Shown here in pieces: positions 1 to 64,000 of a DNA stretch of 64,000 nt. The translations under genes and the position numbers were made by a program. The notes below the pieces were generated by a model. It worked only from the letters and a program-made list of their open reading frames with translations, ran no database searches and had not been told where the DNA came from. Location: the NCBI RefSeq assembly GCF_013260645.1, contig NZ_CP053921.1, positions 62,001 through 126,000 of the forward strand. Direction: 5' to 3'. The stretch comes from Erythrobacter mangrovi (lineage in GTDB: Bacteria; Pseudomonadota; Alphaproteobacteria; Sphingomonadales; Sphingomonadaceae). Position 1 is the first letter of the stretch. Each line of letters opens with the position of its first letter.

Positions 1-476
1 CGGGCTGGCCGCTATCGGTAAAGCACGACTTACCCGCGCTTCCGATCCCTGCCTGCGCCGCCGCGGGGCAGACGGGATGCCTGCTCGCCTGGTCGACCAT
101 CGCCGAAGGCGGCGATTCTATCATGATCATGGAACGCTATGATGCCACTCCCGGGTTTGACGGGCAGCCGCGCGGCAGCGGACCGATCCTGTGCGTAAAT
201 CCGCTCACCGGCGGTACGGGTGGAACCGCTCCAGCTGCTGCCAATCGTGGCACGCTGGTGCCCAACGAAACGCTGGCGCGCGCCGAGCTGGTCCCCGACG
301 CAGTTCCGGCGCGTTGTGGCGACAATGGCCTCCTCTACATCGGGGAGCCGCCGGTCATGGGCGAAGGCGTTCTTCCGGGCGACAACTATCACGTTTATGA
401 CATTCCCCTGTTCTGGAAGAACCTGCAGGACGACGTGGTCGAGCGAGTGAAGGCATGGACGGCAAGCCGCTCGTAA
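1..476 (+). CDS. DUF3089 family protein, C-terminal part (5' end outside window)
   Basis: The reading frame is already open at base 3 and runs to TAA at 474-476, so the gene starts upstream of the window; 157 residues are visible. Early residues read TGCLLAWSTIAEGGD, followed by ILCVNPLTGG and, near the end, a GDNYHVYDIPLFWKNLQDD stretch. This NPL...HVYDIPLFW pattern is characteristic of DUF3089, an alpha/beta-hydrolase (lipase-like) family of unknown substrate. The nucleophile region lies outside the window, so catalytic integrity cannot be judged. The internal ATG at 123 falls inside the conserved domain and is not the true start. The 3' end overlaps the next gene by 22 bp, suggesting co-transcription. 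Confidence 0.8.
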   Translation, partial: GWPLSVKHDLPALPIPACAAAGQTGCLLAWSTIAEGGDSIMIMERYDATPGFDGQPRGSGPILCVNPLTGGTGGTAPAAANRGTLVPNETLARAELVPDAVPARCGDNGLLYIGEPPVMGEGVLPGDNYHVYDIPLFWKNLQDDVVERVKAWTASRS

Positions 477-949
477 CCGACAGCGCTCTCGATTTCGGTG
501 ACGCCTTGCCCGACGGCGGGGCATTGCTGGGGCTCGACGTCGGGACCAAGACCCTGGGCGTGGCGACCTGCGATGCTGGCTGGCGTTTTGCAACCGCAGG
601 CAAGACGCTGCCGCGCGGCAAGTTTTCCAAGGATAGCGAAGCCTTGCGCACGCTTGTTCAGGATCGTTCAATCCGCGGGGTCGTCATTGGACTGCCACGA
701 AACATGGACGGTAGCGAAGGGCCTCGTGCCCAGGCGAGCCGCGCCTACGCACGCAATGTGGCCGCGGCGCTGGAACTGCCCGTGTTGCTGTGGGACGAAC
801 GATGGTCGACGGCCAGCGCTGAGGGCGCGATGATCGCGCAGGACCTGAGCCGCGCGAAACGCGCCGAGAAAATCGACAGTCATGCCGCGGCGATCATCCT
901 CCAGGGTGCCATCGACGCCCTGGCAGGCGGCGGCTTCTCGATTGGCTGA
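455..949 (+). CDS. ruvX: Putative pre-16S rRNA nuclease / Holliday junction resolvase-like YqgF (RuvX)
   Basis: 164 aa with an RNase H-like fold. The conserved N-terminal strand LLGLDVGTKTLGVA carries the first acidic residue; VVIGLPRNMDG follows in the middle, then LLWDERWSTASA, and KIDSHAAAIILQ near the C-terminus supplies the last acidic residue. These are the YqgF/RuvX family motifs, and the length is only slightly above the usual 140-150 aa because of an N-terminal extension. The family is known for 16S rRNA 5' maturation. The ATG at 455 lies inside the end of the DUF3089 gene; a shorter start further in is possible because the conserved part begins near residue 24. Confidence 0.93.
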   Translation: MDGKPLVTDSALDFGDALPDGGALLGLDVGTKTLGVATCDAGWRFATAGKTLPRGKFSKDSEALRTLVQDRSIRGVVIGLPRNMDGSEGPRAQASRAYARNVAAALELPVLLWDERWSTASAEGAMIAQDLSRAKRAEKIDSHAAAIILQGAIDALAGGGFSIG

Positions 950-996
950 AATTAATTGATTGAATGGCGCAAGGACCGGGCGCTATCGCGCCTTGC

Positions 997-1455
997 ATGA
1001 CGGATACCAGACCCAGTTTCGATCCGCGGCGCGCGGTACAACTGATGTCGAGCCGTGGCCATTCAGGCTGGCTCGGCATGCGCTATTCCGCCCACGGCGA
1101 CGACTGGGTCGAGCTCGAGCTACCCTGGCGGCAGGACCTGCTGGCAGAGGCAGGCGGCAAGGTACTCGCCTCGGGCCCGATCCTGAGCCTGATGGATATG
1201 GCGAGCGGCATGGCGATCTGGCGCGCTATGGCTGACTTCAGTGCCATCGCAACCCTCGATCTGCGCGTCGATTACGTCCGCCCGGCGCGCGAAGGCGCCA
1301 ACGTGTTCGGCCGGTCGCAATGCTATCGCGTCACGCGGAGCGCAGCTTTCGTCCGCGGATTCGCACATGACGGCGACGCCGACGACCCGGTGGCCCATAT
1401 CCAGGGCGCCTTCATGAAGATCGCCAGCAGCGTGCCGGTAGGTTGGAATGGCTGA
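997..1455 (+). CDS. PaaI-family hotdog thioesterase (first of a tandem pair)
   Basis: About 152 aa. The sequence SGPILSLMDMASGMAIW has the hotdog-fold central helix with an acidic residue in the PaaI/4HBT catalytic position, and a strand with LDLRVDYVRPA follows, typical of acyl-CoA thioesterases acting on phenylacetyl-CoA-like or medium-chain acyl-CoA substrates. The ATG at 997 (MTDTRPSF) fits the family N-terminus better, but ATG 964 is in frame and would add 11 residues; neither has a clear Shine-Dalgarno. A short GGCGC/GCGCC hairpin lies between the two starts. The gene overlaps the next thioesterase gene by 8 bp, so the two are probably co-translated and may form a heteromeric hotdog enzyme. 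Confidence 0.8.
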   Translation: MTDTRPSFDPRRAVQLMSSRGHSGWLGMRYSAHGDDWVELELPWRQDLLAEAGGKVLASGPILSLMDMASGMAIWRAMADFSAIATLDLRVDYVRPAREGANVFGRSQCYRVTRSAAFVRGFAHDGDADDPVAHIQGAFMKIASSVPVGWNG

Positions 1456-1855
1456 GGCCGGTCACATCGATGCGCTGACGCCCTATGCCCGCTCGCTCGG
1501 CATTCTGGTCGATCGGTGGGATGGCGACATCCCCGTGCTACGCGTCGAATTCGACGCGACCGTTGAGGGGCGCCCCGAGCATTACCACGGCGGTGCCACC
1601 GGCGGCCTGCTCGAAACCGCGGGCTATGGTGTGCTGCGCGCTGAACTGGACCGGCTTGGCCGCACGGCAGTGCTCAAGCCGATCAACATCACCGTGCAGT
1701 ATCTATCCGCGGGCAAGAGCAGAACGAGCTATGCCAAGGGGCGGATCACCAAGCTTGGGCGTCGCAGCGCGAACATCACGGTCGAAGCTTGGCAGGACGA
1801 TCCGGCCCGGCCGATCGCAACTGCGGTGATGAACGTGCTCATGGCGGACGCCTGA
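1448..1855 (+). CDS. PaaI-family hotdog thioesterase (second of a tandem pair)
   Basis: 135 aa. HYHGGATGGLLETAGYG matches the PaaI/4HBT helix (HGG...D/E), and PINITVQYLSAG matches the following strand. Family members hydrolyse acyl-CoA thioesters. It overlaps its upstream homologue by 8 bp and is followed, convergently, by the penicillin-binding protein gene. No substrate can be assigned from sequence. That two different hotdog genes lie back to back suggests a hetero-oligomer or two paralogues under one promoter. Confidence 0.85.
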   Translation: MAEAGHIDALTPYARSLGILVDRWDGDIPVLRVEFDATVEGRPEHYHGGATGGLLETAGYGVLRAELDRLGRTAVLKPINITVQYLSAGKSRTSYAKGRITKLGRRSANITVEAWQDDPARPIATAVMNVLMADA

Positions 1856-1869
1856 GCTGCTATCGCGCA

Positions 1870-4038
1870 TCAGTTCGGTACGGCCTCTTCCTCGCGACGG
1901 CGCACTTCCTGCTCGGCCCGGCGGCGAGCCGCTTCAATTGTCGCTTCGTCGACCACAACGCCGTCGTTGCCCAGCTCGATCTCGAACGGGACGCCGTCGA
2001 TCTCGGTCGTGAATATCGCCGAGCCGTCTCGGACGCGTAGGCGCGAATTGCCGTCGCCCAGCGGAATGTCGCCAATGTCGGGCACATCGAGCGGCTCGAT
2101 TGGACCACCCGGATCGTCGTTGTCGGAGGGTGCGGCCTGGGCAGGCGTGCCCTTCACTCCTTGCGCCTCGTTCATGAAATCGCGCCAGATGCGCGCGGGC
2201 AAGCCACCACCTGAAATCCCGCCGCCGAGCGGAGAATTGTCGTCGTTGCCAACCCACACGCCGACGACAAGGTCGCCGGCATAGCCGACAAACAGGGCGT
2301 CGCGATTATCTTGCGTCGTTCCAGTCTTGCCGAAGTTCGGGCCACTCAGGATCGCCGCACGCCCAGTCCCGCGATTGATCGCCGACCGAAGCATCTGTTC
2401 CATCCCCTTGTGGGTGGACGATGAGAAGCTCGACGGGCCGTCCCACAGTCTCTCGAAGAAGCCCGGTTCGGGCCGCGCAAAGGCGTGCGGTTCGACCGGA
2501 TAGGCGTTGGCGGCGACCGCGGCATAGGCCGCGGTCAGTTCCATCAGCGTCATCGTATGGGTCCCCAGCGCCATGCTGGGATCGCCCTTCACCAGCGGAG
2601 AGGTGACTCCGAGGTCGCGAGCGGTGGCAATGACCTTTTCGCTACCGACCTCTTGCAGCAGCCGGACCGCCGCGACGTTGCTCGATTGGGCGAAGGCATC
2701 TTCAAGCGTAAGGGTCTGCGAATACTGCTCGCGCGAGTTCTTCGGGCGGTAGCTGCCTTCGGCTATCGGCAGGTTGGATACCAGATCATCGGGACTCCAC
2801 CCTGCCCGCAGCGCCGCGAGATAGACGAACAGTTTGAAGGTGGACCCCGGCTGGCGTCGTGCCTGCGTTGCGCGGTTGAACGGCGACTTCTCATAGTCCT
2901 TGCCGCCGATCATCGCGACCACTTCGCCATTCGGACGCATGGCGACGAGAGCCACTTGCGCCTTCCCCAAGGGAGCACGCTGGGTCACCCGCCGCGCGAC
3001 GTTCTGGAGCCGGCTGTCGAGCGTGGTGGTGAGCGTCTGGCGTGAATAACCGCCCGCGGCGACTTCGCGCGCTTCAGGCAGCGCCCAGTCCGCGAAATAG
3101 GTACCAGTGGGAAGATCGTTGCGCGTCCGTACATCGAGTGCAGGGGGCGTCATTGCGCGAGCTTCAGCCTCAGTAATGAAGCCGGCGGCAACCATGGAAT
3201 CGACCACCAGTTTCATGCGCTTTTCGGCCCGCGCATAGTGCTTGGTCGGGGCGTAGGCCGAGGGCGCCTGGAGCAAGCCCGCAAGCATGGCGGCCTGGTT
3301 CGGCCTGAGCTTTTCCGGCTGGCGATAGAAGTAGTGCAGGCTGGCCGCGCGCAGGCCGTAGACATTGTCGCCGAAATAGGCGTTCGAGAGATAACGCTCG
3401 AGGATCTCATCCTTGGTCAGCCAGGCCTCGAGCCAGAAGGCGATCATCGCTTCGCGCGCCTTGCGGGTCAGCGTACGTTCCGGCGTCAGGAAGGTGAACT
3501 TGGCGAGCTGCTGAGTGATCGTGCTTCCGCCACCGGTCCCGGTAAAGGCTGCTCGGGCGATACCGCGCGGGTCGATGCCCCAGTGGTCGTAGAACCGCCG
3601 GTCCTCGATCGCGAGGAAGGCCTCGACCACGTGCGGCGGCAGGTCGGCGACCTTGACCGGTTCGTCGGTCACCGCCCCATTGCGGGCAATTGGCGTTCCA
3701 TCGGCAGCAAGCAGCGTGACCTGCGGCGCAGCGATCGGCTCAAGCGATTTGGAAAGTGGTGCTGTGATGGCCAGCCAGGCGACCAACACGATGAACAGGC
3801 CCATGATCGCCGCGACGATCCGCACCGCCCACCAGCGCTTGCGATGGCCTTGCCAATAGGCCCGCTGCCACCAGCGCAGGTGCTTGCGCTCGTGCACGCC
3901 GACCGCCGCCTCGAGGCGATCGAGTCGAGCGTCCCAGTCGTCATCATCGAGCCCGTCGTGGAGCGCGTAATAGCCACGATGGCGGGCACCTCCGAATTCG
4001 GGTGCCGGCCTGCGCCTGAAGGAATCGAACACGCCCAT
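1870..4038 (-). CDS. Class A penicillin-binding protein (PBP1A family), glycosyltransferase/transpeptidase
   Basis: 722 aa, bifunctional peptidoglycan synthase. A cytoplasmic N-terminus (1-70) is followed by one membrane segment at about 72-92. The GT51 glycosyltransferase domain has EDRRFYDHWGIDPRG (catalytic Glu near 145) and GGSTITQQLAK (170-180). The transpeptidase domain has the acyl-enzyme motif STFK (399-402), SSN (452-454) and KTGTT (571-575). All catalytic motifs are present. The C-terminal 70 residues are acidic then Glu/Arg-rich (RRRAEQEVRRREEE), probably an extended tail. The gene lies 66 bp downstream of cobS on the same strand, with a small inverted repeat just before its start. 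Confidence 0.95.
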   Translation of the reverse strand: MGVFDSFRRRPAPEFGGARHRGYYALHDGLDDDDWDARLDRLEAAVGVHERKHLRWWQRAYWQGHRKRWWAVRIVAAIMGLFIVLVAWLAITAPLSKSLEPIAAPQVTLLAADGTPIARNGAVTDEPVKVADLPPHVVEAFLAIEDRRFYDHWGIDPRGIARAAFTGTGGGSTITQQLAKFTFLTPERTLTRKAREAMIAFWLEAWLTKDEILERYLSNAYFGDNVYGLRAASLHYFYRQPEKLRPNQAAMLAGLLQAPSAYAPTKHYARAEKRMKLVVDSMVAAGFITEAEARAMTPPALDVRTRNDLPTGTYFADWALPEAREVAAGGYSRQTLTTTLDSRLQNVARRVTQRAPLGKAQVALVAMRPNGEVVAMIGGKDYEKSPFNRATQARRQPGSTFKLFVYLAALRAGWSPDDLVSNLPIAEGSYRPKNSREQYSQTLTLEDAFAQSSNVAAVRLLQEVGSEKVIATARDLGVTSPLVKGDPSMALGTHTMTLMELTAAYAAVAANAYPVEPHAFARPEPGFFERLWDGPSSFSSSTHKGMEQMLRSAINRGTGRAAILSGPNFGKTGTTQDNRDALFVGYAGDLVVGVWVGNDDNSPLGGGISGGGLPARIWRDFMNEAQGVKGTPAQAAPSDNDDPGGPIEPLDVPDIGDIPLGDGNSRLRVRDGSAIFTTEIDGVPFEIELGNDGVVVDEATIEAARRRAEQEVRRREEEAVPN

Positions 4039-4044
4039 TGCCTA

Positions 4045-4066
4045 CTGTGTTAAACGAACAACACAG
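4045..4066 (-). promoter_or_regulatory. Inverted repeat in the 5' leader of the PBP gene
   Basis: CTGTGTT (4045-4051) and AACACAG (4060-4066) are exact reverse complements separated by 8 nt, ending 6 nt upstream of the PBP start codon on the minus strand. There is no U-tract, so it is not a canonical terminator for cobS. It could be an operator or an RNA hairpin that limits ribosome access. Function is inference only. Confidence 0.4.
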
Positions 4067-4104
4067 CCATGCATAGAGGGCTGCAGATGAACCCCCGGCT
4101 ACGC

Positions 4105-5085
4105 CTAGCGGCCAACTACGCTTTCGGGCAGGTCTTCACCGAACACGCGCTGGTAGTATTCGGCCACCAGCATCCGCTCTTCCTCGTCGCACTTGTTGAG
4201 GAAGCTCAGGCGGAAGGCGAAGCCGACATTCTTGAAGATCGCATAGTTCTGCGCCCAGGTGATCACGGTACGCGGGCTCATGACGGTCGAGATATCGCCG
4301 TTGATAAAGCCCTGCCGCGTCAGGTCGGCAACCTTGATCATGTCCGCCAGGATCTTCGGATCGATGTCGGGATTCTTCGCCTCGACGATCTTCTGCTCGG
4401 TCTCGGCGGGCAGGTAGTTCAGTCCAACGACGATGTTCCAGCGGTCCATCTGGCCCTGGTTGATCTGCTGCGTGCCGTGATAGAGGCCGCTCGTATCGCC
4501 CAGGCCAACCGTGTTGGCGGTGGCAAACAGGCGGAAATTGGGATCGGGGCGGATCACGCGGTTCTGGTCGAGCAGGGTCAGCTTGCCCTGCTGTTCGAGC
4601 ACGCGCTGGATCACGAACATCACGTCGGGTCGGCCAGCGTCATATTCGTCGAACACCAGCGCCACTGGATGCTGCAGTGCCCAGGGCAGCAGCCCTTCGC
4701 GGAACTCGGTCACCTGCAACCCGTCGCGCAGCACGATGGCGTCACGCCCTACGAGGTCGATACGGCTGATATGCGCATCGAGGTTGATGCGGATACACGG
4801 CCAGTTGAGTCGCGCGGCGACCTGTTCGATGTGGGTCGACTTACCGGTGCCGTGATAGCCCTGCACCATCACGCGGCGGTCATGCGCAAAACCCGCGAGG
4901 ATCGCCAGCGTCGTGTCCGGGTCGAACACATAGGCGGGATCGAGATCGGGAGTGCGCTCGTCCGGCTTGCTGAACGCGGGCACCTGCCAGTTGATATCGA
5001 TCCCAAAGGTCTCGCGCACATCGACAGTTGTGTCGGGTGCAGCAAGGACGGTTTTGGCAGAGGCGTCGAAGGTTTTGTCGGTCAT
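4105..5085 (-). CDS. cobS: Cobaltochelatase subunit CobS (AAA+ ATPase)
   Basis: About 326 aa from MTDKTFD, near the 330 aa usual for CobS. Walker A is GYHGTGKS (about 76-83), Walker B is ALVFDEYD (about 142-149), and a [12 protein letters not shown] region follows, as in the MoxR-like AAA+ CobS. CobS and CobT form the ATPase of aerobic cobaltochelatase, which inserts cobalt into hydrogenobyrinate diamide with CobN. ATG codons also occur at 5094 and 5133; the family N-terminus and a GAG-containing leader favour 5085 or 5094. cobT, normally adjacent, is not next to it or anywhere in this window. Confidence 0.9.
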
Positions 5086-5159
5086 ATCGTTCATCTCGGT
5101 GGCGGGCCTAGACAAGCCGGGCCCGCCCCGCAATGCCCGAAAACGAGGTCTTAGAAAAT

Positions 5160-5840
5160 TCAGTTGCTTTCTGGGACCCGGATATGTGCGAGATGGCCGG
5201 TTTTGATCCAGAATCGCACGCCGTCCGGCCCCGCGGAAGCTCGGATGGCGTCGCCAGCAGGCAGGCGGATCCAGTCATGGCGCTCCATGGCTCCTGCGGG
5301 TGTCCGCAGCGCACCGTCGAGAACTAGGATCTCTCCGCCATCGGGGAACGACAGGGCACGTTCGACACCCGGTTGCCAGCGTTCGACCCGGACTGTTTCG
5401 AACTGGTCGCGATGAAGCAGACCGGTTTCAACCCCGTCCCAGCCAAGCATTGGAACGAGCTCGAGTGCGTTCATGTCGACGCTGAACTGGTTTCGATCAG
5501 CTGCATCAAACTGCCACAGCTTCACGAAGATGGTACAGCCCGGCGCAGAGCCCGGCACATGCGACGTGGTCGGCGGATTGCGAACATAGGTACCCGCCGG
5601 ATAATCACCGTGCTCGTCCTGGAATACGCCCTCGAGGACGATGAATTCCTCACCGCCGCCATGGGTATGGCCGGGAAAAGACGACCCCGCGGCATAGCGA
5701 ACGATGGAGGTGGCACGTGCCACCTCCCCGCCGATACGATCAAGCATGCGTCGATCCACGCCCGCCATTGGCGACGGAACCCAGTTCAGCGCACTGGTGT
5801 CCACGCTGACTCGCCGGGAAAAGTCGGCGTTCACTTCCAT
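5160..5840 (-). CDS. ChrR-like cupin domain protein
   Basis: 226 aa with two cupin halves. The first half has the metal-binding pattern [20 protein letters not shown] followed by [11 protein letters not shown] and a later His, as in the cupin domain of anti-sigma factor ChrR. The second half (about 120-226) repeats the fold with fewer ligands ([20 protein letters not shown]). The zinc-binding anti-sigma domain of ChrR is absent, so this is a stand-alone cupin rather than an anti-sigma factor. It ends 1 nt after the GST gene on the same strand, indicating one transcript controlled by the divergent TetR regulator. Confidence 0.82.
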
Positions 5841-5841
5841 G

Positions 5842-6462
5842 TCAGTTCTCCTGGTACCGCGCGCGCACCTTCTCGCGCCACGCGTGCAGGTGCGTCAGAT
5901 CGGTATCGATCTCGATGCCCGCAAGATCCGCGAAGTCGAGACCGGCAAGCAGGGTAATGTCGGCCATCGAGTAGACGGCGCCTGCCACGAAGGGCTGCTT
6001 TGCCAGCACGCCATCGAAATAGCGCATGGTGGACTGAGCACGCGCCTTCTGCCGCAGCCCCCAGGCCGGCACTTGGTCGGTCTCGAGATCGGGGCCAAGG
6101 CCGGGGGTCGCGTGGTGGAAATAGGCGCCAACCGCGTCCAGCAGACCCTCTTCCGCGCGCAGGTTCATCATGTGGGTCGTCGCCCTCTGCAGCGGCGTAT
6201 CGCCGATCAGCGAAGTCCCTTCAAACGCCCCGTCGATATATTCCGTAATCGGGGTGCAGCGCCCGATCACCGAGCCATCGGGCAGCTCGGCGCAAGGGAC
6301 GGTGGCGTCAGGATTGATGGCTCGAAACGAGTCGGAGCGGTGCTCGCCCGCCATTACATCGACCGGCACGAACTTCACGCGATCGAGTGCATTCTTTTCG
6401 GCCAGTGCCAGGCGCACTCGCACGGGATTGGGGAAGTTTTCGACTTCGTAGATCGTCAACAT
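5842..6462 (-). CDS. Glutathione S-transferase family protein
   Basis: About 206 aa from [20 protein letters not shown]. The thioredoxin-like N-domain includes the cis-Pro region [12 protein letters not shown] and the glutathione-contact segment near [12 protein letters not shown]; the all-helical C-domain has the capping motif [15 protein letters not shown]. The ATG at 6462 is preceded by GGAG at good spacing, so it is preferred to an upstream in-frame codon at 6486. Divergent from the TetR gene at 6549 with two mirrored operator-like sites between, so probably TetR-repressed and induced by an electrophile. Confidence 0.9.
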
Positions 6463-6483
6463 ACCGTTTTCTCCATTCCCTAC

Positions 6484-6542
6484 CAACTAGTAGGTTGGCG
6501 ATCGGCTACTTTCTTGATTCACACCTGTCAACCTACTAGTTG
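6484..6542. promoter_or_regulatory. Pair of inverted TetR-type operator sites between gst and tetR
   Basis: CAACTAGTAGGTTG at 6484-6497 and its exact reverse complement CAACCTACTAGTTG at 6529-6542 lie 31 bp apart in the divergent intergenic region. Each copy is itself a CAAC-N6-GTTG dyad. The right copy ends 6 bp before the tetR ATG (6549) and the left copy lies 21 bp upstream of the GST start. Two dyads in a divergent tetR/target region are the classic arrangement for autoregulation plus target repression. Confidence 0.75.
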
Positions 6543-6548
6543 ATAGGG

Positions 6549-7115
6549 ATGACAGAGACACGAACCCTGCTGCTCGACCTCGGCGAAAAGGCTGTCCGCA
6601 CGCGGGGTTACGCGGGCTTCAGCTACGCCGACCTCGCCCGCGACGCGGGTATCCGCAAGGCCAGCATCCATCATCACTTCCCGACCAAGGCCGACCTCGC
6701 CCTCGCCCTGATCGAGCGGTTTGCTGCCATGCTGGCCGACGCACTGGCAGCCGTCGAAGCCTCCGCGCCAACCGGTGGAAGGGCGCTTGAAGGCGCTATC
6801 GACCTTTACCGTGACGCGTTGGGCGATGGTGAAACGATGTGCATGTGCGCAGCCATGTCCGCCGATGCCGCACTTCTCGAAATTCGCACCACCGACGCGC
6901 TCAATGCTGCCAACAAGGCGATTGCCCGGTGGTTCGAACGGATTCTGTCAAAGGGTAAGGAAGACGGTTCGATCGCCGGTGTCGACGAGCCGGAAACGTC
7001 CGCACTGGCGGTGCTGGCACAACTCCAGGGCGCGCAACTGCTGGCTCGTGCGTCGGGTTCGATCGAGGTCTTCGATCGCGCGGTGGCAACGCTGCGCGAT
7101 CGCATCACAAGCTGA
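6549..7115 (+). CDS. TetR/AcrR family transcriptional regulator (divergent from gst)
   Basis: 188 aa. The N-terminal helix-turn-helix region reads YAGFSYADLARDAGIRKASI followed by HHHFPTKADLALALIERF, the standard TetR DNA-binding signature. The C-terminal ligand domain has an unusual CMCAAM pair of cysteines near residue 100, a place where NemR/AcuR-like regulators sense electrophiles by thiol chemistry. ATG 6549 is chosen over TTG 6540, which lies inside the operator. There is no Shine-Dalgarno apart from AGGG abutting the ATG, so a leaderless or very short leader transcript is possible. Confidence 0.9.
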   Translation: MTETRTLLLDLGEKAVRTRGYAGFSYADLARDAGIRKASIHHHFPTKADLALALIERFAAMLADALAAVEASAPTGGRALEGAIDLYRDALGDGETMCMCAAMSADAALLEIRTTDALNAANKAIARWFERILSKGKEDGSIAGVDEPETSALAVLAQLQGAQLLARASGSIEVFDRAVATLRDRITS

Positions 7116-7147
7116 CAGCACGCTGAGGTTGCGGCATAGTCCTTAGC

Positions 7148-7993
7148 ATGCCGCCGCTTTCGCCCAAGGAGTATCTCCGCAGCCAACTCGTTTCAAAGGT
7201 TCGCGGGGTCTTCAATGATGTCGAAGGCGGCGAAAAGCCGGTACCGGTTTCCGATGAGGCCCTGTTCGAGAAGGACTCGCCGATCAGGCTCGTCCATGCC
7301 GACATAGTGGCCATGATGGTCGGTGGAATCCGCAGCCTGTTGCTGCAGATGCTCCACCCCCATGCCTTGCAGGGTGTGCTCGACCATTCGAATTTCCGCG
7401 AGGACATGCATGGGCGCCTTCGCCGCACGGCGCGCTTTATCGCGGTGACGACGTTCGGCCATCGTGACGACGCCATGGCAGCGATCGCCCGGGTCAATCG
7501 CATCCACGCAGAGGTGGGCGGTACGCTGCCGGACGGCGCACCCTACTCTGCGGCCGATCCGAGAACGCTCGCCTGGGTCCATGTCGCCGAAGCGACGAGT
7601 TTCCTCGCCGCGTACTTGCGCCATGTCCGGCCTGATATGCCGGGCGCGATGCAGGATGAGTATTACCGCCAGTTCGCCGTTGTCGCGCGCGAGTTGGGCG
7701 CCGATCCCGTCCCGCTGGATCGGCGCGAAGCGGAGCTGCTGTCTCGCGAATTCAGAGCCGACCTGCGTTCATCGCCCGAAGCGCGCGATGTGGCCCGGCT
7801 CGTCTTGACCCAGAAACCCCGGGGGACACCGCCAGCCTTGCAGACATTGCTCGGCGCCGAAGCGGTTGCCCTCCTACCATCTTTTGCTCGCTCGATGCTT
7901 GGTCTCGAACGGCCGGGCCTGCGAAGCTTGCCGGCGCGCGCCGCCACCTGGGGCATGGGCAAGACCCTGCGCTGGGCGTTCAAACAGAATTGA
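7148..7993 (+). CDS. Oxygenase MpaB family protein (DUF2236)
   Basis: 281 aa. LLQMLHPHALQGVLDHSNFRED followed by LRRTARFIAVTTFG matches the DUF2236 / MpaB / latex-clearing protein family, which binds b-type heme and cleaves or oxidises hydrophobic substrates. The conserved His, Asp and Arg residues of the QxxHP...DHS...RLxRT region are present. No signal peptide is visible, so it is probably cytoplasmic or membrane-peripheral. Gap to the preceding tetR is 32 bp, so it may be in the same transcript. Substrate unknown. Confidence 0.85.
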   Translation: MPPLSPKEYLRSQLVSKVRGVFNDVEGGEKPVPVSDEALFEKDSPIRLVHADIVAMMVGGIRSLLLQMLHPHALQGVLDHSNFREDMHGRLRRTARFIAVTTFGHRDDAMAAIARVNRIHAEVGGTLPDGAPYSAADPRTLAWVHVAEATSFLAAYLRHVRPDMPGAMQDEYYRQFAVVARELGADPVPLDRREAELLSREFRADLRSSPEARDVARLVLTQKPRGTPPALQTLLGAEAVALLPSFARSMLGLERPGLRSLPARAATWGMGKTLRWAFKQN

Positions 7994-8032
7994 CCGTCTG
8001 ATCCCGTCGCTGCTGGCGCACCTCCCCAGCTG

Positions 8033-8074
8033 CACGCTTGCAACATACCGACCGGTTGGTATGTTGCAAGCGTG
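8033..8074. promoter_or_regulatory. 42-bp near-perfect palindrome, TetR operator overlapping the tetR start codon
   Basis: Each 21-nt half mirrors the other at 20 of 21 positions; the only mismatch (8050/8057) is a G-T pair. The core at 8046-8061 is ATACCGACCGGTTGGT, a typical TetR-type half-site arrangement, and the outer arms run CACGCTTGCAAC ... GTTGCAAGCGTG. The right arm contains the GTG start codon (8072-8074) of the downstream TetR gene. It follows the MpaB stop codon by 39 bp, but the absence of a loop and a T-tract argues against a simple terminator. Confidence 0.8.
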
Positions 8075-8707
8075 ATACCGAATCGGTCTTTCCGCCCCGC
8101 ACCCCAATCCGCTCGCGATCGCTTGCTCGAAGCAGGCGTGAAACTCATCCGTCGACAAGGCTACGCCGCGACTTCGGTGGGCGAGTTGTGTGCCGAGGCC
8201 GGCGTCACCAAGGGTGCCTTCTTCCACCATTTCGAATCCAAGGAAGCGCTGGGCGCGGAGCTTGCGCGCTACTGGAGTAACTCGACCTCGGGCTTCTTTA
8301 CCGACGCACCGTTTCGCCAGATTGCGGACCCGCTTGAACGGATTCTCGGTTATCTAGACCTGCGCATAGCACTGATCGGCGGACCGACCGAAAGCTTCAG
8401 CTGCGTCGCCGGAACCATGATTCAGGAAAGCTTCCGTTCCAGCGAACCGATCCGTGCGGCCTGTCGCGACAGCATCCTTGGCAATGCCGATCTCTTCGTC
8501 GAGGATTTTACAGAGGCCGTCGCAAGTTACGGTGTCGACGCGGATCCCAAGGGCCTCTCGCTGCATATGCAGGTCGTGATCCAGGGCGCCTTCATACTCG
8601 CCAAGACGCAAGACAGCGATGAGCGAGCCGTCGCCATGGCCCGCGAAAGCCTGCTGCACCTCAAGCGCTACCTCACCCTTTTGTTCGGCAAGGAGACCGC
8701 CCGATGA
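8072..8707 (+). CDS. TetR/AcrR family transcriptional regulator (heads detoxification operon)
   Basis: 211 aa starting at GTG 8072. The HTH reads YAATSVGELCAEAGVTKGAF then FHHFESKEALGAEL, typical TetR. The frame is open upstream to the MpaB stop with no ATG, GTG or TTG, and no usable start codon occurs between 8072 and the HTH, so GTG 8072 is the only reasonable start. It lies within a 42-bp palindrome and has no Shine-Dalgarno, consistent with a leaderless, autoregulated mRNA. The stop overlaps the ATG of the VOC gene (ATGA), so regulator and enzymes are translationally coupled. Confidence 0.9.
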   Translation: MIPNRSFRPAPQSARDRLLEAGVKLIRRQGYAATSVGELCAEAGVTKGAFFHHFESKEALGAELARYWSNSTSGFFTDAPFRQIADPLERILGYLDLRIALIGGPTESFSCVAGTMIQESFRSSEPIRAACRDSILGNADLFVEDFTEAVASYGVDADPKGLSLHMQVVIQGAFILAKTQDSDERAVAMARESLLHLKRYLTLLFGKETAR

Positions 8708-9135
8708 CCCAGATGATATTCGTAAACCTGCCGGTGGCGGACCTCGCAAAGTCCAAGGCGTTCTACAGTGCAATTGGCTTCACCAACGAGCCGAAATTCA
8801 CCGACGATACCGCTGCGGCAATGCAGCTGTCCGAAGCCATCGTCGTCATGCTGCTGACCCATGAAAAGTGGAAGACTTTCACCAGCAAGGCGATCCCGAA
8901 CGCCAAGCAAAGCGCACAGGTGATGAACGCGCTGGGTTGCCAGAGCCGCGAAGCGGTAGACGCGATGGTGGAGACCGCATCAAAGGCGGGCGGGACGCCG
9001 GACTGCAATCCGAAACAGGATTATGGCTTCATGTATGGCCGCAGCTTCGAGGACCCCGACGGTCATATCTGGGAGGTCTTCTGGATGGACCCTGCAGCCG
9101 TCGAAAGCGGTCCGGCTGAAATGGCCGCAGCCTGA
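8704..9135 (+). CDS. VOC family protein (glyoxalase/bleomycin-resistance fold)
   Basis: 143 aa, with the paired beta-alpha-beta-beta-beta units of the vicinal oxygen chelate fold: MIFVNLPVADLAKSKAFYSA at the start and YGRSFEDPDGHIWEVFWMDP at the end, where the conserved Glu of HIWEVFW is a metal ligand. The family member resembles lactoylglutathione-lyase-like proteins of unknown substrate. It is the first enzyme gene after the tetR regulator and overlaps it by 4 bp. The short Glu-poor N-terminus leaves the full metal-ligand set uncertain. Confidence 0.88.
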   Translation: MTQMIFVNLPVADLAKSKAFYSAIGFTNEPKFTDDTAAAMQLSEAIVVMLLTHEKWKTFTSKAIPNAKQSAQVMNALGCQSREAVDAMVETASKAGGTPDCNPKQDYGFMYGRSFEDPDGHIWEVFWMDPAAVESGPAEMAAA

Positions 9136-9161
9136 ATGCCAACAGTTCGAGGAGAGAACCG

Positions 9162-9533
9162 ATGTATGTGAACGGATTCGTGGTCCCCGTGCCCGAGGAC
9201 AAGAAGGACGCCTATCGCGATGTGGCCGAAAAGTTCTGGCCGATCGCGCACGATCATGGATGCATCGGCCATGTCGAGGCGTGGGAAGCCGACGTGAAGG
9301 ACGGTCAACACACCGACTTTCGCAAGGCAGTCGACCTCAAGCCCGGCGAAAGGGTCGTCTTCAGCTGGATGACCTGGCCCGACAAGGAAACCGCCGACGC
9401 TGCGCATGAGAAGATGATGGCCGACGAACGGATGGCAACACAGTTCGGCCCTCCCGACGGAAGCGGCATGCCCTTCGATGGCAAGCGGATGATCTTCGGC
9501 GGCTTCGAAGTCATCCTGAACAAGGAGGCGTGA
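9162..9533 (+). CDS. DUF1428 family protein (YbaA-like)
   Basis: 123 aa beginning MYVNGFVVPVPEDKKDAYRD and containing FSWMTWPDKETADAAHEKMM and MPFDGKRMIFGGFEVIL, which are hallmarks of DUF1428, a ferredoxin-like (dimeric alpha/beta barrel) family related to E. coli YbaA. Biochemical role unknown. A strong GAGGAGAG Shine-Dalgarno precedes ATG 9162. It sits between VOC and RibD-like genes in one operon, suggesting a role in the same stress or detoxification response. Confidence 0.9.
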   Translation: MYVNGFVVPVPEDKKDAYRDVAEKFWPIAHDHGCIGHVEAWEADVKDGQHTDFRKAVDLKPGERVVFSWMTWPDKETADAAHEKMMADERMATQFGPPDGSGMPFDGKRMIFGGFEVILNKEA

Positions 9534-9537
9534 GCCG

Positions 9538-10212
9538 ATGGGACGCAAGATCACCGGCGGAGTGTTCCTTTCGCTCGACGGCGTCATGCAGGCACCGGGC
9601 GGCCCGACCGAAGACTATACAGGCGGTTTCGACGAAGGCGGCTGGGTCTTCAAACTGTGGGACGAAGGTGTCGATGAAACACTCGATTCGTTGTTCTCCG
9701 GTGAGTACGACCTGCTGCTCGGCAGGCGAACCTATGACATCTTCGCCGCCTACTGGCCCTATGCCGAGGGTGACAACAAGCCGATGGGTGAGGCTTTCGA
9801 CAGGGCGTGCAAGTATGTGCTGACCTGCGGCGACCGGCCATTGGAATGGCAGAACAGCCACCGGCTCGCTGGCATCGAAGACGTCGCTTCGCTCAAGGCC
9901 ACCGAGGGGCCCGACCTCGTGATCCAGGGATCAAGCACGATCTACCCCGCGCTCCTCGCAGCAGGCTTGATCGACGAACTGATCCTGATGACCTATCCAG
10001 TCACACTCGGTTCTGGGAAACGCCTGTTTGGGGATGGCACGCCAGCCGAAACGCTTGAAATGCTGGGACACCGGGTGACCGACAAGGGCACGGTTATCGC
10101 CACGTACAAACCGGGTGGCGCATTGCCGCCCTACCCGCCAGAAGGTCCGATCCCGAGCACCAGTGCGCGCGAGGAGGAACGGCAGGCGCGGATGAAGTCG
10201 GGGACCTGGTGA
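9538..10212 (+). CDS. Dihydrofolate reductase family protein (RibD C-terminal domain)
   Basis: 224 aa. ITGGVFLSLDGVMQAPGG at the N-terminus, YDLLLGRRTYDIFAAYWP in the middle and DLVIQGSSTIYPALLAAGLI later are the RibD-C/DHFR-like fold signatures for NADPH-binding reductases of unknown substrate (YyaP/YwjB type). The C-terminal 30 residues (PYPPEGPIPSTSAREEE...) are a tail not part of the core fold. The start lies 4 bp after the DUF1428 stop and the stop overlaps the next gene, so it is mid-operon. Confidence 0.88.
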   Translation: MGRKITGGVFLSLDGVMQAPGGPTEDYTGGFDEGGWVFKLWDEGVDETLDSLFSGEYDLLLGRRTYDIFAAYWPYAEGDNKPMGEAFDRACKYVLTCGDRPLEWQNSHRLAGIEDVASLKATEGPDLVIQGSSTIYPALLAAGLIDELILMTYPVTLGSGKRLFGDGTPAETLEMLGHRVTDKGTVIATYKPGGALPPYPPEGPIPSTSAREEERQARMKSGTW

Positions 10213-10883
10213 TGCTTGCGCTCTATGGCCACCCATTCTCCTCCTACACATGGAAGGCCTTGATTGGCCTTTATGCCAATGGGACCGAGTTCGAGTTCAA
10301 GCAACTGGTCCCAGGCGACGCGGAGCAGGCAAAGCTCCTCGCCAGGCTGCATCCTGCGTGCAAATTCCCGGTGTTGATCGACGGGGACCGCACGATCATC
10401 GAGGCGACCGCCATCATCGAATATCTCGCGGTTCATTACCCCGGTCAAGCACCGCTGATTCCGCAGGATTCCGAAGTGGCAGTAACCGTGCGCATGCTTG
10501 ACCGCGTTTTCGACAATTATGTCATGGCGAACCTCCAACGGGTCGTTTCGGCACATTTCGTCGATCCGGACGATGGCACCTCAGGCCTGCGCGATCCCGA
10601 TCCCGCGGAAGTCGCCAAGGGCAAGGCGGGACTGATCAAGGCTTATCGTTGGCTGGAAAACTGGCTGACGACCAATACGCTTCCCGCCCACGTCAGCCTC
10701 GTAACCTGCGCCGCAGCACCAAGCCTGTTCTATGCCGATTGGGTGGAACCGATTCTGGCGGACTGTCCGCGCCTGGCCGCGCTCCGTGCAGAGCTGCTGG
10801 CGTTACCTGAAGTTTCCCGCTGTGTTGACGATGCGCGGCCCTATCGGGGGTATTTCCCACCGGGCGCGCCCAATCGCGATTGA
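10212..10883 (+). CDS. Glutathione S-transferase family protein
   Basis: 223 aa. MLALYGHPFSSYTWKALIGL gives the thioredoxin-like N-domain, CKFPVLIDGDRTIIEATAII the cis-Pro and glutathione gamma-glutamyl contact region, and the C-domain is helical. Start ATG 10212 overlaps the upstream TGA (TGATG), so it is translationally coupled to the RibD-like gene; a GTG at 10209 is also in frame. Last gene of the tetR-VOC-DUF1428-RibD-gst run; together they look like an electrophile or aldehyde response operon. Confidence 0.9.
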   Translation: MLALYGHPFSSYTWKALIGLYANGTEFEFKQLVPGDAEQAKLLARLHPACKFPVLIDGDRTIIEATAIIEYLAVHYPGQAPLIPQDSEVAVTVRMLDRVFDNYVMANLQRVVSAHFVDPDDGTSGLRDPDPAEVAKGKAGLIKAYRWLENWLTTNTLPAHVSLVTCAAAPSLFYADWVEPILADCPRLAALRAELLALPEVSRCVDDARPYRGYFPPGAPNRD

Positions 10884-10886
10884 TCG

Positions 10887-11480
10887 TCAGGCGATCGCCT
10901 TCGACTTCCTGAGCAGCTGGTAGGCATCGACCACCTTGCCCAATCGCGATTCATGGCGGCGGTCGCCGCCGTTGCGATCGGGGTGGTAACGCCTCACGAG
11001 TTCGGAGTAGCGCTTGCGCAGCCTCCTGAGGTCGACATCGAGGCCGAGGCCCATGGTCTCCAGTGCCTGCGCCTCTTCGCGACTGAAGCGCCCATCCATC
11101 GCCATTTCCGCCTCGCGCCGTACGCGGCTCTTGATCCCGTTGGCGCGGGCAGCGATGGCTTCGAGCGGATCGTCATAGTCCGCCCAGCGCGGCATCCCGT
11201 CGACGCCCGCCGTTGGGCGAAAGCTAGGACTTTCCGTCCGCCAGCCCGCAGCAGGAGCCTGCGCCGCGTAGATTTCCTCCGCGTTCATACCTTCGAACCA
11301 GTCGTAGCCGGAGTTGAATTCGCGAACGTGATCGAGACATAGCCAGCGCCATTCCCCCGGCCCGTCGAAGCCGTGCCCTTGTCCGCCCGGAGCACGGAAT
11401 TCGCCCGGTGCATTGCAGGCGGGATGTGCGCAACGCCGCCCCTGGGCTTCAAATCGACCGTGGAACCTTGTCTGGCGCAT
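10887..11480 (-). CDS. J-domain (DnaJ-like) co-chaperone protein
   Basis: 197 aa with the J domain at the C-terminus: LRRLRKRYSELVRRYHPDRN contains the invariant HPD tripeptide that stimulates Hsp70 ATPase, followed by the closing helix ending near LLRKSKAIA. The N-terminal half has paired Cys residues (RCAHPACNAPGEFRAPGG and WLCLDHV), suggesting a small metal-binding module. This architecture is common in alphaproteobacteria and is typically found beside bolA, as here in divergent orientation. Stop to stop distance from the convergent gst is 3 bp. Confidence 0.9.
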   Translation of the reverse strand: MRQTRFHGRFEAQGRRCAHPACNAPGEFRAPGGQGHGFDGPGEWRWLCLDHVREFNSGYDWFEGMNAEEIYAAQAPAAGWRTESPSFRPTAGVDGMPRWADYDDPLEAIAARANGIKSRVRREAEMAMDGRFSREEAQALETMGLGLDVDLRRLRKRYSELVRRYHPDRNGGDRRHESRLGKVVDAYQLLRKSKAIA

Positions 11481-11540
11481 TCGTACTAGGATGGGGAGCG
11501 ATATGCGCTATGGAAACCCCTCAAGAGGAGATTTTGACCC

Positions 11541-11813
11541 ATGCCCGGTCCGGTCCAGCAGGAAATGGAAAAGCTTCTGGAAGAGGCATTCCGGCCGACC
11601 AAGCTTGAGGTCATCAACGACAGCGCGAAGCACCATGGCCATTCCGGCGACGACGGGAGTGGCGAGTCGCATTTTACCGTGGTGATCGAGGCGACGGCCT
11701 TTGCCGACAAGGGCCGGCTCGAGCGCCAACGCATGGTCAATCGCGCGCTGGGTGACATTCCCGGGCAGCGTGTCCATGCACTTGCCATCCATGCTACGGC
11801 ACCCACTGAATGA
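11541..11813 (+). CDS. bolA: BolA family protein
   Basis: 90 aa. SHFTVVIEATAFADKGRLER and RMVNRALGDIP are BolA signatures (class II KH-like fold), with KHHGHSGDDGSGESHF placing conserved histidines used for [2Fe-2S] cluster ligation with monothiol glutaredoxins. BolA proteins act in Fe-S trafficking and iron regulation. ATG 11541 is preceded by a purine-rich CAAGAGGAGA sequence. Divergent from the J-domain gene and 10 bp upstream of the pirin gene. Confidence 0.93.
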   Translation: MPGPVQQEMEKLLEEAFRPTKLEVINDSAKHHGHSGDDGSGESHFTVVIEATAFADKGRLERQRMVNRALGDIPGQRVHALAIHATAPTE

Positions 11814-11823
11814 GGAGTCAAAG

Positions 11824-12711
11824 ATGAGCGATTTCGAGCTGGTTCTTACCCCGGTTACGCATAACCTGGGCCAGTTCGAGGTCCGCCGGGTCCTCCCGGC
11901 AAAGGCGCGCACGATGGTGGGCCCCTTCATCTTCGTCGATCAGTTTGGCCCCGCGCAGCTCGATATCGGCAGCGGCATGGACGTAAGGCCCCACCCGCAT
12001 ATCAACCTCGCCACGGTCACCTGGCTGTTCGAAGGGGCGATCGAGCACCGCGACAGCCTTGGCAGCTTTTCAACTATACGCCCCGGCCAGGTAAACCTGA
12101 TGACCGCCGGACGGGGCATCGTGCATTCGGAACGCTCGCCAGCGGCGGAACGCAAGACTGGCCCGAGGCTCTACGGAATGCAGACCTGGCTCGCGCTGCC
12201 AGACGGACGCGAGGAGATTGACCCGGCGTTCGAAGCCGTGACCGACCTCCCGATTGTGGAGGACGGGCGGGCCAAGGCGATCGTGATCATGGGCGAATTG
12301 TGGGGCGAACGCGCGCAGACCACCACCTATGCCGATACGATCTACGCCGAGATCGTGCTCGGAGCGGGCGGAGCAATTCCGCTCGAGGAAGATGCCGACG
12401 AGCGCGCAGTGATGTTGGTCGGGGGCGAGGCAACGGTCGATGGCCACCCTCTCAGGCTTTACGAACTGGCAGTGCTCCAGCCCGGGCGCGACATGACCCT
12501 GGAAAGCGGCGCTGGGGCGCGAGTGATGCTGCTTGGTGGCGAGGCCTTTACAAGTCGACGGCACGTTTGGTGGAACTTCGTCAGTTCGAGCCGCGAGCGC
12601 ATCAACCAGGCCAAGGAGGATTGGCGCGAAAGGCGCTTTCCCAAGGTTCCCGGTGACGAAGAGGAATTTATCCCGCTGCCCGAGGTGCCGAATACCGTCA
12701 CCCATCCGTGA
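11824..12711 (+). CDS. Pirin family protein
   Basis: 295 aa bicupin. The N-terminal cupin holds the metal site HPHINLATVTWLFEGAIEHRD and TAGRGIVHSERSP, which supply the His3Glu iron ligands of pirins; the C-terminal pirin domain has EIVLGAGGAIPLEEDADER and VMLLGGEAF. Some family members are quercetin dioxygenases, others redox cofactors for regulators. ATG 11824 follows GGAG at good spacing; the frame is open further upstream but overlaps bolA. First in a likely three-gene run with the SDR and hydrolase genes. Confidence 0.92.
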   Translation: MSDFELVLTPVTHNLGQFEVRRVLPAKARTMVGPFIFVDQFGPAQLDIGSGMDVRPHPHINLATVTWLFEGAIEHRDSLGSFSTIRPGQVNLMTAGRGIVHSERSPAAERKTGPRLYGMQTWLALPDGREEIDPAFEAVTDLPIVEDGRAKAIVIMGELWGERAQTTTYADTIYAEIVLGAGGAIPLEEDADERAVMLVGGEATVDGHPLRLYELAVLQPGRDMTLESGAGARVMLLGGEAFTSRRHVWWNFVSSSRERINQAKEDWRERRFPKVPGDEEEFIPLPEVPNTVTHP

Positions 12712-12722
12712 GAGGACCCCGC

Positions 12723-13538
12723 ATGAGTTTCGAGGGAAAGACCGCCTGGATCACTGGCGCGAGCAGCGGCATCGGCGCTGCATTGGCGCATGAATGGTCG
12801 GCACGAGGCGCACGCATTATCTTGTCCGGGCGCGATGAGGCACGCCTGGCAGAGGTTGCGCGTGCCTTGCCTACGGACACGCTGGTCCTTCCTTTCGACG
12901 TGCGCGACGATGCCGCGATGCTCGCCGCAACCGAACGCGCGACCTCTTGGGGAACCGGCGTGGACATTTTCGTCGCCAACGCGGGCGTTTCACAGCGCAG
13001 CGCAGCAATCGACACCGATATCTCGGTCTACCGGGAAATCATCGAGATCGACCTCGTCGCGCAGATCGCGGCAACGCAGGCCTTGCTGCCGCACTTCACC
13101 GCGCGGGGCAGCGGGCACTTGCTCTTCATCAGCTCGATTGCGGGCAAGGTCGGCGTCCCGATGCGCACCGCCTATTGCGCGGCCAAGTTCGGGCTCGCCG
13201 GCTATGCCGATGCCTTGCGCGGCGAACTGTCGCAGAGCGGCATTGGCGTGCATGTTATCTACCCCGGTTCGGTCGCGACCGACGTCAGTCGCAATGCGCT
13301 GACTGCCGATGGGAGCAAGCGCGGGCGCAGCGATTCGGTTATCGAGAGCGGCATTGCACCAGCGGAAGCGGCGAAGCGCATGGTCGACGCGGTGGCTGCG
13401 GGCGAGCGCGAAATCATTGTGGCCGATGGGATGGAGCTGGCCATGGGCGAAGCACGGCGAACCCCCGACGCGCTGTTCGACCAGGTCGCTGGAATGGTCG
13501 CAGCAGGTTATATGGAAAAGATGAAGGCCGAAGGGTGA
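12723..13538 (+). CDS. SDR family NAD(P)-dependent oxidoreductase
   Basis: 271 aa. The cofactor-binding TGASSGIG is at about residues 12-19, NAGVSQ follows near 89, and the catalytic Ser plus YCAAK (TAYCAAKFGLAGYADALRGE) show the classical SDR triad. The C-terminal section HVIYPGSVATDVSRNAL is the usual PG motif. ATG 12723 is preceded by GAGAGGACC. The stop overlaps the GTG start of the hydrolase gene. Substrate unknown; probably lipid or ketone reduction. Confidence 0.93.
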   Translation: MSFEGKTAWITGASSGIGAALAHEWSARGARIILSGRDEARLAEVARALPTDTLVLPFDVRDDAAMLAATERATSWGTGVDIFVANAGVSQRSAAIDTDISVYREIIEIDLVAQIAATQALLPHFTARGSGHLLFISSIAGKVGVPMRTAYCAAKFGLAGYADALRGELSQSGIGVHVIYPGSVATDVSRNALTADGSKRGRSDSVIESGIAPAEAAKRMVDAVAAGEREIIVADGMELAMGEARRTPDALFDQVAGMVAAGYMEKMKAEG

Positions 13539-14440
13539 TCGTGCCCGAGCAAAAACGCATCGCGCTCTCGACGGGAGTCGAACTCGACGTGGTCGATGAG
13601 GGACCGCGCGATGCACCGGCCCTGATTTTCCTTCACGGCTTTCCCGAGAGTCACCGTACCTGGCGCAACCAGATCGCGCATTTTTCCGATCGGTTTCGCT
13701 GCATCGCACCCGACCAGCGCGGCTATCGTGGATCATCGAAGCCTCAGGAAGTCTCCGCCTATACGCCCGACAAGATGATCGGTGACGTCTTTGCGCTGGC
13801 CGATGCCTTGGGTGTGGAGCATTTCACCATCGTCGGCCACGACTGGGGCGGCGCGATCGCATGGGGCGTCGCTTACGGCGGCATGATGAACGGTCGCGTC
13901 ACGCGCGCGATCATCGCCAATGCGCCGCACCCGGTTCTGTTCCCGAAGTTGCTCTACACCAATCGCGAGCAGCGCGAGGCAAGCCAGTATTTCCGCGAGT
14001 TCCGCGATCCGGCAAACGATCCCCTGATCCGCGAGCATGGTCTTGGCGCGCTCTTGCTCAAGGCATTTGGTGGGGACCTGGCGACCGTGATGGAACCAGA
14101 GGAGCAGGCCCAACTGCTTGAAGACTGGTCGAACCCCGACGCCGCCTTCGGCATGCTCAACTACTATCGCGCCAGCCCGATGGAAGTTCTGTCGCTCGAC
14201 GCGCCCTATGAGCTTCCCGCCAGCTACACGCCCGTTCCACTGGCGAAACTGACCATCCCCACACTGGTTATCTGGGCACTCGACGACAAGGCACTGCCGC
14301 CAGCCAACCTCGATGGGCTCGATGAGGTGATCGCGGATCCCGAGATCGTGCAGGTGCCCGGATGCGGGCACTTCGTCCAATGGGAGCGGCCCGCGGAAGT
14401 GAACGCGGCGATGGAGGCGTTTCTCGCCAGGACGGCCTAG
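13535..14440 (+). CDS. Alpha/beta hydrolase, epoxide hydrolase-like
   Basis: About 301 aa. FLHGFPESHRTWRNQI (oxyanion HGFP motif), DQRGYRGSSKP and the nucleophile elbow GHDWGGAIAW (Asp nucleophile) are typical of microbial epoxide hydrolases and haloacetate dehalogenases; the charge relay His lies in PGCGHFVQWERPAEV. The start is GTG 13535, overlapping the SDR stop, or GTG 13541 two codons on. The 3' end shares its CTAG with the convergent DUF2332 gene (stops overlap by 4 bp at 14437-14440). Confidence 0.9.
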   Translation: MIVPEQKRIALSTGVELDVVDEGPRDAPALIFLHGFPESHRTWRNQIAHFSDRFRCIAPDQRGYRGSSKPQEVSAYTPDKMIGDVFALADALGVEHFTIVGHDWGGAIAWGVAYGGMMNGRVTRAIIANAPHPVLFPKLLYTNREQREASQYFREFRDPANDPLIREHGLGALLLKAFGGDLATVMEPEEQAQLLEDWSNPDAAFGMLNYYRASPMEVLSLDAPYELPASYTPVPLAKLTIPTLVIWALDDKALPPANLDGLDEVIADPEIVQVPGCGHFVQWERPAEVNAAMEAFLARTA

Positions 14441-15534
14441 CCCGCGATCCAATCGATATCGGCACCGTGCGCATGCGACCATGCGAGCTGGGTGGTCTCA
14501 TCACCACCAGGCCAGAACCGGACCTTGAGCATATGCCGATGAACCGTGCGATCCGCTTCAACGGAGACCCAAGCCAGCGGTCGGTCCGTTGTCGCCTTCG
14601 CTCCGGCGGCCTCCATTGCCTCGGTGATGCGCGATTGCTGCTCCTCGGGCACATACTGCCAGACGATTGAGTGCATCAGCAGTCGCGTGGTGCCTTGAAC
14701 CTGTGGTTTGGCAAGTTCGGCTTCGACGAAGTCTGCGGCATTGGCTTTGACCAGGTCAGGCTTGCGCTCGCCTGCCGCTCGGATCGCAGCTTCCATCCTC
14801 TCGAAGCGGACGGTGTGCTCAGGCCAGATATAGGCCCTTAGCCGCAGCGCCTGCGCCGGATCCGTCAAATCGACCGGGGCCACGTCGCAACCGCGAGTCG
14901 ATACGATCTCTATCGCTTCCGCAGGAGGGGGCGGCCCCTTCCACTCCGGCGCGAAACGCATCGCAGTTCGATCGGGCCCGATTTCCACGCCGCCTAGATC
15001 ATAGTGATAGCGATCGAGCATCAGGTTGATTCCGGCGCTCGATCCAATTTCGAGGCATGCGAACCGAGGCGGCAATCCTTTCCTCGCGAGCCACAACATT
15101 GCGGCGACGAAATTACTCGACCGCCCGGCCTCATTGGTCTGCGGCGGACCGTCGAGCCAGGGCATGAGCGGCGCTTCGTACACCCGCATTGCTTCGCCAA
15201 CGATGCTCGCATCGTCCGCCCCGATCCCGCGATAGATTGGCGAGAGCGCAGGTTCCGCGCCCGACAAGTGCAGCGCATGGATACCGCCTGCGACACGCAG
15301 TGGCAGCGCATCAGCCAGCGGCGGCCCCTGCCATTCGACGATCCGCCGGGCGAGTGCATTGTCGAGCCCAGCGTCGATCGCTGCCCAGATTGCAGCGACG
15401 ATCCGCGCCGTTATCGGCGCTCCATTGTGCTCGCAGTAGTCAACCTGGTTGGCGAAGGCCGTGCGCACCGCGCCTTTGCCGCTGACGTTGATGTCGACGA
15501 ATTCGTATTTCGGTCTTTTGGCGGAATCGCCCAT
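14437..15534 (-). CDS. DUF2332 family protein
   Basis: 365 aa. [20 protein letters not shown] (a glycine-containing loop like SAM-dependent methyltransferases), [37 protein letters not shown] and [13 protein letters not shown] match DUF2332, a widespread uncharacterised alphaproteobacterial family. The fold looks methyltransferase-like, but catalytic activity has not been shown for it as far as I know. Head-to-head with hisG, with 42 bp between starts. Confidence 0.88.
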
Positions 15535-15576
15535 ATGCGTTGCCCTTTCGCAAGCGCTTGCCTATCTGCGCGCGAC

Positions 15577-16233
15577 ATGAGCGACAGCCTGACATTTGCC
15601 GTACCCAAGGGACGCATCCTCGACGAGGCGTTGCCCGTGATGGCGCGCGCCGGCGTGGTGCCCGAAGAGGCGTTCCACGACAAGGCCAACCGTTCGCTTA
15701 CTTTTGCGACCACGCGCAGCGACATGAACATCATCCGTGTGCGCGCTTTCGACGTCGCCACCTTCGTGGCGCATGGCGCGGCGCAATTGGGCATCGTCGG
15801 GTCGGACGTTATCGAGGAGTTCGACTACGCCGATCTCTACGCACCGGTCGACCTCGATATCGGGCATTGCCACCTCGCCGTCGCCGAACCGAATGAAGGC
15901 GCGGCCAGCGTCGATGGCGCCAGCCACGTGCGCGTCGCAACCAAGTACCCCAACCTCACCCGCCGCTATTTCGAGCAGCGCGGCGTGCAGGCGGAATGCG
16001 TCAAGCTGAACGGCGCGATGGAGATCGCCCCGGCGTTGGGTCTTGCCGGCAGGATCGTCGACCTCGTCTCCTCGGGCCAGACGCTCAAGGACAACGGCCT
16101 GGTTGAGACCGGTCATATCCTCGACATCACAGCCCGGCTGATCGTCAATCGCGCGGCACTCAAGACCGATCCGCGCGTGGCCGCGCTGGTCGAAGCGTTT
16201 CGCCGCGACGCATCCGAGCGGAAGGTCGCCTGA
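15577..16233 (+). CDS. hisG: ATP phosphoribosyltransferase catalytic subunit, short form
   Basis: 218 aa. [20 protein letters not shown] starts the periplasmic-binding-like fold, and ELVxxG-type [15 protein letters not shown] is the PRPP-binding loop. It catalyses the first step of histidine synthesis. The length matches HisG-S, which lacks the C-terminal allosteric domain and therefore normally needs HisZ; no hisZ is in the window. Overlaps hisD by 1 bp (TGATG), forming a hisG-hisD-nusB transcript. Confidence 0.95.
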
Positions 16234-17522
16234 TGCAGTTATTGCGCACCTCGGAGCCGAATTTCGAGACGCAGTTCGATCGCATCGTGCGTGATCGGCG
16301 CGAGAGCGATGTCGACGTCCAGCGCGACGTTGCCGCCATCCTCACCGAAGTGCGCGAGCGTGGCGATGAAGCGCTGGCAGAATACTCGCTTCGTTTCGAC
16401 GGCCACGACCTCGCCGCCGAGGAAAACTGGCGCATTTCGCCAGAGGCCTGCAAGGCCGCCTATGACAATCTCGAACCGGAATTGCGCGACGCGCTGAACC
16501 TCGCGGCCGATCGCATCCGCTCCTATCACGAGAACCAGCTTCCCGAGGATCGCGATTACACCGATTCCATCGGCATGCGGCTTGGCGCACGCTGGTTGCC
16601 GGTCGATGCGGCAGGACTTTACGTCCCGGGTGGTCGTGCGGCCTATCCCAGTTCGCTGCTGATGAATGCGATCCCGGCCAAGGTGGCGGGCGTCGAACGG
16701 CTCGTCGTCGTCACTCCGACACCCAAAGGCCAGACGAACCCCCTTGTCCTCGCGGCGGCCCATGTCGCCCGGGTCGACGAAATCTGGCGTATCGGTGGCG
16801 CCCAGGCAGTCGCCGCGCTGGCCTATGGCACCGATCGCATCCCCCGCGTCGATGTCGTTACCGGCCCGGGCAATGCCTGGGTCGCGGAAGCCAAGCGCCA
16901 GCTCTATGGTGTCGTCGGCATCGATATGGTCGCGGGACCCAGCGAGATTCTCGTCATCGCCGACAAGGACAATGATCCCGACTGGATCGCCGCCGACCTG
17001 CTCAGCCAGGCCGAGCACGATCCGACCAGTCAGTCCATCCTCATCACCGATGACGAGTTGCTGGCGCGGCAGGTTCAGAACTCGATCGACCATGCCTTGA
17101 TGAAGCTGACAACGGCCGCGACCGCCAAGGCGAGCTGGGATCAGCACGGCCTGATCGTGATTGTCGAGAACCTCGACCAGGCCCCCGCCCTCGCCGACCG
17201 GCTCGCCGCAGAACATGCCGAACTGATGGTCGCCGACCCACAGGCCCTGTTCGACAAGCTTCGCCACGCAGGCAGCGTGTTCCTGGGCAAGCACACCCCG
17301 GAGGCCGTTGGCGATTATATCGCCGGTCCTAACCACGTCCTTCCCACCGGGCGTCGCGCACGCTTTGCCAGCGGTCTTTCGGTCCTGGACTTCATGAAAC
17401 GCACCAGCTTCATCGACGCTTCCGATGCGGCATTGGCCGCAATCGGTCCGGCAGCCGTCAGGCTGGCCGATGCCGAGGGCCTGCCCGCCCATGCCCTTTC
17501 GATTTCCGTGAGACTCAAGTGA
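16233..17522 (+). CDS. hisD: Histidinol dehydrogenase
   Basis: 429 aa, normal length. Motifs include AGLYVPGGRAAYPSSLLMN, RIGGAQAVAALAYGT, VTGPGNAWVAEAKRQ, GIDMVAGPSEILVIAD, DLLSQAEHDPTSQS and GDYIAGPNHVLPTG, with the Zn-binding and catalytic His/Glu residues in the expected places. Catalyses the last two steps of histidine biosynthesis, histidinol to histidine, using NAD. The ATG overlaps the hisG stop and the stop overlaps the nusB GTG, so the three genes are coupled. Confidence 0.97.
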   Translation: MQLLRTSEPNFETQFDRIVRDRRESDVDVQRDVAAILTEVRERGDEALAEYSLRFDGHDLAAEENWRISPEACKAAYDNLEPELRDALNLAADRIRSYHENQLPEDRDYTDSIGMRLGARWLPVDAAGLYVPGGRAAYPSSLLMNAIPAKVAGVERLVVVTPTPKGQTNPLVLAAAHVARVDEIWRIGGAQAVAALAYGTDRIPRVDVVTGPGNAWVAEAKRQLYGVVGIDMVAGPSEILVIADKDNDPDWIAADLLSQAEHDPTSQSILITDDELLARQVQNSIDHALMKLTTAATAKASWDQHGLIVIVENLDQAPALADRLAAEHAELMVADPQALFDKLRHAGSVFLGKHTPEAVGDYIAGPNHVLPTGRRARFASGLSVLDFMKRTSFIDASDAALAAIGPAAVRLADAEGLPAHALSISVRLK

Positions 17523-17971
17523 CCCAGAACTCCCGCTCGCAGGCCCGCTCAGCCGCCCGTCTTGCCGCCGTGCAGGCGCTCTACCAGCAGCAGATGGAAG
17601 GCACTACGCTCGCTCGCCTGCTCAACGAGTTCCACCAGCATCGCCTGGGCCAAGTGGTCGAAGACGAGGAATATGCCGATGCCGACGTCGATTTCTTCGA
17701 CGATGTCGTCGCAGGCGTCGAGGCCCGTCGCGCAGAGATAGACGAACGGCTTGCCGCCCGGCTTGCCGAGGGCTGGACGCTCGCGCGACTCGACAAGACC
17801 ATGTTGCAGATCCTGCGCGCCGGCACCTACGAATTGCTCGCCCGCCCCGATGTGACCAAGGCCACCACGATCAGCGAGTATGTCGACGTGGCAAAGGCCT
17901 TCTTCGACGATCGCGAAGCGAAATTCGTCAACGGCATCCTCGATGCGGTTGCCAAGGAAGCCGGGCGCTAG
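17519..17971 (+). CDS. nusB: Transcription antitermination factor NusB
   Basis: 150 aa all-helical RNA-binding protein: ARSAARLAAVQALYQQQMEG (Arg-rich N-terminal box A-binding motif), EGWTLARLDKTMLQILRAGT and TISEYVDVAKAFFDDREAKF, followed by VNGILDAVAKE. NusB with NusE binds boxA in rRNA transcripts. The start is GTG 17519, overlapping hisD TGA. thiL normally follows in this lineage but is separated here by an inverted esterase gene. Confidence 0.95.
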   Translation: MTQNSRSQARSAARLAAVQALYQQQMEGTTLARLLNEFHQHRLGQVVEDEEYADADVDFFDDVVAGVEARRAEIDERLAARLAEGWTLARLDKTMLQILRAGTYELLARPDVTKATTISEYVDVAKAFFDDREAKFVNGILDAVAKEAGR

Positions 17972-17972
17972 C

Positions 17973-18944
17973 TCAAGGATCCGAACGGTCGAGGAAGGTC
18001 AGCGGGATATCGATCCGCTGTGCCCAGGCGTTTTCCTCGTGTTCGGCCCCAAAGAACGCGCGACTCTGGTAGCTTGCGCCACCCCATCCCTGTTCGGCCA
18101 TCATTGCATCGAAAGCCTTGGCATAGGGCGGGTAGAACGCATCTAGCGTAGCGGTTCCGTGATCGATGTAGATATGATTGCGATCCGGATTGAGCGCTGA
18201 GGCCGCGAAATAGGCGCGAAACGCCTCCGTCACCACTCGCACCCGCCCTTCGACATCGTCACCTTCGGGCGCAGCCAGCGGAAGATGGGTCGACAAGCCG
18301 GCCGCTTGTCCGAACACTTCGGGATGCTCCGCGATGGCATAGAGGCTCATCAGGCCGCCCATCGACGAGCCCATGACCGCCGTATCCTGTGGTCCCGCCA
18401 AGGTGCGGAAACTGGCATCAACCCGCGGTTTGAGATCCTCGACCAGCAATCGCACATAATCGTCCCCGCGCAGGGGATAGCCAGGTTCGATCCCGGCAAA
18501 CTGGATCTCGTCCACCCGCTGCCGATAATCCTCGGGCAAGAGGCCATAGAGCTTCTGCGGAAACATCACCTGGTAGCGGTTTTTCGGGCTGCGCAAGCCG
18601 ACTACGATCCATTCCCGCAAGTCACCCTGTTCGGACATGCGGGCAATCGCTTCATCGATCCCCCATTCCTTGTCGAAGTTCGACAGACGTCGATCGAAGA
18701 TGTTCTCCGCGTCATGCATGTAGAGGACCGGATACCGCCTCTCAGGAGAGGACGCGTAGCTTGGCGGCAGCCAGACCCATATATCCTCCACCCCCACAGC
18801 CTCTGCCGGGGCGAAACCGGGCCACCAGACGATCGAGCCTGCCGATACTTCGGGCACGCTGGGTTTGGGCGCCTCCTGTGCAGCCAGCGGCGCCGTGGCC
18901 GTCAGGGCCAGCGCGGCAAGCAGCCTCCTCATCATGGATGACAT
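17973..18944 (-). CDS. Secreted alpha/beta-hydrolase esterase (esterase D / siderophore-esterase type)
   Basis: 323 aa. The start is ATG 18944, with GGAGG eight bases before it; the N-terminus MSSMMRRLLAALALTATAPL followed by AAQEA is a signal peptide with a likely AQA-type cleavage site, so it is exported. RYPVLYMHDAENIFDRR, VMGSSMGGLMSLYAIAEHPE (nucleophile Ser in GSSMGG) and the C-terminal GAEHEENAWAQR His match the putative esterase (EstD / IroE / YbbA-like) family. Substrate not inferable. It lies antisense between nusB and thiL with 1 bp to the nusB stop. Confidence 0.88.
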   Translation of the reverse strand: MSSMMRRLLAALALTATAPLAAQEAPKPSVPEVSAGSIVWWPGFAPAEAVGVEDIWVWLPPSYASSPERRYPVLYMHDAENIFDRRLSNFDKEWGIDEAIARMSEQGDLREWIVVGLRSPKNRYQVMFPQKLYGLLPEDYRQRVDEIQFAGIEPGYPLRGDDYVRLLVEDLKPRVDASFRTLAGPQDTAVMGSSMGGLMSLYAIAEHPEVFGQAAGLSTHLPLAAPEGDDVEGRVRVVTEAFRAYFAASALNPDRNHIYIDHGTATLDAFYPPYAKAFDAMMAEQGWGGASYQSRAFFGAEHEENAWAQRIDIPLTFLDRSDP

Positions 18945-18989
18945 CCTCTTTCCTCCGTGCGATTGCTCACCGCCTATGGATGTGATGCA

Positions 18990-19853
18990 GTGAGCAATGA
19001 AGCTGAATTCGTAGCCACGCTGCGCGCGATGGCCACCTGCCCAGCAGCGCGCGGATTGGAAGACGACGCCGCGGTCATACCGTTCGGTTCCGAAACCCTG
19101 ATCCTTACCCACGATACACTGGTCCAGGGCGTCCACATCCGCGAGGATGAGGACGCCAGCGACATCGCGTGGAAGCTCGTTGCGGTGAATCTCTCTGACC
19201 TCGCCGCCAAGGGGGCAGAGCCCCTCGGCGTGCTCGTCTCGCACATGCTCGGCGAGGACGATCAGGCCTTCGTCGCGGGTTTGCATGAGGTGCTTGGCAA
19301 ATACGACGTGCCGTTGCTGGGCGGTGACACGGTCCGTGCGGAAGGGCGCAGGGTGTGGGGCTGTACCGCAATCGGAAGGGCAACTTGCACACCGGTTCCC
19401 GACCGACGGGGAGCAAAGCCAGGCGACGCCGTTTACGTTACCGGCCAGCTGGGCCTGGCCATGCTGGGCATGGAGGATCGCGGTTCGGGAAGCGTCGCAG
19501 ATCTTGCCTATCGCCGCCCCGCTCCCTTGCTGAGCCTCGGTCGTAGCCTTGCCCCGCACGTCACAGCGATGATGGACATCTCCGATGGCTTGCTGCTCGA
19601 TGCCGCGCGCATGGCCAAGGCGAGTAGCTGTACCCTCGCGCTGGACGCCGCCAGGCTAAGGCCTTTGGCGCCTGCTGGCAGGTTCGAAGCGGCTCTACGT
19701 TGGGGGGATGATTATCAGCTGCTGCTGACCGGCCCCGACGGTCTCGAAGCGCGATTTGCTGTGACTAAGATCGGAATTGTGCAGGAGGTCGGACAGTCCT
19801 CCCTATTGCTCGACGGCCATCCTCCGCAGGAGCCGCTTGGCTTTTCCCACTGA
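18990..19853 (+). CDS. thiL: Thiamine-monophosphate kinase
   Basis: About 287 aa from GTG 18990 (SNEAEFVATLRAMA matches the usual ThiL N-terminus); GTG 18957 is in frame and would add 11 residues. LEDDAAVIPFGSETLILTHD, VNLSDLAAKGAEPLGVLVS, LLGGDTVRAEGR and MMDISDGLLLDAARMAKAS carry the Asp cluster that binds Mg2+ and ATP. Produces thiamine pyrophosphate from thiamine monophosphate. Divergent from the esterase gene; 150 bp upstream of hppA. Confidence 0.93.
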   Translation: MSNEAEFVATLRAMATCPAARGLEDDAAVIPFGSETLILTHDTLVQGVHIREDEDASDIAWKLVAVNLSDLAAKGAEPLGVLVSHMLGEDDQAFVAGLHEVLGKYDVPLLGGDTVRAEGRRVWGCTAIGRATCTPVPDRRGAKPGDAVYVTGQLGLAMLGMEDRGSGSVADLAYRRPAPLLSLGRSLAPHVTAMMDISDGLLLDAARMAKASSCTLALDAARLRPLAPAGRFEAALRWGDDYQLLLTGPDGLEARFAVTKIGIVQEVGQSSLLLDGHPPQEPLGFSH

Positions 19854-19903
19854 ACATTTCGCCAGCAAGGGCCGATAGGCGCGGATTGCATCCCTTTTCG
19901 CCC

Positions 19904-19931
19904 TTGTCAGGCAACATCGGCCCCTTATACC
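19904..19931 (+). promoter_or_regulatory. Possible sigma-70 promoter of hppA
   Basis: TTGTCA (19904-19909) and TATACC (19926-19931) are separated by 16 nt, a plausible -35/-10 pair about 75 bp upstream of the hppA start. A CCGACG/CGTCGG hairpin (19947-19965) would lie in the leader. Weak evidence because spacing and the -10 are not ideal. Confidence 0.35.
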
Positions 19932-20003
19932 CCTCGGCCACATGCTCCGACGTATCCCGCGTCGGGTCGCATTCATCAAAAAACAAAGGGAGGGGACTGC
20001 TCC

Positions 20004-22094
20004 GTGGATTTAATTACAATTTCCATCCTGCTGGGACTGCTGGCCATCGTGTACGGCTTCGTCACCAGCCGCCAGGTGCTCGGTAGTGATGCCGGCAACG
20101 ACAAGATGCAGGAAATCGCTGCTGCCATCCAGGAGGGTGCGCAGGCCTATCTGAAGCGCCAGTACACCACCATCGCCATGGTCGGTGTCGTCGTTGCGGC
20201 TCTCGTACTGTTCTTCCTCGGCGGAATTCCGGCCACCGGCTTCGCAATTGGCGCAATCCTTTCGGGCGTCGCGGGCTTCATCGGAATGAACATCTCGGTT
20301 CGTTCGAACGTCCGCACCGCTGCCGCCGCGCAGAAGGGGTTGCAGCAGGGCCTCACCCTCGCCTTCCGTGCAGGTGCGATCACCGGCATGCTTGTGGCGG
20401 GCCTCGCCCTGCTCGCGATCGCGGTGTTCTTCTGGTACCTGACCGGCCCCGCTGGTTATGCCGCGAATGACCGCCATGTGATCGACGGCCTCGTCGGTCT
20501 CGCCTTCGGCGCTTCGCTGATCTCGATCTTCGCGCGTCTTGGCGGCGGTATCTTCACCAAGGCCGCTGACGTCGGTGCCGACCTTGTCGGCAAGGTCGAA
20601 GCGGGTATTCCCGAAGACGATCCGCGCAACCCCGCGGTCATCGCGGACAATGTGGGCGACAACGTCGGTGACTGCGCCGGCATGGCCGCCGACCTGTTCG
20701 AAACCTACGTCGTCACCGTGGGTGCGACCATGGTCCTCACCGCACTGCTGATGAAGGGTCTCGGTGACCTGCTGATGCCGATGATGGCGCTTCCGCTGCT
20801 GATCGGCGGCGCGTGCATCCTGACTTCGATCATCGGCACCTATTTCGTCCGCCTTGGTGGCGGCACCAACGTCATGGGTGCGATGTACAAGGGCTTCTTC
20901 GTCACGGCGGTCCTGTCGATCCCGCTGATCTGGATCGTCACCAGCTATGCGCTTGGCGGCATGGAAGCGAACATCCCGGGCGCCGAGTTCAGCGGGCGCC
21001 ACCTGTTCTACTGCTCGCTGCTTGGTCTGGCCATCACCGGCCTGATCATCTGGATCACCGAGTATTACACCGGCACCAATTATCGCCCGGTGCGCTCGAT
21101 CGCCAAGGCTTCGGAAACGGGCCATGGTACCAACGTGATCCAGGGCCTCGCCATCAGCCTTGAATCGACCGCATTGCCGACGCTCGTCATCGTGGCGGGC
21201 ATCATCATTGCCTACTCGCTCGCGGGCCTCATCGGCATTGCTTATGCGGCTACCGCAATGCTGGCGCTGGCAGGCATGGTCGTGGCACTCGACGCTTACG
21301 GCCCGGTGACCGACAACGCCGGCGGCATTGCCGAAATGGCCGGTCTCGACGACAGCGTTCGCGAGAAGACCGACCTGCTCGACGCCGTGGGCAACACCAC
21401 CAAGGCGGTGACCAAGGGTTATGCGATCGGATCTGCCGGCCTTGCCGCGCTGGTACTGTTCGCCGCCTATACCACCGACTTGCGGGAATTCTTCCCTAGC
21501 CTGACGGTAAACTTCAGCCTCGAGAATCCCTACGTCATTGTCGGCCTGCTGCTCGGCGCGCTGCTCCCGTACCTGTTCGGTGCGATGGGCATGACCGCCG
21601 TGGGCCGCGCCGCCGGCGACGTGGTGATCGACGTGCGTGAGCAGTTTGCCAACGACCCAGGCATCATGGCCGGTACCAGCAAGCCGAACTACGCCAAGAC
21701 AGTCGACCTCGTCACCAAGGCAGCCATCAAGGAGATGATCATCCCCTCGATGCTGCCGGTGCTTGCGCCGATCGTGGTCTACTTCGTGATCACCGCGATC
21801 GCAGGACAGGAGAACGGCTTCGCCGCACTCGGCGCCCTGCTGCTCGGTGTGATCGTAGGCGGCCTCTTCGTGGCCCTTTCCATGACCGCTGGCGGCGGTG
21901 CGTGGGACAATGCCAAGAAGTACATCGAGGACGGCAATCACGGCGGCAAGGGTTCCGAAGCCCACAAGGCCGCGGTAACCGGCGACACGGTGGGTGACCC
22001 TTACAAGGACACTGCCGGCCCGGCGGTGAACCCGATGATCAAGATCACCAACATTGTCGCCTTGCTGTTGCTCGCAGCATTGGCGGCGGGCTGA
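20004..22094 (+). CDS. hppA: Membrane-bound proton-translocating pyrophosphatase, K+-independent type
   Basis: 696 aa, about 16 membrane helices, cytoplasmic membrane. The pyrophosphate site is [19 protein letters not shown] (from about residue 215), with later acidic clusters in the [14 protein letters not shown] and [15 protein letters not shown] regions. The segment [16 protein letters not shown] has Lys467 and Thr470 where K+-dependent enzymes have Ala; this marks the K+-independent H+-pumping class. GTG 20004 is preceded by a strong GGAGGGG. It couples PPi hydrolysis to proton export, providing extra motive force. A strong terminator follows. Confidence 0.96.
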
Positions 22095-22122
22095 TCAAAC
22101 CCTCGCAATTCGAGAGACATTC

Positions 22123-22155
22123 AACCCCGTCCGGAGCGATCCGGGCGGGGTTTTT
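22123..22155 (+). terminator. Rho-independent terminator after hppA
   Basis: AACCCCGTCCGGA (22123-22135) pairs with TCCGGGCGGGGTT (22140-22152) around a GCGA loop with only one G-T wobble, and the stem runs into TTTTT. It is the clearest intrinsic terminator in the window and closes the hppA transcript 28 bp after its stop. Confidence 0.92.
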
Positions 22156-22280
22156 ACTTGCGGTTCGGCCCTCAAATTGCATTATGGCCTCGGGCGGGGG
22201 TCGATCCGATAAGGATTTGTTCGAGGGGTTTTCATCGCGACGCCAGCCTGGGGAACCATTCTTGGGACGCGGAAAACTCT

Positions 22281-24350
22281 ATGCCTTTAGCTAAGCTTGC
22301 ACATCGTGCTTCCAGTGCCGTTGCACTCGCCATTGCGACCGTCCCCCTTGCGCTTGCGCCGCAGCCGGCCGCAGCACAAGAGGCTGCGCCCCAAGTACCC
22401 GAAACGGCAAGCGGCCGTATTCCCGTGGCCGAGTTCGTCAAACAATCGAACATGAGCAACGCGCGTATTTCGCCGGACGGAAAGCACCTAGCCTACCTTA
22501 CCGGCCAGAACGGTCGCGAGGTCCTCGTGATGCTAGACCTCGACAATCTTTCGCGCCCGCCCAGGCTCATCATCGCCTCGGAGGAAGCGCGTGAAGCTGG
22601 CGATCGAACTATGACTGGCTTCCGCTGGATCGGTAACAAGCACGTTGTAATGACGGTCATCAGCCGGGAGAACCTTAACGGCAATCTCGCCGACTTTCGC
22701 AGGCTCGTGGCCTACGACATTGATAGCGGCAAGCTGGTCCAGCAAGCATGGCGAGACGCTGGCGGCGATGCTGGCCAGATTCTTTATATCAATCATGATA
22801 CCGGAAAATATCTCCTGCAGCGAGACAGCGTTGCCAACAGCACAGAACGCTGGGGATTTCCGGAGGTCGTCGAGGTCGACGTCAACGACGGCAGCTTCAA
22901 GATGGTCCAGCGAACCAACCCGGTTGTCCGCGGTTGGGCGGCTGATGGCTCTGGCGTAGTGCGCGCGGGCTTCAACTCGAGTGGCGATACCGGCAAACTG
23001 CGCATGCTCTACCGCTCGGACGATAGCGGCAACTTCAAGACCGTGTATAACGAGGCCGACAAGACCTTTACTGCAACCGTCCCGATCCCGCGGATGTTCA
23101 TCCCTGGTACTGATGAGGCTTATGTCCTGTCGCGCGACGAAGGCTTCGACCGGGTCTATCGCGTTAACATGAACACGCTCGAACTGGGCAAACCGATCTT
23201 CGAAGTCGAAGGCTACGATGTTCAGGGCATCATCACCAACGAGGACGGCACCAAGGTCGTTGGCTACCGCACTTTCGATGGAACTCTGCATAACACCTAC
23301 ATCGATCCGACGCTGAAGGCCGTTCAAGAGGCGCTTGAAGAGGTTTTCGGCAAGGGCGAGGCAATCCTGGTCGACTACACCGAGGATAACCGCAAGTTCA
23401 TTGTCTATGGCGGCGGAGTGGAGCGCGAAGGTGGTTATTACATCTTCGACACCAAAAGTGGCTCGCTACAGCTGCTCAACTGGACCCGCAGCGCCCTCAA
23501 GGACGCACCACTCAACCCGGTTAGGGCTGAATGGTATACCGCAAGTGATGGTACCAGAATCCAGGCGGTGGTCACCTATCCACGCCATCGCCTGGGGCAG
23601 AAGAACTTGCCCGTGGTGGTGATGCCGCATGGTGGTCCGTTCGGTGCCTTCTCGGCCACCAACTCGGTCGAGCCGTGGAACCAGCCGCTTGCCGAGCAAG
23701 GCTATGTGGTAATCCAGCCGAACTACCGCGGCTCGGGCGGCTATGGTCGCCAGTTCGAAGAGATGGGCCGCGAGCCGGGTGGATACGGCAAGCGGATGCA
23801 GGACGATCTCAACGACATACTGACCTATTTCGGTCAGCAAGGTGCCATCGATCCGAACCGCGCGTGCATCATGGGTTGGTCTTATGGCGGCTATGCTGCG
23901 GCTCGTGGAGCCCAGCGTGACGCCAACGTTTGGAAATGTGCCGTGGCCGGCGCCGGTGTTTATGACATGCCCCTGATGAATCGCTGGGACGCCCGCAATC
24001 TCGGTCGTTTCAGCAGCGGCTTCCAGGCCACCTCCGAAGACCCTGAGGGTATATCCTCGGCCCGCAATACAGATGGGCCGTGGGCTCCGATCCTGATCGT
24101 GACCGCCAAGCGCGATGCACGTATCCCCATGGAACAGGCCGAAACTCTTGTTTCAAATCTCCAGAAATCGGGCAAGGTCGAAGGAAAGGACTTCCGATAT
24201 ATCGTGCAGGAGCAGGGCACTCACAATCTGCCCTATGATGACGTCCATATCCAATGGATCGAAGAGGCCTACGACTGGCTGCAGAAGCATAACCCGGCCT
24301 ACATTCCTGGGGATGGGGACCAACCGCCCAAACTGATCAAGTTCGACTGA
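22281..24350 (+). CDS. Secreted S9-family prolyl oligopeptidase-like peptidase
   Basis: 689 aa. MPLAKLAHRASSAVALAIAT plus a hydrophobic stretch ending in PAAAQEA is a signal peptide. A beta-propeller region (about 50-420, with NARISPDGKHLAYLTG) precedes the hydrolase domain: catalytic Ser534 in GWSYGGYAAARGA, Asp612 in VTAKRDARIP, His648 in EQGTHNLPYDD. Cleaves small peptides in the periplasm, probably for nutrient uptake. The frame extends upstream to 22158, but the signal peptide fixes the start at ATG 22281. No strong Shine-Dalgarno is seen. The third codon position is less G+C rich than in tesB or uvrC. Confidence 0.93.
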   Translation: MPLAKLAHRASSAVALAIATVPLALAPQPAAAQEAAPQVPETASGRIPVAEFVKQSNMSNARISPDGKHLAYLTGQNGREVLVMLDLDNLSRPPRLIIASEEAREAGDRTMTGFRWIGNKHVVMTVISRENLNGNLADFRRLVAYDIDSGKLVQQAWRDAGGDAGQILYINHDTGKYLLQRDSVANSTERWGFPEVVEVDVNDGSFKMVQRTNPVVRGWAADGSGVVRAGFNSSGDTGKLRMLYRSDDSGNFKTVYNEADKTFTATVPIPRMFIPGTDEAYVLSRDEGFDRVYRVNMNTLELGKPIFEVEGYDVQGIITNEDGTKVVGYRTFDGTLHNTYIDPTLKAVQEALEEVFGKGEAILVDYTEDNRKFIVYGGGVEREGGYYIFDTKSGSLQLLNWTRSALKDAPLNPVRAEWYTASDGTRIQAVVTYPRHRLGQKNLPVVVMPHGGPFGAFSATNSVEPWNQPLAEQGYVVIQPNYRGSGGYGRQFEEMGREPGGYGKRMQDDLNDILTYFGQQGAIDPNRACIMGWSYGGYAAARGAQRDANVWKCAVAGAGVYDMPLMNRWDARNLGRFSSGFQATSEDPEGISSARNTDGPWAPILIVTAKRDARIPMEQAETLVSNLQKSGKVEGKDFRYIVQEQGTHNLPYDDVHIQWIEEAYDWLQKHNPAYIPGDGDQPPKLIKFD

Positions 24351-24412
24351 TCTGGAGGCGTGCTGCAATCGCCCGACCAGAGTTGCCGGACTATGCATCA
24401 CACTGACAGGTA

Positions 24413-24447
24413 AAAGACCCCGCGGTACGATCCGGTGGGGGCTCTTG
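24413..24447 (+). terminator. Terminator-like hairpin after the S9 peptidase gene
   Basis: AAGACCCCGCGG and TCCGGTGGGGGCTCTT form an imperfect stem around TACGA, 60 bp after the S9 peptidase stop. It ends in CTCTTG rather than a run of T, so termination is plausible but weaker than after hppA. Confidence 0.55.
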
Positions 24448-24482
24448 CCTCCCGTCCAAGTCCAAGCCGGTTGACCGACATC

Positions 24483-25748
24483 ATGATTTCCATGGCGTTA
24501 AGCGTTTTTCAGCGCCTTCGGCTTAGTGCATCGAATGGGTCGGGAGAGCTCTCTCTCGTCGGAGCGGACGGGGGATCGATGCAGGTCAGATTGCTGCAGG
24601 ACGACGCATGCGTCAGCGTGCAGCCGGTCGCATCCGTATGTCATTTGCCCGACGGCTTCCATACCTTGCCCTGGACCGCCGTTAACTTGGCACAACTTGC
24701 CCCTGCCTGGGACCATCTCGCTCGGCATGCAGCCAGCCCCAATTCCTTTTTTGAATCATGGTACCTGACCCCCTCGCTTGAAGCTTTCGACCCGAGGGGT
24801 GACGTATCCCTTGCAATGCTCGTTGAGGGCGGTGAGTTGCGCGGATCGATGCCGAGCTGGGCCGACCCGAACTATCAGGGCCGCCCGCTGGTCCATATCG
24901 CACCGTGGCTGCATGCGAACATGTTCTGCGGTACGCCACTGGTAAGCAAGGGATGGGAATGAGCCTTCTGGCAATCCTACCTCGAACGCACCGACGCCAC
25001 GAGCGGTCGGGCTTGGTTCCTGCACCTGCCCCTCCTCTCGCTTGACTACGCCGTGACCCGGTCACTCGTCTCGCTATGTGCCGAACAAGGCCGACAGGTG
25101 GCCGAAGTGCTGCATCGCAGCCGCGCGGTACTCAATCACGGTTTTACGCCGGACGAACACCTCCGGTCGGCAATGAGCGCCAAGAAGCGCAAGGAACTGC
25201 GCCGCCAGCGCGCCCGCCTCGAGAAAGAAGATGCGGTATCCATCCGCCGAACTCGCGGGACAGAGCGGCTCGACAAGTGGATCGGTGAGTTCCTGGCGCT
25301 TGAGCTGCGCGGGTGGAAGGGTGGGCGCGGCTCGGCCTTGGCCAGCGACCCACGCAATGAACAGCTCTTCCGTCAATCGCTCGCCGGCGCTGCGGCGCTT
25401 GGCCGACTTGAGCGCATTGCGATGTATTGTGGCGACAGGCCGATCGCCATGCTCGCAACCTTTCTCGCCGAACCGGGAGCTTACTCCTTCAAGACGAGCT
25501 TCGACGAGGATTTTGCACGTTTTTCGCCCGGCCTGCTGCTGCAAGTCGAAAACCTCGCCCTGCTCGAAGATCCAGTCCTCGAGTGGTGCGACAGCTGCGC
25601 CGCAGTCGACCATCCGATGATCGAACGGATCTGGCGGGATCGGCGCGAGATGGTCTGGCTTTCCATTGGCGTGGGGCGTGGCCTGCGTCGCAAGATGGGC
25701 GAGCTGTGGGCAAAAATTGAGGCGTGGCGAGAGGAGCGGCGGGCATGA
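24483..25748 (+). pseudogene. GNAT/BioF2-like acetyltransferase gene interrupted by one in-frame TGA
   Basis: Two open segments in the same frame flank a single TGA at 24960-24962. Upstream, 159 codons read through SFFESWYLTPSLEAFDP to GTPLVSKGWE; directly after the stop the frame reads AFWQSYLERTDATSGRAWFL and continues to 25748 through SAKKRKELRRQRARLEKEDA and GDRPIAMLATFLAEPGAYSF, which match the BioF2-like (CelD) acyltransferase half of this family. Joined, they would give a normal product of about 420 aa. The rest of the frame is intact, so this is a recent mutation, a sequencing error, or recoding; an internal restart at GTG 25053 could make a 231 aa C-terminal fragment. It is paired with the JmjC-like gene. 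Confidence 0.85.
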
Positions 25749-26617
25749 CTGCGCATGACAAGCGCCTGGCCGGGGCTACCAAACCGGTGTTCCCTGCCGG
25801 TTCGATAGAGCTCTTCGCCGAATCCTATCCCGAAGTACCCCATGTGCTGCAGCACCGGCTCGATGCCGATGTCCGGCTCTCGCTCGATGCCTTGGCTGAC
25901 CTCGCTTCTCAGCTCCCCAAGTCCAGCATCGAGTATAATCGGGGTGACCTTCCACTCGGCATCGACGGGAAGCCCGACGCTACCGGCCTGTCGATCGAAC
26001 AGACGATCCGTCACATAGCAAGCAACAACAGTTGGGCGGTGCTCAAGAACATTGAGCAGGTGCCTGCCTATCGCGCACTCCTGCTGGCATTGCTCGAAGA
26101 GCTCCGTCCGGTCATCGAAGTGCGCACGGGGAAGATGCTGACACCACAGGGCTTCATCTTCATCTCGAGCCCAAACGCGGTGACGCCGTACCATTTCGAC
26201 CCAGAACACAACATCTTGCTGCAACTGGTCGGACGCAAGACCATGACCCAGTTTCCGGCCGGCGATACCGACTACGCACCCGACGAAGTCCACGAAAGCT
26301 ACCATCTCGGCGGGCCGCGCGAACTGCCTTGGGCCGACCATATGCTGGCCGGTGGCACGCCTTTCCCGATCACACCGGGCGAGGCCGTATTCGTGCCGGT
26401 CATGGCGCCGCATTTCGTGCGCAATGGACCGGAAAGCTCGATCTCGCTGTCGATCACCTGGCGGAGCGAATGGAGCTACGCAGAGGCTGGCGCACGGTGT
26501 TTCAATGGCACGATCCGCCGCCTCGGTTTCTCGCCACGCGCCCCCGGCCGGTGGCCGGTCGACAACCGTGCCAAGTCGCTGGCCTGGCGGGCATGGCGCC
26601 GCATGGCCGGATCGTGA
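25745..26617 (+). CDS. Cupin-like / JmjC-domain protein, probable Fe(II)/2-oxoglutarate dioxygenase
   Basis: 290 aa. PYHFDPEHNILLQLVGRKTM carries the HxD iron site of a JmjC-type cupin, and the distal His follows in VFVPVMAPHFVRNGPE; SSISLSITWRSEW is the usual terminal strand. These alphaproteobacterial proteins are often annotated as transcription factor jumonji-like, but the fold suggests a hydroxylase. The ATG lies inside the last codons of the interrupted acetyltransferase gene (ATGA-type overlap), so its translation was probably coupled to that gene and may suffer from the premature stop. Confidence 0.85.
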   Translation: MTAHDKRLAGATKPVFPAGSIELFAESYPEVPHVLQHRLDADVRLSLDALADLASQLPKSSIEYNRGDLPLGIDGKPDATGLSIEQTIRHIASNNSWAVLKNIEQVPAYRALLLALLEELRPVIEVRTGKMLTPQGFIFISSPNAVTPYHFDPEHNILLQLVGRKTMTQFPAGDTDYAPDEVHESYHLGGPRELPWADHMLAGGTPFPITPGEAVFVPVMAPHFVRNGPESSISLSITWRSEWSYAEAGARCFNGTIRRLGFSPRAPGRWPVDNRAKSLAWRAWRRMAGS

Positions 26618-26640
26618 AGCTAGGGAAGGCATCTCTGAGG

Positions 26641-26664
26641 GCGAGGGAAGCTGCTGGCCCTCGC
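26641..26664 (+). terminator. Hairpin downstream of the JmjC-like gene
   Basis: GCGAGGG (26641-26647) and CCCTCGC (26658-26664) form a perfect 7-bp stem with a 10-nt loop, 24 bp after the stop codon. There is no T-tract, so it may be a pause or RNA-stabilising hairpin rather than a full terminator. Confidence 0.4.
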
Positions 26665-26726
26665 TCGGGGCGCCAGTGGCGAGCATCTGCTTGACGCAAG
26701 CGTAAAGCGCCCGCAAAGCCGCTCGC

Positions 26727-27647
26727 GTGAGCGAACAGAAAACCCCCGAGCAACTCGTCGCAGGCCTCGTCCGCCTGCTCACCCTCTCGCGCGAGGGCGA
26801 GGACGCCTTCACCGGCCGCAAGCAACCCGGCGGCGTCGGCCGCGTCTTCGGCGGCCAGGTCATCGCCCAGGCGCTGCAGGCCGCGCAGACGACCGCGCCC
26901 GAGGGGCTCGAGGCGCATTCGCTCCACGCCTATTTCCTGCGCGGCGGGACCGAGGGCATCGACATCGGCTACACCACCGCGCGCGATTTCGACGGACGCA
27001 GCTTCGCCAACCGCCGCGTGGTCGCCAGCCAGACCGAGGAAGACGGGACCACCCGCCCCATCCTCAACCTCACCGCCAGCTTCCAGCGGCCCGAGGAAGG
27101 CCTGTCGCACGACGACACCGAAATGCCCGACGTCACTCCGCCCGAGGAGCTGCAGAGCGACATGGACGTGCGCCGCGATATCGCCGAACGCGCGGGCGAG
27201 CGCATGGGCGAGGCACAGCGCGCGATCTTCCTGCGCCCGCGCCCGATCGACATGCGCACCGCGGGTCGGCTGCACTGGATGAACCGCGAGCCGAGCGAGC
27301 CCAAGGCGCATAGCTGGTTCCGCACCGTCGCCCCCCTGCCCGACGATCCGGCCCTGCACCGCGCGGTGATCGCCTATGCCAGCGACTTCACCCTGCTTGG
27401 CACCAGCGCGCTGCCGCATGGCCTCAGCTGGATGCGCGGCGAGCTGGTGGGCGCAAGCCTGGACCACGCGATCTGGTTCCACCGCCCGGCGCGCGCCGAC
27501 GAATGGCTGCTCTATGCCACCGACGCTCCGTGGAGCGGCAATGGCCGCGGCTTCAACCGCGGCCGCATCTTCAACCGCGCGGGCGAGCTGGTTGCGAGCG
27601 TGGCGCAGGAAGGGATGATGCGGAAGCGGGTAAAGAAGGACGGCTAG
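26727..27647 (+). CDS. tesB: Acyl-CoA thioesterase II
   Basis: 306 aa double-hotdog thioesterase. GGVGRVFGGQVIAQALQAAQ at the N-terminal hotdog, LHAYFLRGGT, and the C-terminal hotdog with YASDFTLLGTSAL and SLDHAIWFHRPARADEWLLY (catalytic Asp of the TesB Asp-Gln-Thr triad) are diagnostic. Hydrolyses medium- and long-chain acyl-CoA. Starts at GTG 26727. The codon choice is very GC rich, unlike the preceding and following genes. The stop codon at 27645-27647 abuts a tandem repeat. Confidence 0.95.
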   Translation: MSEQKTPEQLVAGLVRLLTLSREGEDAFTGRKQPGGVGRVFGGQVIAQALQAAQTTAPEGLEAHSLHAYFLRGGTEGIDIGYTTARDFDGRSFANRRVVASQTEEDGTTRPILNLTASFQRPEEGLSHDDTEMPDVTPPEELQSDMDVRRDIAERAGERMGEAQRAIFLRPRPIDMRTAGRLHWMNREPSEPKAHSWFRTVAPLPDDPALHRAVIAYASDFTLLGTSALPHGLSWMRGELVGASLDHAIWFHRPARADEWLLYATDAPWSGNGRGFNRGRIFNRAGELVASVAQEGMMRKRVKKDG

Positions 27648-27755
27648 TCCTCAAGCAGCGTAGCGATAGGACGGACAGGAACGTCCTCAAGCAGCGCAGC
27701 GATAGGACAGGCAGGAACGTCCCCAAGTAGCGTAGCGATAGGACGGACAAGAATC
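27648..27755. repeat. Three tandem 36-bp repeats
   Basis: Units at 27648-27683, 27684-27719 and 27720-27755. Unit 1 begins TCCTCAAGCAGCGTAGCGAT and ends AGGACGGACAGGAACG. Units 1 and 2 differ at 2 positions; unit 3 differs from unit 1 at about 4. Each contains a GTCCT/AGGAC short dyad at its junction, so the array can fold as RNA hairpins. No spacers are present, so it is not CRISPR. It starts one base after the tesB stop codon. Confidence 0.9.
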
Positions 27756-27999
27756 CCCTGATTCGTTAAGGCTACGGAATTCCTGCCTGAACGCAGTCTC
27801 GCGAATTTGCCTAAACTCACGCGAGTGAACGATAGAAGTCATCTTTCGCCCGCAAACTTGGCGACGATGTGCGCGGATCGACGGTGTGAAAGAGCCGATG
27901 TGAAGCTAACACCGGGTGGGAATGTAGGAAAACGCCGAACCCGCAGCCGAAACCAGAGATTCGCTTTGCAGCCAGCAGCTTACCGGGCATGGAAGGATC
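27756..27999. other. Gene-free leader upstream of the helicase
   Basis: With the tandem repeats it makes a 352-bp stretch without a convincing gene. It is less G+C rich than the flanks. An inverted repeat CTCGCG ... CGCGAG (around 27798-27825) is present. An 84-codon frame beginning at 27807 runs into the helicase gene in another phase and has no recognisable features, so it is not called. No confident promoter seen. Confidence 0.5.
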
Positions 28000-30672
28000 A
28001 TGCTCGAGGCGATGCATTTCAGCGGGACATGGCGCGACTATCAGCAACGCGTGCTCGATGAATTCGATCACCATCTGGCAGATGATCGTATCAACATCGT
28101 CGCCGCTCCCGGATCGGGCAAGACGGTACTCGGGCTGGAACTGGTTCGGCGGCTCGGTCGCCCGGCAATAGTGCTCGCTCCATCACTGACGATCCGTGAT
28201 CAGTGGGCCGCACGCCTTGTCCCTCTGTTCATGGCCAATCGGCCGGACGAGAGCTTCGTGTCATTCTCGCTCGAGGCCCCGGCCACAATTACCTGCGCGA
28301 CGTACCAGGCACTCCACGCGATCCACGCCGACAGCGGGAAGGACAGGATCGAGATCTTGCTTGCTTGGGCGAGAGCGAATGCTCCTGTCACGCTAGTGCT
28401 CGATGAAGCGCATCATTTGCGACAGGAATGGTGGCGTGCACTTGACATGTTGATTGAAGAGCTGGGCGACGCAAAGGTCGTCTCGCTTACCGCTACCCCG
28501 CCGTATGATGCTCCGCTTGCAGAATGGCGGCGTTTCGAAAGTGCATGCGGACCGATCGATCTTGAGATCGGTATCCCGGAACTAGTCCGAAACGGTGACC
28601 TCTGCCCGCATCAGGATCACGTCGTCCTGTCGAGACCCAGCGACGACCTGCTGGCCTTGCTCGATGCACGCCGCGAAGCGGTCTCCGATATCGTGCAAAT
28701 GATCAGGGCTGATGCCACGCTTGCCGATGGCATAGAAAACCACCCGTGGTTGCTCCGACCGCTCGATCACCTCGAGCCGATTCTCGATAACCCGACGATC
28801 CTTTCCTCGATGCTCGTCCATCTCCACGCCATCGGACGCGAGTTGCCGAAGGATGCGCTGCGTCTGCTTGGTGTCGACGTAAAATCGGTACCCATGCAGA
28901 CAGCGCGTTGGTTCGAAGCCCTGCTCAATGCGCTGTTGTACGATTTGGGCGAAACGTCTCCTCTCGACGTCGGGGCCCGCAGAGTATTGATCAACCGGCT
29001 GCATCGAAGCGGGTTGATCGAAGGCGATCGGGTCAAGCTTGGTGAGACCAAGCGGATCGTAAGGATGATGGCGGGCGATCGTGTAAAGTTGACCAGCATA
29101 GCGGTCATTGCCGAAGCCGAGGCTCGACAATGTCGTAACGAACTGCGGATGCTGGTGCTGGCCGACCATGTGCGCGGTGCCGACCTGCCCAACAGACCAT
29201 CGGCCAAGTTTGAGCCCGCCAAGATCGGCGTAGCCACAATCTTCGAAACCTTGCGACGCAAAGATCTGCCGGGGCAGAGCATTGGGGTTCTGACCGGGAC
29301 ACTCGTTATTCTTCCCGTCCGAGCTAGCGATGCATTGACTAATCTGGGTGCGGATCGTGGCATCCCGAGGGATGAGCTGAACACTCGCGCACTCCCCCAT
29401 TGCATTACGCATCGGATCGTGACCGCCAGTGGCAATGGCAAGAGAGCGCTGGTCGGACTGGTGACGGAGCTGTTTCAGCGAGGAGATATTACCGTCCTCG
29501 TCGGCACCCAGGCGCTATTGGGAGAAGGCTGGGATGCACCTGCGATCAACAGCTTGGTTCTTGCTAGCAATTCGGCGAGCTATATGCTGTCCAACCAGAT
29601 GCGCGGGCGGGCCATTCGCATCGACCCGCATCGACCAGGCAAGGTCTCCAACATCTGGCATCTGGCGACTCTCACTGACCCTTCAGCGATCGGGTCGATG
29701 GGCAGGCTTGTCGAGAATCTCGAATGGGGCGGTATTGCCGATGGGGCCGCGGTCACCGCCGACATCAAACTGCTGGAACGCCGGTTTGATGCCTACGCAG
29801 GAATCTCCAACGATGGCACAATGCGAATAGGGACGGGTTTGGCTCGCTTGGCACTGGCGGATCACGAAACGCTTCAGGCAGCCAATGCGGCGACCTTCGC
29901 TCGCGCAGCCGATCGCGCGGGTATCGCGCGCGATTGGGCTACTTCGCTTGGCGATGCTCCTTCGCGTGCGCATGTCCGCGAAGTCGCCGCGCCACGGCAC
30001 ACACCACGGCGCCTCGTATGGCGCAATACCATCAACTCAGTCGTAACCTCCGGATTGGCCAGCGGGGCGATGGCTGGTTCCTACGGACTCTTGAATTCTC
30101 TCGGAACCAAGCCCTTCCTCGTACTGCTGACAGGAGTAGCTACTACCGCAACGATCGCAACGCTCCCTAGGCTTGCCAGGGCGTTGTACCTGGCCCTGCG
30201 CAACGGCAGCCTCGAAAATAGTCTGCGTCAGGTGGGCGAGATGGTACTAGTCGGCTTGCGCAACGCCGGGTTCCTTGATCACCAGGAATACAGCGACGCC
30301 CAGGTCCTTGTGGCGGCTGGGCTGGATGGAAGCCGTACACTCTGTTTCGATGGCCTAAGCCGCAACGCCGACATCCTGGCGATGGATGCGGTGGTCGAGC
30401 TTCTTGGGCCAATCCAGAACCCACGATACTTGCTGGTACGGAAGGGTGGTCTCATCCGGGACGGCAAGGACTATCATGCCATCCCCGCAGTATTCTCCAA
30501 GAACAAAGCAGCGGCCGAGAGTTTTGCCCGCGAATGGTCGGCTCGGGTGGGGCCTTGCAAGGCTTTGGCAACTCGCAGTGAAGAAGGACGTCAAGCTCTG
30601 CTCCTGGCGCGGCGTGCCTCGCTTGCGGCTGGGATGCAAAGAGCGGTTGAGCGTCGCTCGGACTGGCGCTGA
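28000..30672 (+). CDS. SF2 DEAH-type helicase with hydrophobic segment and unknown C-terminal domain
   Basis: 890 aa. The SF2 motor is complete: Walker A APGSGKT (36-42), DEAH (135-138), SLTATPP (162-168), then after a long insert VLVGTQALLGEGWDAP (about 498-513) and QMRGRAIRID (about 533-542). Residues about 680-735 hold two hydrophobic stretches (GLASGAMAGSYGLL and LVLLTGVATTATIA), unusual for a helicase and likely a membrane hairpin. The last 130 residues form a separate domain with NPRYLLVRKGGLI, DYHAIPAVFSKNKAAAESF and EGRQALLLARRASL. I cannot name this domain. ATG 28000 (GGAAGG nearby) or ATG 28012 could be the start. Codon usage is less GC rich than neighbours and tandem repeats precede it, suggesting acquisition. 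A defence role is possible but is inference. Confidence 0.85.
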   Translation: MLEAMHFSGTWRDYQQRVLDEFDHHLADDRINIVAAPGSGKTVLGLELVRRLGRPAIVLAPSLTIRDQWAARLVPLFMANRPDESFVSFSLEAPATITCATYQALHAIHADSGKDRIEILLAWARANAPVTLVLDEAHHLRQEWWRALDMLIEELGDAKVVSLTATPPYDAPLAEWRRFESACGPIDLEIGIPELVRNGDLCPHQDHVVLSRPSDDLLALLDARREAVSDIVQMIRADATLADGIENHPWLLRPLDHLEPILDNPTILSSMLVHLHAIGRELPKDALRLLGVDVKSVPMQTARWFEALLNALLYDLGETSPLDVGARRVLINRLHRSGLIEGDRVKLGETKRIVRMMAGDRVKLTSIAVIAEAEARQCRNELRMLVLADHVRGADLPNRPSAKFEPAKIGVATIFETLRRKDLPGQSIGVLTGTLVILPVRASDALTNLGADRGIPRDELNTRALPHCITHRIVTASGNGKRALVGLVTELFQRGDITVLVGTQALLGEGWDAPAINSLVLASNSASYMLSNQMRGRAIRIDPHRPGKVSNIWHLATLTDPSAIGSMGRLVENLEWGGIADGAAVTADIKLLERRFDAYAGISNDGTMRIGTGLARLALADHETLQAANAATFARAADRAGIARDWATSLGDAPSRAHVREVAAPRHTPRRLVWRNTINSVVTSGLASGAMAGSYGLLNSLGTKPFLVLLTGVATTATIATLPRLARALYLALRNGSLENSLRQVGEMVLVGLRNAGFLDHQEYSDAQVLVAAGLDGSRTLCFDGLSRNADILAMDAVVELLGPIQNPRYLLVRKGGLIRDGKDYHAIPAVFSKNKAAAESFAREWSARVGPCKALATRSEEGRQALLLARRASLAAGMQRAVERRSDWR

Positions 30673-30798
30673 CCACAGGCCCCCTTCGCACCTGCAAAAA
30701 AGCGCAAGCCAAATCGTGCAAACTTCGCTATGGGGCCGCTCGACGAGCGCCTGCGCCGTGCCCCCTGCACCGCCGCGCCGCGATGAAAACGAGTATCC

Positions 30799-32595
30799 AT
30801 GTCCTTCGAATCCCTTCCGCCACTGCTCGGCGATGCATTGGCCGCTCGCGGCTATGAAACCCTCACCCCGGTCCAGGCCGCGGTCACCGATCCCGAGGTC
30901 GCCGGACGCGACCTGATCGTTTCCGCGCAGACCGGCAGCGGCAAGACCGTCGCCTTCGGCCTTGCCCTCGCCGACGAACTGCTCGGCGAACTGGGCGGCT
31001 CGCCGCTGTGCGAACAGCCACTGGCGCTGGTGATCGCCCCCACGCGCGAACTGGCGCTGCAGGTCAGCCGCGAGCTCGGCTGGCTCTTTGCCGGTGCGGG
31101 CCTGCGCATCGCCACCTGCGTCGGCGGCATGGATGCGAGCAAGGAACGCCGTGCGCTGCGCGGCGGACCGGCCATCGTGGTCGGCACGCCGGGGCGCCTG
31201 CGCGACCATATCGAACGCGGTGCGCTCGACCTCTCCGGCCTGATCGGCGTGGTGCTCGACGAAGCGGACGAGATGCTCGACATGGGCTTCCGCGAGGATC
31301 TCGAGGAAATCCTCGACGCGACGCCCGATGGCCGCCGCACGCTGCTGTTTTCCGCCACCATGCCGCCCGCCATCGTGCGATTGGCCGAACGCTACCAGCG
31401 CGATGCGCTGCGGCTGTCGCTGGCGGGCGAGACGCGCGGGCACGGCGATATCGCCTATCAGTGCGTCACCGTCGGCCCGTCGGAGATCGAGAACGCGGTG
31501 GTCAATCTGCTGCGCTTCCACGAGGCCGAGACGGCGATCTGTTTCTGCGCCACGCGCGACAGCGTCCGCCGGCTCCACGCGACATTGCAGAACCGCGGCT
31601 TCGGCGTGGTGGCGCTTTCGGGCGAGCATTCGCAGAGCGAGCGCAACCAGGCGTTGCAGGCGCTGCGTGACCGGCGCGCACGGGTTTGCGTGGCGACCGA
31701 TGTCGCCGCGCGCGGGATCGACCTGCCCAGCCTCAGCCTGGTGGTCCATGTCGAGATTCCGCGCGATGCCGAGACGCTGCAGCACCGTTCGGGTCGCACC
31801 GGGCGCGCGGGCAAGAAGGGCACCGCGGCGCTGATCGTTCCCTACAACCGCCGCAAGCGCATCGAGAGCATGCTGCGCGGCGCGCGGATCGAGGCGGAGT
31901 GGCTCGACGCGCCTTCGGCCGAAGCGATCCGCAAGCGCGACCGCACCCGCCTGATCGAGCGGATCACCGAGCCGCGCGAGTTCGACGAGGACGATCGCGA
32001 GCTGGCAGCCGAGCTGCTGAAGCGCATGCCGCCCGAAGATATCGCCGCGGCGCTGGTCCATTCGCACCGCGCCGAACTGCCGCAGCCCGAAGAACTGCTC
32101 GCCAACACCCCCGAGGCGCGCGAGCAGGCCAAGGCGGAACGCCACCGCCCCGGCTTCGAGGACGTGGTGTGGTTCAAGATCGGCGTGGGCCGCCGCCAGA
32201 GTGCCGAGCCGCGCTGGATCCTGCCACTGATCTGTCGCCGCGGGCACATCACCCGCAACGAGATCGGGGCGATCCGTATCGGCCAGCACGAAAGCTGGTT
32301 CCAGATCCCGCGCCCGGTCGCGGCCAAGTTCGCCGATGCCGTGGCGCGTACCGCCTCGCCCGAGGACGAGCAGGACGCGATCGCGATCGTCGAGGCGCCC
32401 GAAGGTCCGCGCGTCGAAGCGCGCGAGAACCGCAAGCACGGCGGCCCGCGCGTCTCCCCGCGTCCGCTCGGCGCCGGTCCGGGCAAGCGCCCCGGCCCCG
32501 GCGCTCCGTTCAAGGGCAAGCCCGGCGGCGGCAAGCCCTTCTCCGGCAAGCCCAAGCCGGGCTTCAAGGGCAAGGGGCGCAAACCGACGAAGTAA
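30799..32595 (+). CDS. DEAD-box RNA helicase with C-terminal RNA-binding domain
   Basis: 598 aa. Q-motif region TLTPVQAAV, motif I AQTGSGKT, Ia APTRELALQ, GTPGRL, motif II DEAD in VVLDEADEMLDMGF, SAT in LLFSATMP, motif V ATDVAARGIDLP and motif VI HRSGRTGRAGKKG are all present. After the core, a DbpA/CsdA-like RNA-binding domain (WFKIGVGRRQSAEPRWILPL) and a Gly/Lys/Pro-rich tail (KGKPGGGKPFSGKPKPG) follow. Likely acts in ribosome assembly or cold-stress RNA remodelling. Strongly GC-biased codons, unlike the helicase gene just upstream. Confidence 0.94.
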   Translation: MSFESLPPLLGDALAARGYETLTPVQAAVTDPEVAGRDLIVSAQTGSGKTVAFGLALADELLGELGGSPLCEQPLALVIAPTRELALQVSRELGWLFAGAGLRIATCVGGMDASKERRALRGGPAIVVGTPGRLRDHIERGALDLSGLIGVVLDEADEMLDMGFREDLEEILDATPDGRRTLLFSATMPPAIVRLAERYQRDALRLSLAGETRGHGDIAYQCVTVGPSEIENAVVNLLRFHEAETAICFCATRDSVRRLHATLQNRGFGVVALSGEHSQSERNQALQALRDRRARVCVATDVAARGIDLPSLSLVVHVEIPRDAETLQHRSGRTGRAGKKGTAALIVPYNRRKRIESMLRGARIEAEWLDAPSAEAIRKRDRTRLIERITEPREFDEDDRELAAELLKRMPPEDIAAALVHSHRAELPQPEELLANTPEAREQAKAERHRPGFEDVVWFKIGVGRRQSAEPRWILPLICRRGHITRNEIGAIRIGQHESWFQIPRPVAAKFADAVARTASPEDEQDAIAIVEAPEGPRVEARENRKHGGPRVSPRPLGAGPGKRPGPGAPFKGKPGGGKPFSGKPKPGFKGKGRKPTK

Positions 32596-32620
32596 TCGGC
32601 TCCGGCCCCGCCCGCTCTGG

Positions 32621-33436
32621 TCAGTGGGCGAGCAGCAGGGGTATTGTCGGTTCGGCCAACATGCTGCGGGTCACGCCGCCGAGCAGCAGCTCGGCCAGGC
32701 GTGAGTGACCATAGGCGCCCATCACCATCAGCCCGCAGTCACGCAGTTTCGCGGCGCGTACGAGCGTATACGCCACCGTCCCGTCGCTATGGTCGAGCTC
32801 GACAATCGTGCTCGAAATGCCATGACGGCTGAGATAGGCCGCACCATCGGTGTCGGGCAGTTCGACCCGCCCTTCCTTGCTCGGTTCTTCGACGCTGGCG
32901 AGATAGACCGCGTTCGCCTCGCGCAGCAGCGGAACGGCGAAGCGCAGGGCATTGCCGGCCTCGCGCGAGCCGTTCCAGGCAACCAGCGCGGGGTGCGTGG
33001 CATCAAAGCTGCTGCATCCCTGCGGCACGAACAGGATCGGCGTTTCGACCGCCAGCACCAGCTCGGCGACCACCGGCGAGGCCCCTCTGCCGTCCTTGCC
33101 CCAGCCCAGCGGCCCCATGACGACCACATCGCTGAGCGCAGCCCTACGCTGAAGATTGGCGACCTCGCGGCCATAGGCGGTTTCCCAGTCCCACGGTACG
33201 TCCTCCTGCCCCAGCGCAGCCTCCACCTTGGCGCGGTGCTCGTCTGCCGCCTCGCGCAGGGAGTCGAGCACCATACCCGTGCCGACACCGGCGAAATCGG
33301 CCGAAACCATCGCCTCCATGCTTATTCCCTGGAAACACGACAGGTGCCCGCGGAAATGGCGCGCCAAGTCGAGCGCATATTGGAACCGGTCCTCAAAGGC
33401 CGGGGTGTTTTCCACGTGGAGAAGGATCGAACGCAC
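32621..33436 (-). CDS. Universal stress protein, tandem UspA domains
   Basis: 271 aa. The first UspA domain starts MRSILLHVENTPAFEDRFQY and includes SDVVVMGPLGWGKDG; the second ends with GLMVMGAYGHSRLAELLLGG followed by TRSML, matching the G-2x-G-9x-G(S/T) ATP-binding pattern of UspA. The start is GTG 33436 after a strong GGAGG; the frame extends far upstream without a start of comparable quality. A perfect FNR-type box lies 65 bp upstream, so induction under low oxygen is likely. Convergent with the DEAD-box gene. Confidence 0.93.
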   Translation of the reverse strand: MRSILLHVENTPAFEDRFQYALDLARHFRGHLSCFQGISMEAMVSADFAGVGTGMVLDSLREAADEHRAKVEAALGQEDVPWDWETAYGREVANLQRRAALSDVVVMGPLGWGKDGRGASPVVAELVLAVETPILFVPQGCSSFDATHPALVAWNGSREAGNALRFAVPLLREANAVYLASVEEPSKEGRVELPDTDGAAYLSRHGISSTIVELDHSDGTVAYTLVRAAKLRDCGLMVMGAYGHSRLAELLLGGVTRSMLAEPTIPLLLAH

Positions 33437-33500
33437 CGCAACCTCCTTGGATTCAAGGGACTCGATATATCTTAAACTAGACCGCTTGGCTCGCGCTTCA

Positions 33501-33514
33501 TTGATGTCGATCAA
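33501..33514. promoter_or_regulatory. FNR/Anr-type box upstream of uspA
   Basis: TTGATGTCGATCAA is an exact match to the FNR-family consensus TTGAT-N4-ATCAA. It lies 65 bp upstream of the GTG of the UspA gene (minus strand) and 73 bp upstream of the alpha/beta hydrolase gene (plus strand), so it could control either. FnrL regulons in alphaproteobacteria commonly include usp genes. The Crp-family protein encoded nearby lacks the N-terminal cysteines of FNR, so the cognate regulator is probably elsewhere. Confidence 0.75.
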
Positions 33515-33586
33515 ACCGCGGGTTGCATAGGATGGGGATTGTGCAAGCAGTCGCCCGTTCGTTAAGCCCCTGCGGGGGAGAGTTCG

Positions 33587-35311
33587 ATGACCGCAGATAC
33601 CGTGCCTTCGCAAAAGCCGCTGGACCGTCCAAAATGGTGGCTGCTGATCCTTGGATTGGCGCTGGTCCTGGCCGGCGGATTCCTGGCCGCTTCGATCCGC
33701 GGCGCAGGCGGCACCACAGTCACCGACGTTCGCTTTGCCGGCGCCGACGGTAAGCAGATGAGTGCCCTGCTCTACGTCCCCGAAAATGCCACGCCGCAGA
33801 CCCCCGCCCCCAGTATTCTGGCGGTCCACGGCTACATCAACTCGCGTGAGACGCAGGATGGGTTCGCGATCGAGTTCGCACGGCGCGGCTATGTCGTTCT
33901 GGCGCTCGACCAGACGGGTCACGGCTATAGCAAGGGGCCCGCCTTCTCCAACGGCTTCGGCGGGCCCGACGGACTGGCCTATCTCCGTTCGTTGCCGATG
34001 GTCGACACGGATAATATCGGGCTTGAGGGGCACAGCATGGGCGGCTGGACTGTCCTCGCCGCCGCGGCGGCCATGCCCGATGCATACAAGGCGGTGGTAC
34101 TCGAAGGTTCTTCGACCGGCGCGCCCTTCGCGCAGGAGGGTTCGCCCGAATGGCCGCGCAACCTCGGCCTGGTGTTCAGCCGCTACGATGAGTTTGCGCA
34201 GATCATGTGGGGCGTCGACCGCGCGGGCGACGTTGGCCACAGCGCCAAGCTGCAGGCGGTCTTCGGAACCGACAAGCCTGTGGTGGCGGGTCGTGTCTAT
34301 GGCGACATCGCCGCGGGCACCGCGCGCAAGCTCACCCAGCCCGCAACGACGCATCCGGGCGACCACTTCTCGCGCGAGGCGATCGGTGACGCGGTCGACT
34401 GGTTCGCCGCAACGCTGGAAGGTGGCAGGCCCCTGCCCGCGAGCGACCAGACCTGGTTCTGGAAGGAAGCGGGCACCGGGATCGGACTGGTCGGCTTCGT
34501 CATGGTCATCCTGGGAAGCATCGATTTGCTGCTCCACTTTCCCTTCTTCACGCCTCTTCGCGCCGCACCCCGCGAAGCGCGGGAGAAGCGTGACAAGCGC
34601 TGGTGGCGTGACTTCGCGCTCGCCAGCATCCTTCCTGCCGTGCTGTTCTTCCCAGTATTCGGGCTGATCTACCTGTTCGTCCCCCCGTCGCCGGCGCTGC
34701 CGCAGGTTGTGACGACGCAGGTGACCGCCTGGGCCCTGCTGGGGGCCGGCATCAGCTTCGCAATCGGATGGTTCACCCGCCGGACGATGGAAGATCGCAA
34801 GGCCGACTGGCTACGCTCGCTGGCCCTCGCCCTGGCGACAGTAGCGATCGGTTACTTCCTCGTCTGGCTGGTCGGTCGGCTGTTCGTCACCGACCTGAGA
34901 TTGTGGGTGGTGGCAATCAAATTCCCTAGTGCTGCCCAATGGGGCATCTCCGCGATCTATGTCGTTCCGCTGACGCTGGCCTTCCTCGTCACGATGCGCT
35001 CGCTCGCGGGCCTCACGCTGGCGGGCGAAAGCACGGCGAAGCGTTACGTCACCGCCATTCTTGCCCTGTCCGGCGGCATCGCATTGATGCTCGCGATCAT
35101 CTACGGCGTGCTGCTGACCACCGGGACGCTGATCACCGCCTTCGATCCGCTGAGCACGGTCATCGCGCTGCAATTCGTCCCCGTGCTGACGGCATTGGCG
35201 ATTATCGGCACCTTCACCTGGCAGCGCACCGGCAGCTATCGCCCGGCGGGACTGATCGCCGGGCTGTTGGTCACGCTCTACGTCGTCGCCGGAACCGCCA
35301 CGCAGGCGTGA
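33587..35311 (+). CDS. Alpha/beta hydrolase fused to a polytopic membrane domain
   Basis: 574 aa. One membrane segment at about 16-36, then a periplasmic or cytoplasmic hydrolase domain: ILAVHGYINSRETQDG, VVLALDQTGHGYSKGPA, nucleophile Ser150 in GLEGHSMGGWTVL, and a late His in HPGDHFSREAIGD. From about residue 295 six or seven hydrophobic segments follow (for example GLVGFVMVILGSIDLLLHF, LLGAGISFAIGWF, LIAGLLVTLYVVAG). I do not recognise a named family for the membrane half. ATG 33587 follows GGGGGAG. Stop is 7 bp from the convergent Crp-family gene. Substrate unknown; a membrane lipid or lipoprotein is a reasonable guess. Confidence 0.85.
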   Translation: MTADTVPSQKPLDRPKWWLLILGLALVLAGGFLAASIRGAGGTTVTDVRFAGADGKQMSALLYVPENATPQTPAPSILAVHGYINSRETQDGFAIEFARRGYVVLALDQTGHGYSKGPAFSNGFGGPDGLAYLRSLPMVDTDNIGLEGHSMGGWTVLAAAAAMPDAYKAVVLEGSSTGAPFAQEGSPEWPRNLGLVFSRYDEFAQIMWGVDRAGDVGHSAKLQAVFGTDKPVVAGRVYGDIAAGTARKLTQPATTHPGDHFSREAIGDAVDWFAATLEGGRPLPASDQTWFWKEAGTGIGLVGFVMVILGSIDLLLHFPFFTPLRAAPREAREKRDKRWWRDFALASILPAVLFFPVFGLIYLFVPPSPALPQVVTTQVTAWALLGAGISFAIGWFTRRTMEDRKADWLRSLALALATVAIGYFLVWLVGRLFVTDLRLWVVAIKFPSAAQWGISAIYVVPLTLAFLVTMRSLAGLTLAGESTAKRYVTAILALSGGIALMLAIIYGVLLTTGTLITAFDPLSTVIALQFVPVLTALAIIGTFTWQRTGSYRPAGLIAGLLVTLYVVAGTATQA

Positions 35312-35318
35312 CCGCTCC

Positions 35319-35972
35319 CTAACCCGAATAGCCCGCCAGAGCTTCGGCCCGGACCACGCGCAGGCGGCCATAGCGACGCTCGACCAGGCCGTCGGCAGCG
35401 AAGCGGGCGAGCACCTGCCCGGCGGTCACGCGCGACACGCCGACATAGTCCGCCAGCTGCTGCTGGGTGATCTCCAGCTCGGGCCCCTCGCGCTTGGCGA
35501 CATCGGCCAGCACCCGCGCGATCCGCGCTTGCGCCGGCAGGTTGTGGTCCCCCTCCACCCGGTCCAGCGCGGTGCGCAGCTTGTTGGCCAGCGCGCTGAG
35601 CATCCATTTGGCGAAATGCGGCCCATCGGCCAGCAGCCGGTCGACCTGCACCATGTCGATCCACACCAGCGATGCCTCGCCTTCGGTGATCGCATGGACC
35701 TGCTGGGTCAGGCCGGCAAAGCAGGCCAGTTCGCCGATCAGGTCGCCCGGCCCCAGCACCGCGAAGAGCGTGCGTTCCCCCTCCGGCCCGAAGCGACAGG
35801 CCATCACATGCCCGCTCTCGATCAGCCAGAAGCCCGTGCCGGGATCGCCCCGGTGCAGCACCTGCGTGCCCGAAGCGAAGCGCCGCCGGTGCCCGATTGA
35901 TACCAGCGCGGCGAAGATGTCCCCTTCGGCGCGGGTGGGCTGCATTTCGGCGAAATGATAAGTTCTTTGCAT
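35319..35972 (-). CDS. Crp/Fnr family transcriptional regulator
   Basis: 217 aa from ATG 35972 (ATG 35945 is also possible). The cyclic-nucleotide-binding fold includes VLHRGDPGTGFWLIESGHVM and LGPGDLIGELACFAG; the C-terminal HTH is ITQQQLADYVGVSRVTAGQV followed by LARFAADGLVERRYG. No N-terminal cysteine cluster is present, so it is not an oxygen-sensing FNR. The recognition helix SRVTAGQV differs from the CRP (SRETVGRI) and FNR (TVETISRL) helices, so its site is not predictable. Divergent from the HD-domain gene, which it may regulate. Confidence 0.92.
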   Translation of the reverse strand: MQRTYHFAEMQPTRAEGDIFAALVSIGHRRRFASGTQVLHRGDPGTGFWLIESGHVMACRFGPEGERTLFAVLGPGDLIGELACFAGLTQQVHAITEGEASLVWIDMVQVDRLLADGPHFAKWMLSALANKLRTALDRVEGDHNLPAQARIARVLADVAKREGPELEITQQQLADYVGVSRVTAGQVLARFAADGLVERRYGRLRVVRAEALAGYSG

Positions 35973-36029
35973 TCTTCGCTTCAATGCGCGCGTAGAAGGT
36001 GATTCGCAACAGATGGAGAGGACCGCCCG

Positions 36030-36623
36030 ATGACCGAAGTGATCGAGAAGACCGCAGCCTTCCGCACCATGACCGAAGGAACCCAGGAAGACTGGGACAT
36101 CATCATGACGCATATGAAGCCCTTCGCCGAAAACGGCGGGGCGCGGATCCTCCAGCACCTCAAGCTGCTCGACGGCGATTTCGGCGGTTTCCCGGTCGAT
36201 CGCCTGACCCATTGCCTGCAGACTGCCACCCGCGCCTATCGCGACGGCAAGCCCGAGGATTACGTGGTCATGGCGCTGCTGCACGACATCGGCGACACGT
36301 TGGGCGCCTACAACCATGCCGATATCGCCGCGGCAATCCTGCAGCCCTTCGTTTCCGAAGAGCTTCACTGGATCGTCAAGCATCACGCGATCTTCCAGGG
36401 CAACAACTTCTTCCACTTCGTCGGGCTCGATCCGGACATGCGCGACCGTTTCCGGGATTCGCCCTATTTCGAGGCGACGCGCGAGTTCATCGACAAATAC
36501 GACTGCCCGGCCTTCGATCCGGACTACGACAGCGAACCGCTGGAGTTCTTCGAGCCGATGGTGATGCGCCTGTTCGAACGGCCGCGCAGCAGCATCTACA
36601 AGTCGGCAATGGAACAGAACTGA
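36030..36623 (+). CDS. HD-domain protein, possibly a PhnZ/MIOX-like diiron oxygenase
   Basis: 197 aa. Candidate metal ligands are His61 (RLTHCLQTA), His85-Asp86 (LLHDIGD), His96 (NHAD), His118/119 (VKHHAIF) and Asp163/165 (FDPDYD). The 24-residue spacing His61 to His85-Asp86 and the following His, His, Asp order match the HD mixed-valent diiron oxygenase group (PhnZ, MIOX) better than HD phosphohydrolases, but this is inference. ATG 36030 follows GGAGAGGA. 10 bp from the class II aldolase gene, so the two form an operon, with a Crp-family gene divergent. Confidence 0.8.
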   Translation: MTEVIEKTAAFRTMTEGTQEDWDIIMTHMKPFAENGGARILQHLKLLDGDFGGFPVDRLTHCLQTATRAYRDGKPEDYVVMALLHDIGDTLGAYNHADIAAAILQPFVSEELHWIVKHHAIFQGNNFFHFVGLDPDMRDRFRDSPYFEATREFIDKYDCPAFDPDYDSEPLEFFEPMVMRLFERPRSSIYKSAMEQN

Positions 36624-36633
36624 GGAGAGCAGC

Positions 36634-37428
36634 ATGGCCACCGTACTCGAAATGCAGTCCGTTACCGACGACAGCCATATCCGCGGCGCCGTGAGCGAAG
36701 AGGAATGGCAGGTCCGCGTCGACCTCGCCGCCGCCTATCGCCTCGTCGCGATGTATGGCTGGGACGATCTGATCTTCACCCACCTTTCGGCCCGCGTGCC
36801 GGGGCCCGAGCATCATTTCCTGATCAATCCCTATGACATGATGTTCGACGAGATCACCGCGTCCTCGCTGGTCAAGATCGACGTCGACGGCAACCCCGTC
36901 CTGCCGACCGCGCACCCGGTCAATCCCGCGGGCTTCACCATCCATTCGGCGCTGCACATGAATTGTGAGGATGCGCATGCGGTGATGCACCTGCACACGC
37001 CCTCGGGCCAGGCGGTCAGCGCCATGGCCGAAGGGCTGATGGACCACACCCAGACCGCGATGGTCGCCAAGGGCGATCTTGCCTACCACGAGTATGAGGG
37101 CATCGCGACCGACCTCGAGGAGCGCGAGCGGCTGGTCGAGGACATGGGCAATTGCCACTCGATGATCCTGCGCAACCACGGCACGCTGACCATCGGCAAG
37201 ACCGTGGCCGAATGCTTCCTGCGGCTCTACTTCCTCGAACGCGCCTGCGATGCGCAGGTCCGCATGCTCGCCGCGGGCCGCGACGGGCTGCACAACCCGC
37301 CGCAGGGCACGCCCGAGAAGGTCAAGAACCAGACGCCCGAAGACGGCATGGCCCCGATCGCCAACAAGCTCGCCTGGCCGGCACTGCTGCGCAAGCTCGA
37401 CCGGATCGACCCGAGCTTCCGCAACTGA
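36634..37428 (+). CDS. Class II aldolase/adducin family protein
   Basis: 264 aa. The zinc-binding motif is in AHAVMHLHTPSGQAVSAM, with the distal His in MILRNHGTLTIGKTV; DDLIFTHLSARVPG and HHFLINPYDMMFDEI are the usual N-terminal conserved blocks. Family members are aldolases (for example fuculose-phosphate aldolase) or epimerases acting on sugar phosphates or related acids. A GAGGAG Shine-Dalgarno precedes the ATG. Operon partner of the HD-domain protein; together they may degrade a hydroxylated compound. Confidence 0.92.
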   Translation: MATVLEMQSVTDDSHIRGAVSEEEWQVRVDLAAAYRLVAMYGWDDLIFTHLSARVPGPEHHFLINPYDMMFDEITASSLVKIDVDGNPVLPTAHPVNPAGFTIHSALHMNCEDAHAVMHLHTPSGQAVSAMAEGLMDHTQTAMVAKGDLAYHEYEGIATDLEERERLVEDMGNCHSMILRNHGTLTIGKTVAECFLRLYFLERACDAQVRMLAAGRDGLHNPPQGTPEKVKNQTPEDGMAPIANKLAWPALLRKLDRIDPSFRN

Positions 37429-37499
37429 GGATTGGCAAGGCGCGCGGGGCGTGATGGAACACGAACCGCGCGCTGGAAATGCGTGACCTTCCGCCACCA

Positions 37500-37991
37500 T
37501 CATTCCGCCACCTGCGCGCGGCGGGTGCGGGCAAGCAGCGCGAGAAGCGCGGAATTGTCAGGGTTTCGGCGTACCCCGGCATAGCGCCCGCACTGCAGGA
37601 ACACCTGCCACAGCCCGGTCTCGACCCGCCATGTGAGCTGCTCGACTGTGACCTTCCGCGAAGGCTTCACCGCATCGCGCGCCGCCCTCAGCGCCGCGAG
37701 CAGTTGCGCCCTCCCCGCCTCGGATCCCGGACGCGCCAGCGCAACATCCCACGCCGCCGCAAACCCCTCCGCTCCGGGCCGATCACGCAAGCGATAGGCG
37801 GTCTCGCGCGCCATCGACGCCTTTCGCGCCGCCGCGGCGATCGAGCGCGTGGCGGCCAGATGCCCGATAAACTCCGCCTGCCGCAGCGGCGTCCACCCGT
37901 CTGCACGAATGCGCACTGGCACGGCGTGGAACGGCGGGATGGCAATGGGCGGCGTACGGACCTGCGGGGTGCGCGGGAGGTAATGCTTCAT
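37500..37991 (-). CDS. Uncharacterised small helix-turn-helix-like protein
   Basis: 163 aa from ATG 37991; a TTG two codons upstream is also in frame. WTPLRQAEFIGHLAATRSIA followed by AAARKASMARETAYRLRDRP looks like an HTH of the terminase-small-subunit or Hin type: adaptation of a self-iterating helix then recognition helix. The rest is Arg/Ala-rich with no recognised domain. The pattern is familiar from sphingomonad genomes as a hypothetical protein, but no function is known to me. No partner gene nearby. Confidence 0.65.
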   Translation of the reverse strand: MKHYLPRTPQVRTPPIAIPPFHAVPVRIRADGWTPLRQAEFIGHLAATRSIAAAARKASMARETAYRLRDRPGAEGFAAAWDVALARPGSEAGRAQLLAALRAARDAVKPSRKVTVEQLTWRVETGLWQVFLQCGRYAGVRRNPDNSALLALLARTRRAQVAE

Positions 37992-38117
37992 CCACAAGCT
38001 TAGGGCACGGATCGGGGGGTGTAGGAAAGTTGGGGCCGGATAGATCGTGAGGATGTTCGGCTATTGGGTGGAAGGCGGATATTGGCCGATTCCGCCAATC
38101 CTACCACCTGATCATGG

Positions 38118-39650
38118 CTATAGATCGCCTCGCGACATGCTTGCGGCAATATGCTCGGCTTGACGGATGGCCAGTGCGACGATTGTCAGAGTGGGATTTG
38201 GTGCAGCGCTGGTGGTGAACACGCTGCCATCAGAGATATAGAGATTGGAAACGTCGTGAGCGCGCCCCCAGCGGTTGGTCACCCCATCGCGGGGATCCAC
38301 GCTCATCCGGGCGACACCCATATTGTGGCATCCCCCACCCAATTTATCCGTGTCGCCACGAATGTCTTTCCCGCCCAGTGCGGCGAAGAGCTCGCGCGCC
38401 TTGCGATCGGCATGAGAGAGCATCGCCGTGGTATTCGGATGATGGGCATACTCCAGAACTGGTACTGGTAGGCCCCGCTCGTCCTTCTCCGTTGGATGCA
38501 GGTAAATCCAGTTGCTGGCCTGCGGCGGATCTTCGCCAACCAAGAACACTGACGCAAAGTGATTGAACTGCTCCATCCATTCTGCTGCAGTCTCCCCCCA
38601 TCCCGCGAATTCCGAAAGCCATTCCGGTGGACCGGCGGAAGTCTGGAAAAGATAACCGCCAGCAAAGCCGCGCGATGGATCATGGCGATGCTCATCTCTG
38701 ATGATACCTGCCTGGCGCGCACCACGATAGAAATGGACCGGCTTGGGCATCACTGCGGCAAGACCATTGGCCATATGGCGAGTGTAGTTCCTGCCGACCT
38801 GGCCCGAACTGTTGGCCAGTCCATTCGGAAACAAGTTCGATTCTGAAAGCAGCAATAGGCGGGTCGTCTCGACCACATTTGCAGCTAGGCAAATCACGCG
38901 CGCCTTCTGTTCTTGGAAATTGCCGGAGGCGTCCTGGTACACAACCCCGGTCACCTTGCCCTTGGCGTCATGATTGATCTTCAGTGCCATGCAATTTGCA
39001 CGCAGTTCGAAATGCCCGGTCACCTCTGCCTTGGGAATTTCGGTGTAGAGCGTCGACCATTTCGCACCAATCGCACAGCCGTCATTGCAAAAGCCAATCT
39101 GGCGGCACGCGGGGCGATTGTCATACGGGATCGAGTTGATGGCGATGTTGCTCGAGGTAATATCGCGGTATCCTATCCGATGCGCGCCAGCAGCCATCAC
39201 CTTGTAATTGTTGTTTTCTGCCGATGGTGGACGCCCACCAGTGCCGGAAACACCCATTTTCGTTTCAGCAAGCTCGTAGTACGGCTCGAGTTCATCCAAA
39301 CCAAGTGGCCAGTCGATCAGAGTAGTATCGTCCATCGCGCCATAGGTGGACCTTGCCCGAAACTCGAAATCCTTGAAGCGGGGCGAAACTGCCGACCAGC
39401 GCATGGTGGTACCACCCACCGTCTTGCACAACCAAACGGGAGCACCCTCACGACGGTCATGCCAACCCATCACCTGGTCCATAAAGGGCGGGTCGTTCCT
39501 GATGTCGGAGATCTCCAGTCGCGAACCTGCTTCTAAGCAAACGACATCGACGCCCCGTTGCGCGAGCTCATTGGCAACGGTCCCACCACCAGCTCCCGAA
39601 CCGATTACGACAACAACGCTGTCATCGGACAGATCGTATCGCTGTGCCAT
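38118..39650 (-). CDS. GMC family oxidoreductase (gluconate 2-dehydrogenase large-subunit-like)
   Basis: 510 aa flavoprotein. The FAD-binding GSGAGGGTVANELAQRG is at about residues 17-33, with the CKTVGGTTMRWSAVSPRF block following; the C-terminal GMC domain has the catalytic His in GGGCHNMGVARMSVDP and Asn in SAAPNPTLTIVALAIRQAEH. Family members oxidise sugars or alcohols, passing electrons to a quinone or cytochrome. The cysteines in PACRQIGFCNDGCAIG suggest the small Fe-S or structural insert seen in such dehydrogenases. Two bp downstream of the Tat-exported small subunit. Lower GC3 than neighbours. Confidence 0.92.
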   Translation of the reverse strand: MAQRYDLSDDSVVVVIGSGAGGGTVANELAQRGVDVVCLEAGSRLEISDIRNDPPFMDQVMGWHDRREGAPVWLCKTVGGTTMRWSAVSPRFKDFEFRARSTYGAMDDTTLIDWPLGLDELEPYYELAETKMGVSGTGGRPPSAENNNYKVMAAGAHRIGYRDITSSNIAINSIPYDNRPACRQIGFCNDGCAIGAKWSTLYTEIPKAEVTGHFELRANCMALKINHDAKGKVTGVVYQDASGNFQEQKARVICLAANVVETTRLLLLSESNLFPNGLANSSGQVGRNYTRHMANGLAAVMPKPVHFYRGARQAGIIRDEHRHDPSRGFAGGYLFQTSAGPPEWLSEFAGWGETAAEWMEQFNHFASVFLVGEDPPQASNWIYLHPTEKDERGLPVPVLEYAHHPNTTAMLSHADRKARELFAALGGKDIRGDTDKLGGGCHNMGVARMSVDPRDGVTNRWGRAHDVSNLYISDGSVFTTSAAPNPTLTIVALAIRQAEHIAASMSRGDL

Positions 39651-39652
39651 CC

Positions 39653-40150
39653 CTACTTCTCCGGAAGCCAGTCAATGTCATCGTAGCCCCGCTCTAGATA
39701 ACCGCCATACTCGACCGAGGGACCCTCATAACCAATGATTTCCCAAGCGGCTGGCCGGTTGTAGAGTTCGACGCGAACCTTTGTCTGCACTTCTGTAAAA
39801 AATGAACTCTGCTCTAGGCTGGCTAGTGCCTCGGCTTGACGAGGCCCGGCAGCACGGAGCCAGTCGCCACCTGCTTGCTTGTCGAGCGCCGTGATCCCTT
39901 GTCCGACACGCTCGGCCAGCTGCGGGTCGGATCGAACCGAAGATACCAGGGCTGCAATGGAAGCCTTGAACTCGCTGCTGGCCAGGCCTTCATGGGGATA
40001 AAGGTGCTGCGCCATTTGCAGCAAAGCCTGTTCTTGCCTGGCGTCGATGCTCGAAGAGACGCCACACCCGCCGATGGCGATAGCAAGGACGCTGACCGAC
40101 GATGATGCTAAGAAAGACCTTCGATCAATGGATGGGGTCGCTATGGGCAC
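39653..40150 (-). CDS. Gluconate 2-dehydrogenase subunit 3 family protein, Tat-exported lipoprotein
   Basis: About 165 aa from GTG 40150, which has a GAGG nearby and places the twin-arginine signal DRRSFLASSSVSVLAIAIGG close to the N-terminus; GTG 40201 would leave a long leader in front. A lipobox-like IGGC follows the hydrophobic stretch. The mature part (MAQHLYPHEGLASSEF ... IGYEGPSVEYGGYLERGYDD) matches the small subunit that escorts GMC dehydrogenases through the Tat system and stabilises them. Operon with the GMC gene; no cytochrome c subunit follows. Confidence 0.88.
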   Translation of the reverse strand: MPIATPSIDRRSFLASSSVSVLAIAIGGCGVSSSIDARQEQALLQMAQHLYPHEGLASSEFKASIAALVSSVRSDPQLAERVGQGITALDKQAGGDWLRAAGPRQAEALASLEQSSFFTEVQTKVRVELYNRPAAWEIIGYEGPSVEYGGYLERGYDDIDWLPEK

Positions 40151-40342
40151 TTCACCCTCGAACGTTCGATTGCGGCACGCGACCTTAGTTGCGCCGCGCA
40201 CCGACTCTCGCGATCCCTAGGGTGAGATTAACCCACAAGGCCGATCGGGACAAATCGAGCTCATTTATGCTTGAGACGTGCATCCCGAACGTATCTCGTC
40301 GACAAACGTCTGCAATCGAGCCGTTAGCGGATTACGCCACCC

Positions 40343-40556
40343 TCACCAGCCCGCGTGGCAGAAGTCACAGATCTGCTGCGCCACGCCTTCGCTGATGCCG
40401 GGTGCGCGTTGCTGGTCTTCCAGCGCCGCCGCCTGTAGCTTCCCTGCCGTACCGAAATGCAGCAGCAGCGCGCGTTTATGCGCTGGGCCGGTGCCGGGGA
40501 TTTCATCGAGCGGTGAGGCGGTGATCGCGCGACTGCGGCTAGCGCAGTGCACGCCT
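40343..40556 (-). pseudogene. Decayed second copy of the uvrC 3' end
   Basis: A 68-residue frame on the minus strand (SRAITASPLDEIPGTGPAH ... EGVAQQICDFCHAG) matches the C-terminal helix-hairpin-helix of the intact UvrC at 43475 in 58 of 68 positions by eye, and the nucleotide match of about 210 bp is roughly 85%. It has no start or upstream UvrC domains, so it is a fragment. The HhH residues have changed (Ile to Thr, Tyr to Cys twice), suggesting loss of constraint. Homology stops abruptly near 40556/43684. It marks the left boundary of a 3-kb block inserted or duplicated beside uvrC. Confidence 0.88.
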
Positions 40557-40583
40557 ACTCAACCGGTTGGACCGATCAGTCGC

Positions 40584-41174
40584 TCACCCATCAGCATCAC
40601 CTCGGAACGCGCAGCCGAGCGAGTGGTCGTTGATCAGACCCATGGCCTGCATGAAGGCATAGATCGTCGTCGGTCCCACGAACTTCCACCCACGCCGCTT
40701 GAGTTCTTTCGACAGGGCGATCGATTCCGGACTGGTCGATCTCGACTGGGGCGGGACGCCGGAATCCGCGGGTTCCCTGAAGCGCCAGAAAAAGTCCGAG
40801 AGTGAGCCTTCGCTCTTGACGAGCTCTCTGGCACGCTTGGCATTGTTGATGACCGCCTCGATCTTGCCGCGGTGGCGGACAATGCCCTTGTCGTCGAGCA
40901 ATAGCGCGACGTCAGCCTCGCCAAAGGCAGCGACCTTGTCGAAGTCGAACCCGGCGAAGGCGGCGCGGAAGTTGTCGCGCTTGGCCAGGATGGTGCGCCA
41001 GCTCAATCCCGACTGGAAGCCTTCGAGGCAGATCTTCTCGAACAGGCGAATGTCATCGAAGACGGGCCGCCCCCATTCCTTGTCGTGATAGTCGAGGAAT
41101 TCGGGCGCCGCCCCGCTCCATTTGCAGCGCGGCTTCCCGTCGGGCCCGACAAATAGATCCGTGTCCTGCGCCAT
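40584..41174 (-). CDS. tag: DNA-3-methyladenine glycosylase I
   Basis: 196 aa. RCKWSGAAPEFLDYHDKEWG begins with the first Zn ligand Cys; SGLSWRTILAKRDNFRAAF is the substrate pocket and helix-hairpin-helix region, and MGLINDHSLGCAFR supplies the terminal His and Cys Zn ligands. Excises 3-methyladenine from alkylated DNA. It abuts the YciI-like gene with no gap, and both probably share the promoter of the tetR gene further upstream. Confidence 0.96.
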   Translation of the reverse strand: MAQDTDLFVGPDGKPRCKWSGAAPEFLDYHDKEWGRPVFDDIRLFEKICLEGFQSGLSWRTILAKRDNFRAAFAGFDFDKVAAFGEADVALLLDDKGIVRHRGKIEAVINNAKRARELVKSEGSLSDFFWRFREPADSGVPPQSRSTSPESIALSKELKRRGWKFVGPTTIYAFMQAMGLINDHSLGCAFRGDADG

Positions 41175-41471
41175 TCACGCAGCCTCTTCGAGGATGAAGC
41201 TCAGGCGTGGGTCGGACCTGAAAGGTTTCGCATCGTGCAACTCGACATCGACGATGCCTTCCCTGACGAAGGGATCGGCCGCGATGCGCCTTTGCAAGGC
41301 GTCATTGTCCTCACCGGCCGCCAGGATCATCCCGCCCTTCGCCGATTGCAGGCTTCCGATCAGGAGGAACACCCCGTCGTCAAATCCCTTCGCGATCCAT
41401 TCATTGTGCGCCGCCATGTGCTTCGGAGCCTCGCCTGAGTTCTCGCTCAAGCGCATGAGAATAACCTTCAT
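41175..41471 (-). CDS. YciI family protein
   Basis: 98 aa. MKVILMRLSENSGEAPKHMA, HNEWIAKGFDDGVFLLIGSL and DPFVREGIVDVELHDAKPF match the ferredoxin-like YciI fold, which has a conserved His/Asp pair and unknown function, and is often found as a stand-alone small protein or a fused domain. The start overlaps the end of tetR by 4 bp, so it is translationally coupled. Confidence 0.85.
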   Translation of the reverse strand: MKVILMRLSENSGEAPKHMAAHNEWIAKGFDDGVFLLIGSLQSAKGGMILAAGEDNDALQRRIAADPFVREGIVDVELHDAKPFRSDPRLSFILEEAA

Positions 41472-42061
41472 GACTGTTCCTTCTGATCTGCTTGGGGGGT
41501 GGGTTTGGGGGTAAGGTCAGCGATCCAGTCCAGCATGCGCTGGATTTCCAGATCAAGGATGGCTTCATCCGGATAGACATTGGCGAGGGTTGTCGCTCCC
41601 TGGCTCATCGACAGCAGCTGGAGTGCCAGCAAGTCGGCGTCCTCGATCCGCCCAAACGCTTCGATCTGTCGCCGGATCCAGCTGCGGAACAGGTCGAACA
41701 GCCGCTTCGCTTCGGGTCCGAGCGGGTGGTCGAGCTTGGCCAGCTCGCTCGACAAGGTTCCAAGCGGGCACCCGTGGCGCCTGATCTTTTCGCGATTGGT
41801 CGACAGCAGGCGCACGAAGCACTCCAGCCGGGCCTGGGGGGTCTCGCCGACCCCGTCCCATTGTTCGAGCATCGCCAGCCTGTCGGACACGCGCCGATCG
41901 ATCACGGCTTCGAGAATCTCGTCCTTGCTCTTGAAATGGTGATAGAAATTGCCCCGGGAAATGCCGACCGCCTCCGCGACATGCGCGAAAGAGGTGTGGT
42001 CGAAGCCATTCTCGTAGAACAGCTTGTCGGCAGCTTCGACAATGGCATCGCGGGTCGACAT
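41468..42061 (-). CDS. TetR/AcrR family transcriptional regulator (with tag and yciI)
   Basis: 197 aa. HTH NGFDHTSFAHVAEAVGISRG followed by NFYHHFKSKDEILEAVIDRR, standard TetR; the C-domain has RRHGCPLGTLSSELAKLD, a motif shared with TetR proteins of the AcuR/YxaF type that sense electrophiles, with a cysteine in a conserved position. The perfect TAGGACA/TGTCCTA palindrome at 42137-42152, 76 bp upstream, is its likely operator. Heads a tetR-yciI-tag transcript, so alkylation-type stress may control DNA repair here. Confidence 0.92.
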   Translation of the reverse strand: MSTRDAIVEAADKLFYENGFDHTSFAHVAEAVGISRGNFYHHFKSKDEILEAVIDRRVSDRLAMLEQWDGVGETPQARLECFVRLLSTNREKIRRHGCPLGTLSSELAKLDHPLGPEAKRLFDLFRSWIRRQIEAFGRIEDADLLALQLLSMSQGATTLANVYPDEAILDLEIQRMLDWIADLTPKPTPQADQKEQS

Positions 42062-42136
42062 TGCTCAGTATTCGTTCCGTTTCCCGTCATCCGCGGTCGC
42101 CCTGCAATTGGCGAGCGCATGGCCGCGATCCCTGAT

Positions 42137-42152
42137 TAGGACACTTGTCCTA
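42137..42152. promoter_or_regulatory. Palindromic operator upstream of tetR (tag operon)
   Basis: TAGGACACTTGTCCTA: two perfect 7-bp arms, TAGGACA and TGTCCTA, around a CT centre. It lies 76 bp upstream of the tetR start and 90 bp upstream of the divergent sdpR start. TetR-type sites commonly have this size. No second copy is seen nearby. Confidence 0.7.
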
Positions 42153-42198
42153 GACCTAGCGAGTCGATCCTCTAGGGTCAAGCGGCGCAGGGATTCCG

Positions 42199-42235
42199 AA
42201 TTAGTCTTGACTCTAATTAGCCATGTACCTAAATA
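42199..42235 (+). promoter_or_regulatory. Promoter and overlapping inverted repeat of sdpR
   Basis: TTGACT (42207-42212), 17 nt, then TAAATA (42230-42235) is a near-consensus sigma-70 promoter. An inverted repeat AATTAG ... CTAATT (42199-42204 / 42213-42218) covers the -35, placing a dimeric repressor such as SdpR where it would block RNA polymerase. The predicted transcription start (about 42242) coincides with the ATG, so the mRNA would be leaderless. Confidence 0.7.
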
Positions 42236-42241
42236 AGGGAC

Positions 42242-42559
42242 ATGAAGATTGGACAAGTCATGAAGGCCCTGTCGCACCCGATCCGTCGCGACATCGTTTC
42301 CCGTTTGCGGGAGCGCCCGATGTCCGCGGGCGATCTTGCCGCGCACTACGATGTTTCCAAGCCGACCATGTCCGCGCATTTCGCAGCGCTTCGGGATGCC
42401 GAACTGCTGATTGCGCAACGCGAAGGGGTCTCGATCCTCTACCGACTGAACATGACTGTCATGGAGGAAGCCCTCGGCGCCATGATGTCGCTGCTCAGCA
42501 GCGGAGAAGACGCCAAGCACCTCGCCAACGAGCCAAGCGACGAACAGGCGCCGGCATGA
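42242..42559 (+). CDS. sdpR: ArsR/SmtB-type winged-helix autorepressor (SdpR-like)
   Basis: 105 aa. VMKALSHPIRRDIVSRLRER followed by PMSAGDLAAHYDVSKPTMSA HFAALRDAELL is the winged helix of the SdpR subgroup of ArsR proteins, and no metal-binding cysteines are present. In Bacillus SdpR represses the sdpRI operon and is titrated by SdpI; the same two-gene arrangement is seen here. The ATG lies at the predicted transcription start, with only GGGA before it. Ends 4 bp into the sdpI gene (ATGA). Confidence 0.88.
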   Translation: MKIGQVMKALSHPIRRDIVSRLRERPMSAGDLAAHYDVSKPTMSAHFAALRDAELLIAQREGVSILYRLNMTVMEEALGAMMSLLSSGEDAKHLANEPSDEQAPA

Positions 42560-43188
42560 GGCACACGTTCAAGATCGGTTGCGCCTTGCTTGGTGTAGCG
42601 GTCCTGCTCGGATTCTGGTTCCAGTACCTTGGTCTCGAGCAGATCCGCTTCGCCGAGAGGCTGCGAATCCCACCGGCGTTATGGCCCTTCGCCATCCCCG
42701 GCTTCGGTGCAATCGTCACGGCGGCAATGTTCGCAGCCCGTCCTCGCGGCATCCTGCAGCTCTGGTCTCGCACAGCGCTCCACAAGGGTGACGTGCGACT
42801 GGCCATTACCGTGCTGTTTGGCCCTGCCCTGGCACTGGTCCTGCAAATCTATGTGGGACTGATGGGCACGGGCGTGAGCACCGTCGCAAGCGCGACGACC
42901 AGCTTCGCGGCGTTTCAGATGCTCTTCTTCCTGGCGATCGGGAATTACACTACAACCATCGCGCCCGGCGCGTCATTCGGGTTTCGAACCCCGTGGACGC
43001 TTGCCGACGAACGGATCTGGGCCAAGACGCATCGCTTCGTCGGCTTCGGCTTTTGCCTCGTTTCGGCAGCTGGACTGGCGGCTCTCCTGATCCTCCCAGC
43101 CAGCGCCGTAATCACGATGCACATTGTACTCCTGCTGCTGATCAACGGTGTGGCGGCTTTCTATTCGCGGAGCTTGTCGAGCCAGTAG
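42556..43188 (+). CDS. sdpI: SdpI-family membrane protein
   Basis: 210 aa with about six membrane helices. GASFGFRTPWTLADERIWAK followed by THRFVGFGFCLVSAAGLAAL is the conserved SdpI loop and helix (GxRTPWT...W..THR). In Bacillus SdpI gives immunity to the SdpC toxin and inactivates SdpR. No toxin gene is recognisable beside it, so a role in sensing an exogenous membrane-active compound is possible. The N-terminal part lacks a clear DUF1648 helix set. Overlaps sdpR by 4 bp. Confidence 0.85.
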   Translation: MRHTFKIGCALLGVAVLLGFWFQYLGLEQIRFAERLRIPPALWPFAIPGFGAIVTAAMFAARPRGILQLWSRTALHKGDVRLAITVLFGPALALVLQIYVGLMGTGVSTVASATTSFAAFQMLFFLAIGNYTTTIAPGASFGFRTPWTLADERIWAKTHRFVGFGFCLVSAAGLAALLILPASAVITMHIVLLLLINGVAAFYSRSLSSQ

Positions 43189-43240
43189 GCCCAGTGATCT
43201 GGAGTCCAGGGAAAGTTACTATTTACGAAGGAGTTAAACG

Positions 43241-43426
43241 ATGAACCGGAACCTGTTGAGCCAGGATCTCTTCAAGAAGCCAGGCTTCGCAGCCTTCATC
43301 GGTATCGCTTGGGCGATTGCCATGGTGGTCGCGACCTTCACCGTCGACAAACCAAGCAATGTGATACCGTTCTGGCTGCTGCTGATCGCCTTCTACATCG
43401 TCCGGTGGCAGAGGTCCCTGTCCTGA
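43241..43426 (+). CDS. Small membrane protein of unknown function
   Basis: 61 aa, MNRNLLSQDLFKKPGFAAFI then a hydrophobic stretch GIAWAIAMVVATF and a second IPFWLLLIAFYIV, so two membrane helices with short loops. A strong AAGGAG lies 7 bases before the ATG, so it is a real gene and third in the sdpRI transcript (52 bp after sdpI). Not recognised. It could be a toxin-like or chaperone-like small membrane protein. Confidence 0.75.
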   Translation: MNRNLLSQDLFKKPGFAAFIGIAWAIAMVVATFTVDKPSNVIPFWLLLIAFYIVRWQRSLS

Positions 43427-43474
43427 TCGGCGCCCTTCGGTGGGACGCGCCCGCCGGTAAATTGCCCCGCCTCG

Positions 43475-45439
43475 CTACCCACCCGCGTGGTAGAAGTCGT
43501 AGATCTGCTGCGCCACGCCTTCGCTGATACCCGGCGCGCGTTGCAGGTCTTCGAGCGCCGCCGCGCGTACCTTTCCGGCCGTGCCAAAATGCAGCAGCAG
43601 CGCGCGCTTGCGCGCGGGACCGATGCCGGGGATTTCGTCAAGCGGTGAAGCGGTGATGGCGCGGCTGCGCTTGGCGCGGTGCGCGCCGATGGCGAAGCGG
43701 TGGACCTCGTCGCGCAGGGTCTGGAGGTAGAACAGCAGCGGCGAGTTGACCGGCAGCGTCTTCTCGCGCCCGTCGGGGAAGTGGAACACCTCGCGCCCCT
43801 CGCGCCCGTGGTGCGGGCCCTTGGCTATGGCGATCAGCGGGACGTTTTCGATCCCGAGTTCCTGCAGCGTCTCGCGCACCGCGCTCATCTGGCCCTTGCC
43901 GCCGTCGATCAGCACGAGGTCGGGCCAGATCGCTTCGTGACCCTTGCCCTTCGGTGCCTCATCGTCGCCGTCGCCGGTTTCGGCGAGCTTGCGGAAGCGC
44001 CGCTCCATCACTTCGCGCATCATCCCGAAATCGTCATTGGTCTGCGCGGTCTTGATGTTGAACTTGCGGTACTGACCTTTCTCGAACCCTTCGGGGCTGG
44101 CGACGACCATCGCGCCCAGCGCCTTGTCGCCCTGGATATGGCTGTTGTCGTAGATCTCGATCCGTTGCGGCACGTCGTCGAGTTCGAGGAATTCGGCCAG
44201 TTCGCGGTGGATGCGAGCCTTGGTGCCGGTTTCGGCCAGCCGCCGGTCGAGCGCCTCGACGGCATTGCGCTGCGCCTGCTCCATCAGCTTGCGCCGCGTG
44301 CCGCGCTGCGGGATCGAGATCGCCACGGCGTGGCCGGCCTTGGCCGCCAGCGCCTCGGCCACCAGTTCCTGCTCGGGCAGTTCACGGTCGGTCAGGATGG
44401 TGCGCGGCGGGGGCACCTCCTCGTAGAACTGCAGCAGGACGTTGGAGAGTACCTCGGCCATTTCGAGGTCACCGGTGTTGCGCGGGTAGAAGGTGCGGTG
44501 GCCCCAGTTCTGCCCGCCGCGGATGAAGAAGGCCTGCACGCCAACCTGCCCGCCCTTGGTGGCCAGCGCAAAGACATCGGCATCGCCCACGCCTTGCGCA
44601 TTGATCGCCTGGCTGCCCTGGATGAAGGTCGCCGCGCGCAGCCGGTCGCGCAGGATCGCGGCGGTCTCGAAATCGAGCTCCTCCGCGGCCTTGGCCATCT
44701 GCTTCTCGAGATCCTGCTGCACCGCGCTGGACTTGCCGCCGAGGAAGTCCTTCGCCTCGCGCACCAGGCTGGCATAGCCCGCCTCGTCGATCCGCCCGAC
44801 ACAGGGGGCCGAACAGCGCTTGATCTGGTAGAGCAGGCAAGGCCGGTCGCGATTGTTGAAGAAGCTGTCGCTGCAGCTACGCAGCAGGAACAGTTTCTGC
44901 AGCGCGTTCAGCGTCTTGTTGACCGATCCGGCGCTGGCGAAGGGGCCGTAGTAATTGCCCTTGGCCTTGCGCGCGCCACGATGCTTCTGGATCCGCGGAT
45001 ACTCGTGATCGGCGCGCAACAGGATGAAGGGAAAGCTCTTGTCGTCGCGCAGGTGCACGTTGAACGGCGGGCGGTAGCGTTTGACCAGCTGCGCTTCGAG
45101 CAGCAGCGCCTCCGCCTCGGAATTGGTGGTGACGATCTCCATCGCCCGCGTCTGGCTGATCATCCGCAGCGTGCGGTTGGTCAGCCCGTTGACCTGCGTG
45201 TAGTTGGCCACCCGTGCCTTGAGGCTGCGCGCCTTGCCGACATAGAGCACGTCGCCGCGCGTATCGAGCATGCGATAGACGCCCGGCTTGGGCTTGAGCG
45301 TCTTCACCGTTTCGCGGATCGCGGCGATCCCCGCCTCCAGGTCCGGCTGGGCGCTGGCAACCGTATAGGTGGCGCGTTCTTCATTGAAACGCTCCTTGCC
45401 TCTGGGATCGGGGGGAGAACCTGCCTTGCTGCGCGACAT
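43475..45439 (-). CDS. uvrC: Excinuclease ABC subunit UvrC
   Basis: 654 aa. GIY-YIG nuclease domain: KPGVYRMLDTRGDVLYVGKA near residue 51-70 with the FPFILLRADHEYPRIQKHRG block. Cys-rich middle section DRPCLLYQIKRCSAPCVGRI, a UVR domain (LEKQMAKAAEELDFETAAIL), the RNase H-like C-terminal nuclease with IEIYDNSHIQG and LVLIDGGKGQ, and a terminal helix-hairpin-helix (LDEIPGIGPARKRALLLHF). Makes the dual incisions in nucleotide excision repair. A partial second copy of its last 210 bp lies 2.9 kb away at 40343-40556. Confidence 0.97.
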   Translation of the reverse strand: MSRSKAGSPPDPRGKERFNEERATYTVASAQPDLEAGIAAIRETVKTLKPKPGVYRMLDTRGDVLYVGKARSLKARVANYTQVNGLTNRTLRMISQTRAMEIVTTNSEAEALLLEAQLVKRYRPPFNVHLRDDKSFPFILLRADHEYPRIQKHRGARKAKGNYYGPFASAGSVNKTLNALQKLFLLRSCSDSFFNNRDRPCLLYQIKRCSAPCVGRIDEAGYASLVREAKDFLGGKSSAVQQDLEKQMAKAAEELDFETAAILRDRLRAATFIQGSQAINAQGVGDADVFALATKGGQVGVQAFFIRGGQNWGHRTFYPRNTGDLEMAEVLSNVLLQFYEEVPPPRTILTDRELPEQELVAEALAAKAGHAVAISIPQRGTRRKLMEQAQRNAVEALDRRLAETGTKARIHRELAEFLELDDVPQRIEIYDNSHIQGDKALGAMVVASPEGFEKGQYRKFNIKTAQTNDDFGMMREVMERRFRKLAETGDGDDEAPKGKGHEAIWPDLVLIDGGKGQMSAVRETLQELGIENVPLIAIAKGPHHGREGREVFHFPDGREKTLPVNSPLLFYLQTLRDEVHRFAIGAHRAKRSRAITASPLDEIPGIGPARKRALLLHFGTAGKVRAAALEDLQRAPGISEGVAQQIYDFYHAGG

Positions 45440-45501
45440 GGGCGGGAGATAGGCGGTACGGGCGCTTGTGCAAAGTCGCGTTTGCCGCCATCCCCCTGCC
45501 G

Positions 45502-46782
45502 ATGAACGGGAAACCTATTGCACCGCCGCGCACGGTCGGGTTCTGGGGTAGCTCGCTTTTCCAGATCAACGGAATGATCGGTTCGGGCATATTCGCCCTG
45601 CCCGCGATCCTGGCCGCCGCCGTCGGTACGTTTGCGCCGTGGATGATGATTCTTGGCGGGATCATTTTCCTCCCAATCGTGCTGGTATTCGCCTGGCTGG
45701 CCGCGCGCTTCGACGGCAGCGGCGGACCGGTGCTTTACGGCAAGGCCGCGTTCGGGAGCTTTGCCGGCTTCCAGGCCGGATGGGGGCGATATGCTGCGGG
45801 GATCGCCGCGCTTGCAGCGAATACCCACGTCATGGTGGCCTATTTCGCCGCGATCTTTCCGGTGCTCGGTTCACCGATGGTCACCACCTTCGTGGTCGTC
45901 ACCGCGATATTGGTGCTGATGGCGATCAGCCTGCTGGGCATGCGCGGCTCCGTGGCAACGCTTGGCGCGCTGACCGTGCTCAAGCTCTTGCCATTGGCGG
46001 TCATCGTACTGGCAGCGGCGTTTGGCGGATACGCAGGGCGTCCGGTGGTGCTGCCACAGTTCGGCGATGCCGAGGTGGTCATCCTCCTCCTGTTCTATGC
46101 CTTCACCGGCTTCGAGAATGTGACCGTCCCTGCGGGAGAAGTGCGCGATCCGAAGCGCGATATTCCCCGCGTGCTGTTGACCGTGTTGCTGGCGGTCACG
46201 GCGATCTACGCGCTGATTATCTGGGCCTATCTCAAGATCGACCCCGTGGCGGATACCAGCGAAAGCGCGCTGGCAGCCGCCGCCAAGGTCGCGTTGGGTG
46301 ACTGGGGCGCCATGCTGATCGTTGTCGCAGCCGGATTTTCGATCGCGGCGAACAATTTCACTAGCCTGATCGTGGTCCCACGGATGGCGTTCGGCATGGC
46401 GCAGCAAGGCATGCTGCCACACTGGTTCGAACAGGTGAGCGCGCGCTTCCTCACCCCGGCAAACTCGATCGTCTTCTATGGCGTCGCCTCGGCAATGCTG
46501 GCGGCAACGGGCGGCTTCGCGGGGCTTGCCGCGGCGAGTACGCTCACCCGCATGCTGACCTACATCATCAGCGCTGCCGCACTGCCGGTTCTCGACCGTC
46601 GCGAAGGCCGGGTCAATGTGGTCCACCTTGTGGTTGCATTGCTGGCGATCACCGCATCGGTCTGGATCTCCAGCCATGCCGACCGAACCGCATGGACGAT
46701 GTTCGGTGCGCTGTTCGCTGCGGGAACGCTCCTCTACCTGATCGCGCGGCGCGAATTGCGGATCGCGCCCGAGGCATCGTGA
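45502..46782 (+). CDS. APC family amino-acid permease
   Basis: 426 aa, about 12 membrane helices. GFWGSSLFQINGMIGSGIFA starts the first helix with the glycine-rich unwound segment (GxG..IF) that binds the amino-acid backbone; FTGFENVTVPAGEVRDPKRD is the usual cytoplasmic loop with the conserved Glu. Substrate not predictable. ATG 45502 begins MNGKPIAPPRTV, with weak Shine-Dalgarno. Divergent from uvrC. Its end overlaps the GTG start option for the flavoprotein gene (GTGA). Confidence 0.9.
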   Translation: MNGKPIAPPRTVGFWGSSLFQINGMIGSGIFALPAILAAAVGTFAPWMMILGGIIFLPIVLVFAWLAARFDGSGGPVLYGKAAFGSFAGFQAGWGRYAAGIAALAANTHVMVAYFAAIFPVLGSPMVTTFVVVTAILVLMAISLLGMRGSVATLGALTVLKLLPLAVIVLAAAFGGYAGRPVVLPQFGDAEVVILLLFYAFTGFENVTVPAGEVRDPKRDIPRVLLTVLLAVTAIYALIIWAYLKIDPVADTSESALAAAAKVALGDWGAMLIVVAAGFSIAANNFTSLIVVPRMAFGMAQQGMLPHWFEQVSARFLTPANSIVFYGVASAMLAATGGFAGLAAASTLTRMLTYIISAAALPVLDRREGRVNVVHLVVALLAITASVWISSHADRTAWTMFGALFAAGTLLYLIARRELRIAPEAS

Positions 46783-46784
46783 CG

Positions 46785-47957
46785 ATGAACGACAGCTACG
46801 ATGCAATCGTCCTGGGCGCAGGCGCTGCCGGGCTGATGTGCGCGGCACGTGCGGGGCAGCGCGGGCGGCGCGTGTTGGTGCTCGAGAAGGCGGAAGCGCC
46901 GGGCAAGAAGATCCTCATCTCGGGTGGCGGGCGCTGCAATTTCACCAATATCGGTGCCGGACCGGCAAACTACCTCAGCGCCAATCCGCATTTCGCCAAG
47001 AGCGCCCTCGCCCGCTACACGCCGCGCGATTTCCTCGAGCTGGTCGAAAGCTACGATATCGCCTGGCACGAAAAGACGCTGGGTCAGCTGTTCTGCGACG
47101 GCTCGGCCAAGCAGGTCGTCGCGATGTTGCTGGAAGAATGCGCGAAGGGCGGCGTCGAGCTGCGTTGCGGTGAAGGCATCGCTTCGGTCGCGCATGATGG
47201 AGATTTCACCGTCACCACGCAGAACGGCAGCTACACGGCACCGGCGCTGGTGATCGCCACCGGGGGTCCCTCGATCCCCAAGATGGGCGCAACCGGCTTC
47301 GCCTATGACCTTGCGCGCCAGTTCGGGCTCAAGGTCGTCGAACCGCGCCCCGCGCTGGTGCCGCTGACACTTGGCGGGGAAGAGGTGCTGTTTCGCGAGA
47401 TTTCGGGTGTCTCGGCCCCGGTGATCGCGACGGCCAACAAGACGAGCTTTGCCGAGGCGGCGCTGTTTACCCATCGCGGCCTGTCCGGACCGGCGATCCT
47501 GCAGGTCAGCTCCTACTGGCGGCCGGGCGATCCGGTGGCCGTGAATTTCTTGCCTGGGCGGAATCCGGAATGGCTGCTGGACGGCAAGCGCACCCACCCC
47601 CGCGCCACCTTGCGCAGCCTGTTGCGCGACGCCCTGCCCGACCGCCTCGCCGACATCCTCGCCGAAAAGCTGGGGATTCCGGGAGAACTGGGGAACGCGA
47701 CCGACAAGGCCCTGCGCGCCGCCAGTGAGCGCCTGGGCCGCTGGGAATTCCATCCCAACGGCACCGAAGGCTTCGCCAAGGCCGAGGTCACGGTGGGCGG
47801 CATATCGACCGCCGAACTGTCGTCCAAGACCATGGAAGCGAAGCGAATTCCCGGTCTCTACGTGATTGGTGAGGCAGTCGACGTGACCGGCTGGCTGGGC
47901 GGCTATAACTTCCAGTGGGCCTGGGCCAGCGCGGTCGCCGCGGGCGAGGCGCTCTAG
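46785..47957 (+). CDS. HI0933/BaiN-family NAD(P)/FAD-dependent oxidoreductase
   Basis: 390 aa. N-terminal FAD motif GAGAAGLMCAARAGQRG, then LISGGGRCNFTN (signature of the HI0933 / YhiN family) and IPGLYVIGEAVDVTGWLGGY near the C-terminus. The function is not settled; some homologues are bile-acid-reducing flavoproteins (BaiN) or tRNA-related. ATG 46785 or GTG 46779, the latter overlapping the permease stop, are both possible. Confidence 0.9.
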   Translation: MNDSYDAIVLGAGAAGLMCAARAGQRGRRVLVLEKAEAPGKKILISGGGRCNFTNIGAGPANYLSANPHFAKSALARYTPRDFLELVESYDIAWHEKTLGQLFCDGSAKQVVAMLLEECAKGGVELRCGEGIASVAHDGDFTVTTQNGSYTAPALVIATGGPSIPKMGATGFAYDLARQFGLKVVEPRPALVPLTLGGEEVLFREISGVSAPVIATANKTSFAEAALFTHRGLSGPAILQVSSYWRPGDPVAVNFLPGRNPEWLLDGKRTHPRATLRSLLRDALPDRLADILAEKLGIPGELGNATDKALRAASERLGRWEFHPNGTEGFAKAEVTVGGISTAELSSKTMEAKRIPGLYVIGEAVDVTGWLGGYNFQWAWASAVAAGEAL

Positions 47958-48112
47958 GCCGCCGCCGCTAGGGAAGTGCTTGACCTAGGCGGCAAGTTGA
48001 CCCGCCCACCCCCTGTGTTAGCTTCTGCAGCATTCGGACCTGAAACAAGCAGGCCGGGAGAGGATTTACCCGCTGCGCTCAAGTCGCGAAGCGGTAGCGC
48101 GAAAGGACTTCT

Positions 48113-49723
48113 ATGCGCCAGCTCCAGGGGATGGATGCGAGTTTCGTCGCGCTGGAAACGCGCAATTCGCCGATGCACATCGGCTCGATCCTCATCTACA
48201 ACCCGGAGACCGCGCCCGGAGGCTTCGTCCGCTTCAAGGATATCCTGAACTTCTTCGAGAGCCGTATGCAGCTCAGCCGGACGATCCGCCAGCGGCTGGT
48301 GCGCGTGCCTTTCGACCTCGACTATCCCTATTGGATCGAGGATCCGGAATTCGACCTGGAATACCACGTCCGCCACATCGCGCTGCCCAAGCCGGGCGAT
48401 TGGCGCCAGTTGTGCATCCAGGCAGCGCGGATTTTCGCCCGGCCGCTCGACCTCACCCGTCCGCCGTGGGAATTCACCGTTGTCGAAGGGCTGGAGAACA
48501 TCCCCAACGTGCCCAAGGGTAGCTTCGCCATGGTGACCAAGGTCCACCATGCCGCGATCGACGGGATGAGCGGCATCGACCTGATGGAGGCGATGCATAC
48601 CTTGAGCCCCGACGAAGCGCCGCCCACGGCACCGGATTCGTGGAAGCCGGAGAAAGTGCCCAATCCGGTCGAACTGCTGGGCAAGAGCTACTTCAATGCC
48701 ATCATCAACCCGCTCAAGCAGATCGAAGTCGCCGCCAAGGCCGCGCCCGGCCTGGCCAAGGCGCTCAAGGGGCTGGTCGCCAAGGAATTCAATGTCTCGG
48801 GTGAGATGATCGCACCCAAGACCCGCTTCAACCGGGCGATTTCAGGCCATCGCGTGGTCGAAGGACGCAGCGTTCCGCTTGCCGATATTAAGGCGATCCG
48901 CAACGCGGTGCCCGGCGCCAAGGTCAATGACGTGTTCCTGACGATCATCGGCGGGGCCATGCGCAAATACCTGCTGGCCAAGGACGATCTGCCCAAGAAG
49001 ACGCTTACCGCTATGGCGCCGATTTCGGTCCGCGCGAAGGATGAGAAGGGCGACATGGGCAACCAGGTCGCAGCGATGATCGCGCCGCTCGGCACGCATA
49101 TCGCAGACCCGCTCGAGCGCATGCAATTCGTCCATGAACGCACCACCAATTCCAAGGCGATGACCGACGCCATGGGCGCGCGCAACATGACCGAAGTGAG
49201 CAAGGTCAGCCCGGCCCTGTGGATGAGCCTTGGCGCGCAGCTCTATACGCGCCTCGGTCTTGCCAATCGCGGGGTCGGCCCGGTGTTTTCGACGGTGGTG
49301 ACCAATGTCCCCGGGCCGCCGGTGCCGATCTATTCCTCAGGTGCGCGGCTTGAGAGCATGATGGGCCTGCTGTGCCTGACCGACGGGCTCGGCCTTGGCC
49401 ATGTGGTGCAAAGCTATACCGACGAGGCGACGATTTCCTTCACCGCCTGTCGCGAGCTGCTGCCCGATCCTGAATTCTACGTGCAATGTATCGAGGACAG
49501 TTTCCACGAGCTGCGCGACGCGGCGAAAGCCGCCAATGCGGCGGCCCCCGCGGCCAAGGCCGAGGGGCCCGCGAAGGCCGCACCCAAGAAGGCATCGGTA
49601 ACCAAGAAACCCGCCGCTACGAAGCGGACTACAACAAGCAGGAAAACGCCCGCCAAGGGCACCAAGCGGGTCGCCAGCCGCAAGACGGCTGCCCGCAAAG
49701 GGAAAGGAACACCAAAGGCGTGA
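48113..49723 (+). CDS. Wax ester synthase / diacylglycerol acyltransferase with lysine-rich C-terminal tail
   Basis: 536 aa. Catalytic HHAAIDG (145-151; HHxxxDG), an LDLTRPPWEFTVVEGL block and SGARLESMMGLLCLTDGLGL with NVPGPPVPIYSSG in the C-terminal half are typical of WS/DGAT, which makes triacylglycerol or wax esters from acyl-CoA at the membrane or lipid body. From about residue 468 the protein changes to an Ala/Lys/Pro tail of about 69 residues (EGPAKAAPKKASVTKKPAAT and more) resembling histone H1 and AlgP tails, absent from ordinary WS/DGATs. Overlaps the following gene by 4 bp. Confidence 0.93.
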   Translation: MRQLQGMDASFVALETRNSPMHIGSILIYNPETAPGGFVRFKDILNFFESRMQLSRTIRQRLVRVPFDLDYPYWIEDPEFDLEYHVRHIALPKPGDWRQLCIQAARIFARPLDLTRPPWEFTVVEGLENIPNVPKGSFAMVTKVHHAAIDGMSGIDLMEAMHTLSPDEAPPTAPDSWKPEKVPNPVELLGKSYFNAIINPLKQIEVAAKAAPGLAKALKGLVAKEFNVSGEMIAPKTRFNRAISGHRVVEGRSVPLADIKAIRNAVPGAKVNDVFLTIIGGAMRKYLLAKDDLPKKTLTAMAPISVRAKDEKGDMGNQVAAMIAPLGTHIADPLERMQFVHERTTNSKAMTDAMGARNMTEVSKVSPALWMSLGAQLYTRLGLANRGVGPVFSTVVTNVPGPPVPIYSSGARLESMMGLLCLTDGLGLGHVVQSYTDEATISFTACRELLPDPEFYVQCIEDSFHELRDAAKAANAAAPAAKAEGPAKAAPKKASVTKKPAATKRTTTSRKTPAKGTKRVASRKTAARKGKGTPKA

Positions 49724-50508
49724 ACGCAACCACCACGATCGAGGCTGAGGCGCGTCCTCCGCACACGCTGTTGATGCTGACCGAGCCGCCGCGCGCGATG
49801 GGCGAACTCGCCAGCTTCTACGCACTGCGCCCGCTGATGCGCCGCCTGCCCAAGGGTGACGGACACGGGGTGCTGGTGCTGCCCGGCTTCATGGCCTCCG
49901 ATACTTCGACCGCCCCCTTGCGTTCGCTGCTCAGCAGCCTCGGCTACGATGCGGTCGGCTGGAACCTTGGCCGCAATGTCCGCGTCGACAATGCCCGCAT
50001 CGCGGCGATGATGGCCTGCGTCGACACGCTGCACGAACGCACCGGCGGCAAGATCAGCATCGTCGGCTGGAGCCTCGGCGGCGTTTTCGCGCGCGAACTG
50101 GCCAAGCTGGCGCCCGAGAAGGTGCGCATGGTGATCAGCCTGGGCAGTCCGATCAGCGACGATCGTGGCCACACCAATGCCCGCCGGCTGTTCGAATACC
50201 TCAACGGCAACGAGCCCGAGCCGGTGCGCGAGGGCCAGTTTCGCGAGCTGGGCAAGGCCCCGCCGGTGCCAACGACCTCGATCCTGACCAAGGCCGATGG
50301 AGTGGTCCATTGGCGCGGATCGGTCCAGGCAGGCGACCACGAACATTGCGAGAATATCGAAGTCTATGCCAGCCATTGCGGCCTGGGGGTCAACCCCGCC
50401 GTCGCCTTTGCCGTGGCGGATCGGCTGGCGCAGCCCGAGGGGCAATGGCGCAAGTTCTCTCCGCGCGGGATCGCCAACCTCATCTTCCCGAGGTCGCGCC
50501 TGCACTGA
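49720..50508 (+). CDS. Alpha/beta hydrolase (esterase/lipase-like), partner of the WS/DGAT
   Basis: 262 aa from GTG 49720, which overlaps the DGAT stop (GTGA). HGVLVLPGFMASDTSTAPLR sets the oxyanion region and KISIVGWSLGGVFARELAKL is the nucleophile elbow (Ser in GWSLGG). Asp in ILTKADGVVHWRG and His in HCGLGVNPAVA complete a likely triad. Coupling to the WS/DGAT suggests turnover of stored lipid or acyl exchange, but no substrate is known. Confidence 0.85.
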   Translation: MNATTTIEAEARPPHTLLMLTEPPRAMGELASFYALRPLMRRLPKGDGHGVLVLPGFMASDTSTAPLRSLLSSLGYDAVGWNLGRNVRVDNARIAAMMACVDTLHERTGGKISIVGWSLGGVFARELAKLAPEKVRMVISLGSPISDDRGHTNARRLFEYLNGNEPEPVREGQFRELGKAPPVPTTSILTKADGVVHWRGSVQAGDHEHCENIEVYASHCGLGVNPAVAFAVADRLAQPEGQWRKFSPRGIANLIFPRSRLH

Positions 50509-50517
50509 CCGCCAGCG

Positions 50518-53256
50518 CTAGAACTGTTTCCTGAGATCGATGCCGAGATAACGCCCGACCGGGTCGAGCCGGAGCGGATCGAAGGCGTCGGGGACATTGC
50601 CCTGCGCGTCGGTTACCCGGCGGCGCGTGTCGAAGACGTTGTCGACCACGAAGGCGACGCGGAAACCCTTCAGGAAGCCGCCGTCTTGCTTGAGGATCTG
50701 GCCCAGGTCGGCGAACAGGCGCACATCGAAGGTCGCGATGTCGCCATAGAACAGGTCGCTCGATCCAGGCAGGCCGCTGCCGCGCAGCACCGCCTTGCCC
50801 TGGTAGCGTCCCGACAGGCGCACACCGTAGCCGTTCCAGAACAGCCCGCCTTCGAGCGTCGAGGTGTGCTTGGGCACCACGCCGCCGCCGATCACTTCAC
50901 CGTCAAGCTGGTCGAACAAGGCCCCGCCCTGGGCCAGCTGGATCTCGTTCTCGAGGGCGATCGAGTGGTTGAAATTGATGAAATAGCGCCCCCGCCCGTC
51001 GCCGCCAGGGCCACGGCCGAAGGGCACGCCACCGGGCCCACCTCGCGCGCCACCGGCTCCACCGGCCGCAGGTGCGCCGCCGCCACCCGGTGCGCACATG
51101 CGGGCACGCATCTGCGAAAGCCGCTCCTGGTCGATTTCGCCATCCGGTCCCTTGAGCCGTTGGAGCATCTCAGGGGGGAGCTTGGCGGGATCGAAAGGCT
51201 CGGCGCACAGCGCGGTGCGCATGGCTTCGAACTGCTGGGCAGTCTGCTCGCTGCAGAAACGTTGCCGCAGCTCCATGACCTTGACCGGATCGGGTTGCCC
51301 ATCGGGTCCCACCAGGCGCGCGCGCATCTGCTCCGGCAGTTGCGACAGGTCGGGCATGGTACCCTCGGGCGCTGCGCAGACTTGTTGCCGCAGCTGCTGG
51401 AAGCGCGCCGGATCGAAACCGGGACCACGCCCCTGTCCACCGGTACCGCCCGGCCCGCGACTGACCTGGCCACCCCCTTCCGGTGCACGCGCCTTGCCCA
51501 CCGTGCCGCGCGTGCTGAGGCCAAAGGAGAGCGAGCGGCTGGAGGTCCGGTACAGCGTAACCGGGCGCAGATCGACCAACTGGAGATCACCGGTGCCGTC
51601 GCGGCTCACCCGGTCAGTGAAGGCACTCTCGAATGCCGCCGTATAGGACGGTGACGCCAGTGTGACGTCGCGCGAGCGGTTGACCGCGTAGTCGACCTGC
51701 AGGCGCGTATCCTTCCAGAACGGCAGTTCCCAATTGGCACCAAATTTCCAGTCGGACTGGGTCTCCGCGGTCAGGTTCGGGTTGCCGCCACTGACGACGG
51801 TGGCGAAGACCTCATTCCCGGTCGCGAAGTCGACCAGGGGCACGTTGAGCGTATCGACCCGCGGATTGCCGAGCGCTGAAATGCTGGGCGCGCTTTCGCG
51901 CCAGATGCGCGTGGCCTGCAGGTTGAGGCTGCCGAAGGGCGACCAGTTGAGTCCGGCGCTCCACCTGGTCAGCGAACCGAAATCCGAAAGATCCTCGATC
52001 CCGGCAGAGAAATTGGCACTCAAGGTACCGATGGCGCCCCAGGCGCCATCGCGTTCCGCAATCGGCACGATCAGATTGGCACCGGTACGCAGCCTTCGCC
52101 GGGTAATCGAGACCTCGCTGGCAGACCGCGTGTCGCTGCTTTCCAGCCGCTTCCATTCGAGTTCCACGTCGAACGTCGTCGTTACATCACCCGCAGGCAG
52201 TGCGAGCGGATAGCCAGTGAAGGTGGCCTTGTTCTCGATCGTGCGCGAACGCGATTCGGCCAGATCGAAACCTGTGTCGCCGCGGCGGTCGATCTCAGTA
52301 TCGGCATTGGCCAGCACCACATCGGTGGTCAGGCTGGCCTGCCAATCGCCGATCCGGCGATTGTAGGCGCCACCGAACGAGAGTGCGTCAGTCTTGGCGC
52401 GCCGCTGCAGCGTCGAAACGGTGCCGGCTATCGAACGCAGGCCGGAAAGCGCAGTGCCCTCGGTCCGTGTAGCCGTCCCGTTGAGGCTGAGCGAAGCGCC
52501 GCTTTCGATGAAGGCGCGCGCGTAGTTGACGGTGCCCGCTGCCGAATAGCTGTCCGCAACGAGGCTACGGAACGGAGCTTCGTCTGCAACCCCGGGAATG
52601 GTCGAAGGAACGACGAAGCCACGTTCGGCTTCGGTCAGGGCACTGGTGTCCTGCAGGTTGAGATTGAAGTTGAGCCGACCGCCATCGGCGATCTTGAGAT
52701 AGGTCGCCTCTTGCTGGTTGCGTGCATAGCCGCCGCTGTCAGGGGCTTCGAGCTCGAGTTCGGCGGTCAGTGCGGCAAAATCGTCCTTGAGGACGATATT
52801 GACCACGCGCTGGTCGGGATCGAACCCGAAGCGCTGAGCCACCTCTTCGGCGAAAACTTCCACCTTTGCAATCGCTTCAGGGGGGTAGGAGGATATCTCG
52901 CGAAAGCTCGAAACGCGGATACCGTTGACCAGGATCACTGGCCGCCCACCCCGCGATCCGCGGCCGCTCGAAGTCGCAGGCCCCAGCGCCTCGACGATGT
53001 CGGCGATCGAGCTACCGCCGAACGAGGCGATATCCTCGGCGTCATATTCCGCCACCGGCGGCTGGTCGACGATCAGCTGGCCGCGAATCCGCTCGCCGGA
53101 GACGATGATCGTGTTGGGATCATATGCCGATCCTTCCGCCTCGTCCTTGATCGGCGGCGCAGCCTGCCCGGTGTCCTGGGCTTGCGCCCCGGCACTCCAG
53201 GCAATGGCAATCAGCGATGCGGAAAAAATGGCAAGCGTTCTCAAGACGAAACCCAA
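50518..53256 (-). CDS. TonB-dependent receptor (outer-membrane beta-barrel) with a Gly/Cys-rich insertion
   Basis: 912 aa. Signal peptide MGFVLRTLAIFSASLIAIAW followed by SAGAQAQD, then a plug domain (RGGRPVILVNGIRVSSFREI) and a large barrel ending LGIDLRKQF with the terminal Phe typical for BAM. Between about residues 584 and 756 the barrel is interrupted by a Gly-rich linker, a helical segment with two similar motifs (LVGPDGQPDPVKVMELRQRF and LKGPDGEIDQERLSQMRARM) and four cysteines near 627, 668, 683 and 720, then another Gly-rich linker. Substrate unknown. No riboswitch or regulator adjacent. Confidence 0.92.
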   Translation of the reverse strand: MGFVLRTLAIFSASLIAIAWSAGAQAQDTGQAAPPIKDEAEGSAYDPNTIIVSGERIRGQLIVDQPPVAEYDAEDIASFGGSSIADIVEALGPATSSGRGSRGGRPVILVNGIRVSSFREISSYPPEAIAKVEVFAEEVAQRFGFDPDQRVVNIVLKDDFAALTAELELEAPDSGGYARNQQEATYLKIADGGRLNFNLNLQDTSALTEAERGFVVPSTIPGVADEAPFRSLVADSYSAAGTVNYARAFIESGASLSLNGTATRTEGTALSGLRSIAGTVSTLQRRAKTDALSFGGAYNRRIGDWQASLTTDVVLANADTEIDRRGDTGFDLAESRSRTIENKATFTGYPLALPAGDVTTTFDVELEWKRLESSDTRSASEVSITRRRLRTGANLIVPIAERDGAWGAIGTLSANFSAGIEDLSDFGSLTRWSAGLNWSPFGSLNLQATRIWRESAPSISALGNPRVDTLNVPLVDFATGNEVFATVVSGGNPNLTAETQSDWKFGANWELPFWKDTRLQVDYAVNRSRDVTLASPSYTAAFESAFTDRVSRDGTGDLQLVDLRPVTLYRTSSRSLSFGLSTRGTVGKARAPEGGGQVSRGPGGTGGQGRGPGFDPARFQQLRQQVCAAPEGTMPDLSQLPEQMRARLVGPDGQPDPVKVMELRQRFCSEQTAQQFEAMRTALCAEPFDPAKLPPEMLQRLKGPDGEIDQERLSQMRARMCAPGGGGAPAAGGAGGARGGPGGVPFGRGPGGDGRGRYFINFNHSIALENEIQLAQGGALFDQLDGEVIGGGVVPKHTSTLEGGLFWNGYGVRLSGRYQGKAVLRGSGLPGSSDLFYGDIATFDVRLFADLGQILKQDGGFLKGFRVAFVVDNVFDTRRRVTDAQGNVPDAFDPLRLDPVGRYLGIDLRKQF

Positions 53257-53467
53257 AAAGGAGGAAACCGCTTCACCCCACCGGCACGGTCATTGCGCAA
53301 TAGAATTCGCACGCACAAGGCCGGTTCCTGTATCGCTTTGTCGCTGGTCGATGAATGTAGCCTTTCCGTCGGGAAACGACCTTTCTTACCGAGGCTTCCC
53401 TTTTGGCGCGCCGCCCGCTAAAGGCCGCGGCCACGAATTCACCACATTTACTGGAACCTGAAACTGC

Positions 53468-53713
53468 ATGGCCAAAGAAGAACTCCTCGAAATGCGCGGC
53501 AAGGTAGTCGAGCTGCTGCCGAACGCGATGTTCCGGGTTGAGCTCGAAAACGGTCACGAAGTGCTCGGCCACACCGCCGGCAAGATGCGCAAGAACCGTA
53601 TCCGCGTGCTGGTGGGCGACGAGGTCCTGTGCGAACTGACCCCCTACGATTTGACCAAGGCGCGCATCACCTACCGCTTTATGCCCGGTCGCGGCGGCCC
53701 CGGCCCGCAGTAA
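53468..53713 (+). CDS. infA: Translation initiation factor IF-1
   Basis: 81 aa OB-fold. [59 protein letters not shown] and KARITYRF match IF-1, slightly longer than the usual 72 aa by a Gly/Pro tail. Binds the A site of the 30S subunit during initiation. It heads a line of tightly spaced genes (maf, RNase E/G, yacG, tRNA-Phe) and is divergent from the TonB receptor gene with a 211-bp gap. Confidence 0.97.
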
Positions 53714-53719
53714 GACCGC

Positions 53720-54295
53720 GTGGGCCAGCCCACACTCATCCTCGCGTCTGCAAGCCTGCGTCGCCGCGAAATGATCGCGCGGCTCGGGGTGACGCCGGAC
53801 GCGATCGTTCCTTCCGATATCGACGAGACTCCCCGGAAGGGCGAGTTGCCGCGCGACTATGCGCGGCGCATGGCGCGTGAGAAGGCCGAAGTGGCTGCGC
53901 CGTCTGACAGTTTCGTGCTGGCAGGCGACACGGTGGTCGCGGTCGGCCGCCGAATCCTGCCCAAGGCAGAAGACGAGGCGACCGCGCGCGAGTGCCTCGA
54001 CCTGATTTCGGGCCGTCGGCATCGGGTGCTATCGGCCATCGCCCTGCGTGCACCCGATGGTACGATCCGCGAACGGCTGAGCGAGACCATTGTCATCTTC
54101 AAGCGCCTGTCGACCGAAGAGATCGAGGCCTATCTCGCCAGCGGCGAATGGCACGACAAGGCCGGCGGCTACGGTATCCAGGGTGCGGCCGAGGGCCTGA
54201 TCCGGCGGATCGACGGCAGCCATTCGGGCGTGGTCGGCCTGCCACTCTACGAGACCCGCGCGCTGCTCAAGGCCGCGGGCTTCGCCATTGGCTGA
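53720..54295 (+). CDS. maf: Maf-like nucleotide pyrophosphatase
   Basis: 191 aa. LILASASLRRREMIARLGVT, SDIDETPRKGELPRDYARRM, VLAGDTVVAVGRRILPKAED and KAGGYGIQGAAEGLIRRIDG are the Maf signatures; the family hydrolyses modified or canonical NTPs and affects cell division. The start is GTG 53720, 6 bp after infA. Its 3' end overlaps the RNase E/G gene by 8 bp. Confidence 0.95.
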   Translation: MGQPTLILASASLRRREMIARLGVTPDAIVPSDIDETPRKGELPRDYARRMAREKAEVAAPSDSFVLAGDTVVAVGRRILPKAEDEATARECLDLISGRRHRVLSAIALRAPDGTIRERLSETIVIFKRLSTEEIEAYLASGEWHDKAGGYGIQGAAEGLIRRIDGSHSGVVGLPLYETRALLKAAGFAIG

Positions 54296-55250
54296 GTGGG
54301 TCGTCGAACACGGGATCGGCGAGCAGCGAGCGTTGCTGCTCGATGGCGATAGGGTACTGGCTGCAAAACTGCGTTGGCCCGGGGAACTACATGCCGGGCA
54401 GCCGGTCAAGCTGACGCTGTACTCCAAGCCGACCGGGGCCAGTCGCGGGGTCGCCCGCGATGCCGGAGGCACCGAGGTCCTGGTGGACAAGCTACCCGCT
54501 GGACTGTCGGAAGGTATGAGCTTCGATGCCGTGATCACCCGCGCTGCCATCGCCGAAACCGGGCGACTCAAGCGCCCTCAGGCACGCCATGCATCTGCAG
54601 GCACCGCGACGCCCGATGGGTCAGCAGACATTTTCGAACGCGGCAACACGCTGCGCCGGTTCGCTCCCGGCCTCTGGGAAGAGGTTTGGGATGCGGCTGC
54701 ATCGGGCGAAGTATCGTTTCCCGGTGGCTCACTGCTGTTCAGCGTGACCCCGGCAATGACGGTGGTCGATATCGACGGCGACCTGCCCTCCCGCGAACTG
54801 GCGCTGGCAGCCGTACCCGCGCTCGCCCGCGCGTTGCCGATGTTCGACCTTGGCGGGTCGATCGGGATCGATTTCCCGACACTCGAGGCCAAGGCAGACC
54901 GCAAGGCAGTCGATTCCGCGCTCGAAGACGCATTCGCCGACTGGCCGCATGAGCGTACGGCCATGAACGGCTTCGGTTTCGTGCATATCGTGGCACGGCT
55001 GGACGGCCCGTCGCTCCTCCATCGCTTCGCCTCTTCGCGGGTTGGCATGGCCGCGCGAATGGCGCTGCGTCGCGCGGAAATGGTCGAAGGACCCGGTGCG
55101 ACGTTGCTCTCCGTACATCCCGCGCTCAAGGCAAAGCTCACGCCAGAGTGGTTTGCGGAGCTAGAACGCCGCACCGGTCGACCCACGCGCGTCGAAACCA
55201 ATCCCGGACTTGCGATCGAAGCGGCGCAGGCCCAGAGCGTGCCGCTATGA
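54288..55250 (+). CDS. Ribonuclease E/G family protein, minimal form
   Basis: 320 aa, far shorter than RNase E or G. The catalytic region is kept: VVDIDGDLPSRELALAAVPA and FDLGGSIGIDFPTLEAKADR hold the two Asp residues that coordinate Mg2+ in RNase E (Asp303 and Asp346 there). The CPxCxGxG zinc link is missing and the N-terminal S1 domain is reduced. It starts at TTG 54288 inside the maf stop region. Followed directly by yacG, a small zinc protein with a CPxC motif. Confidence 0.85.
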   Translation: MAEWVVEHGIGEQRALLLDGDRVLAAKLRWPGELHAGQPVKLTLYSKPTGASRGVARDAGGTEVLVDKLPAGLSEGMSFDAVITRAAIAETGRLKRPQARHASAGTATPDGSADIFERGNTLRRFAPGLWEEVWDAAASGEVSFPGGSLLFSVTPAMTVVDIDGDLPSRELALAAVPALARALPMFDLGGSIGIDFPTLEAKADRKAVDSALEDAFADWPHERTAMNGFGFVHIVARLDGPSLLHRFASSRVGMAARMALRRAEMVEGPGATLLSVHPALKAKLTPEWFAELERRTGRPTRVETNPGLAIEAAQAQSVPL

Positions 55251-55432
55251 GCACGACCAAACCCTGCCCCATTTGTAGGAAACCCCGCAGCGCCGAGTTC
55301 GCGCCCTTCTGCTCGCCCCGCTGCCGGGATCGCGACCTGGCGCAATGGTTCGGCGATGGCTACGCCGTGCCCGGCCGCCCCGCGCAGCCGGAGGAAATTG
55401 CCCGCGAGGTACTGCGGGGCGAGGACGACTGA
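55247..55432 (+). CDS. yacG: DNA gyrase inhibitor YacG
   Basis: 61 aa zinc-ribbon protein: KPCPICRKPRSAEFAPFCSP followed by RCRDRDLAQWF gives the CxxC...CxxxC four-cysteine site of YacG. In E. coli it binds GyrB and inhibits gyrase. ATG 55247 overlaps the RNase stop (ATGA). The short acidic tail REVLRGEDD follows. Confidence 0.94.
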   Translation: MSTTKPCPICRKPRSAEFAPFCSPRCRDRDLAQWFGDGYAVPGRPAQPEEIAREVLRGEDD

Positions 55433-55521
55433 ATTACCCCCTTGCCAAGCGCGCAGGCCTTCGCCATAGGCGCGCACTCATTGCTCGCGGGGCTCTTGCA
55501 GCCCCTTCGCCGAAGCAGTGT

Positions 55522-55596
55522 GCCCGGGTAGCTCAGTGGTAGAGCAGACGACTGAAAATCGTCGTGTCGGTGGTTCGACTCCGCCCCTGGGCACCA
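55522..55596 (+). tRNA. tRNA-Phe (anticodon GAA)
   Basis: 75 nt including an encoded CCA (55594-55596). Acceptor GCCCGGG pairs with CCTGGGC, D-arm GCTCAGTGGTAGAGC, anticodon stem GACGA/TCGTC around loop CTGAAAA (anticodon GAA), T-arm with GGTTCGACTCC. All four arms fold. It lies 89 bp after yacG and is 5 bp from the stop of the convergent HprK-like gene. Confidence 0.97.
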
Positions 55597-55601
55597 CTTC
55601 G

Positions 55602-56498
55602 CTACCCGAGCGATAGCCCTTCCCAGACCAGCCTGACCGCGCTGTCCAGCACAGCAAGATCGCGCGGTCGCGTGAGCCTGAACACCGGCACCTGTGCCAC
55701 CACCCGCGCCGCGAGCGCGCCTTGCTCGCCCCACAGGCCCATCGCCTCGAGCGCATCGGGCCGGTAGATTGTGCCCGCCAGCACAGCCTTGAGCGCCTCG
55801 CCGCCGATGAGCGGCTCGAGGGCCAGCGTCTCGCCGGTCGCCAGCACCACGATTGCAGCGAGTGGCAATGGGTCGTCGCCCGCATGGTGCGATGGTACCG
55901 AACAGTGGAACTTGTCCTCGCGCATCCAGTCGCGCTCCGTCACGCGATCGCGCCAACCAAGCTGGTCGATCGCTTGGCTCCACAGCTTGATCCGCGCGCT
56001 CGACGGGTGGAGCAGTGCGGCGCCCCCGCCCAGCTCGACCCGGCTGAGATCGTCGGCAACCAGGGCTGCGCCACTCGCGATTGCGGCAGCGGCCATGGTG
56101 CTCTTTCCCTCGCCCGAATCGCCACAGAACAGCACTGCGCGCCCGCCGCGTTCCACTGCGCTGCCGTGCCACATGGCATGGCCCCGTTGGTAGCCGAGCA
56201 GGCCCCATGCGCTGCCCAGCGTAAACAAGCGCAACTCGCGCGGATCGGCGGCGAGGCTGGGATAGAGCGTCATTACGCATCCGCGCTCGAGCTTCCATCC
56301 GCCGACGCCCTCGACCGCGAAGCTTACCGTATCACCGTGTGCGAAGATTGCGCCATTCGCCGGGAAATCGGGCATGTGCCCCTCCGATAGGACGATAGTC
56401 ACATCGGGCTCGTCTGCATCGCCACCTGCAAAGGCGGCCCATTCGGGCAGCTCGATCTCTGACGCGACCGATAGGCCTGAATGGAAATAGCGGTGCAT
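55602..56498 (-). CDS. HPr kinase-like serine kinase domain protein
   Basis: 298 aa. VLFCGDSGEGKSTMAAAAIA is a Walker A (GDSGEGKS) of the HprK C-terminal type, with ALVADDLSRVELGGGAALLH as the following Asp motif and HPSSARIKLWSQA further on. It has no HPr-binding N-terminal domain; this layout is found in HprK-related proteins of lasso-peptide, PqqD-type and unknown sphingomonad clusters. No precursor peptide, cyclase, HPr or PTS gene is adjacent. ATG 56498 fits MHRYFHSGLSV; the frame runs further upstream but overlaps the antiporter gene. Confidence 0.85.
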   Translation of the reverse strand: MHRYFHSGLSVASEIELPEWAAFAGGDADEPDVTIVLSEGHMPDFPANGAIFAHGDTVSFAVEGVGGWKLERGCVMTLYPSLAADPRELRLFTLGSAWGLLGYQRGHAMWHGSAVERGGRAVLFCGDSGEGKSTMAAAAIASGAALVADDLSRVELGGGAALLHPSSARIKLWSQAIDQLGWRDRVTERDWMREDKFHCSVPSHHAGDDPLPLAAIVVLATGETLALEPLIGGEALKAVLAGTIYRPDALEAMGLWGEQGALAARVVAQVPVFRLTRPRDLAVLDSAVRLVWEGLSLG

Positions 56499-56573
56499 GC
56501 GGGGCAATGTTGCCCGGGCATCCGGGGCCGCGCAAGCTTCACCTGCCGCGTCGCACAGGCTACGCCACCTGCC

Positions 56574-57881
56574 ATGCACGAAACCGCTTCCGACGCGCTC
56601 TCCGCTTTCGACATGGCCGCCTTGCTGGTGGTCGCCTCGGCTCTCCTCGGCTGGTTCAACCATCATTTCATCAAGCTGCCGCATGTGATCGGGCTGACGG
56701 TGATGGGCGCCTTGGCCGCTATCGGGCTGATGGCCACCAATGCCTTCATCCCCGGCGTCACGCTCGACGATTGGGTGACGAACCTGCTGGCAGAGCTCAA
56801 TTTCACCGAGACGCTGCTGCAGGGGATGCTCAGCTTCCTGCTCTTCGCCGGCGCGCTGCATGTCGATCTCGACCGGCTGAAGGTAGCGTGGTTGCCGGTG
56901 CTGATGCTCTCCACCGTCGGGGTCATCGTCTCGACCATACTGGTCGGCTTCGCGGCCTGGGGTGCAGGGCTGGCGCTGGGACTGCCGATCGCCCCGATCT
57001 GGTACTTTGTCTTCGGCGCATTGATCTCGCCCACCGATCCGGTCTCGGTGCTCGGCGTGCTGCGCGAGGAAGCCGTTCCCCTGTCGCTGCAAAGCGCGGT
57101 CGCGGGCGAAAGCCTGTTCAACGACGGCGTGGGCATCGTGGTCTTTTCGATCCTGCTCGGTGCGGCGCTGACCGGGGCGGATTTCTCGCTGACCGAAGGC
57201 GCGCGACTGTTCGCGCTGGAGGCCGGCGGCGGCGTACTGGTCGGGCTGGTTTTCGGCTGGGTCGGCTATCACGCGCTCGCCAGCATGGACGAATATACGC
57301 TGGAGGTGCTGATCACGCTCGCCATCGTTATGGGCGGCTATGCGCTGTGTTCGAGCTTGCATGTCTCGGGTCCGCTGGCGATGGCGGTCGCCGGCCTGCT
57401 GATCGGCAACCAGGGGGTTACCTTTGCGATGAGCGATGTGACCCGCGACTATGTCCTCAAGTTCTGGGAGCTGGTCGACGAGTTACTCAATTCCGTCCTG
57501 TTCCTGCTGATCGGGCTGGAGATGATCGCGCTGGCGCCGGGCATCGACGACCTGTTGTTCGGGCTCGCCGCAATCCCGCTGACCCTGGCTGCGCGCGCCA
57601 TCTCGGTCGCCTTGTCGACCAAGGCCATCCCGGCGACGCGGCTGTCGGAAAAAGGCGCGGGGCGCGTGCTGGTCTGGGGCGGCCTGCGCGGCGGCATATC
57701 GATCGCGCTGGTGCTCTCACTTCCGCCCGGCGAAACCCGCGAACTGATCCTTGCCGCAACCTTTGCCGCGGTGCTGTTCAGCGTGCTGGTCCAGCGCGCC
57801 ACGCTGGGGCGGCTGATTGCCAAGCTGAAGGACGATCATGCTCCCGCGGTAGAGGACACGCCGTCGCGCGCCGTGCACTAG
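56574..57881 (+). CDS. Na+/H+ antiporter, CPA1 family
   Basis: 435 aa, about 12 membrane helices. FGALISPTDPVSVLGVLREE and AVAGESLFNDGVGIVVFSIL are the TDPV and GESLFND motifs that bind the transported ion in NhaP-type CPA1 antiporters; RVLVWGGLRGGISIALVLSL is a conserved late helix. Exchanges Na+ or K+ for H+. ATG 56574 begins MHETASDALSAFD. The stop shares a CTAG with the convergent bioA gene (overlap 57878-57881). Confidence 0.92.
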   Translation: MHETASDALSAFDMAALLVVASALLGWFNHHFIKLPHVIGLTVMGALAAIGLMATNAFIPGVTLDDWVTNLLAELNFTETLLQGMLSFLLFAGALHVDLDRLKVAWLPVLMLSTVGVIVSTILVGFAAWGAGLALGLPIAPIWYFVFGALISPTDPVSVLGVLREEAVPLSLQSAVAGESLFNDGVGIVVFSILLGAALTGADFSLTEGARLFALEAGGGVLVGLVFGWVGYHALASMDEYTLEVLITLAIVMGGYALCSSLHVSGPLAMAVAGLLIGNQGVTFAMSDVTRDYVLKFWELVDELLNSVLFLLIGLEMIALAPGIDDLLFGLAAIPLTLAARAISVALSTKAIPATRLSEKGAGRVLVWGGLRGGISIALVLSLPPGETRELILAATFAAVLFSVLVQRATLGRLIAKLKDDHAPAVEDTPSRAVH

Positions 57882-59134
57882 GCCTCGGCCAGGTCATCCG
57901 CGGCCTCGCCGATCGCGCCCCATATTTGCGCCAAGTCGCTGTCGTCGATACAAAAGGGCGGCATCACATAGACGGTATTGCCCAGTGGGCGCAGCAGCAG
58001 GTCCCTCTCGCGAAACCGCCTGAGCAGGCGCGGACCGAGGTCGGACAGATAGGCGCCTTCCGCACTGCCCAGTTCCAGCGCAGCGATCGTCCCGCATTGC
58101 CGTGCGTTGCGGACTGCGCGGTGGTTGGACAATGCCGCGAGATGCGCCTGTTGCCGCTCCGCGAGCGAGGCAATCCGTTCGCGCACCGGTTCTTCCCGCC
58201 AGATCGCCAGGTTCGCCGCGGCGGCTGCGCAGGCGAGCGGGTTGGCAGTATAGCTCGACGAGTGGAAGAAGGTCTTCGAGCGGTCCCGCGAGAAGTGCGA
58301 TTCCCAGATCGCCTCGCTCGCCATCGTCACCGCCAGGGGCAAGGAGCCGCCAGTCAAGCCTTTGGAAAGACAGAGGATATCCGGCACCACGCCCGCGTGC
58401 TCGCAGGCCAGAAGCGTTCCCGTCCGCCCCCAGGCAGTCATGACCTCATCGGCAATCAACAGCACGCCATACTTGGCGCATATGGCGTGCATCTGGGCGA
58501 GGATGTGGGCCGGATACATCAGCATCCCGCCCGCGCCGAGAACCAGCGGCTCGACGATGAAGGCCGCCGCACCCTTGCGGCATTCCGCTTCCAGCGCATC
58601 GAAGGTCGCCTGCGGGTCCTCACCCGGAAAGGGAATACGCCCGACGTCGAACAGCAACGGGGCATAGGCGGCATTGAAGACGCCGCGCGCGCCGACCGAC
58701 ATCGCCCCGATCGTGTCGCCGTGATAGGAATGTTCCATCACCACCAGCCGGTGGCGCGGCTCGCCGCGATTGGCAAAATGGCCGAGCGCCATCTTCAGCG
58801 CCACCTCAACCGAGGTCGATCCGCTGTCGGAGAAGAACACCCGGGTCAGCTCGTCGGGCATGATCCTGCACAGCTCGGCGGCGACCTCTTCCGCGGGTTG
58901 ATGTGTCCAGCCGGCGAAAATCATCTGGTCTAACCGTTCGGCCTGTTCGCACACCGCGGACATGATGCGCGGATGGCAGTGACCGTGCGTGGTCACCCAC
59001 CAGCTCGAGATAGCGTCGATCACCCGGCATCCATCGGCGGTGTACAGCGCAGCACCTTCGGCTCGGGTGACCAGCGGGACCGGCTCGCCCAGCCCGTGCT
59101 GGGTGAAGGGATGCCAGACGGGGGAGTTGTTCAT
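57878..59134 (-). CDS. bioA: Adenosylmethionine-8-amino-7-oxononanoate aminotransferase
   Basis: 418 aa PLP enzyme. HPFTQH near the N-terminus, [47 protein letters not shown] and the PLP lysine in [19 protein letters not shown] are diagnostic for BioA, which uses S-adenosylmethionine as amino donor to make 7,8-diaminopelargonate. Third gene of bioF-bioD-bioA on the minus strand; overlaps bioD by 4 bp. Confidence 0.97.
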
Positions 59135-59751
59135 GCGAAATCACCCAGGTCGAAGCCATCGGCGAACGCCTTCGCCAGCGTGTTGGCATTCAGCTCGGGC
59201 AGCCACGGCAGGCGCCCCAGCCGCCGCACCTGACCCAGGCGCGCAATCGTCGCTTCGCTGTCCTCCACCGCATCGCCGATGAAGGCCACGCCGTGCACCT
59301 TGCACCCGCGCGCGCGCAGCACCTCGATCGTCATCAGCGAATGGTTGATCGTGCCCAACCCGGTCCGCGCGACAACGATCACCGGCAGGCCCCAGAGGGC
59401 AAAGAGGTCGGCGTAGAGCAAGTCTCCACCCAGCGGGACCAGCGCGCCCCCTGCCCCTTCCGCCACCAACGGACGCTGCGGCGGCAGCGCCAGCCGGGAG
59501 GAGGCGATTGTCACTCCGTCAATCTCGGCGGCACGATGCGGCGAACAGGGCGTGGCAAAGCGATAGGCTTCGGGCAAGATGTGATCCGCGGGCAGGCCTG
59601 AAAGGCGAGCGACGCTCGCCGCGTCGGTTCCCTCCTCCAGCCCGGCCTGGACCGGCTTCCAGTACCAGCCTCGCAGCGCCCCGGCCAATGCGGCGGCGAA
59701 AATGGTCTTGCCGACGTCGGTATCGGTCCCAGTGACGACGAAACCGGTCAT
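59131..59751 (-). CDS. bioD: Dethiobiotin synthetase
   Basis: 206 aa. [20 protein letters not shown] is the P-loop variant of Bio[36 protein letters not shown] and [20 protein letters not shown] are the other conserved blocks. Closes the ureido ring of biotin precursor using ATP and CO2. Overlaps bioF by 4 bp upstream and bioA by 4 bp downstream. Confidence 0.96.
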
Positions 59752-60893
59752 CCCAGCGCCTCCCGCAACGCCACCGCGAGTGCATCGACATCCGCTTGCG
59801 TGACATTGAGGGTGAGGGAGATCCGCAAGCGGCTCGTGCCCTCAGGCACCGTCGGTGGGCGAATGCCGCGCAGATCAAAGCCCGCCTGCTGGACGCGGCG
59901 CGCGACCTCCATGGTGCGCTTGTCGTCCCCAATCACCAATGGCAGGATCTGTGATCCGCTTACCCGCGCGCCCAGGGGTTCCAACACGCGCGCGGCATGG
60001 TCGACCAGCGATTGCAGAGCCCTGCGACGTTCGGGTTCGTCGGCGCAGATACGCAAAGCCTCACGCGCCACAGCCGCCATCAACGGCGACGGCGCGGTGG
60101 AGAAGATGAAACCCCGCCCGCGGTTCACCAAATGATCGCGCATCGCGCGCGGCCCGGTCAGTAGCGCCCCCTCGCAGCCCAGCGCCTTGCCGAGAGTATG
60201 GAGCACGATCACATCGTCCCGCCCCTCAAGTCCGGCAGCGAGTCCACGCCCGTTGGGTCCGAAGACCCCGGTCGCATGGGCATCATCGACCACCAGTATC
60301 GCACCGTGCCGCTCGGCAATCCACGCAAGCTCTGCCAGCGGCGCGTGGTCGCCGTCCATGCTGTAAAGACTCTCGACCACGATCCACGGGGTTCCGATCG
60401 CTCCGGCGCGCCGCCACTCATGGATCCCATCGTCGATAGCCTGCGCATCATTGTGCGGCACCGCGCGTGCCTCGGCCCGCGACAGCCGGAGTCCCTCATG
60501 CGCGCTGGCATGCACCAGCTCGTCATGGAAGACGCAGTCCCCCCGCTGCGGCAGCGTCGACAGCAGCGCGCTGTTGGCGGCGAAACCGGTGGCAAACCAG
60601 ATCGCCGCCTCGCTGCCAAAGAAACGCGCCGCCTCCACCTCCAGCGCTTCGTGTTCGGGGTGGTTGCCCCGCAAGAGCCGCGACCCGCCCGACCCCGTTG
60701 GCACGCCCCGCTCCAACGCCGCATGTGCGGCCTTGGCAAGCCGACGTGAACCAGCCAGCGCGAGGTAGTCGTTCGAAGCAAAATCAACACCTTGACGCGG
60801 TGCAAGGGTGCGCAGCCGTCCCAACCCTTCCAGGCCTTCCAGGTCTTCAATCTGTGGGATCAATGGTAAGTGAGTGCGACTCTCGACAATCAT
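59748..60893 (-). CDS. bioF: 8-amino-7-oxononanoate synthase
   Basis: 381 aa. [54 protein letters not shown] and the PLP lysine in [20 protein letters not shown] match BioF, which condenses pimeloyl-ACP or -CoA with alanine. ATG 60893 ([12 protein letters not shown]) is the likely start; the frame runs further upstream, but into the region antisense to purC. First gene of a bioF-bioD-bioA operon; bioB is absent from the window. Confidence 0.95.
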
Positions 60894-61040
60894 CCGGCGC
60901 CCGCTACCCACCGCACCTGCCCGCCGCAATTGCTTTCGCACGCGCGCTTCTGTATGCGCCGGGTGAACGCCCCGGGTCGCGGTCGCCAGCCGATTCCGCC
61001 ACCGGGGCGCATGCTTTTGAGCGCGAAGGAATACCTGCCC

Positions 61041-61844
61041 ATGGCACGTCGCCGCCAGATCTACGAAGGCAAGGCCAAGATCCTCTACGAAGGCCCCGAA
61101 CCGGGCACGCTGATCCAGTATTTCAAGGACGATGCGACCGCCTTCAACGCGCAGAAGAAGGGCACGATCAACGGCAAGGGCGTGATCAACAACCGCATTA
61201 GCGAGTTCGTTTTTACCCGCCTGTCGCACATCGGCATTCCCACGCACTTCATCCGCCGCTTGAACATGCGCGAGCAGCTGATCCGCCAGGTAGAGATCAT
61301 CCCACTCGAAGTGATCGTGCGCAATGTCGCCGCCGGCTCGCTCAGCCGTCGGCTGGGCATCGAGGAAGGCGAACTGCTGCCGCACACGCTGCTCGAATAT
61401 TGCTACAAGGACGACGGCCTCGGCGATCCGCTGGTTTCGGAAGAGGAAATCGCCTGCTTCAACTGGTGCAGCCATGAAGAGATGCAGGACATCTCGAGCA
61501 TGGCGATCCGCATCAACGATTTCCTGTGCGGCATGTTCAGCGCGATCGATATCCGCCTGATCGATTTCAAGCTCGAGTTCGGCCGCATTTGGGACGGCGA
61601 CTACAGCCGCGTGATCCTGGCCGACGAGATCAGCCCCGACGGCTGCCGCCTGTGGGACATCAACACCGGCGAAAAACTCGACAAGGACCGCTTCCGCCGT
61701 GACCTCGGCGGCGAGAGCGAGGCCTACCAGGAAGTCGCGCGTCGTCTTGGCATCCTGCAGAATGACGACAGTGGCCCAGGCGAAGTGCTCGACATGAATG
61801 CACACCGCGGACGGCTGCGGAGTCCGGTCAAGCCGAAGAAGTAG
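61041..61844 (+). CDS. purC: Phosphoribosylaminoimidazole-succinocarboxamide synthase
   Basis: 267 aa. [20 protein letters not shown] with [49 protein letters not shown] and [16 protein letters not shown] are the SAICAR synthetase blocks. Catalyses the step joining aspartate to CAIR in purine synthesis. ATG 61041 has AAGGA before it; ATG 61011 is in frame. Confidence 0.97.
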
Positions 61845-61879
61845 GCCTTGTAGCTAGATAGTTTTTGCGCAATTCTCGG

Positions 61880-61899
61880 CCTGTGACTGCAGTCACAGG
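61880..61899. promoter_or_regulatory. Perfect 20-bp palindrome with a CRP-type core
   Basis: CCTGTGACTGCAGTCACAGG is its own reverse complement. Its inner TGTGA-N6-TCACA (61882-61897) is the exact E. coli CRP consensus core. It lies 14 bp upstream of the ATG of the DUF3857/transglutaminase gene and 35 bp after the purC stop. Probably an operator for a Crp-family protein or another dimeric repressor acting near the transcription start. Confidence 0.7.
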
Positions 61900-61912
61900 A
61901 ACGGGGGTCGCA

Positions 61913-63955
61913 ATGCAATTACTCAAGTACTATCTCGCCTTTACATCAGTAATTGCATCGACTGCGGCGCTGGCGCAGTCAGACACAGTCGAATACGGCC
62001 CACCACCTGCGTGGGTTACGGAGTCGGAACGGCTAGCGGCGCCTGAAGATGCATCGGGCCTCTTCTTTATCGAGAGGCAGGATGCCTTGGTGCACCTGGA
62101 TTCCGCTGGGCAATCGAACTTCGTCGGGCAAACCTACAAGTTGCTTCACCCCCAAGCCCTTCAATTGGGGAATATCTCACTCGAATGGGACCCCGCGGCC
62201 GGCAGGCCAATCGTTCATCGCGTTTTGATCCACCGCGACGGTCAAACAATCGACGTGCTGGAGAAGACTGGTTTCGAGATACTGCGCCGAGAAGATCAGC
62301 TCGAACAGGCTTTGCTGGATGGCAAGCTTACTGCGGTCTTGCGCGTACCGGACCTACGCGTCGGGGATGAGCTAGAATTCGCGGCCACCACCCGGACACA
62401 GGACCCTAGCCTTCGCGAGCTCAGTTATGGTGCCTTGTTTCTAGGTGATGTACCACCACCGGGACGCATTCGGCTTGGCCTGAGCTGGGAGGACGGCCAG
62501 GAACCCAACATCAAGCTTCCGCCCGCCCTGACCGACATCGCAACGCGATCATCCAACGCCTTCGATATCAGGGTAGACAACGCCAAGCCCCTGGCGGCGC
62601 CGATAGAGGCTCCACTACGTTACGCTTTACAGCGCGTCAGCGAGTACAGCGATTTTGCCCGCTGGGAGGATCTTTCCGCCAAAGTATCCATCATATTCAA
62701 CGCACCAAGCCGCCTCAAACCAGACTCCCCATTAACCGAAGAGGTCAAGCGGATTGCCGCGGCGAGCGCCGATCCGATGGAACGAGCCAAAGCCGCCCTG
62801 AAGCTGGTGCAGGAGCAAGTGCGGTATATCTACGTGGGACTGGATGGCGGAAACATCACACCTGCCAGCGCCGACCTGACTTGGGAACGACGCTACGGTG
62901 ATTGCAAAGGCAAGACGGTGCTGCTGCTCGCTCTTCTACGTGAATTGGGTGTCGAAGCCGAAGCTGTGCTTGCGAACAACGGCGGCCTAGACGACGGCCT
63001 CGACCAGCGCCTCCCGAGCCCCGCTGCCTTCGACCATGTGTTGGTTCGCGCCAAGATTGACGGGAAGCACTGGTGGCTCGATGGCACCTTCCCCGGTGAC
63101 TATCCGCCGCTGGTTCGGCCGTTGCTGAACTATCGCTGGGTTCTGCCTCTCTCACAAAAGGGTTCCGCGCTTGAGAGGTTGCCCGCAACGCCACCGCAGC
63201 TACCGCTCGAAATGGGCCTCTATGAAATTGACGCGAGCGGGGGTTTCGACGTTCCTGCCCATATCACATCGACCCGCGTCGTACGTGGCGTTGACGGGCT
63301 CGTCTTGCACAGCCAGCTCTCGGCGCTGACCAAGGACCAACTTGAAACCGGAATGCGCAACTCCCTTGCCAGCGACCCTAATTGGGATGAAATCGAGTCC
63401 GTCGACTATCGTTTCGACCGCATGACTCAAGCCGGGATCTTGACCATAAGAGGAACGGGTAAGGCAAACTGGGATGACGATGGCGACGGCGCCTATTCGA
63501 TGAGCTTGGTCGGAGGCGGCTTCAACCCTCCAACTCGCAAGCAACGCCCGAGCGACCAAGATCAGACGGCTCCCTATTATTCGACACTGGCCTACAGCTG
63601 TTATGCGACCACAGTGAAGCTACCGAAGGATACCGCACTCGACAATTGGGGTTTCAATTCCGTTTTCGACACGATGATCTTCGGACGCCTTTATTATCGC
63701 ATGATGGAACGACGTGTTGATGGCACCATCCGAATGGTGCGCGGTTCACGCGTCGAAGAAGCGGAAATTTCGGCTGAAAAAGCTAAACGAGACAATGGCC
63801 GGATCGATGATTTCGACAATTCCAAGGCAAACATATATTATGATCCGGCGAACAAGATGAATGCATGGGGTCAGTTGCGGCCGGTTCCCGCATCGACCGA
63901 TTCAGTCTGGCTTGGCAGTAACCCGCCGTGTTTGCCTCCAGACGTGGCCCCATAA
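61913..63955 (+). CDS. Secreted DUF3857 / transglutaminase-like protein
   Basis: 680 aa. MQLLKYYLAFTSVIASTAAL followed by AQSD is a signal peptide, so the protein is periplasmic or surface associated. The DUF3857 domain covers about 30-240. The transglutaminase triad follows: Cys in YGDCKGKTVLLLALLRELG, His in AFDHVLVRAK and Asp in WWLDGTFPGD. A C-terminal region of about 280 residues has little similarity I recognise. The start with GGGGG nearby is ATG 61913; ATG 61865 is in frame but breaks the signal peptide. Lower GC3 than its neighbours. Confidence 0.9.
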   Translation: MQLLKYYLAFTSVIASTAALAQSDTVEYGPPPAWVTESERLAAPEDASGLFFIERQDALVHLDSAGQSNFVGQTYKLLHPQALQLGNISLEWDPAAGRPIVHRVLIHRDGQTIDVLEKTGFEILRREDQLEQALLDGKLTAVLRVPDLRVGDELEFAATTRTQDPSLRELSYGALFLGDVPPPGRIRLGLSWEDGQEPNIKLPPALTDIATRSSNAFDIRVDNAKPLAAPIEAPLRYALQRVSEYSDFARWEDLSAKVSIIFNAPSRLKPDSPLTEEVKRIAAASADPMERAKAALKLVQEQVRYIYVGLDGGNITPASADLTWERRYGDCKGKTVLLLALLRELGVEAEAVLANNGGLDDGLDQRLPSPAAFDHVLVRAKIDGKHWWLDGTFPGDYPPLVRPLLNYRWVLPLSQKGSALERLPATPPQLPLEMGLYEIDASGGFDVPAHITSTRVVRGVDGLVLHSQLSALTKDQLETGMRNSLASDPNWDEIESVDYRFDRMTQAGILTIRGTGKANWDDDGDGAYSMSLVGGGFNPPTRKQRPSDQDQTAPYYSTLAYSCYATTVKLPKDTALDNWGFNSVFDTMIFGRLYYRMMERRVDGTIRMVRGSRVEEAEISAEKAKRDNGRIDDFDNSKANIYYDPANKMNAWGQLRPVPASTDSVWLGSNPPCLPPDVAP

Positions 63956-64000
63956 GTCGATCCCCCAGTTCATCAGGTTGTCAGTGCAGCGAGATTAGGG

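Follow-up and report, generated by a model that had tools for sequence, protein, structure and literature searches.

Candidate membrane-tethered SF2 motor protein with its own C-terminal domain at a variable site of the Erythrobacter mangrovi genome

Domain architecture of the protein

In the window (the whole stretch of 64,000 nucleotides of Erythrobacter mangrovi DNA analysed here) one ORF with an ATG start, located at positions 28000–30672 of the forward strand, encodes a protein of 890 aa. The features of the locus are as follows:

26727–27647 (+): acyl-CoA thioesterase gene (tesB type), left neighbour (Pfam Acyl_CoA_thio)
27797–27933 (unstranded): older intergenic sequence, left flank of the variable segment (82% identity over 137 bp in G024; its last part 94% over 53 bp in G025)
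27934–30677 (unstranded): variable segment holding the helicase gene (shared left ends at about 27931–27933; shared right sequence begins at about 30678–30681)
28000–30672 (+): SF2 motor with hydrophobic hairpin and C-terminal domain, 890 aa (ORF, Pfam, invariant columns, AlphaFold2 model)
28000–28611 (+): RecA-like domain 1, aa 1–204, with Walker A APGSGKT, DEAHHL and LTATPPYD (Pfam ResIII at aa 10–168, invariant columns, model; approximate boundary)
28612–29139 (+): mainly helical insertion between the RecA domains, about aa 205–380 (secondary structure of the model; approximate boundary)
29140–29679 (+): RecA-like domain 2, about aa 381–560, with GTQALLGEGWDAP and QMRGRAIR (Helicase_C at aa 488–541 below the cut-off, invariant columns, model)
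30010–30204 (+): hydrophobic helical hairpin, helices 671–698 and 704–735, probable membrane anchor (hydropathy, model)
30211–30669 (+): C-terminal α/β domain, aa 738–890 (conserved residues, model)
30799–32595 (+): DEAD-box helicase with a DbpA RNA-binding domain, right neighbour, outside the finding (Pfam DEAD, Helicase_C, DbpA)

The window protein could be aligned over nearly its whole length with 11 relatives (alignment A1), 8 of which start at the same position or within 1–2 residues of it. The Pfam search identified the ResIII family (60.8 bits, cut-off 22.5), and in a larger alignment of 77 sequences (A2) the residues P37, G38, G40, K41 and T42, D135, E136 and H138, T164–P168, G502, G508, G510–D512, and Q533, R535, G536, R537 and R540 are invariant. 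All features of SF2 membership (Walker A, DEAx, motifs III, V and VI, and two RecA-like domains) are present. The complete SF2 motor claimed in an earlier note on this DNA is therefore borne out, as the motifs quoted there fall in invariant columns and ResIII scores above its cut-off.

The AlphaFold2 model of the window protein has a mean pLDDT of 88.7 and a pTM of 0.88. Foldseek searches with the motor identified the Hef/FANCM, RIG-I and Dicer motors among the top matches, XPB is the best relative by both profile and fold, and the RadD motor is also among the kin. The best match in PHROGs, a phage DNA helicase family (1.2e-28), covers aa 12–209 only, and the best match in PADLOC, PbeA (28.3 bits), has its best stretch at aa 10–145; no PADLOC model of known anti-phage systems matched over most of the protein. 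The C-terminal part had no match in the Pfam, PADLOC, NCBIfam or PHROGs profile searches. The protein thus presents a layout of a known motor superfamily that is covered by no model in the libraries searched, and we are fairly confident of the architecture itself, i.e. motor, hydrophobic hairpin and C-terminal domain.

In the C-terminal domain, which accompanies the motor wherever it was looked for, the conserved residues are E800, N807-P-R-Y810, P829, K836, T858-R859, G863-R864 and R871. Among the motifs singled out in the earlier note NPRY is strongly conserved, as are the TR and GR pairs, but DYHAIP is retained only in part, mainly its Y and P. A nuclease signature was not seen in this domain; conserved basic and aromatic residues are found instead.

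The hydrophobic hairpin

In the AlphaFold2 model two long helices (aa 671–698 and 704–735) precede the α/β domain, with pLDDT values of 72–88 across aa 651–740. Throughout the 77 sequences the hairpin is poorly conserved in sequence and keeps its hydrophobicity, as expected of membrane helices, while both its flanks are basic and its loop is less so, which corresponds to the pattern expected of a hairpin with both ends inside. A Kyte-Doolittle (KD) peak of at least 1.6 over 19 residues occurs in 68 of the 77 sequences (two such peaks in 42), with values of up to 3.3 in the family, and the hairpin is the most hydrophobic stretch of the protein in 72/77 according to a simplified insertion-energy scale. 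The hairpin of the window protein itself contains many glycine and alanine residues and is a borderline case, with a KD peak of 1.54. The idea of a membrane-linked SF2 motor, put forward in the earlier note, hence holds as a feature of the family, for which hydropathy and helix prediction make a membrane tether likely, but it is weak in the window copy, for which a tether is less certain. Two plasmid copies from Rhodobacterales, L020 (Tritonibacter) and L019 (Rhodovulum), possess the motor and the C-terminal domain and lack the hydrophobic hairpin (highest KD in this half 1.14 and 1.07, respectively); not every member therefore requires the membrane.

These natural members without a hairpin, together with the low hydrophobicity of the window copy and pLDDT values of just 72–88, would also suit a long antiparallel helix pair that serves for dimerisation or braces the motor and is not a membrane anchor. 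Against such a pair stand the rank of the segment as the most hydrophobic stretch in 72 of the 77 members, its KD values of up to 3.3 and its little conserved sequence, and we regard it as rather improbable.

Comparison with known motor proteins

XPB (RAD25; archaeal XPB and the TFIIH subunit) is a dsDNA translocase with a RED motif, a thumb and a damage-recognition domain as its hallmarks. It shares with the window protein an SF2 motor of two RecA domains and the same motor fold; however, the window protein reaches only 34 bits against the cut-off of 610 of the XPB model (NCBIfam NF045503), and it possesses a helical insert, a hydrophobic hairpin and a C-terminal domain of its own. The letters RED are absent from aa 150–230, as judged by eye. 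RadD (11.6 bits vs a cut-off of 720 for NCBIfam NF053632) and EcoAI-type HsdR (13.2 bits vs a curated cut-off of 550) are also missed by far. Motors of the Hef/FANCM and RIG-I type also exhibit an insertion between the RecA domains and resemble the window motor in the Foldseek search, but the window protein differs from them by the hairpin, and no nuclease or CARD family was matched in Pfam. PbeA and the motor subunits of type I and type III restriction enzymes are likewise SF2 motors with a weak match to pieces of the window motor; they differ in that here no nuclease family was matched in Pfam or NCBIfam, and in the 80 loci of the family no methylase or other partner gene recurs. In the Zorya defence system membrane proteins are coupled with an SF2 motor, while here there is one gene, and beyond close relatives no type of neighbour recurs. 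FtsK and SpoIIIE are membrane-anchored dsDNA translocases of a different motor superfamily and can be compared with the window protein only in the way they work; in the search for an FtsK/HerA ATPase domain no FtsK family was found among the Pfam matches up to an E-value of 1, and ResIII and DEAD were matched.

Could the protein simply belong to one of the known restriction or XPB repair families and carry its hydrophobic stretch by chance? The ResIII match agrees with this view, but the curated models for XPB, RadD and EcoAI-type HsdR are missed by far and the architecture is conserved across phyla, which makes such a membership very improbable. In the part of the literature that we could search (including PMC13092281 and PMC9519451; subscription papers and bioRxiv fell mostly outside its scope) no description of such a membrane-bound bacterial SF2 protein was found.

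Phylogenetic distribution

Searches of species genomes revealed at least 343 relatives. Of the best 80 of these at least 343, which were kept for analysis, 78 exhibit an uninterrupted reading frame of 820 codons or more, and alignment A2 comprises the window protein and 76 of those 78 (L031 and L073 were removed by the length/N filter; L091 and L094 passed the filter and were left out). It includes sequences from Pseudomonadota, Bacteroidota, Bacillota, Melainabacteria, Armatimonadota, Calditrichota, Thermodesulfobacteriota, Planctomycetota, Omnitrophota and Thorarchaeota. The nearest named relatives of the window protein are from Erythrobacteraceae. The genome from which the window derives (one contig, 3.06 Mb) has a single copy of the gene, and one copy per positive genome was found at the thresholds used.

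The gene is present in few of the genomes sampled: at full length in 4 of 60 congeners (the window's own genome counted), a fifth match being a remnant of 41 residues, and in 4/398 genomes of the phylum sample (own genome counted). Thirteen of 298 genomes of the host family yielded any match, 5 of them at full length. The weak matches of this family scan in G066, G317 and G259 look like chance kin, one of which reads as UvrB by eye. In the families of Aequorivita and Pedobacter, 25 of 199 and 10 of 151 genomes were positive, respectively; the family names of groups reached through G353 and G354 were deduced from organism titles of the loci. Four plasmid records contained a relative; the plasmids of the Tritonibacter and Rhodovulum copies are large, and the annotation divides the Rhodovulum copy into two genes. 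Phage and viral collections yielded few relatives: two unverified faecal scaffolds, none confirmed in one scan, and one match of 43 residues in another.

A tree of the 77 sequences requires 10 changes of phylum label, compared with a minimum of 9 and a mean of 34.7 for shuffled labels. This congruence indicates that the gene is old and has been inherited mostly vertically between phyla. The family is thus old, widespread and patchily kept.

The hemB-hemF site in Flavobacteriaceae

Regions were fetched from 20 of the 25 positive genomes of Flavobacteriaceae (the family of an Aequorivita), and in 15 of them the helicase gene lies between hemB and hemF. For 22 genomes (L141 was left out of 23 rows) the helicase tree was compared with a tree of hemB+hemF: 7 of 19 splits are common to both, with 0.23 expected by chance, and 12/19 are not. 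The corresponding distances are correlated (Mantel r 0.65; none of 5000 permutations as high), and the median ratio of helicase to hemB+hemF distances is 3.1. Among 20 genomes that lack the helicase, hemF was found in 19; the gap between hemB and hemF amounts to 14–117 bp in 12 of these and to 408–1372 bp, with small genes inside, in the other 7. Inspection of these gaps by eye revealed no defence cassette, and for the genomes examined the idea that this site carries rotating defence cargo was rejected.

The tesB/DEAD-box junction in Erythrobacter

The earlier note proposed that the gene had been acquired, and its recent placement is supported by the site, which holds almost nothing in the closest congener and different cargo in further congeners. 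In G030, the closest congener according to tesB (91% identity), only 131 bp separate tesB from the DEAD-box gene, and the similarity to the window stops at the tesB stop codon and returns just past the stop codon of the helicase; this genome lacks both the segment 27934–30677 and the sequence to its left down to the tesB stop. The two genes are 185 bp apart in G009. The survey of the junction covered 20 of 57 further congeners in which tesB was matched, and the helicase was found there in none of the 20. The DEAD-box gene lies inside the fetched stretch in 9 of them: at the junction five (L206, L208, L209, L211 and L212) exhibit, by eye, a phytase-like gene, with a TonB-receptor-like gene alongside where called, and one an alpha/beta hydrolase. 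The phytase-like cargo indicates that the junction varies beyond defence genes. In G025 (L221) it is occupied by a GIY-YIG gene, an EcoRI-family adenine methylase (PF13651, 1.7e-128) and a DUF262 gene, the first and last being named from annotated kin. The flanks of this cassette are those of the window, i.e. 53 bp at 94% identity to its left and, to its right, the sequence also found after the helicase gene. Among the arguments for a defence-like role this exchange carries the most weight, although it concerns one genome and most other cargo does not resemble defence genes. In G075, from another genus, the helicase also follows tesB, with a different right flank, so that loss as well as gain of the gene is possible.

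The codon use of the gene, which according to the earlier note differs from that of its neighbours, is moderately unusual. Its GC3 of 0.66 is lower than the 0.72–0.90 found in 15 of the 18 ORFs with GC3>GC1>GC2, an order that the helicase itself does not follow. Its Karlin distance ranks 11th among the 30 ORFs of at least 250 codons (some of them not genes), and tesB is more unusual.

The tandem repeat ahead of the gene (27647–27753), regarded in the earlier note as consistent with acquisition, is real and consists of three copies of a 36-bp hairpin element (z-score of the RNA fold -3.1). As a mark of acquisition it was rejected: the element is dispersed and recurs singly at two other places of the genome (with up to 3 mismatches), and one copy follows tesB in two congeners that lack the helicase there (L220 and L207). 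It is perhaps a terminator-like or REP-like element.

Neighbouring genes and association with defence

Neighbour genes were called by a longest-ORF rule (100–1200 aa). Among the proteins encoded within two genes of the helicase, PADLOC matched 25 families in a set of 140 and 5 in a set of 138, with one or two proteins per family; among 138 (of 218) distal proteins encoded six or seven genes away, 21 families were matched, with up to four members each. Thus no enrichment of PADLOC matches was found in 278 near proteins compared with 138 distal ones. Several of the families matched are generic motors or methylases, and two near proteins of the second set strongly match PDC-S27 (best 9.6e-196); a scan of 10 candidates revealed neither of the two. 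The same-strand adjacent genes of the 80 loci (22 on the upstream and 13 on the downstream side) showed, by eye, no recurring kind outside close relatives, with the exception of a response-regulator gene beside the helicase in three genomes that are close relatives and perhaps in a fourth. An operon or toxin-antitoxin partner was therefore rejected. Some neighbours, such as rpsP, tig and tsf, look like housekeeping genes by eye.

The five copies from Erythrobacteraceae, distributed over three genera, exhibit 87–91% DNA identity, and most pairs of them share little beyond the gene over 17–20 kb. About 7 kb around the gene, including a MobA/MobL relaxase region, are common to G288 (Croceibacterium salegens) and G306, and in G288 an integrase adjoins the gene. 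In G029 (L105) an MmeI-like type IIG enzyme is encoded at a distance of 675 bp from the helicase; it is the only clear enzyme of this type among 44 Erythrobacteraceae neighbour proteins. The link to defence drawn in the earlier note is accordingly divided: it gains from the nuclease/methylase/DUF262 cassette of G025, the type IIG neighbour in G029 and the relaxase block shared by two other genera, and it loses from the hemB-hemF context in Flavobacteriaceae and from the missing PADLOC enrichment. Homologs in housekeeping contexts with no link to defence, which the earlier note had named as evidence to the contrary, thus make up one half of the picture.

Possible function

SF2 motors acting on nucleic acids are normally soluble. 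We favor, with a confidence that stays a little below even, the view that the window protein is an accessory, one-gene, probably inner-membrane-tethered dsDNA translocase acting on foreign or damaged DNA, a role that is inferred and in which either immunity or repair may be the main task. Each helix of the hairpin would span the membrane, so that both of its ends would lie in the cytoplasm; the motor and the C-terminal domain would act jointly on DNA at the membrane, and ATP-driven movement along the duplex would remodel or clear the DNA located there. The C-terminal domain may recognise DNA or a partner and not cut, as its conserved basic and aromatic residues and the lack of a visible nuclease signature suggest. 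The most likely use would be on foreign or damaged DNA that meets the membrane (entry, exclusion or rescue), and such a role would explain the dispensability and the fast evolution of the gene and the presence of a restriction-type cassette at its site in a congener. That the substrate would be DNA and not RNA is suggested by the kinship of folds, in which the RIG-I and Dicer motors also match.

Two more specialised functions can be considered. The protein could be a dedicated one-gene system against phages or plasmids, in which invading DNA would be sensed or stripped by the membrane-bound motor, while triggering or blocking would fall to the C-terminal domain. The restriction-modification-type cassette at the same site in G025, the type IIG neighbour in G029, the relaxase block common to G288 (with an integrase) and G306, the threefold faster divergence compared with hemB+hemF (median ratio 3.1) and the closely similar Erythrobacteraceae copies, most of which lack common flanks, all point in this direction. 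However, PADLOC matches are no commoner near the gene than far from it, the tree follows phyla, and the residence at hemB-hemF is long, with no rotating defence cargo in the genomes that lack the helicase, so we consider dedicated defence unlikely; the scarcity of phage and viral relatives is a neutral point for a host defence gene. Alternatively, the protein could have a dispensable housekeeping task at the membrane, in DNA repair or chromosome processing, and most lineages would have lost it while some retained it. The phylum-congruent tree, the position between hemB and hemF in 15/20 regions, the 7 splits shared with the hemB+hemF tree and the Mantel correlation, neighbours such as rpsP, tig and tsf, and the kinship with the XPB, Hef/FANCM and RadD motors would all fit. 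On the other hand, 12 of the 19 splits are not common to both trees, retention in the phylum is very low, transfer and mobile contexts are evident in Erythrobacteraceae, and no repair partner recurs in the 80 loci; we judge a housekeeping role unlikely as well, slightly more so than defence.

A broader and speculative extension, to which we attach about the same low probability as to dedicated defence, is that the accessory translocase proposed here represents a widespread class in which an XPB-like motor with its own C-terminal domain serves, as a single gene, to guard the membrane against the entry of DNA. If true, this class would be an SF2 counterpart of FtsK-like pumps in immune use, from Bacteroidota to Asgard archaea, and may have been overlooked because it is located mostly outside defence islands. 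The copies examined are indeed mostly outside such islands, so guilt-by-association screens would miss the family if it is a defence gene. A membrane-tethered single-gene SF2 motor in several bacterial phyla and Asgard archaea would open a new view on the handling of DNA at the membrane.

Fragments of the gene

Fragments of the helicase gene were also found. L010 (G156) retains an internal fragment of 126 residues and L011 (G124) a C-terminal one of 102 residues, in frames that are otherwise unrelated; these are probably decayed copies. Four loci from four genera (L005, L012, L013 and L014, in G020, G188, G063 and G232) share a stretch of 1.07–1.7 kb with 95.6–99.8% identity, near the edge of which the first 41 codons of the helicase are followed by unrelated sequence. 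This stretch may derive from a mobile block of genes that at some time took up the helicase gene or truncated it.
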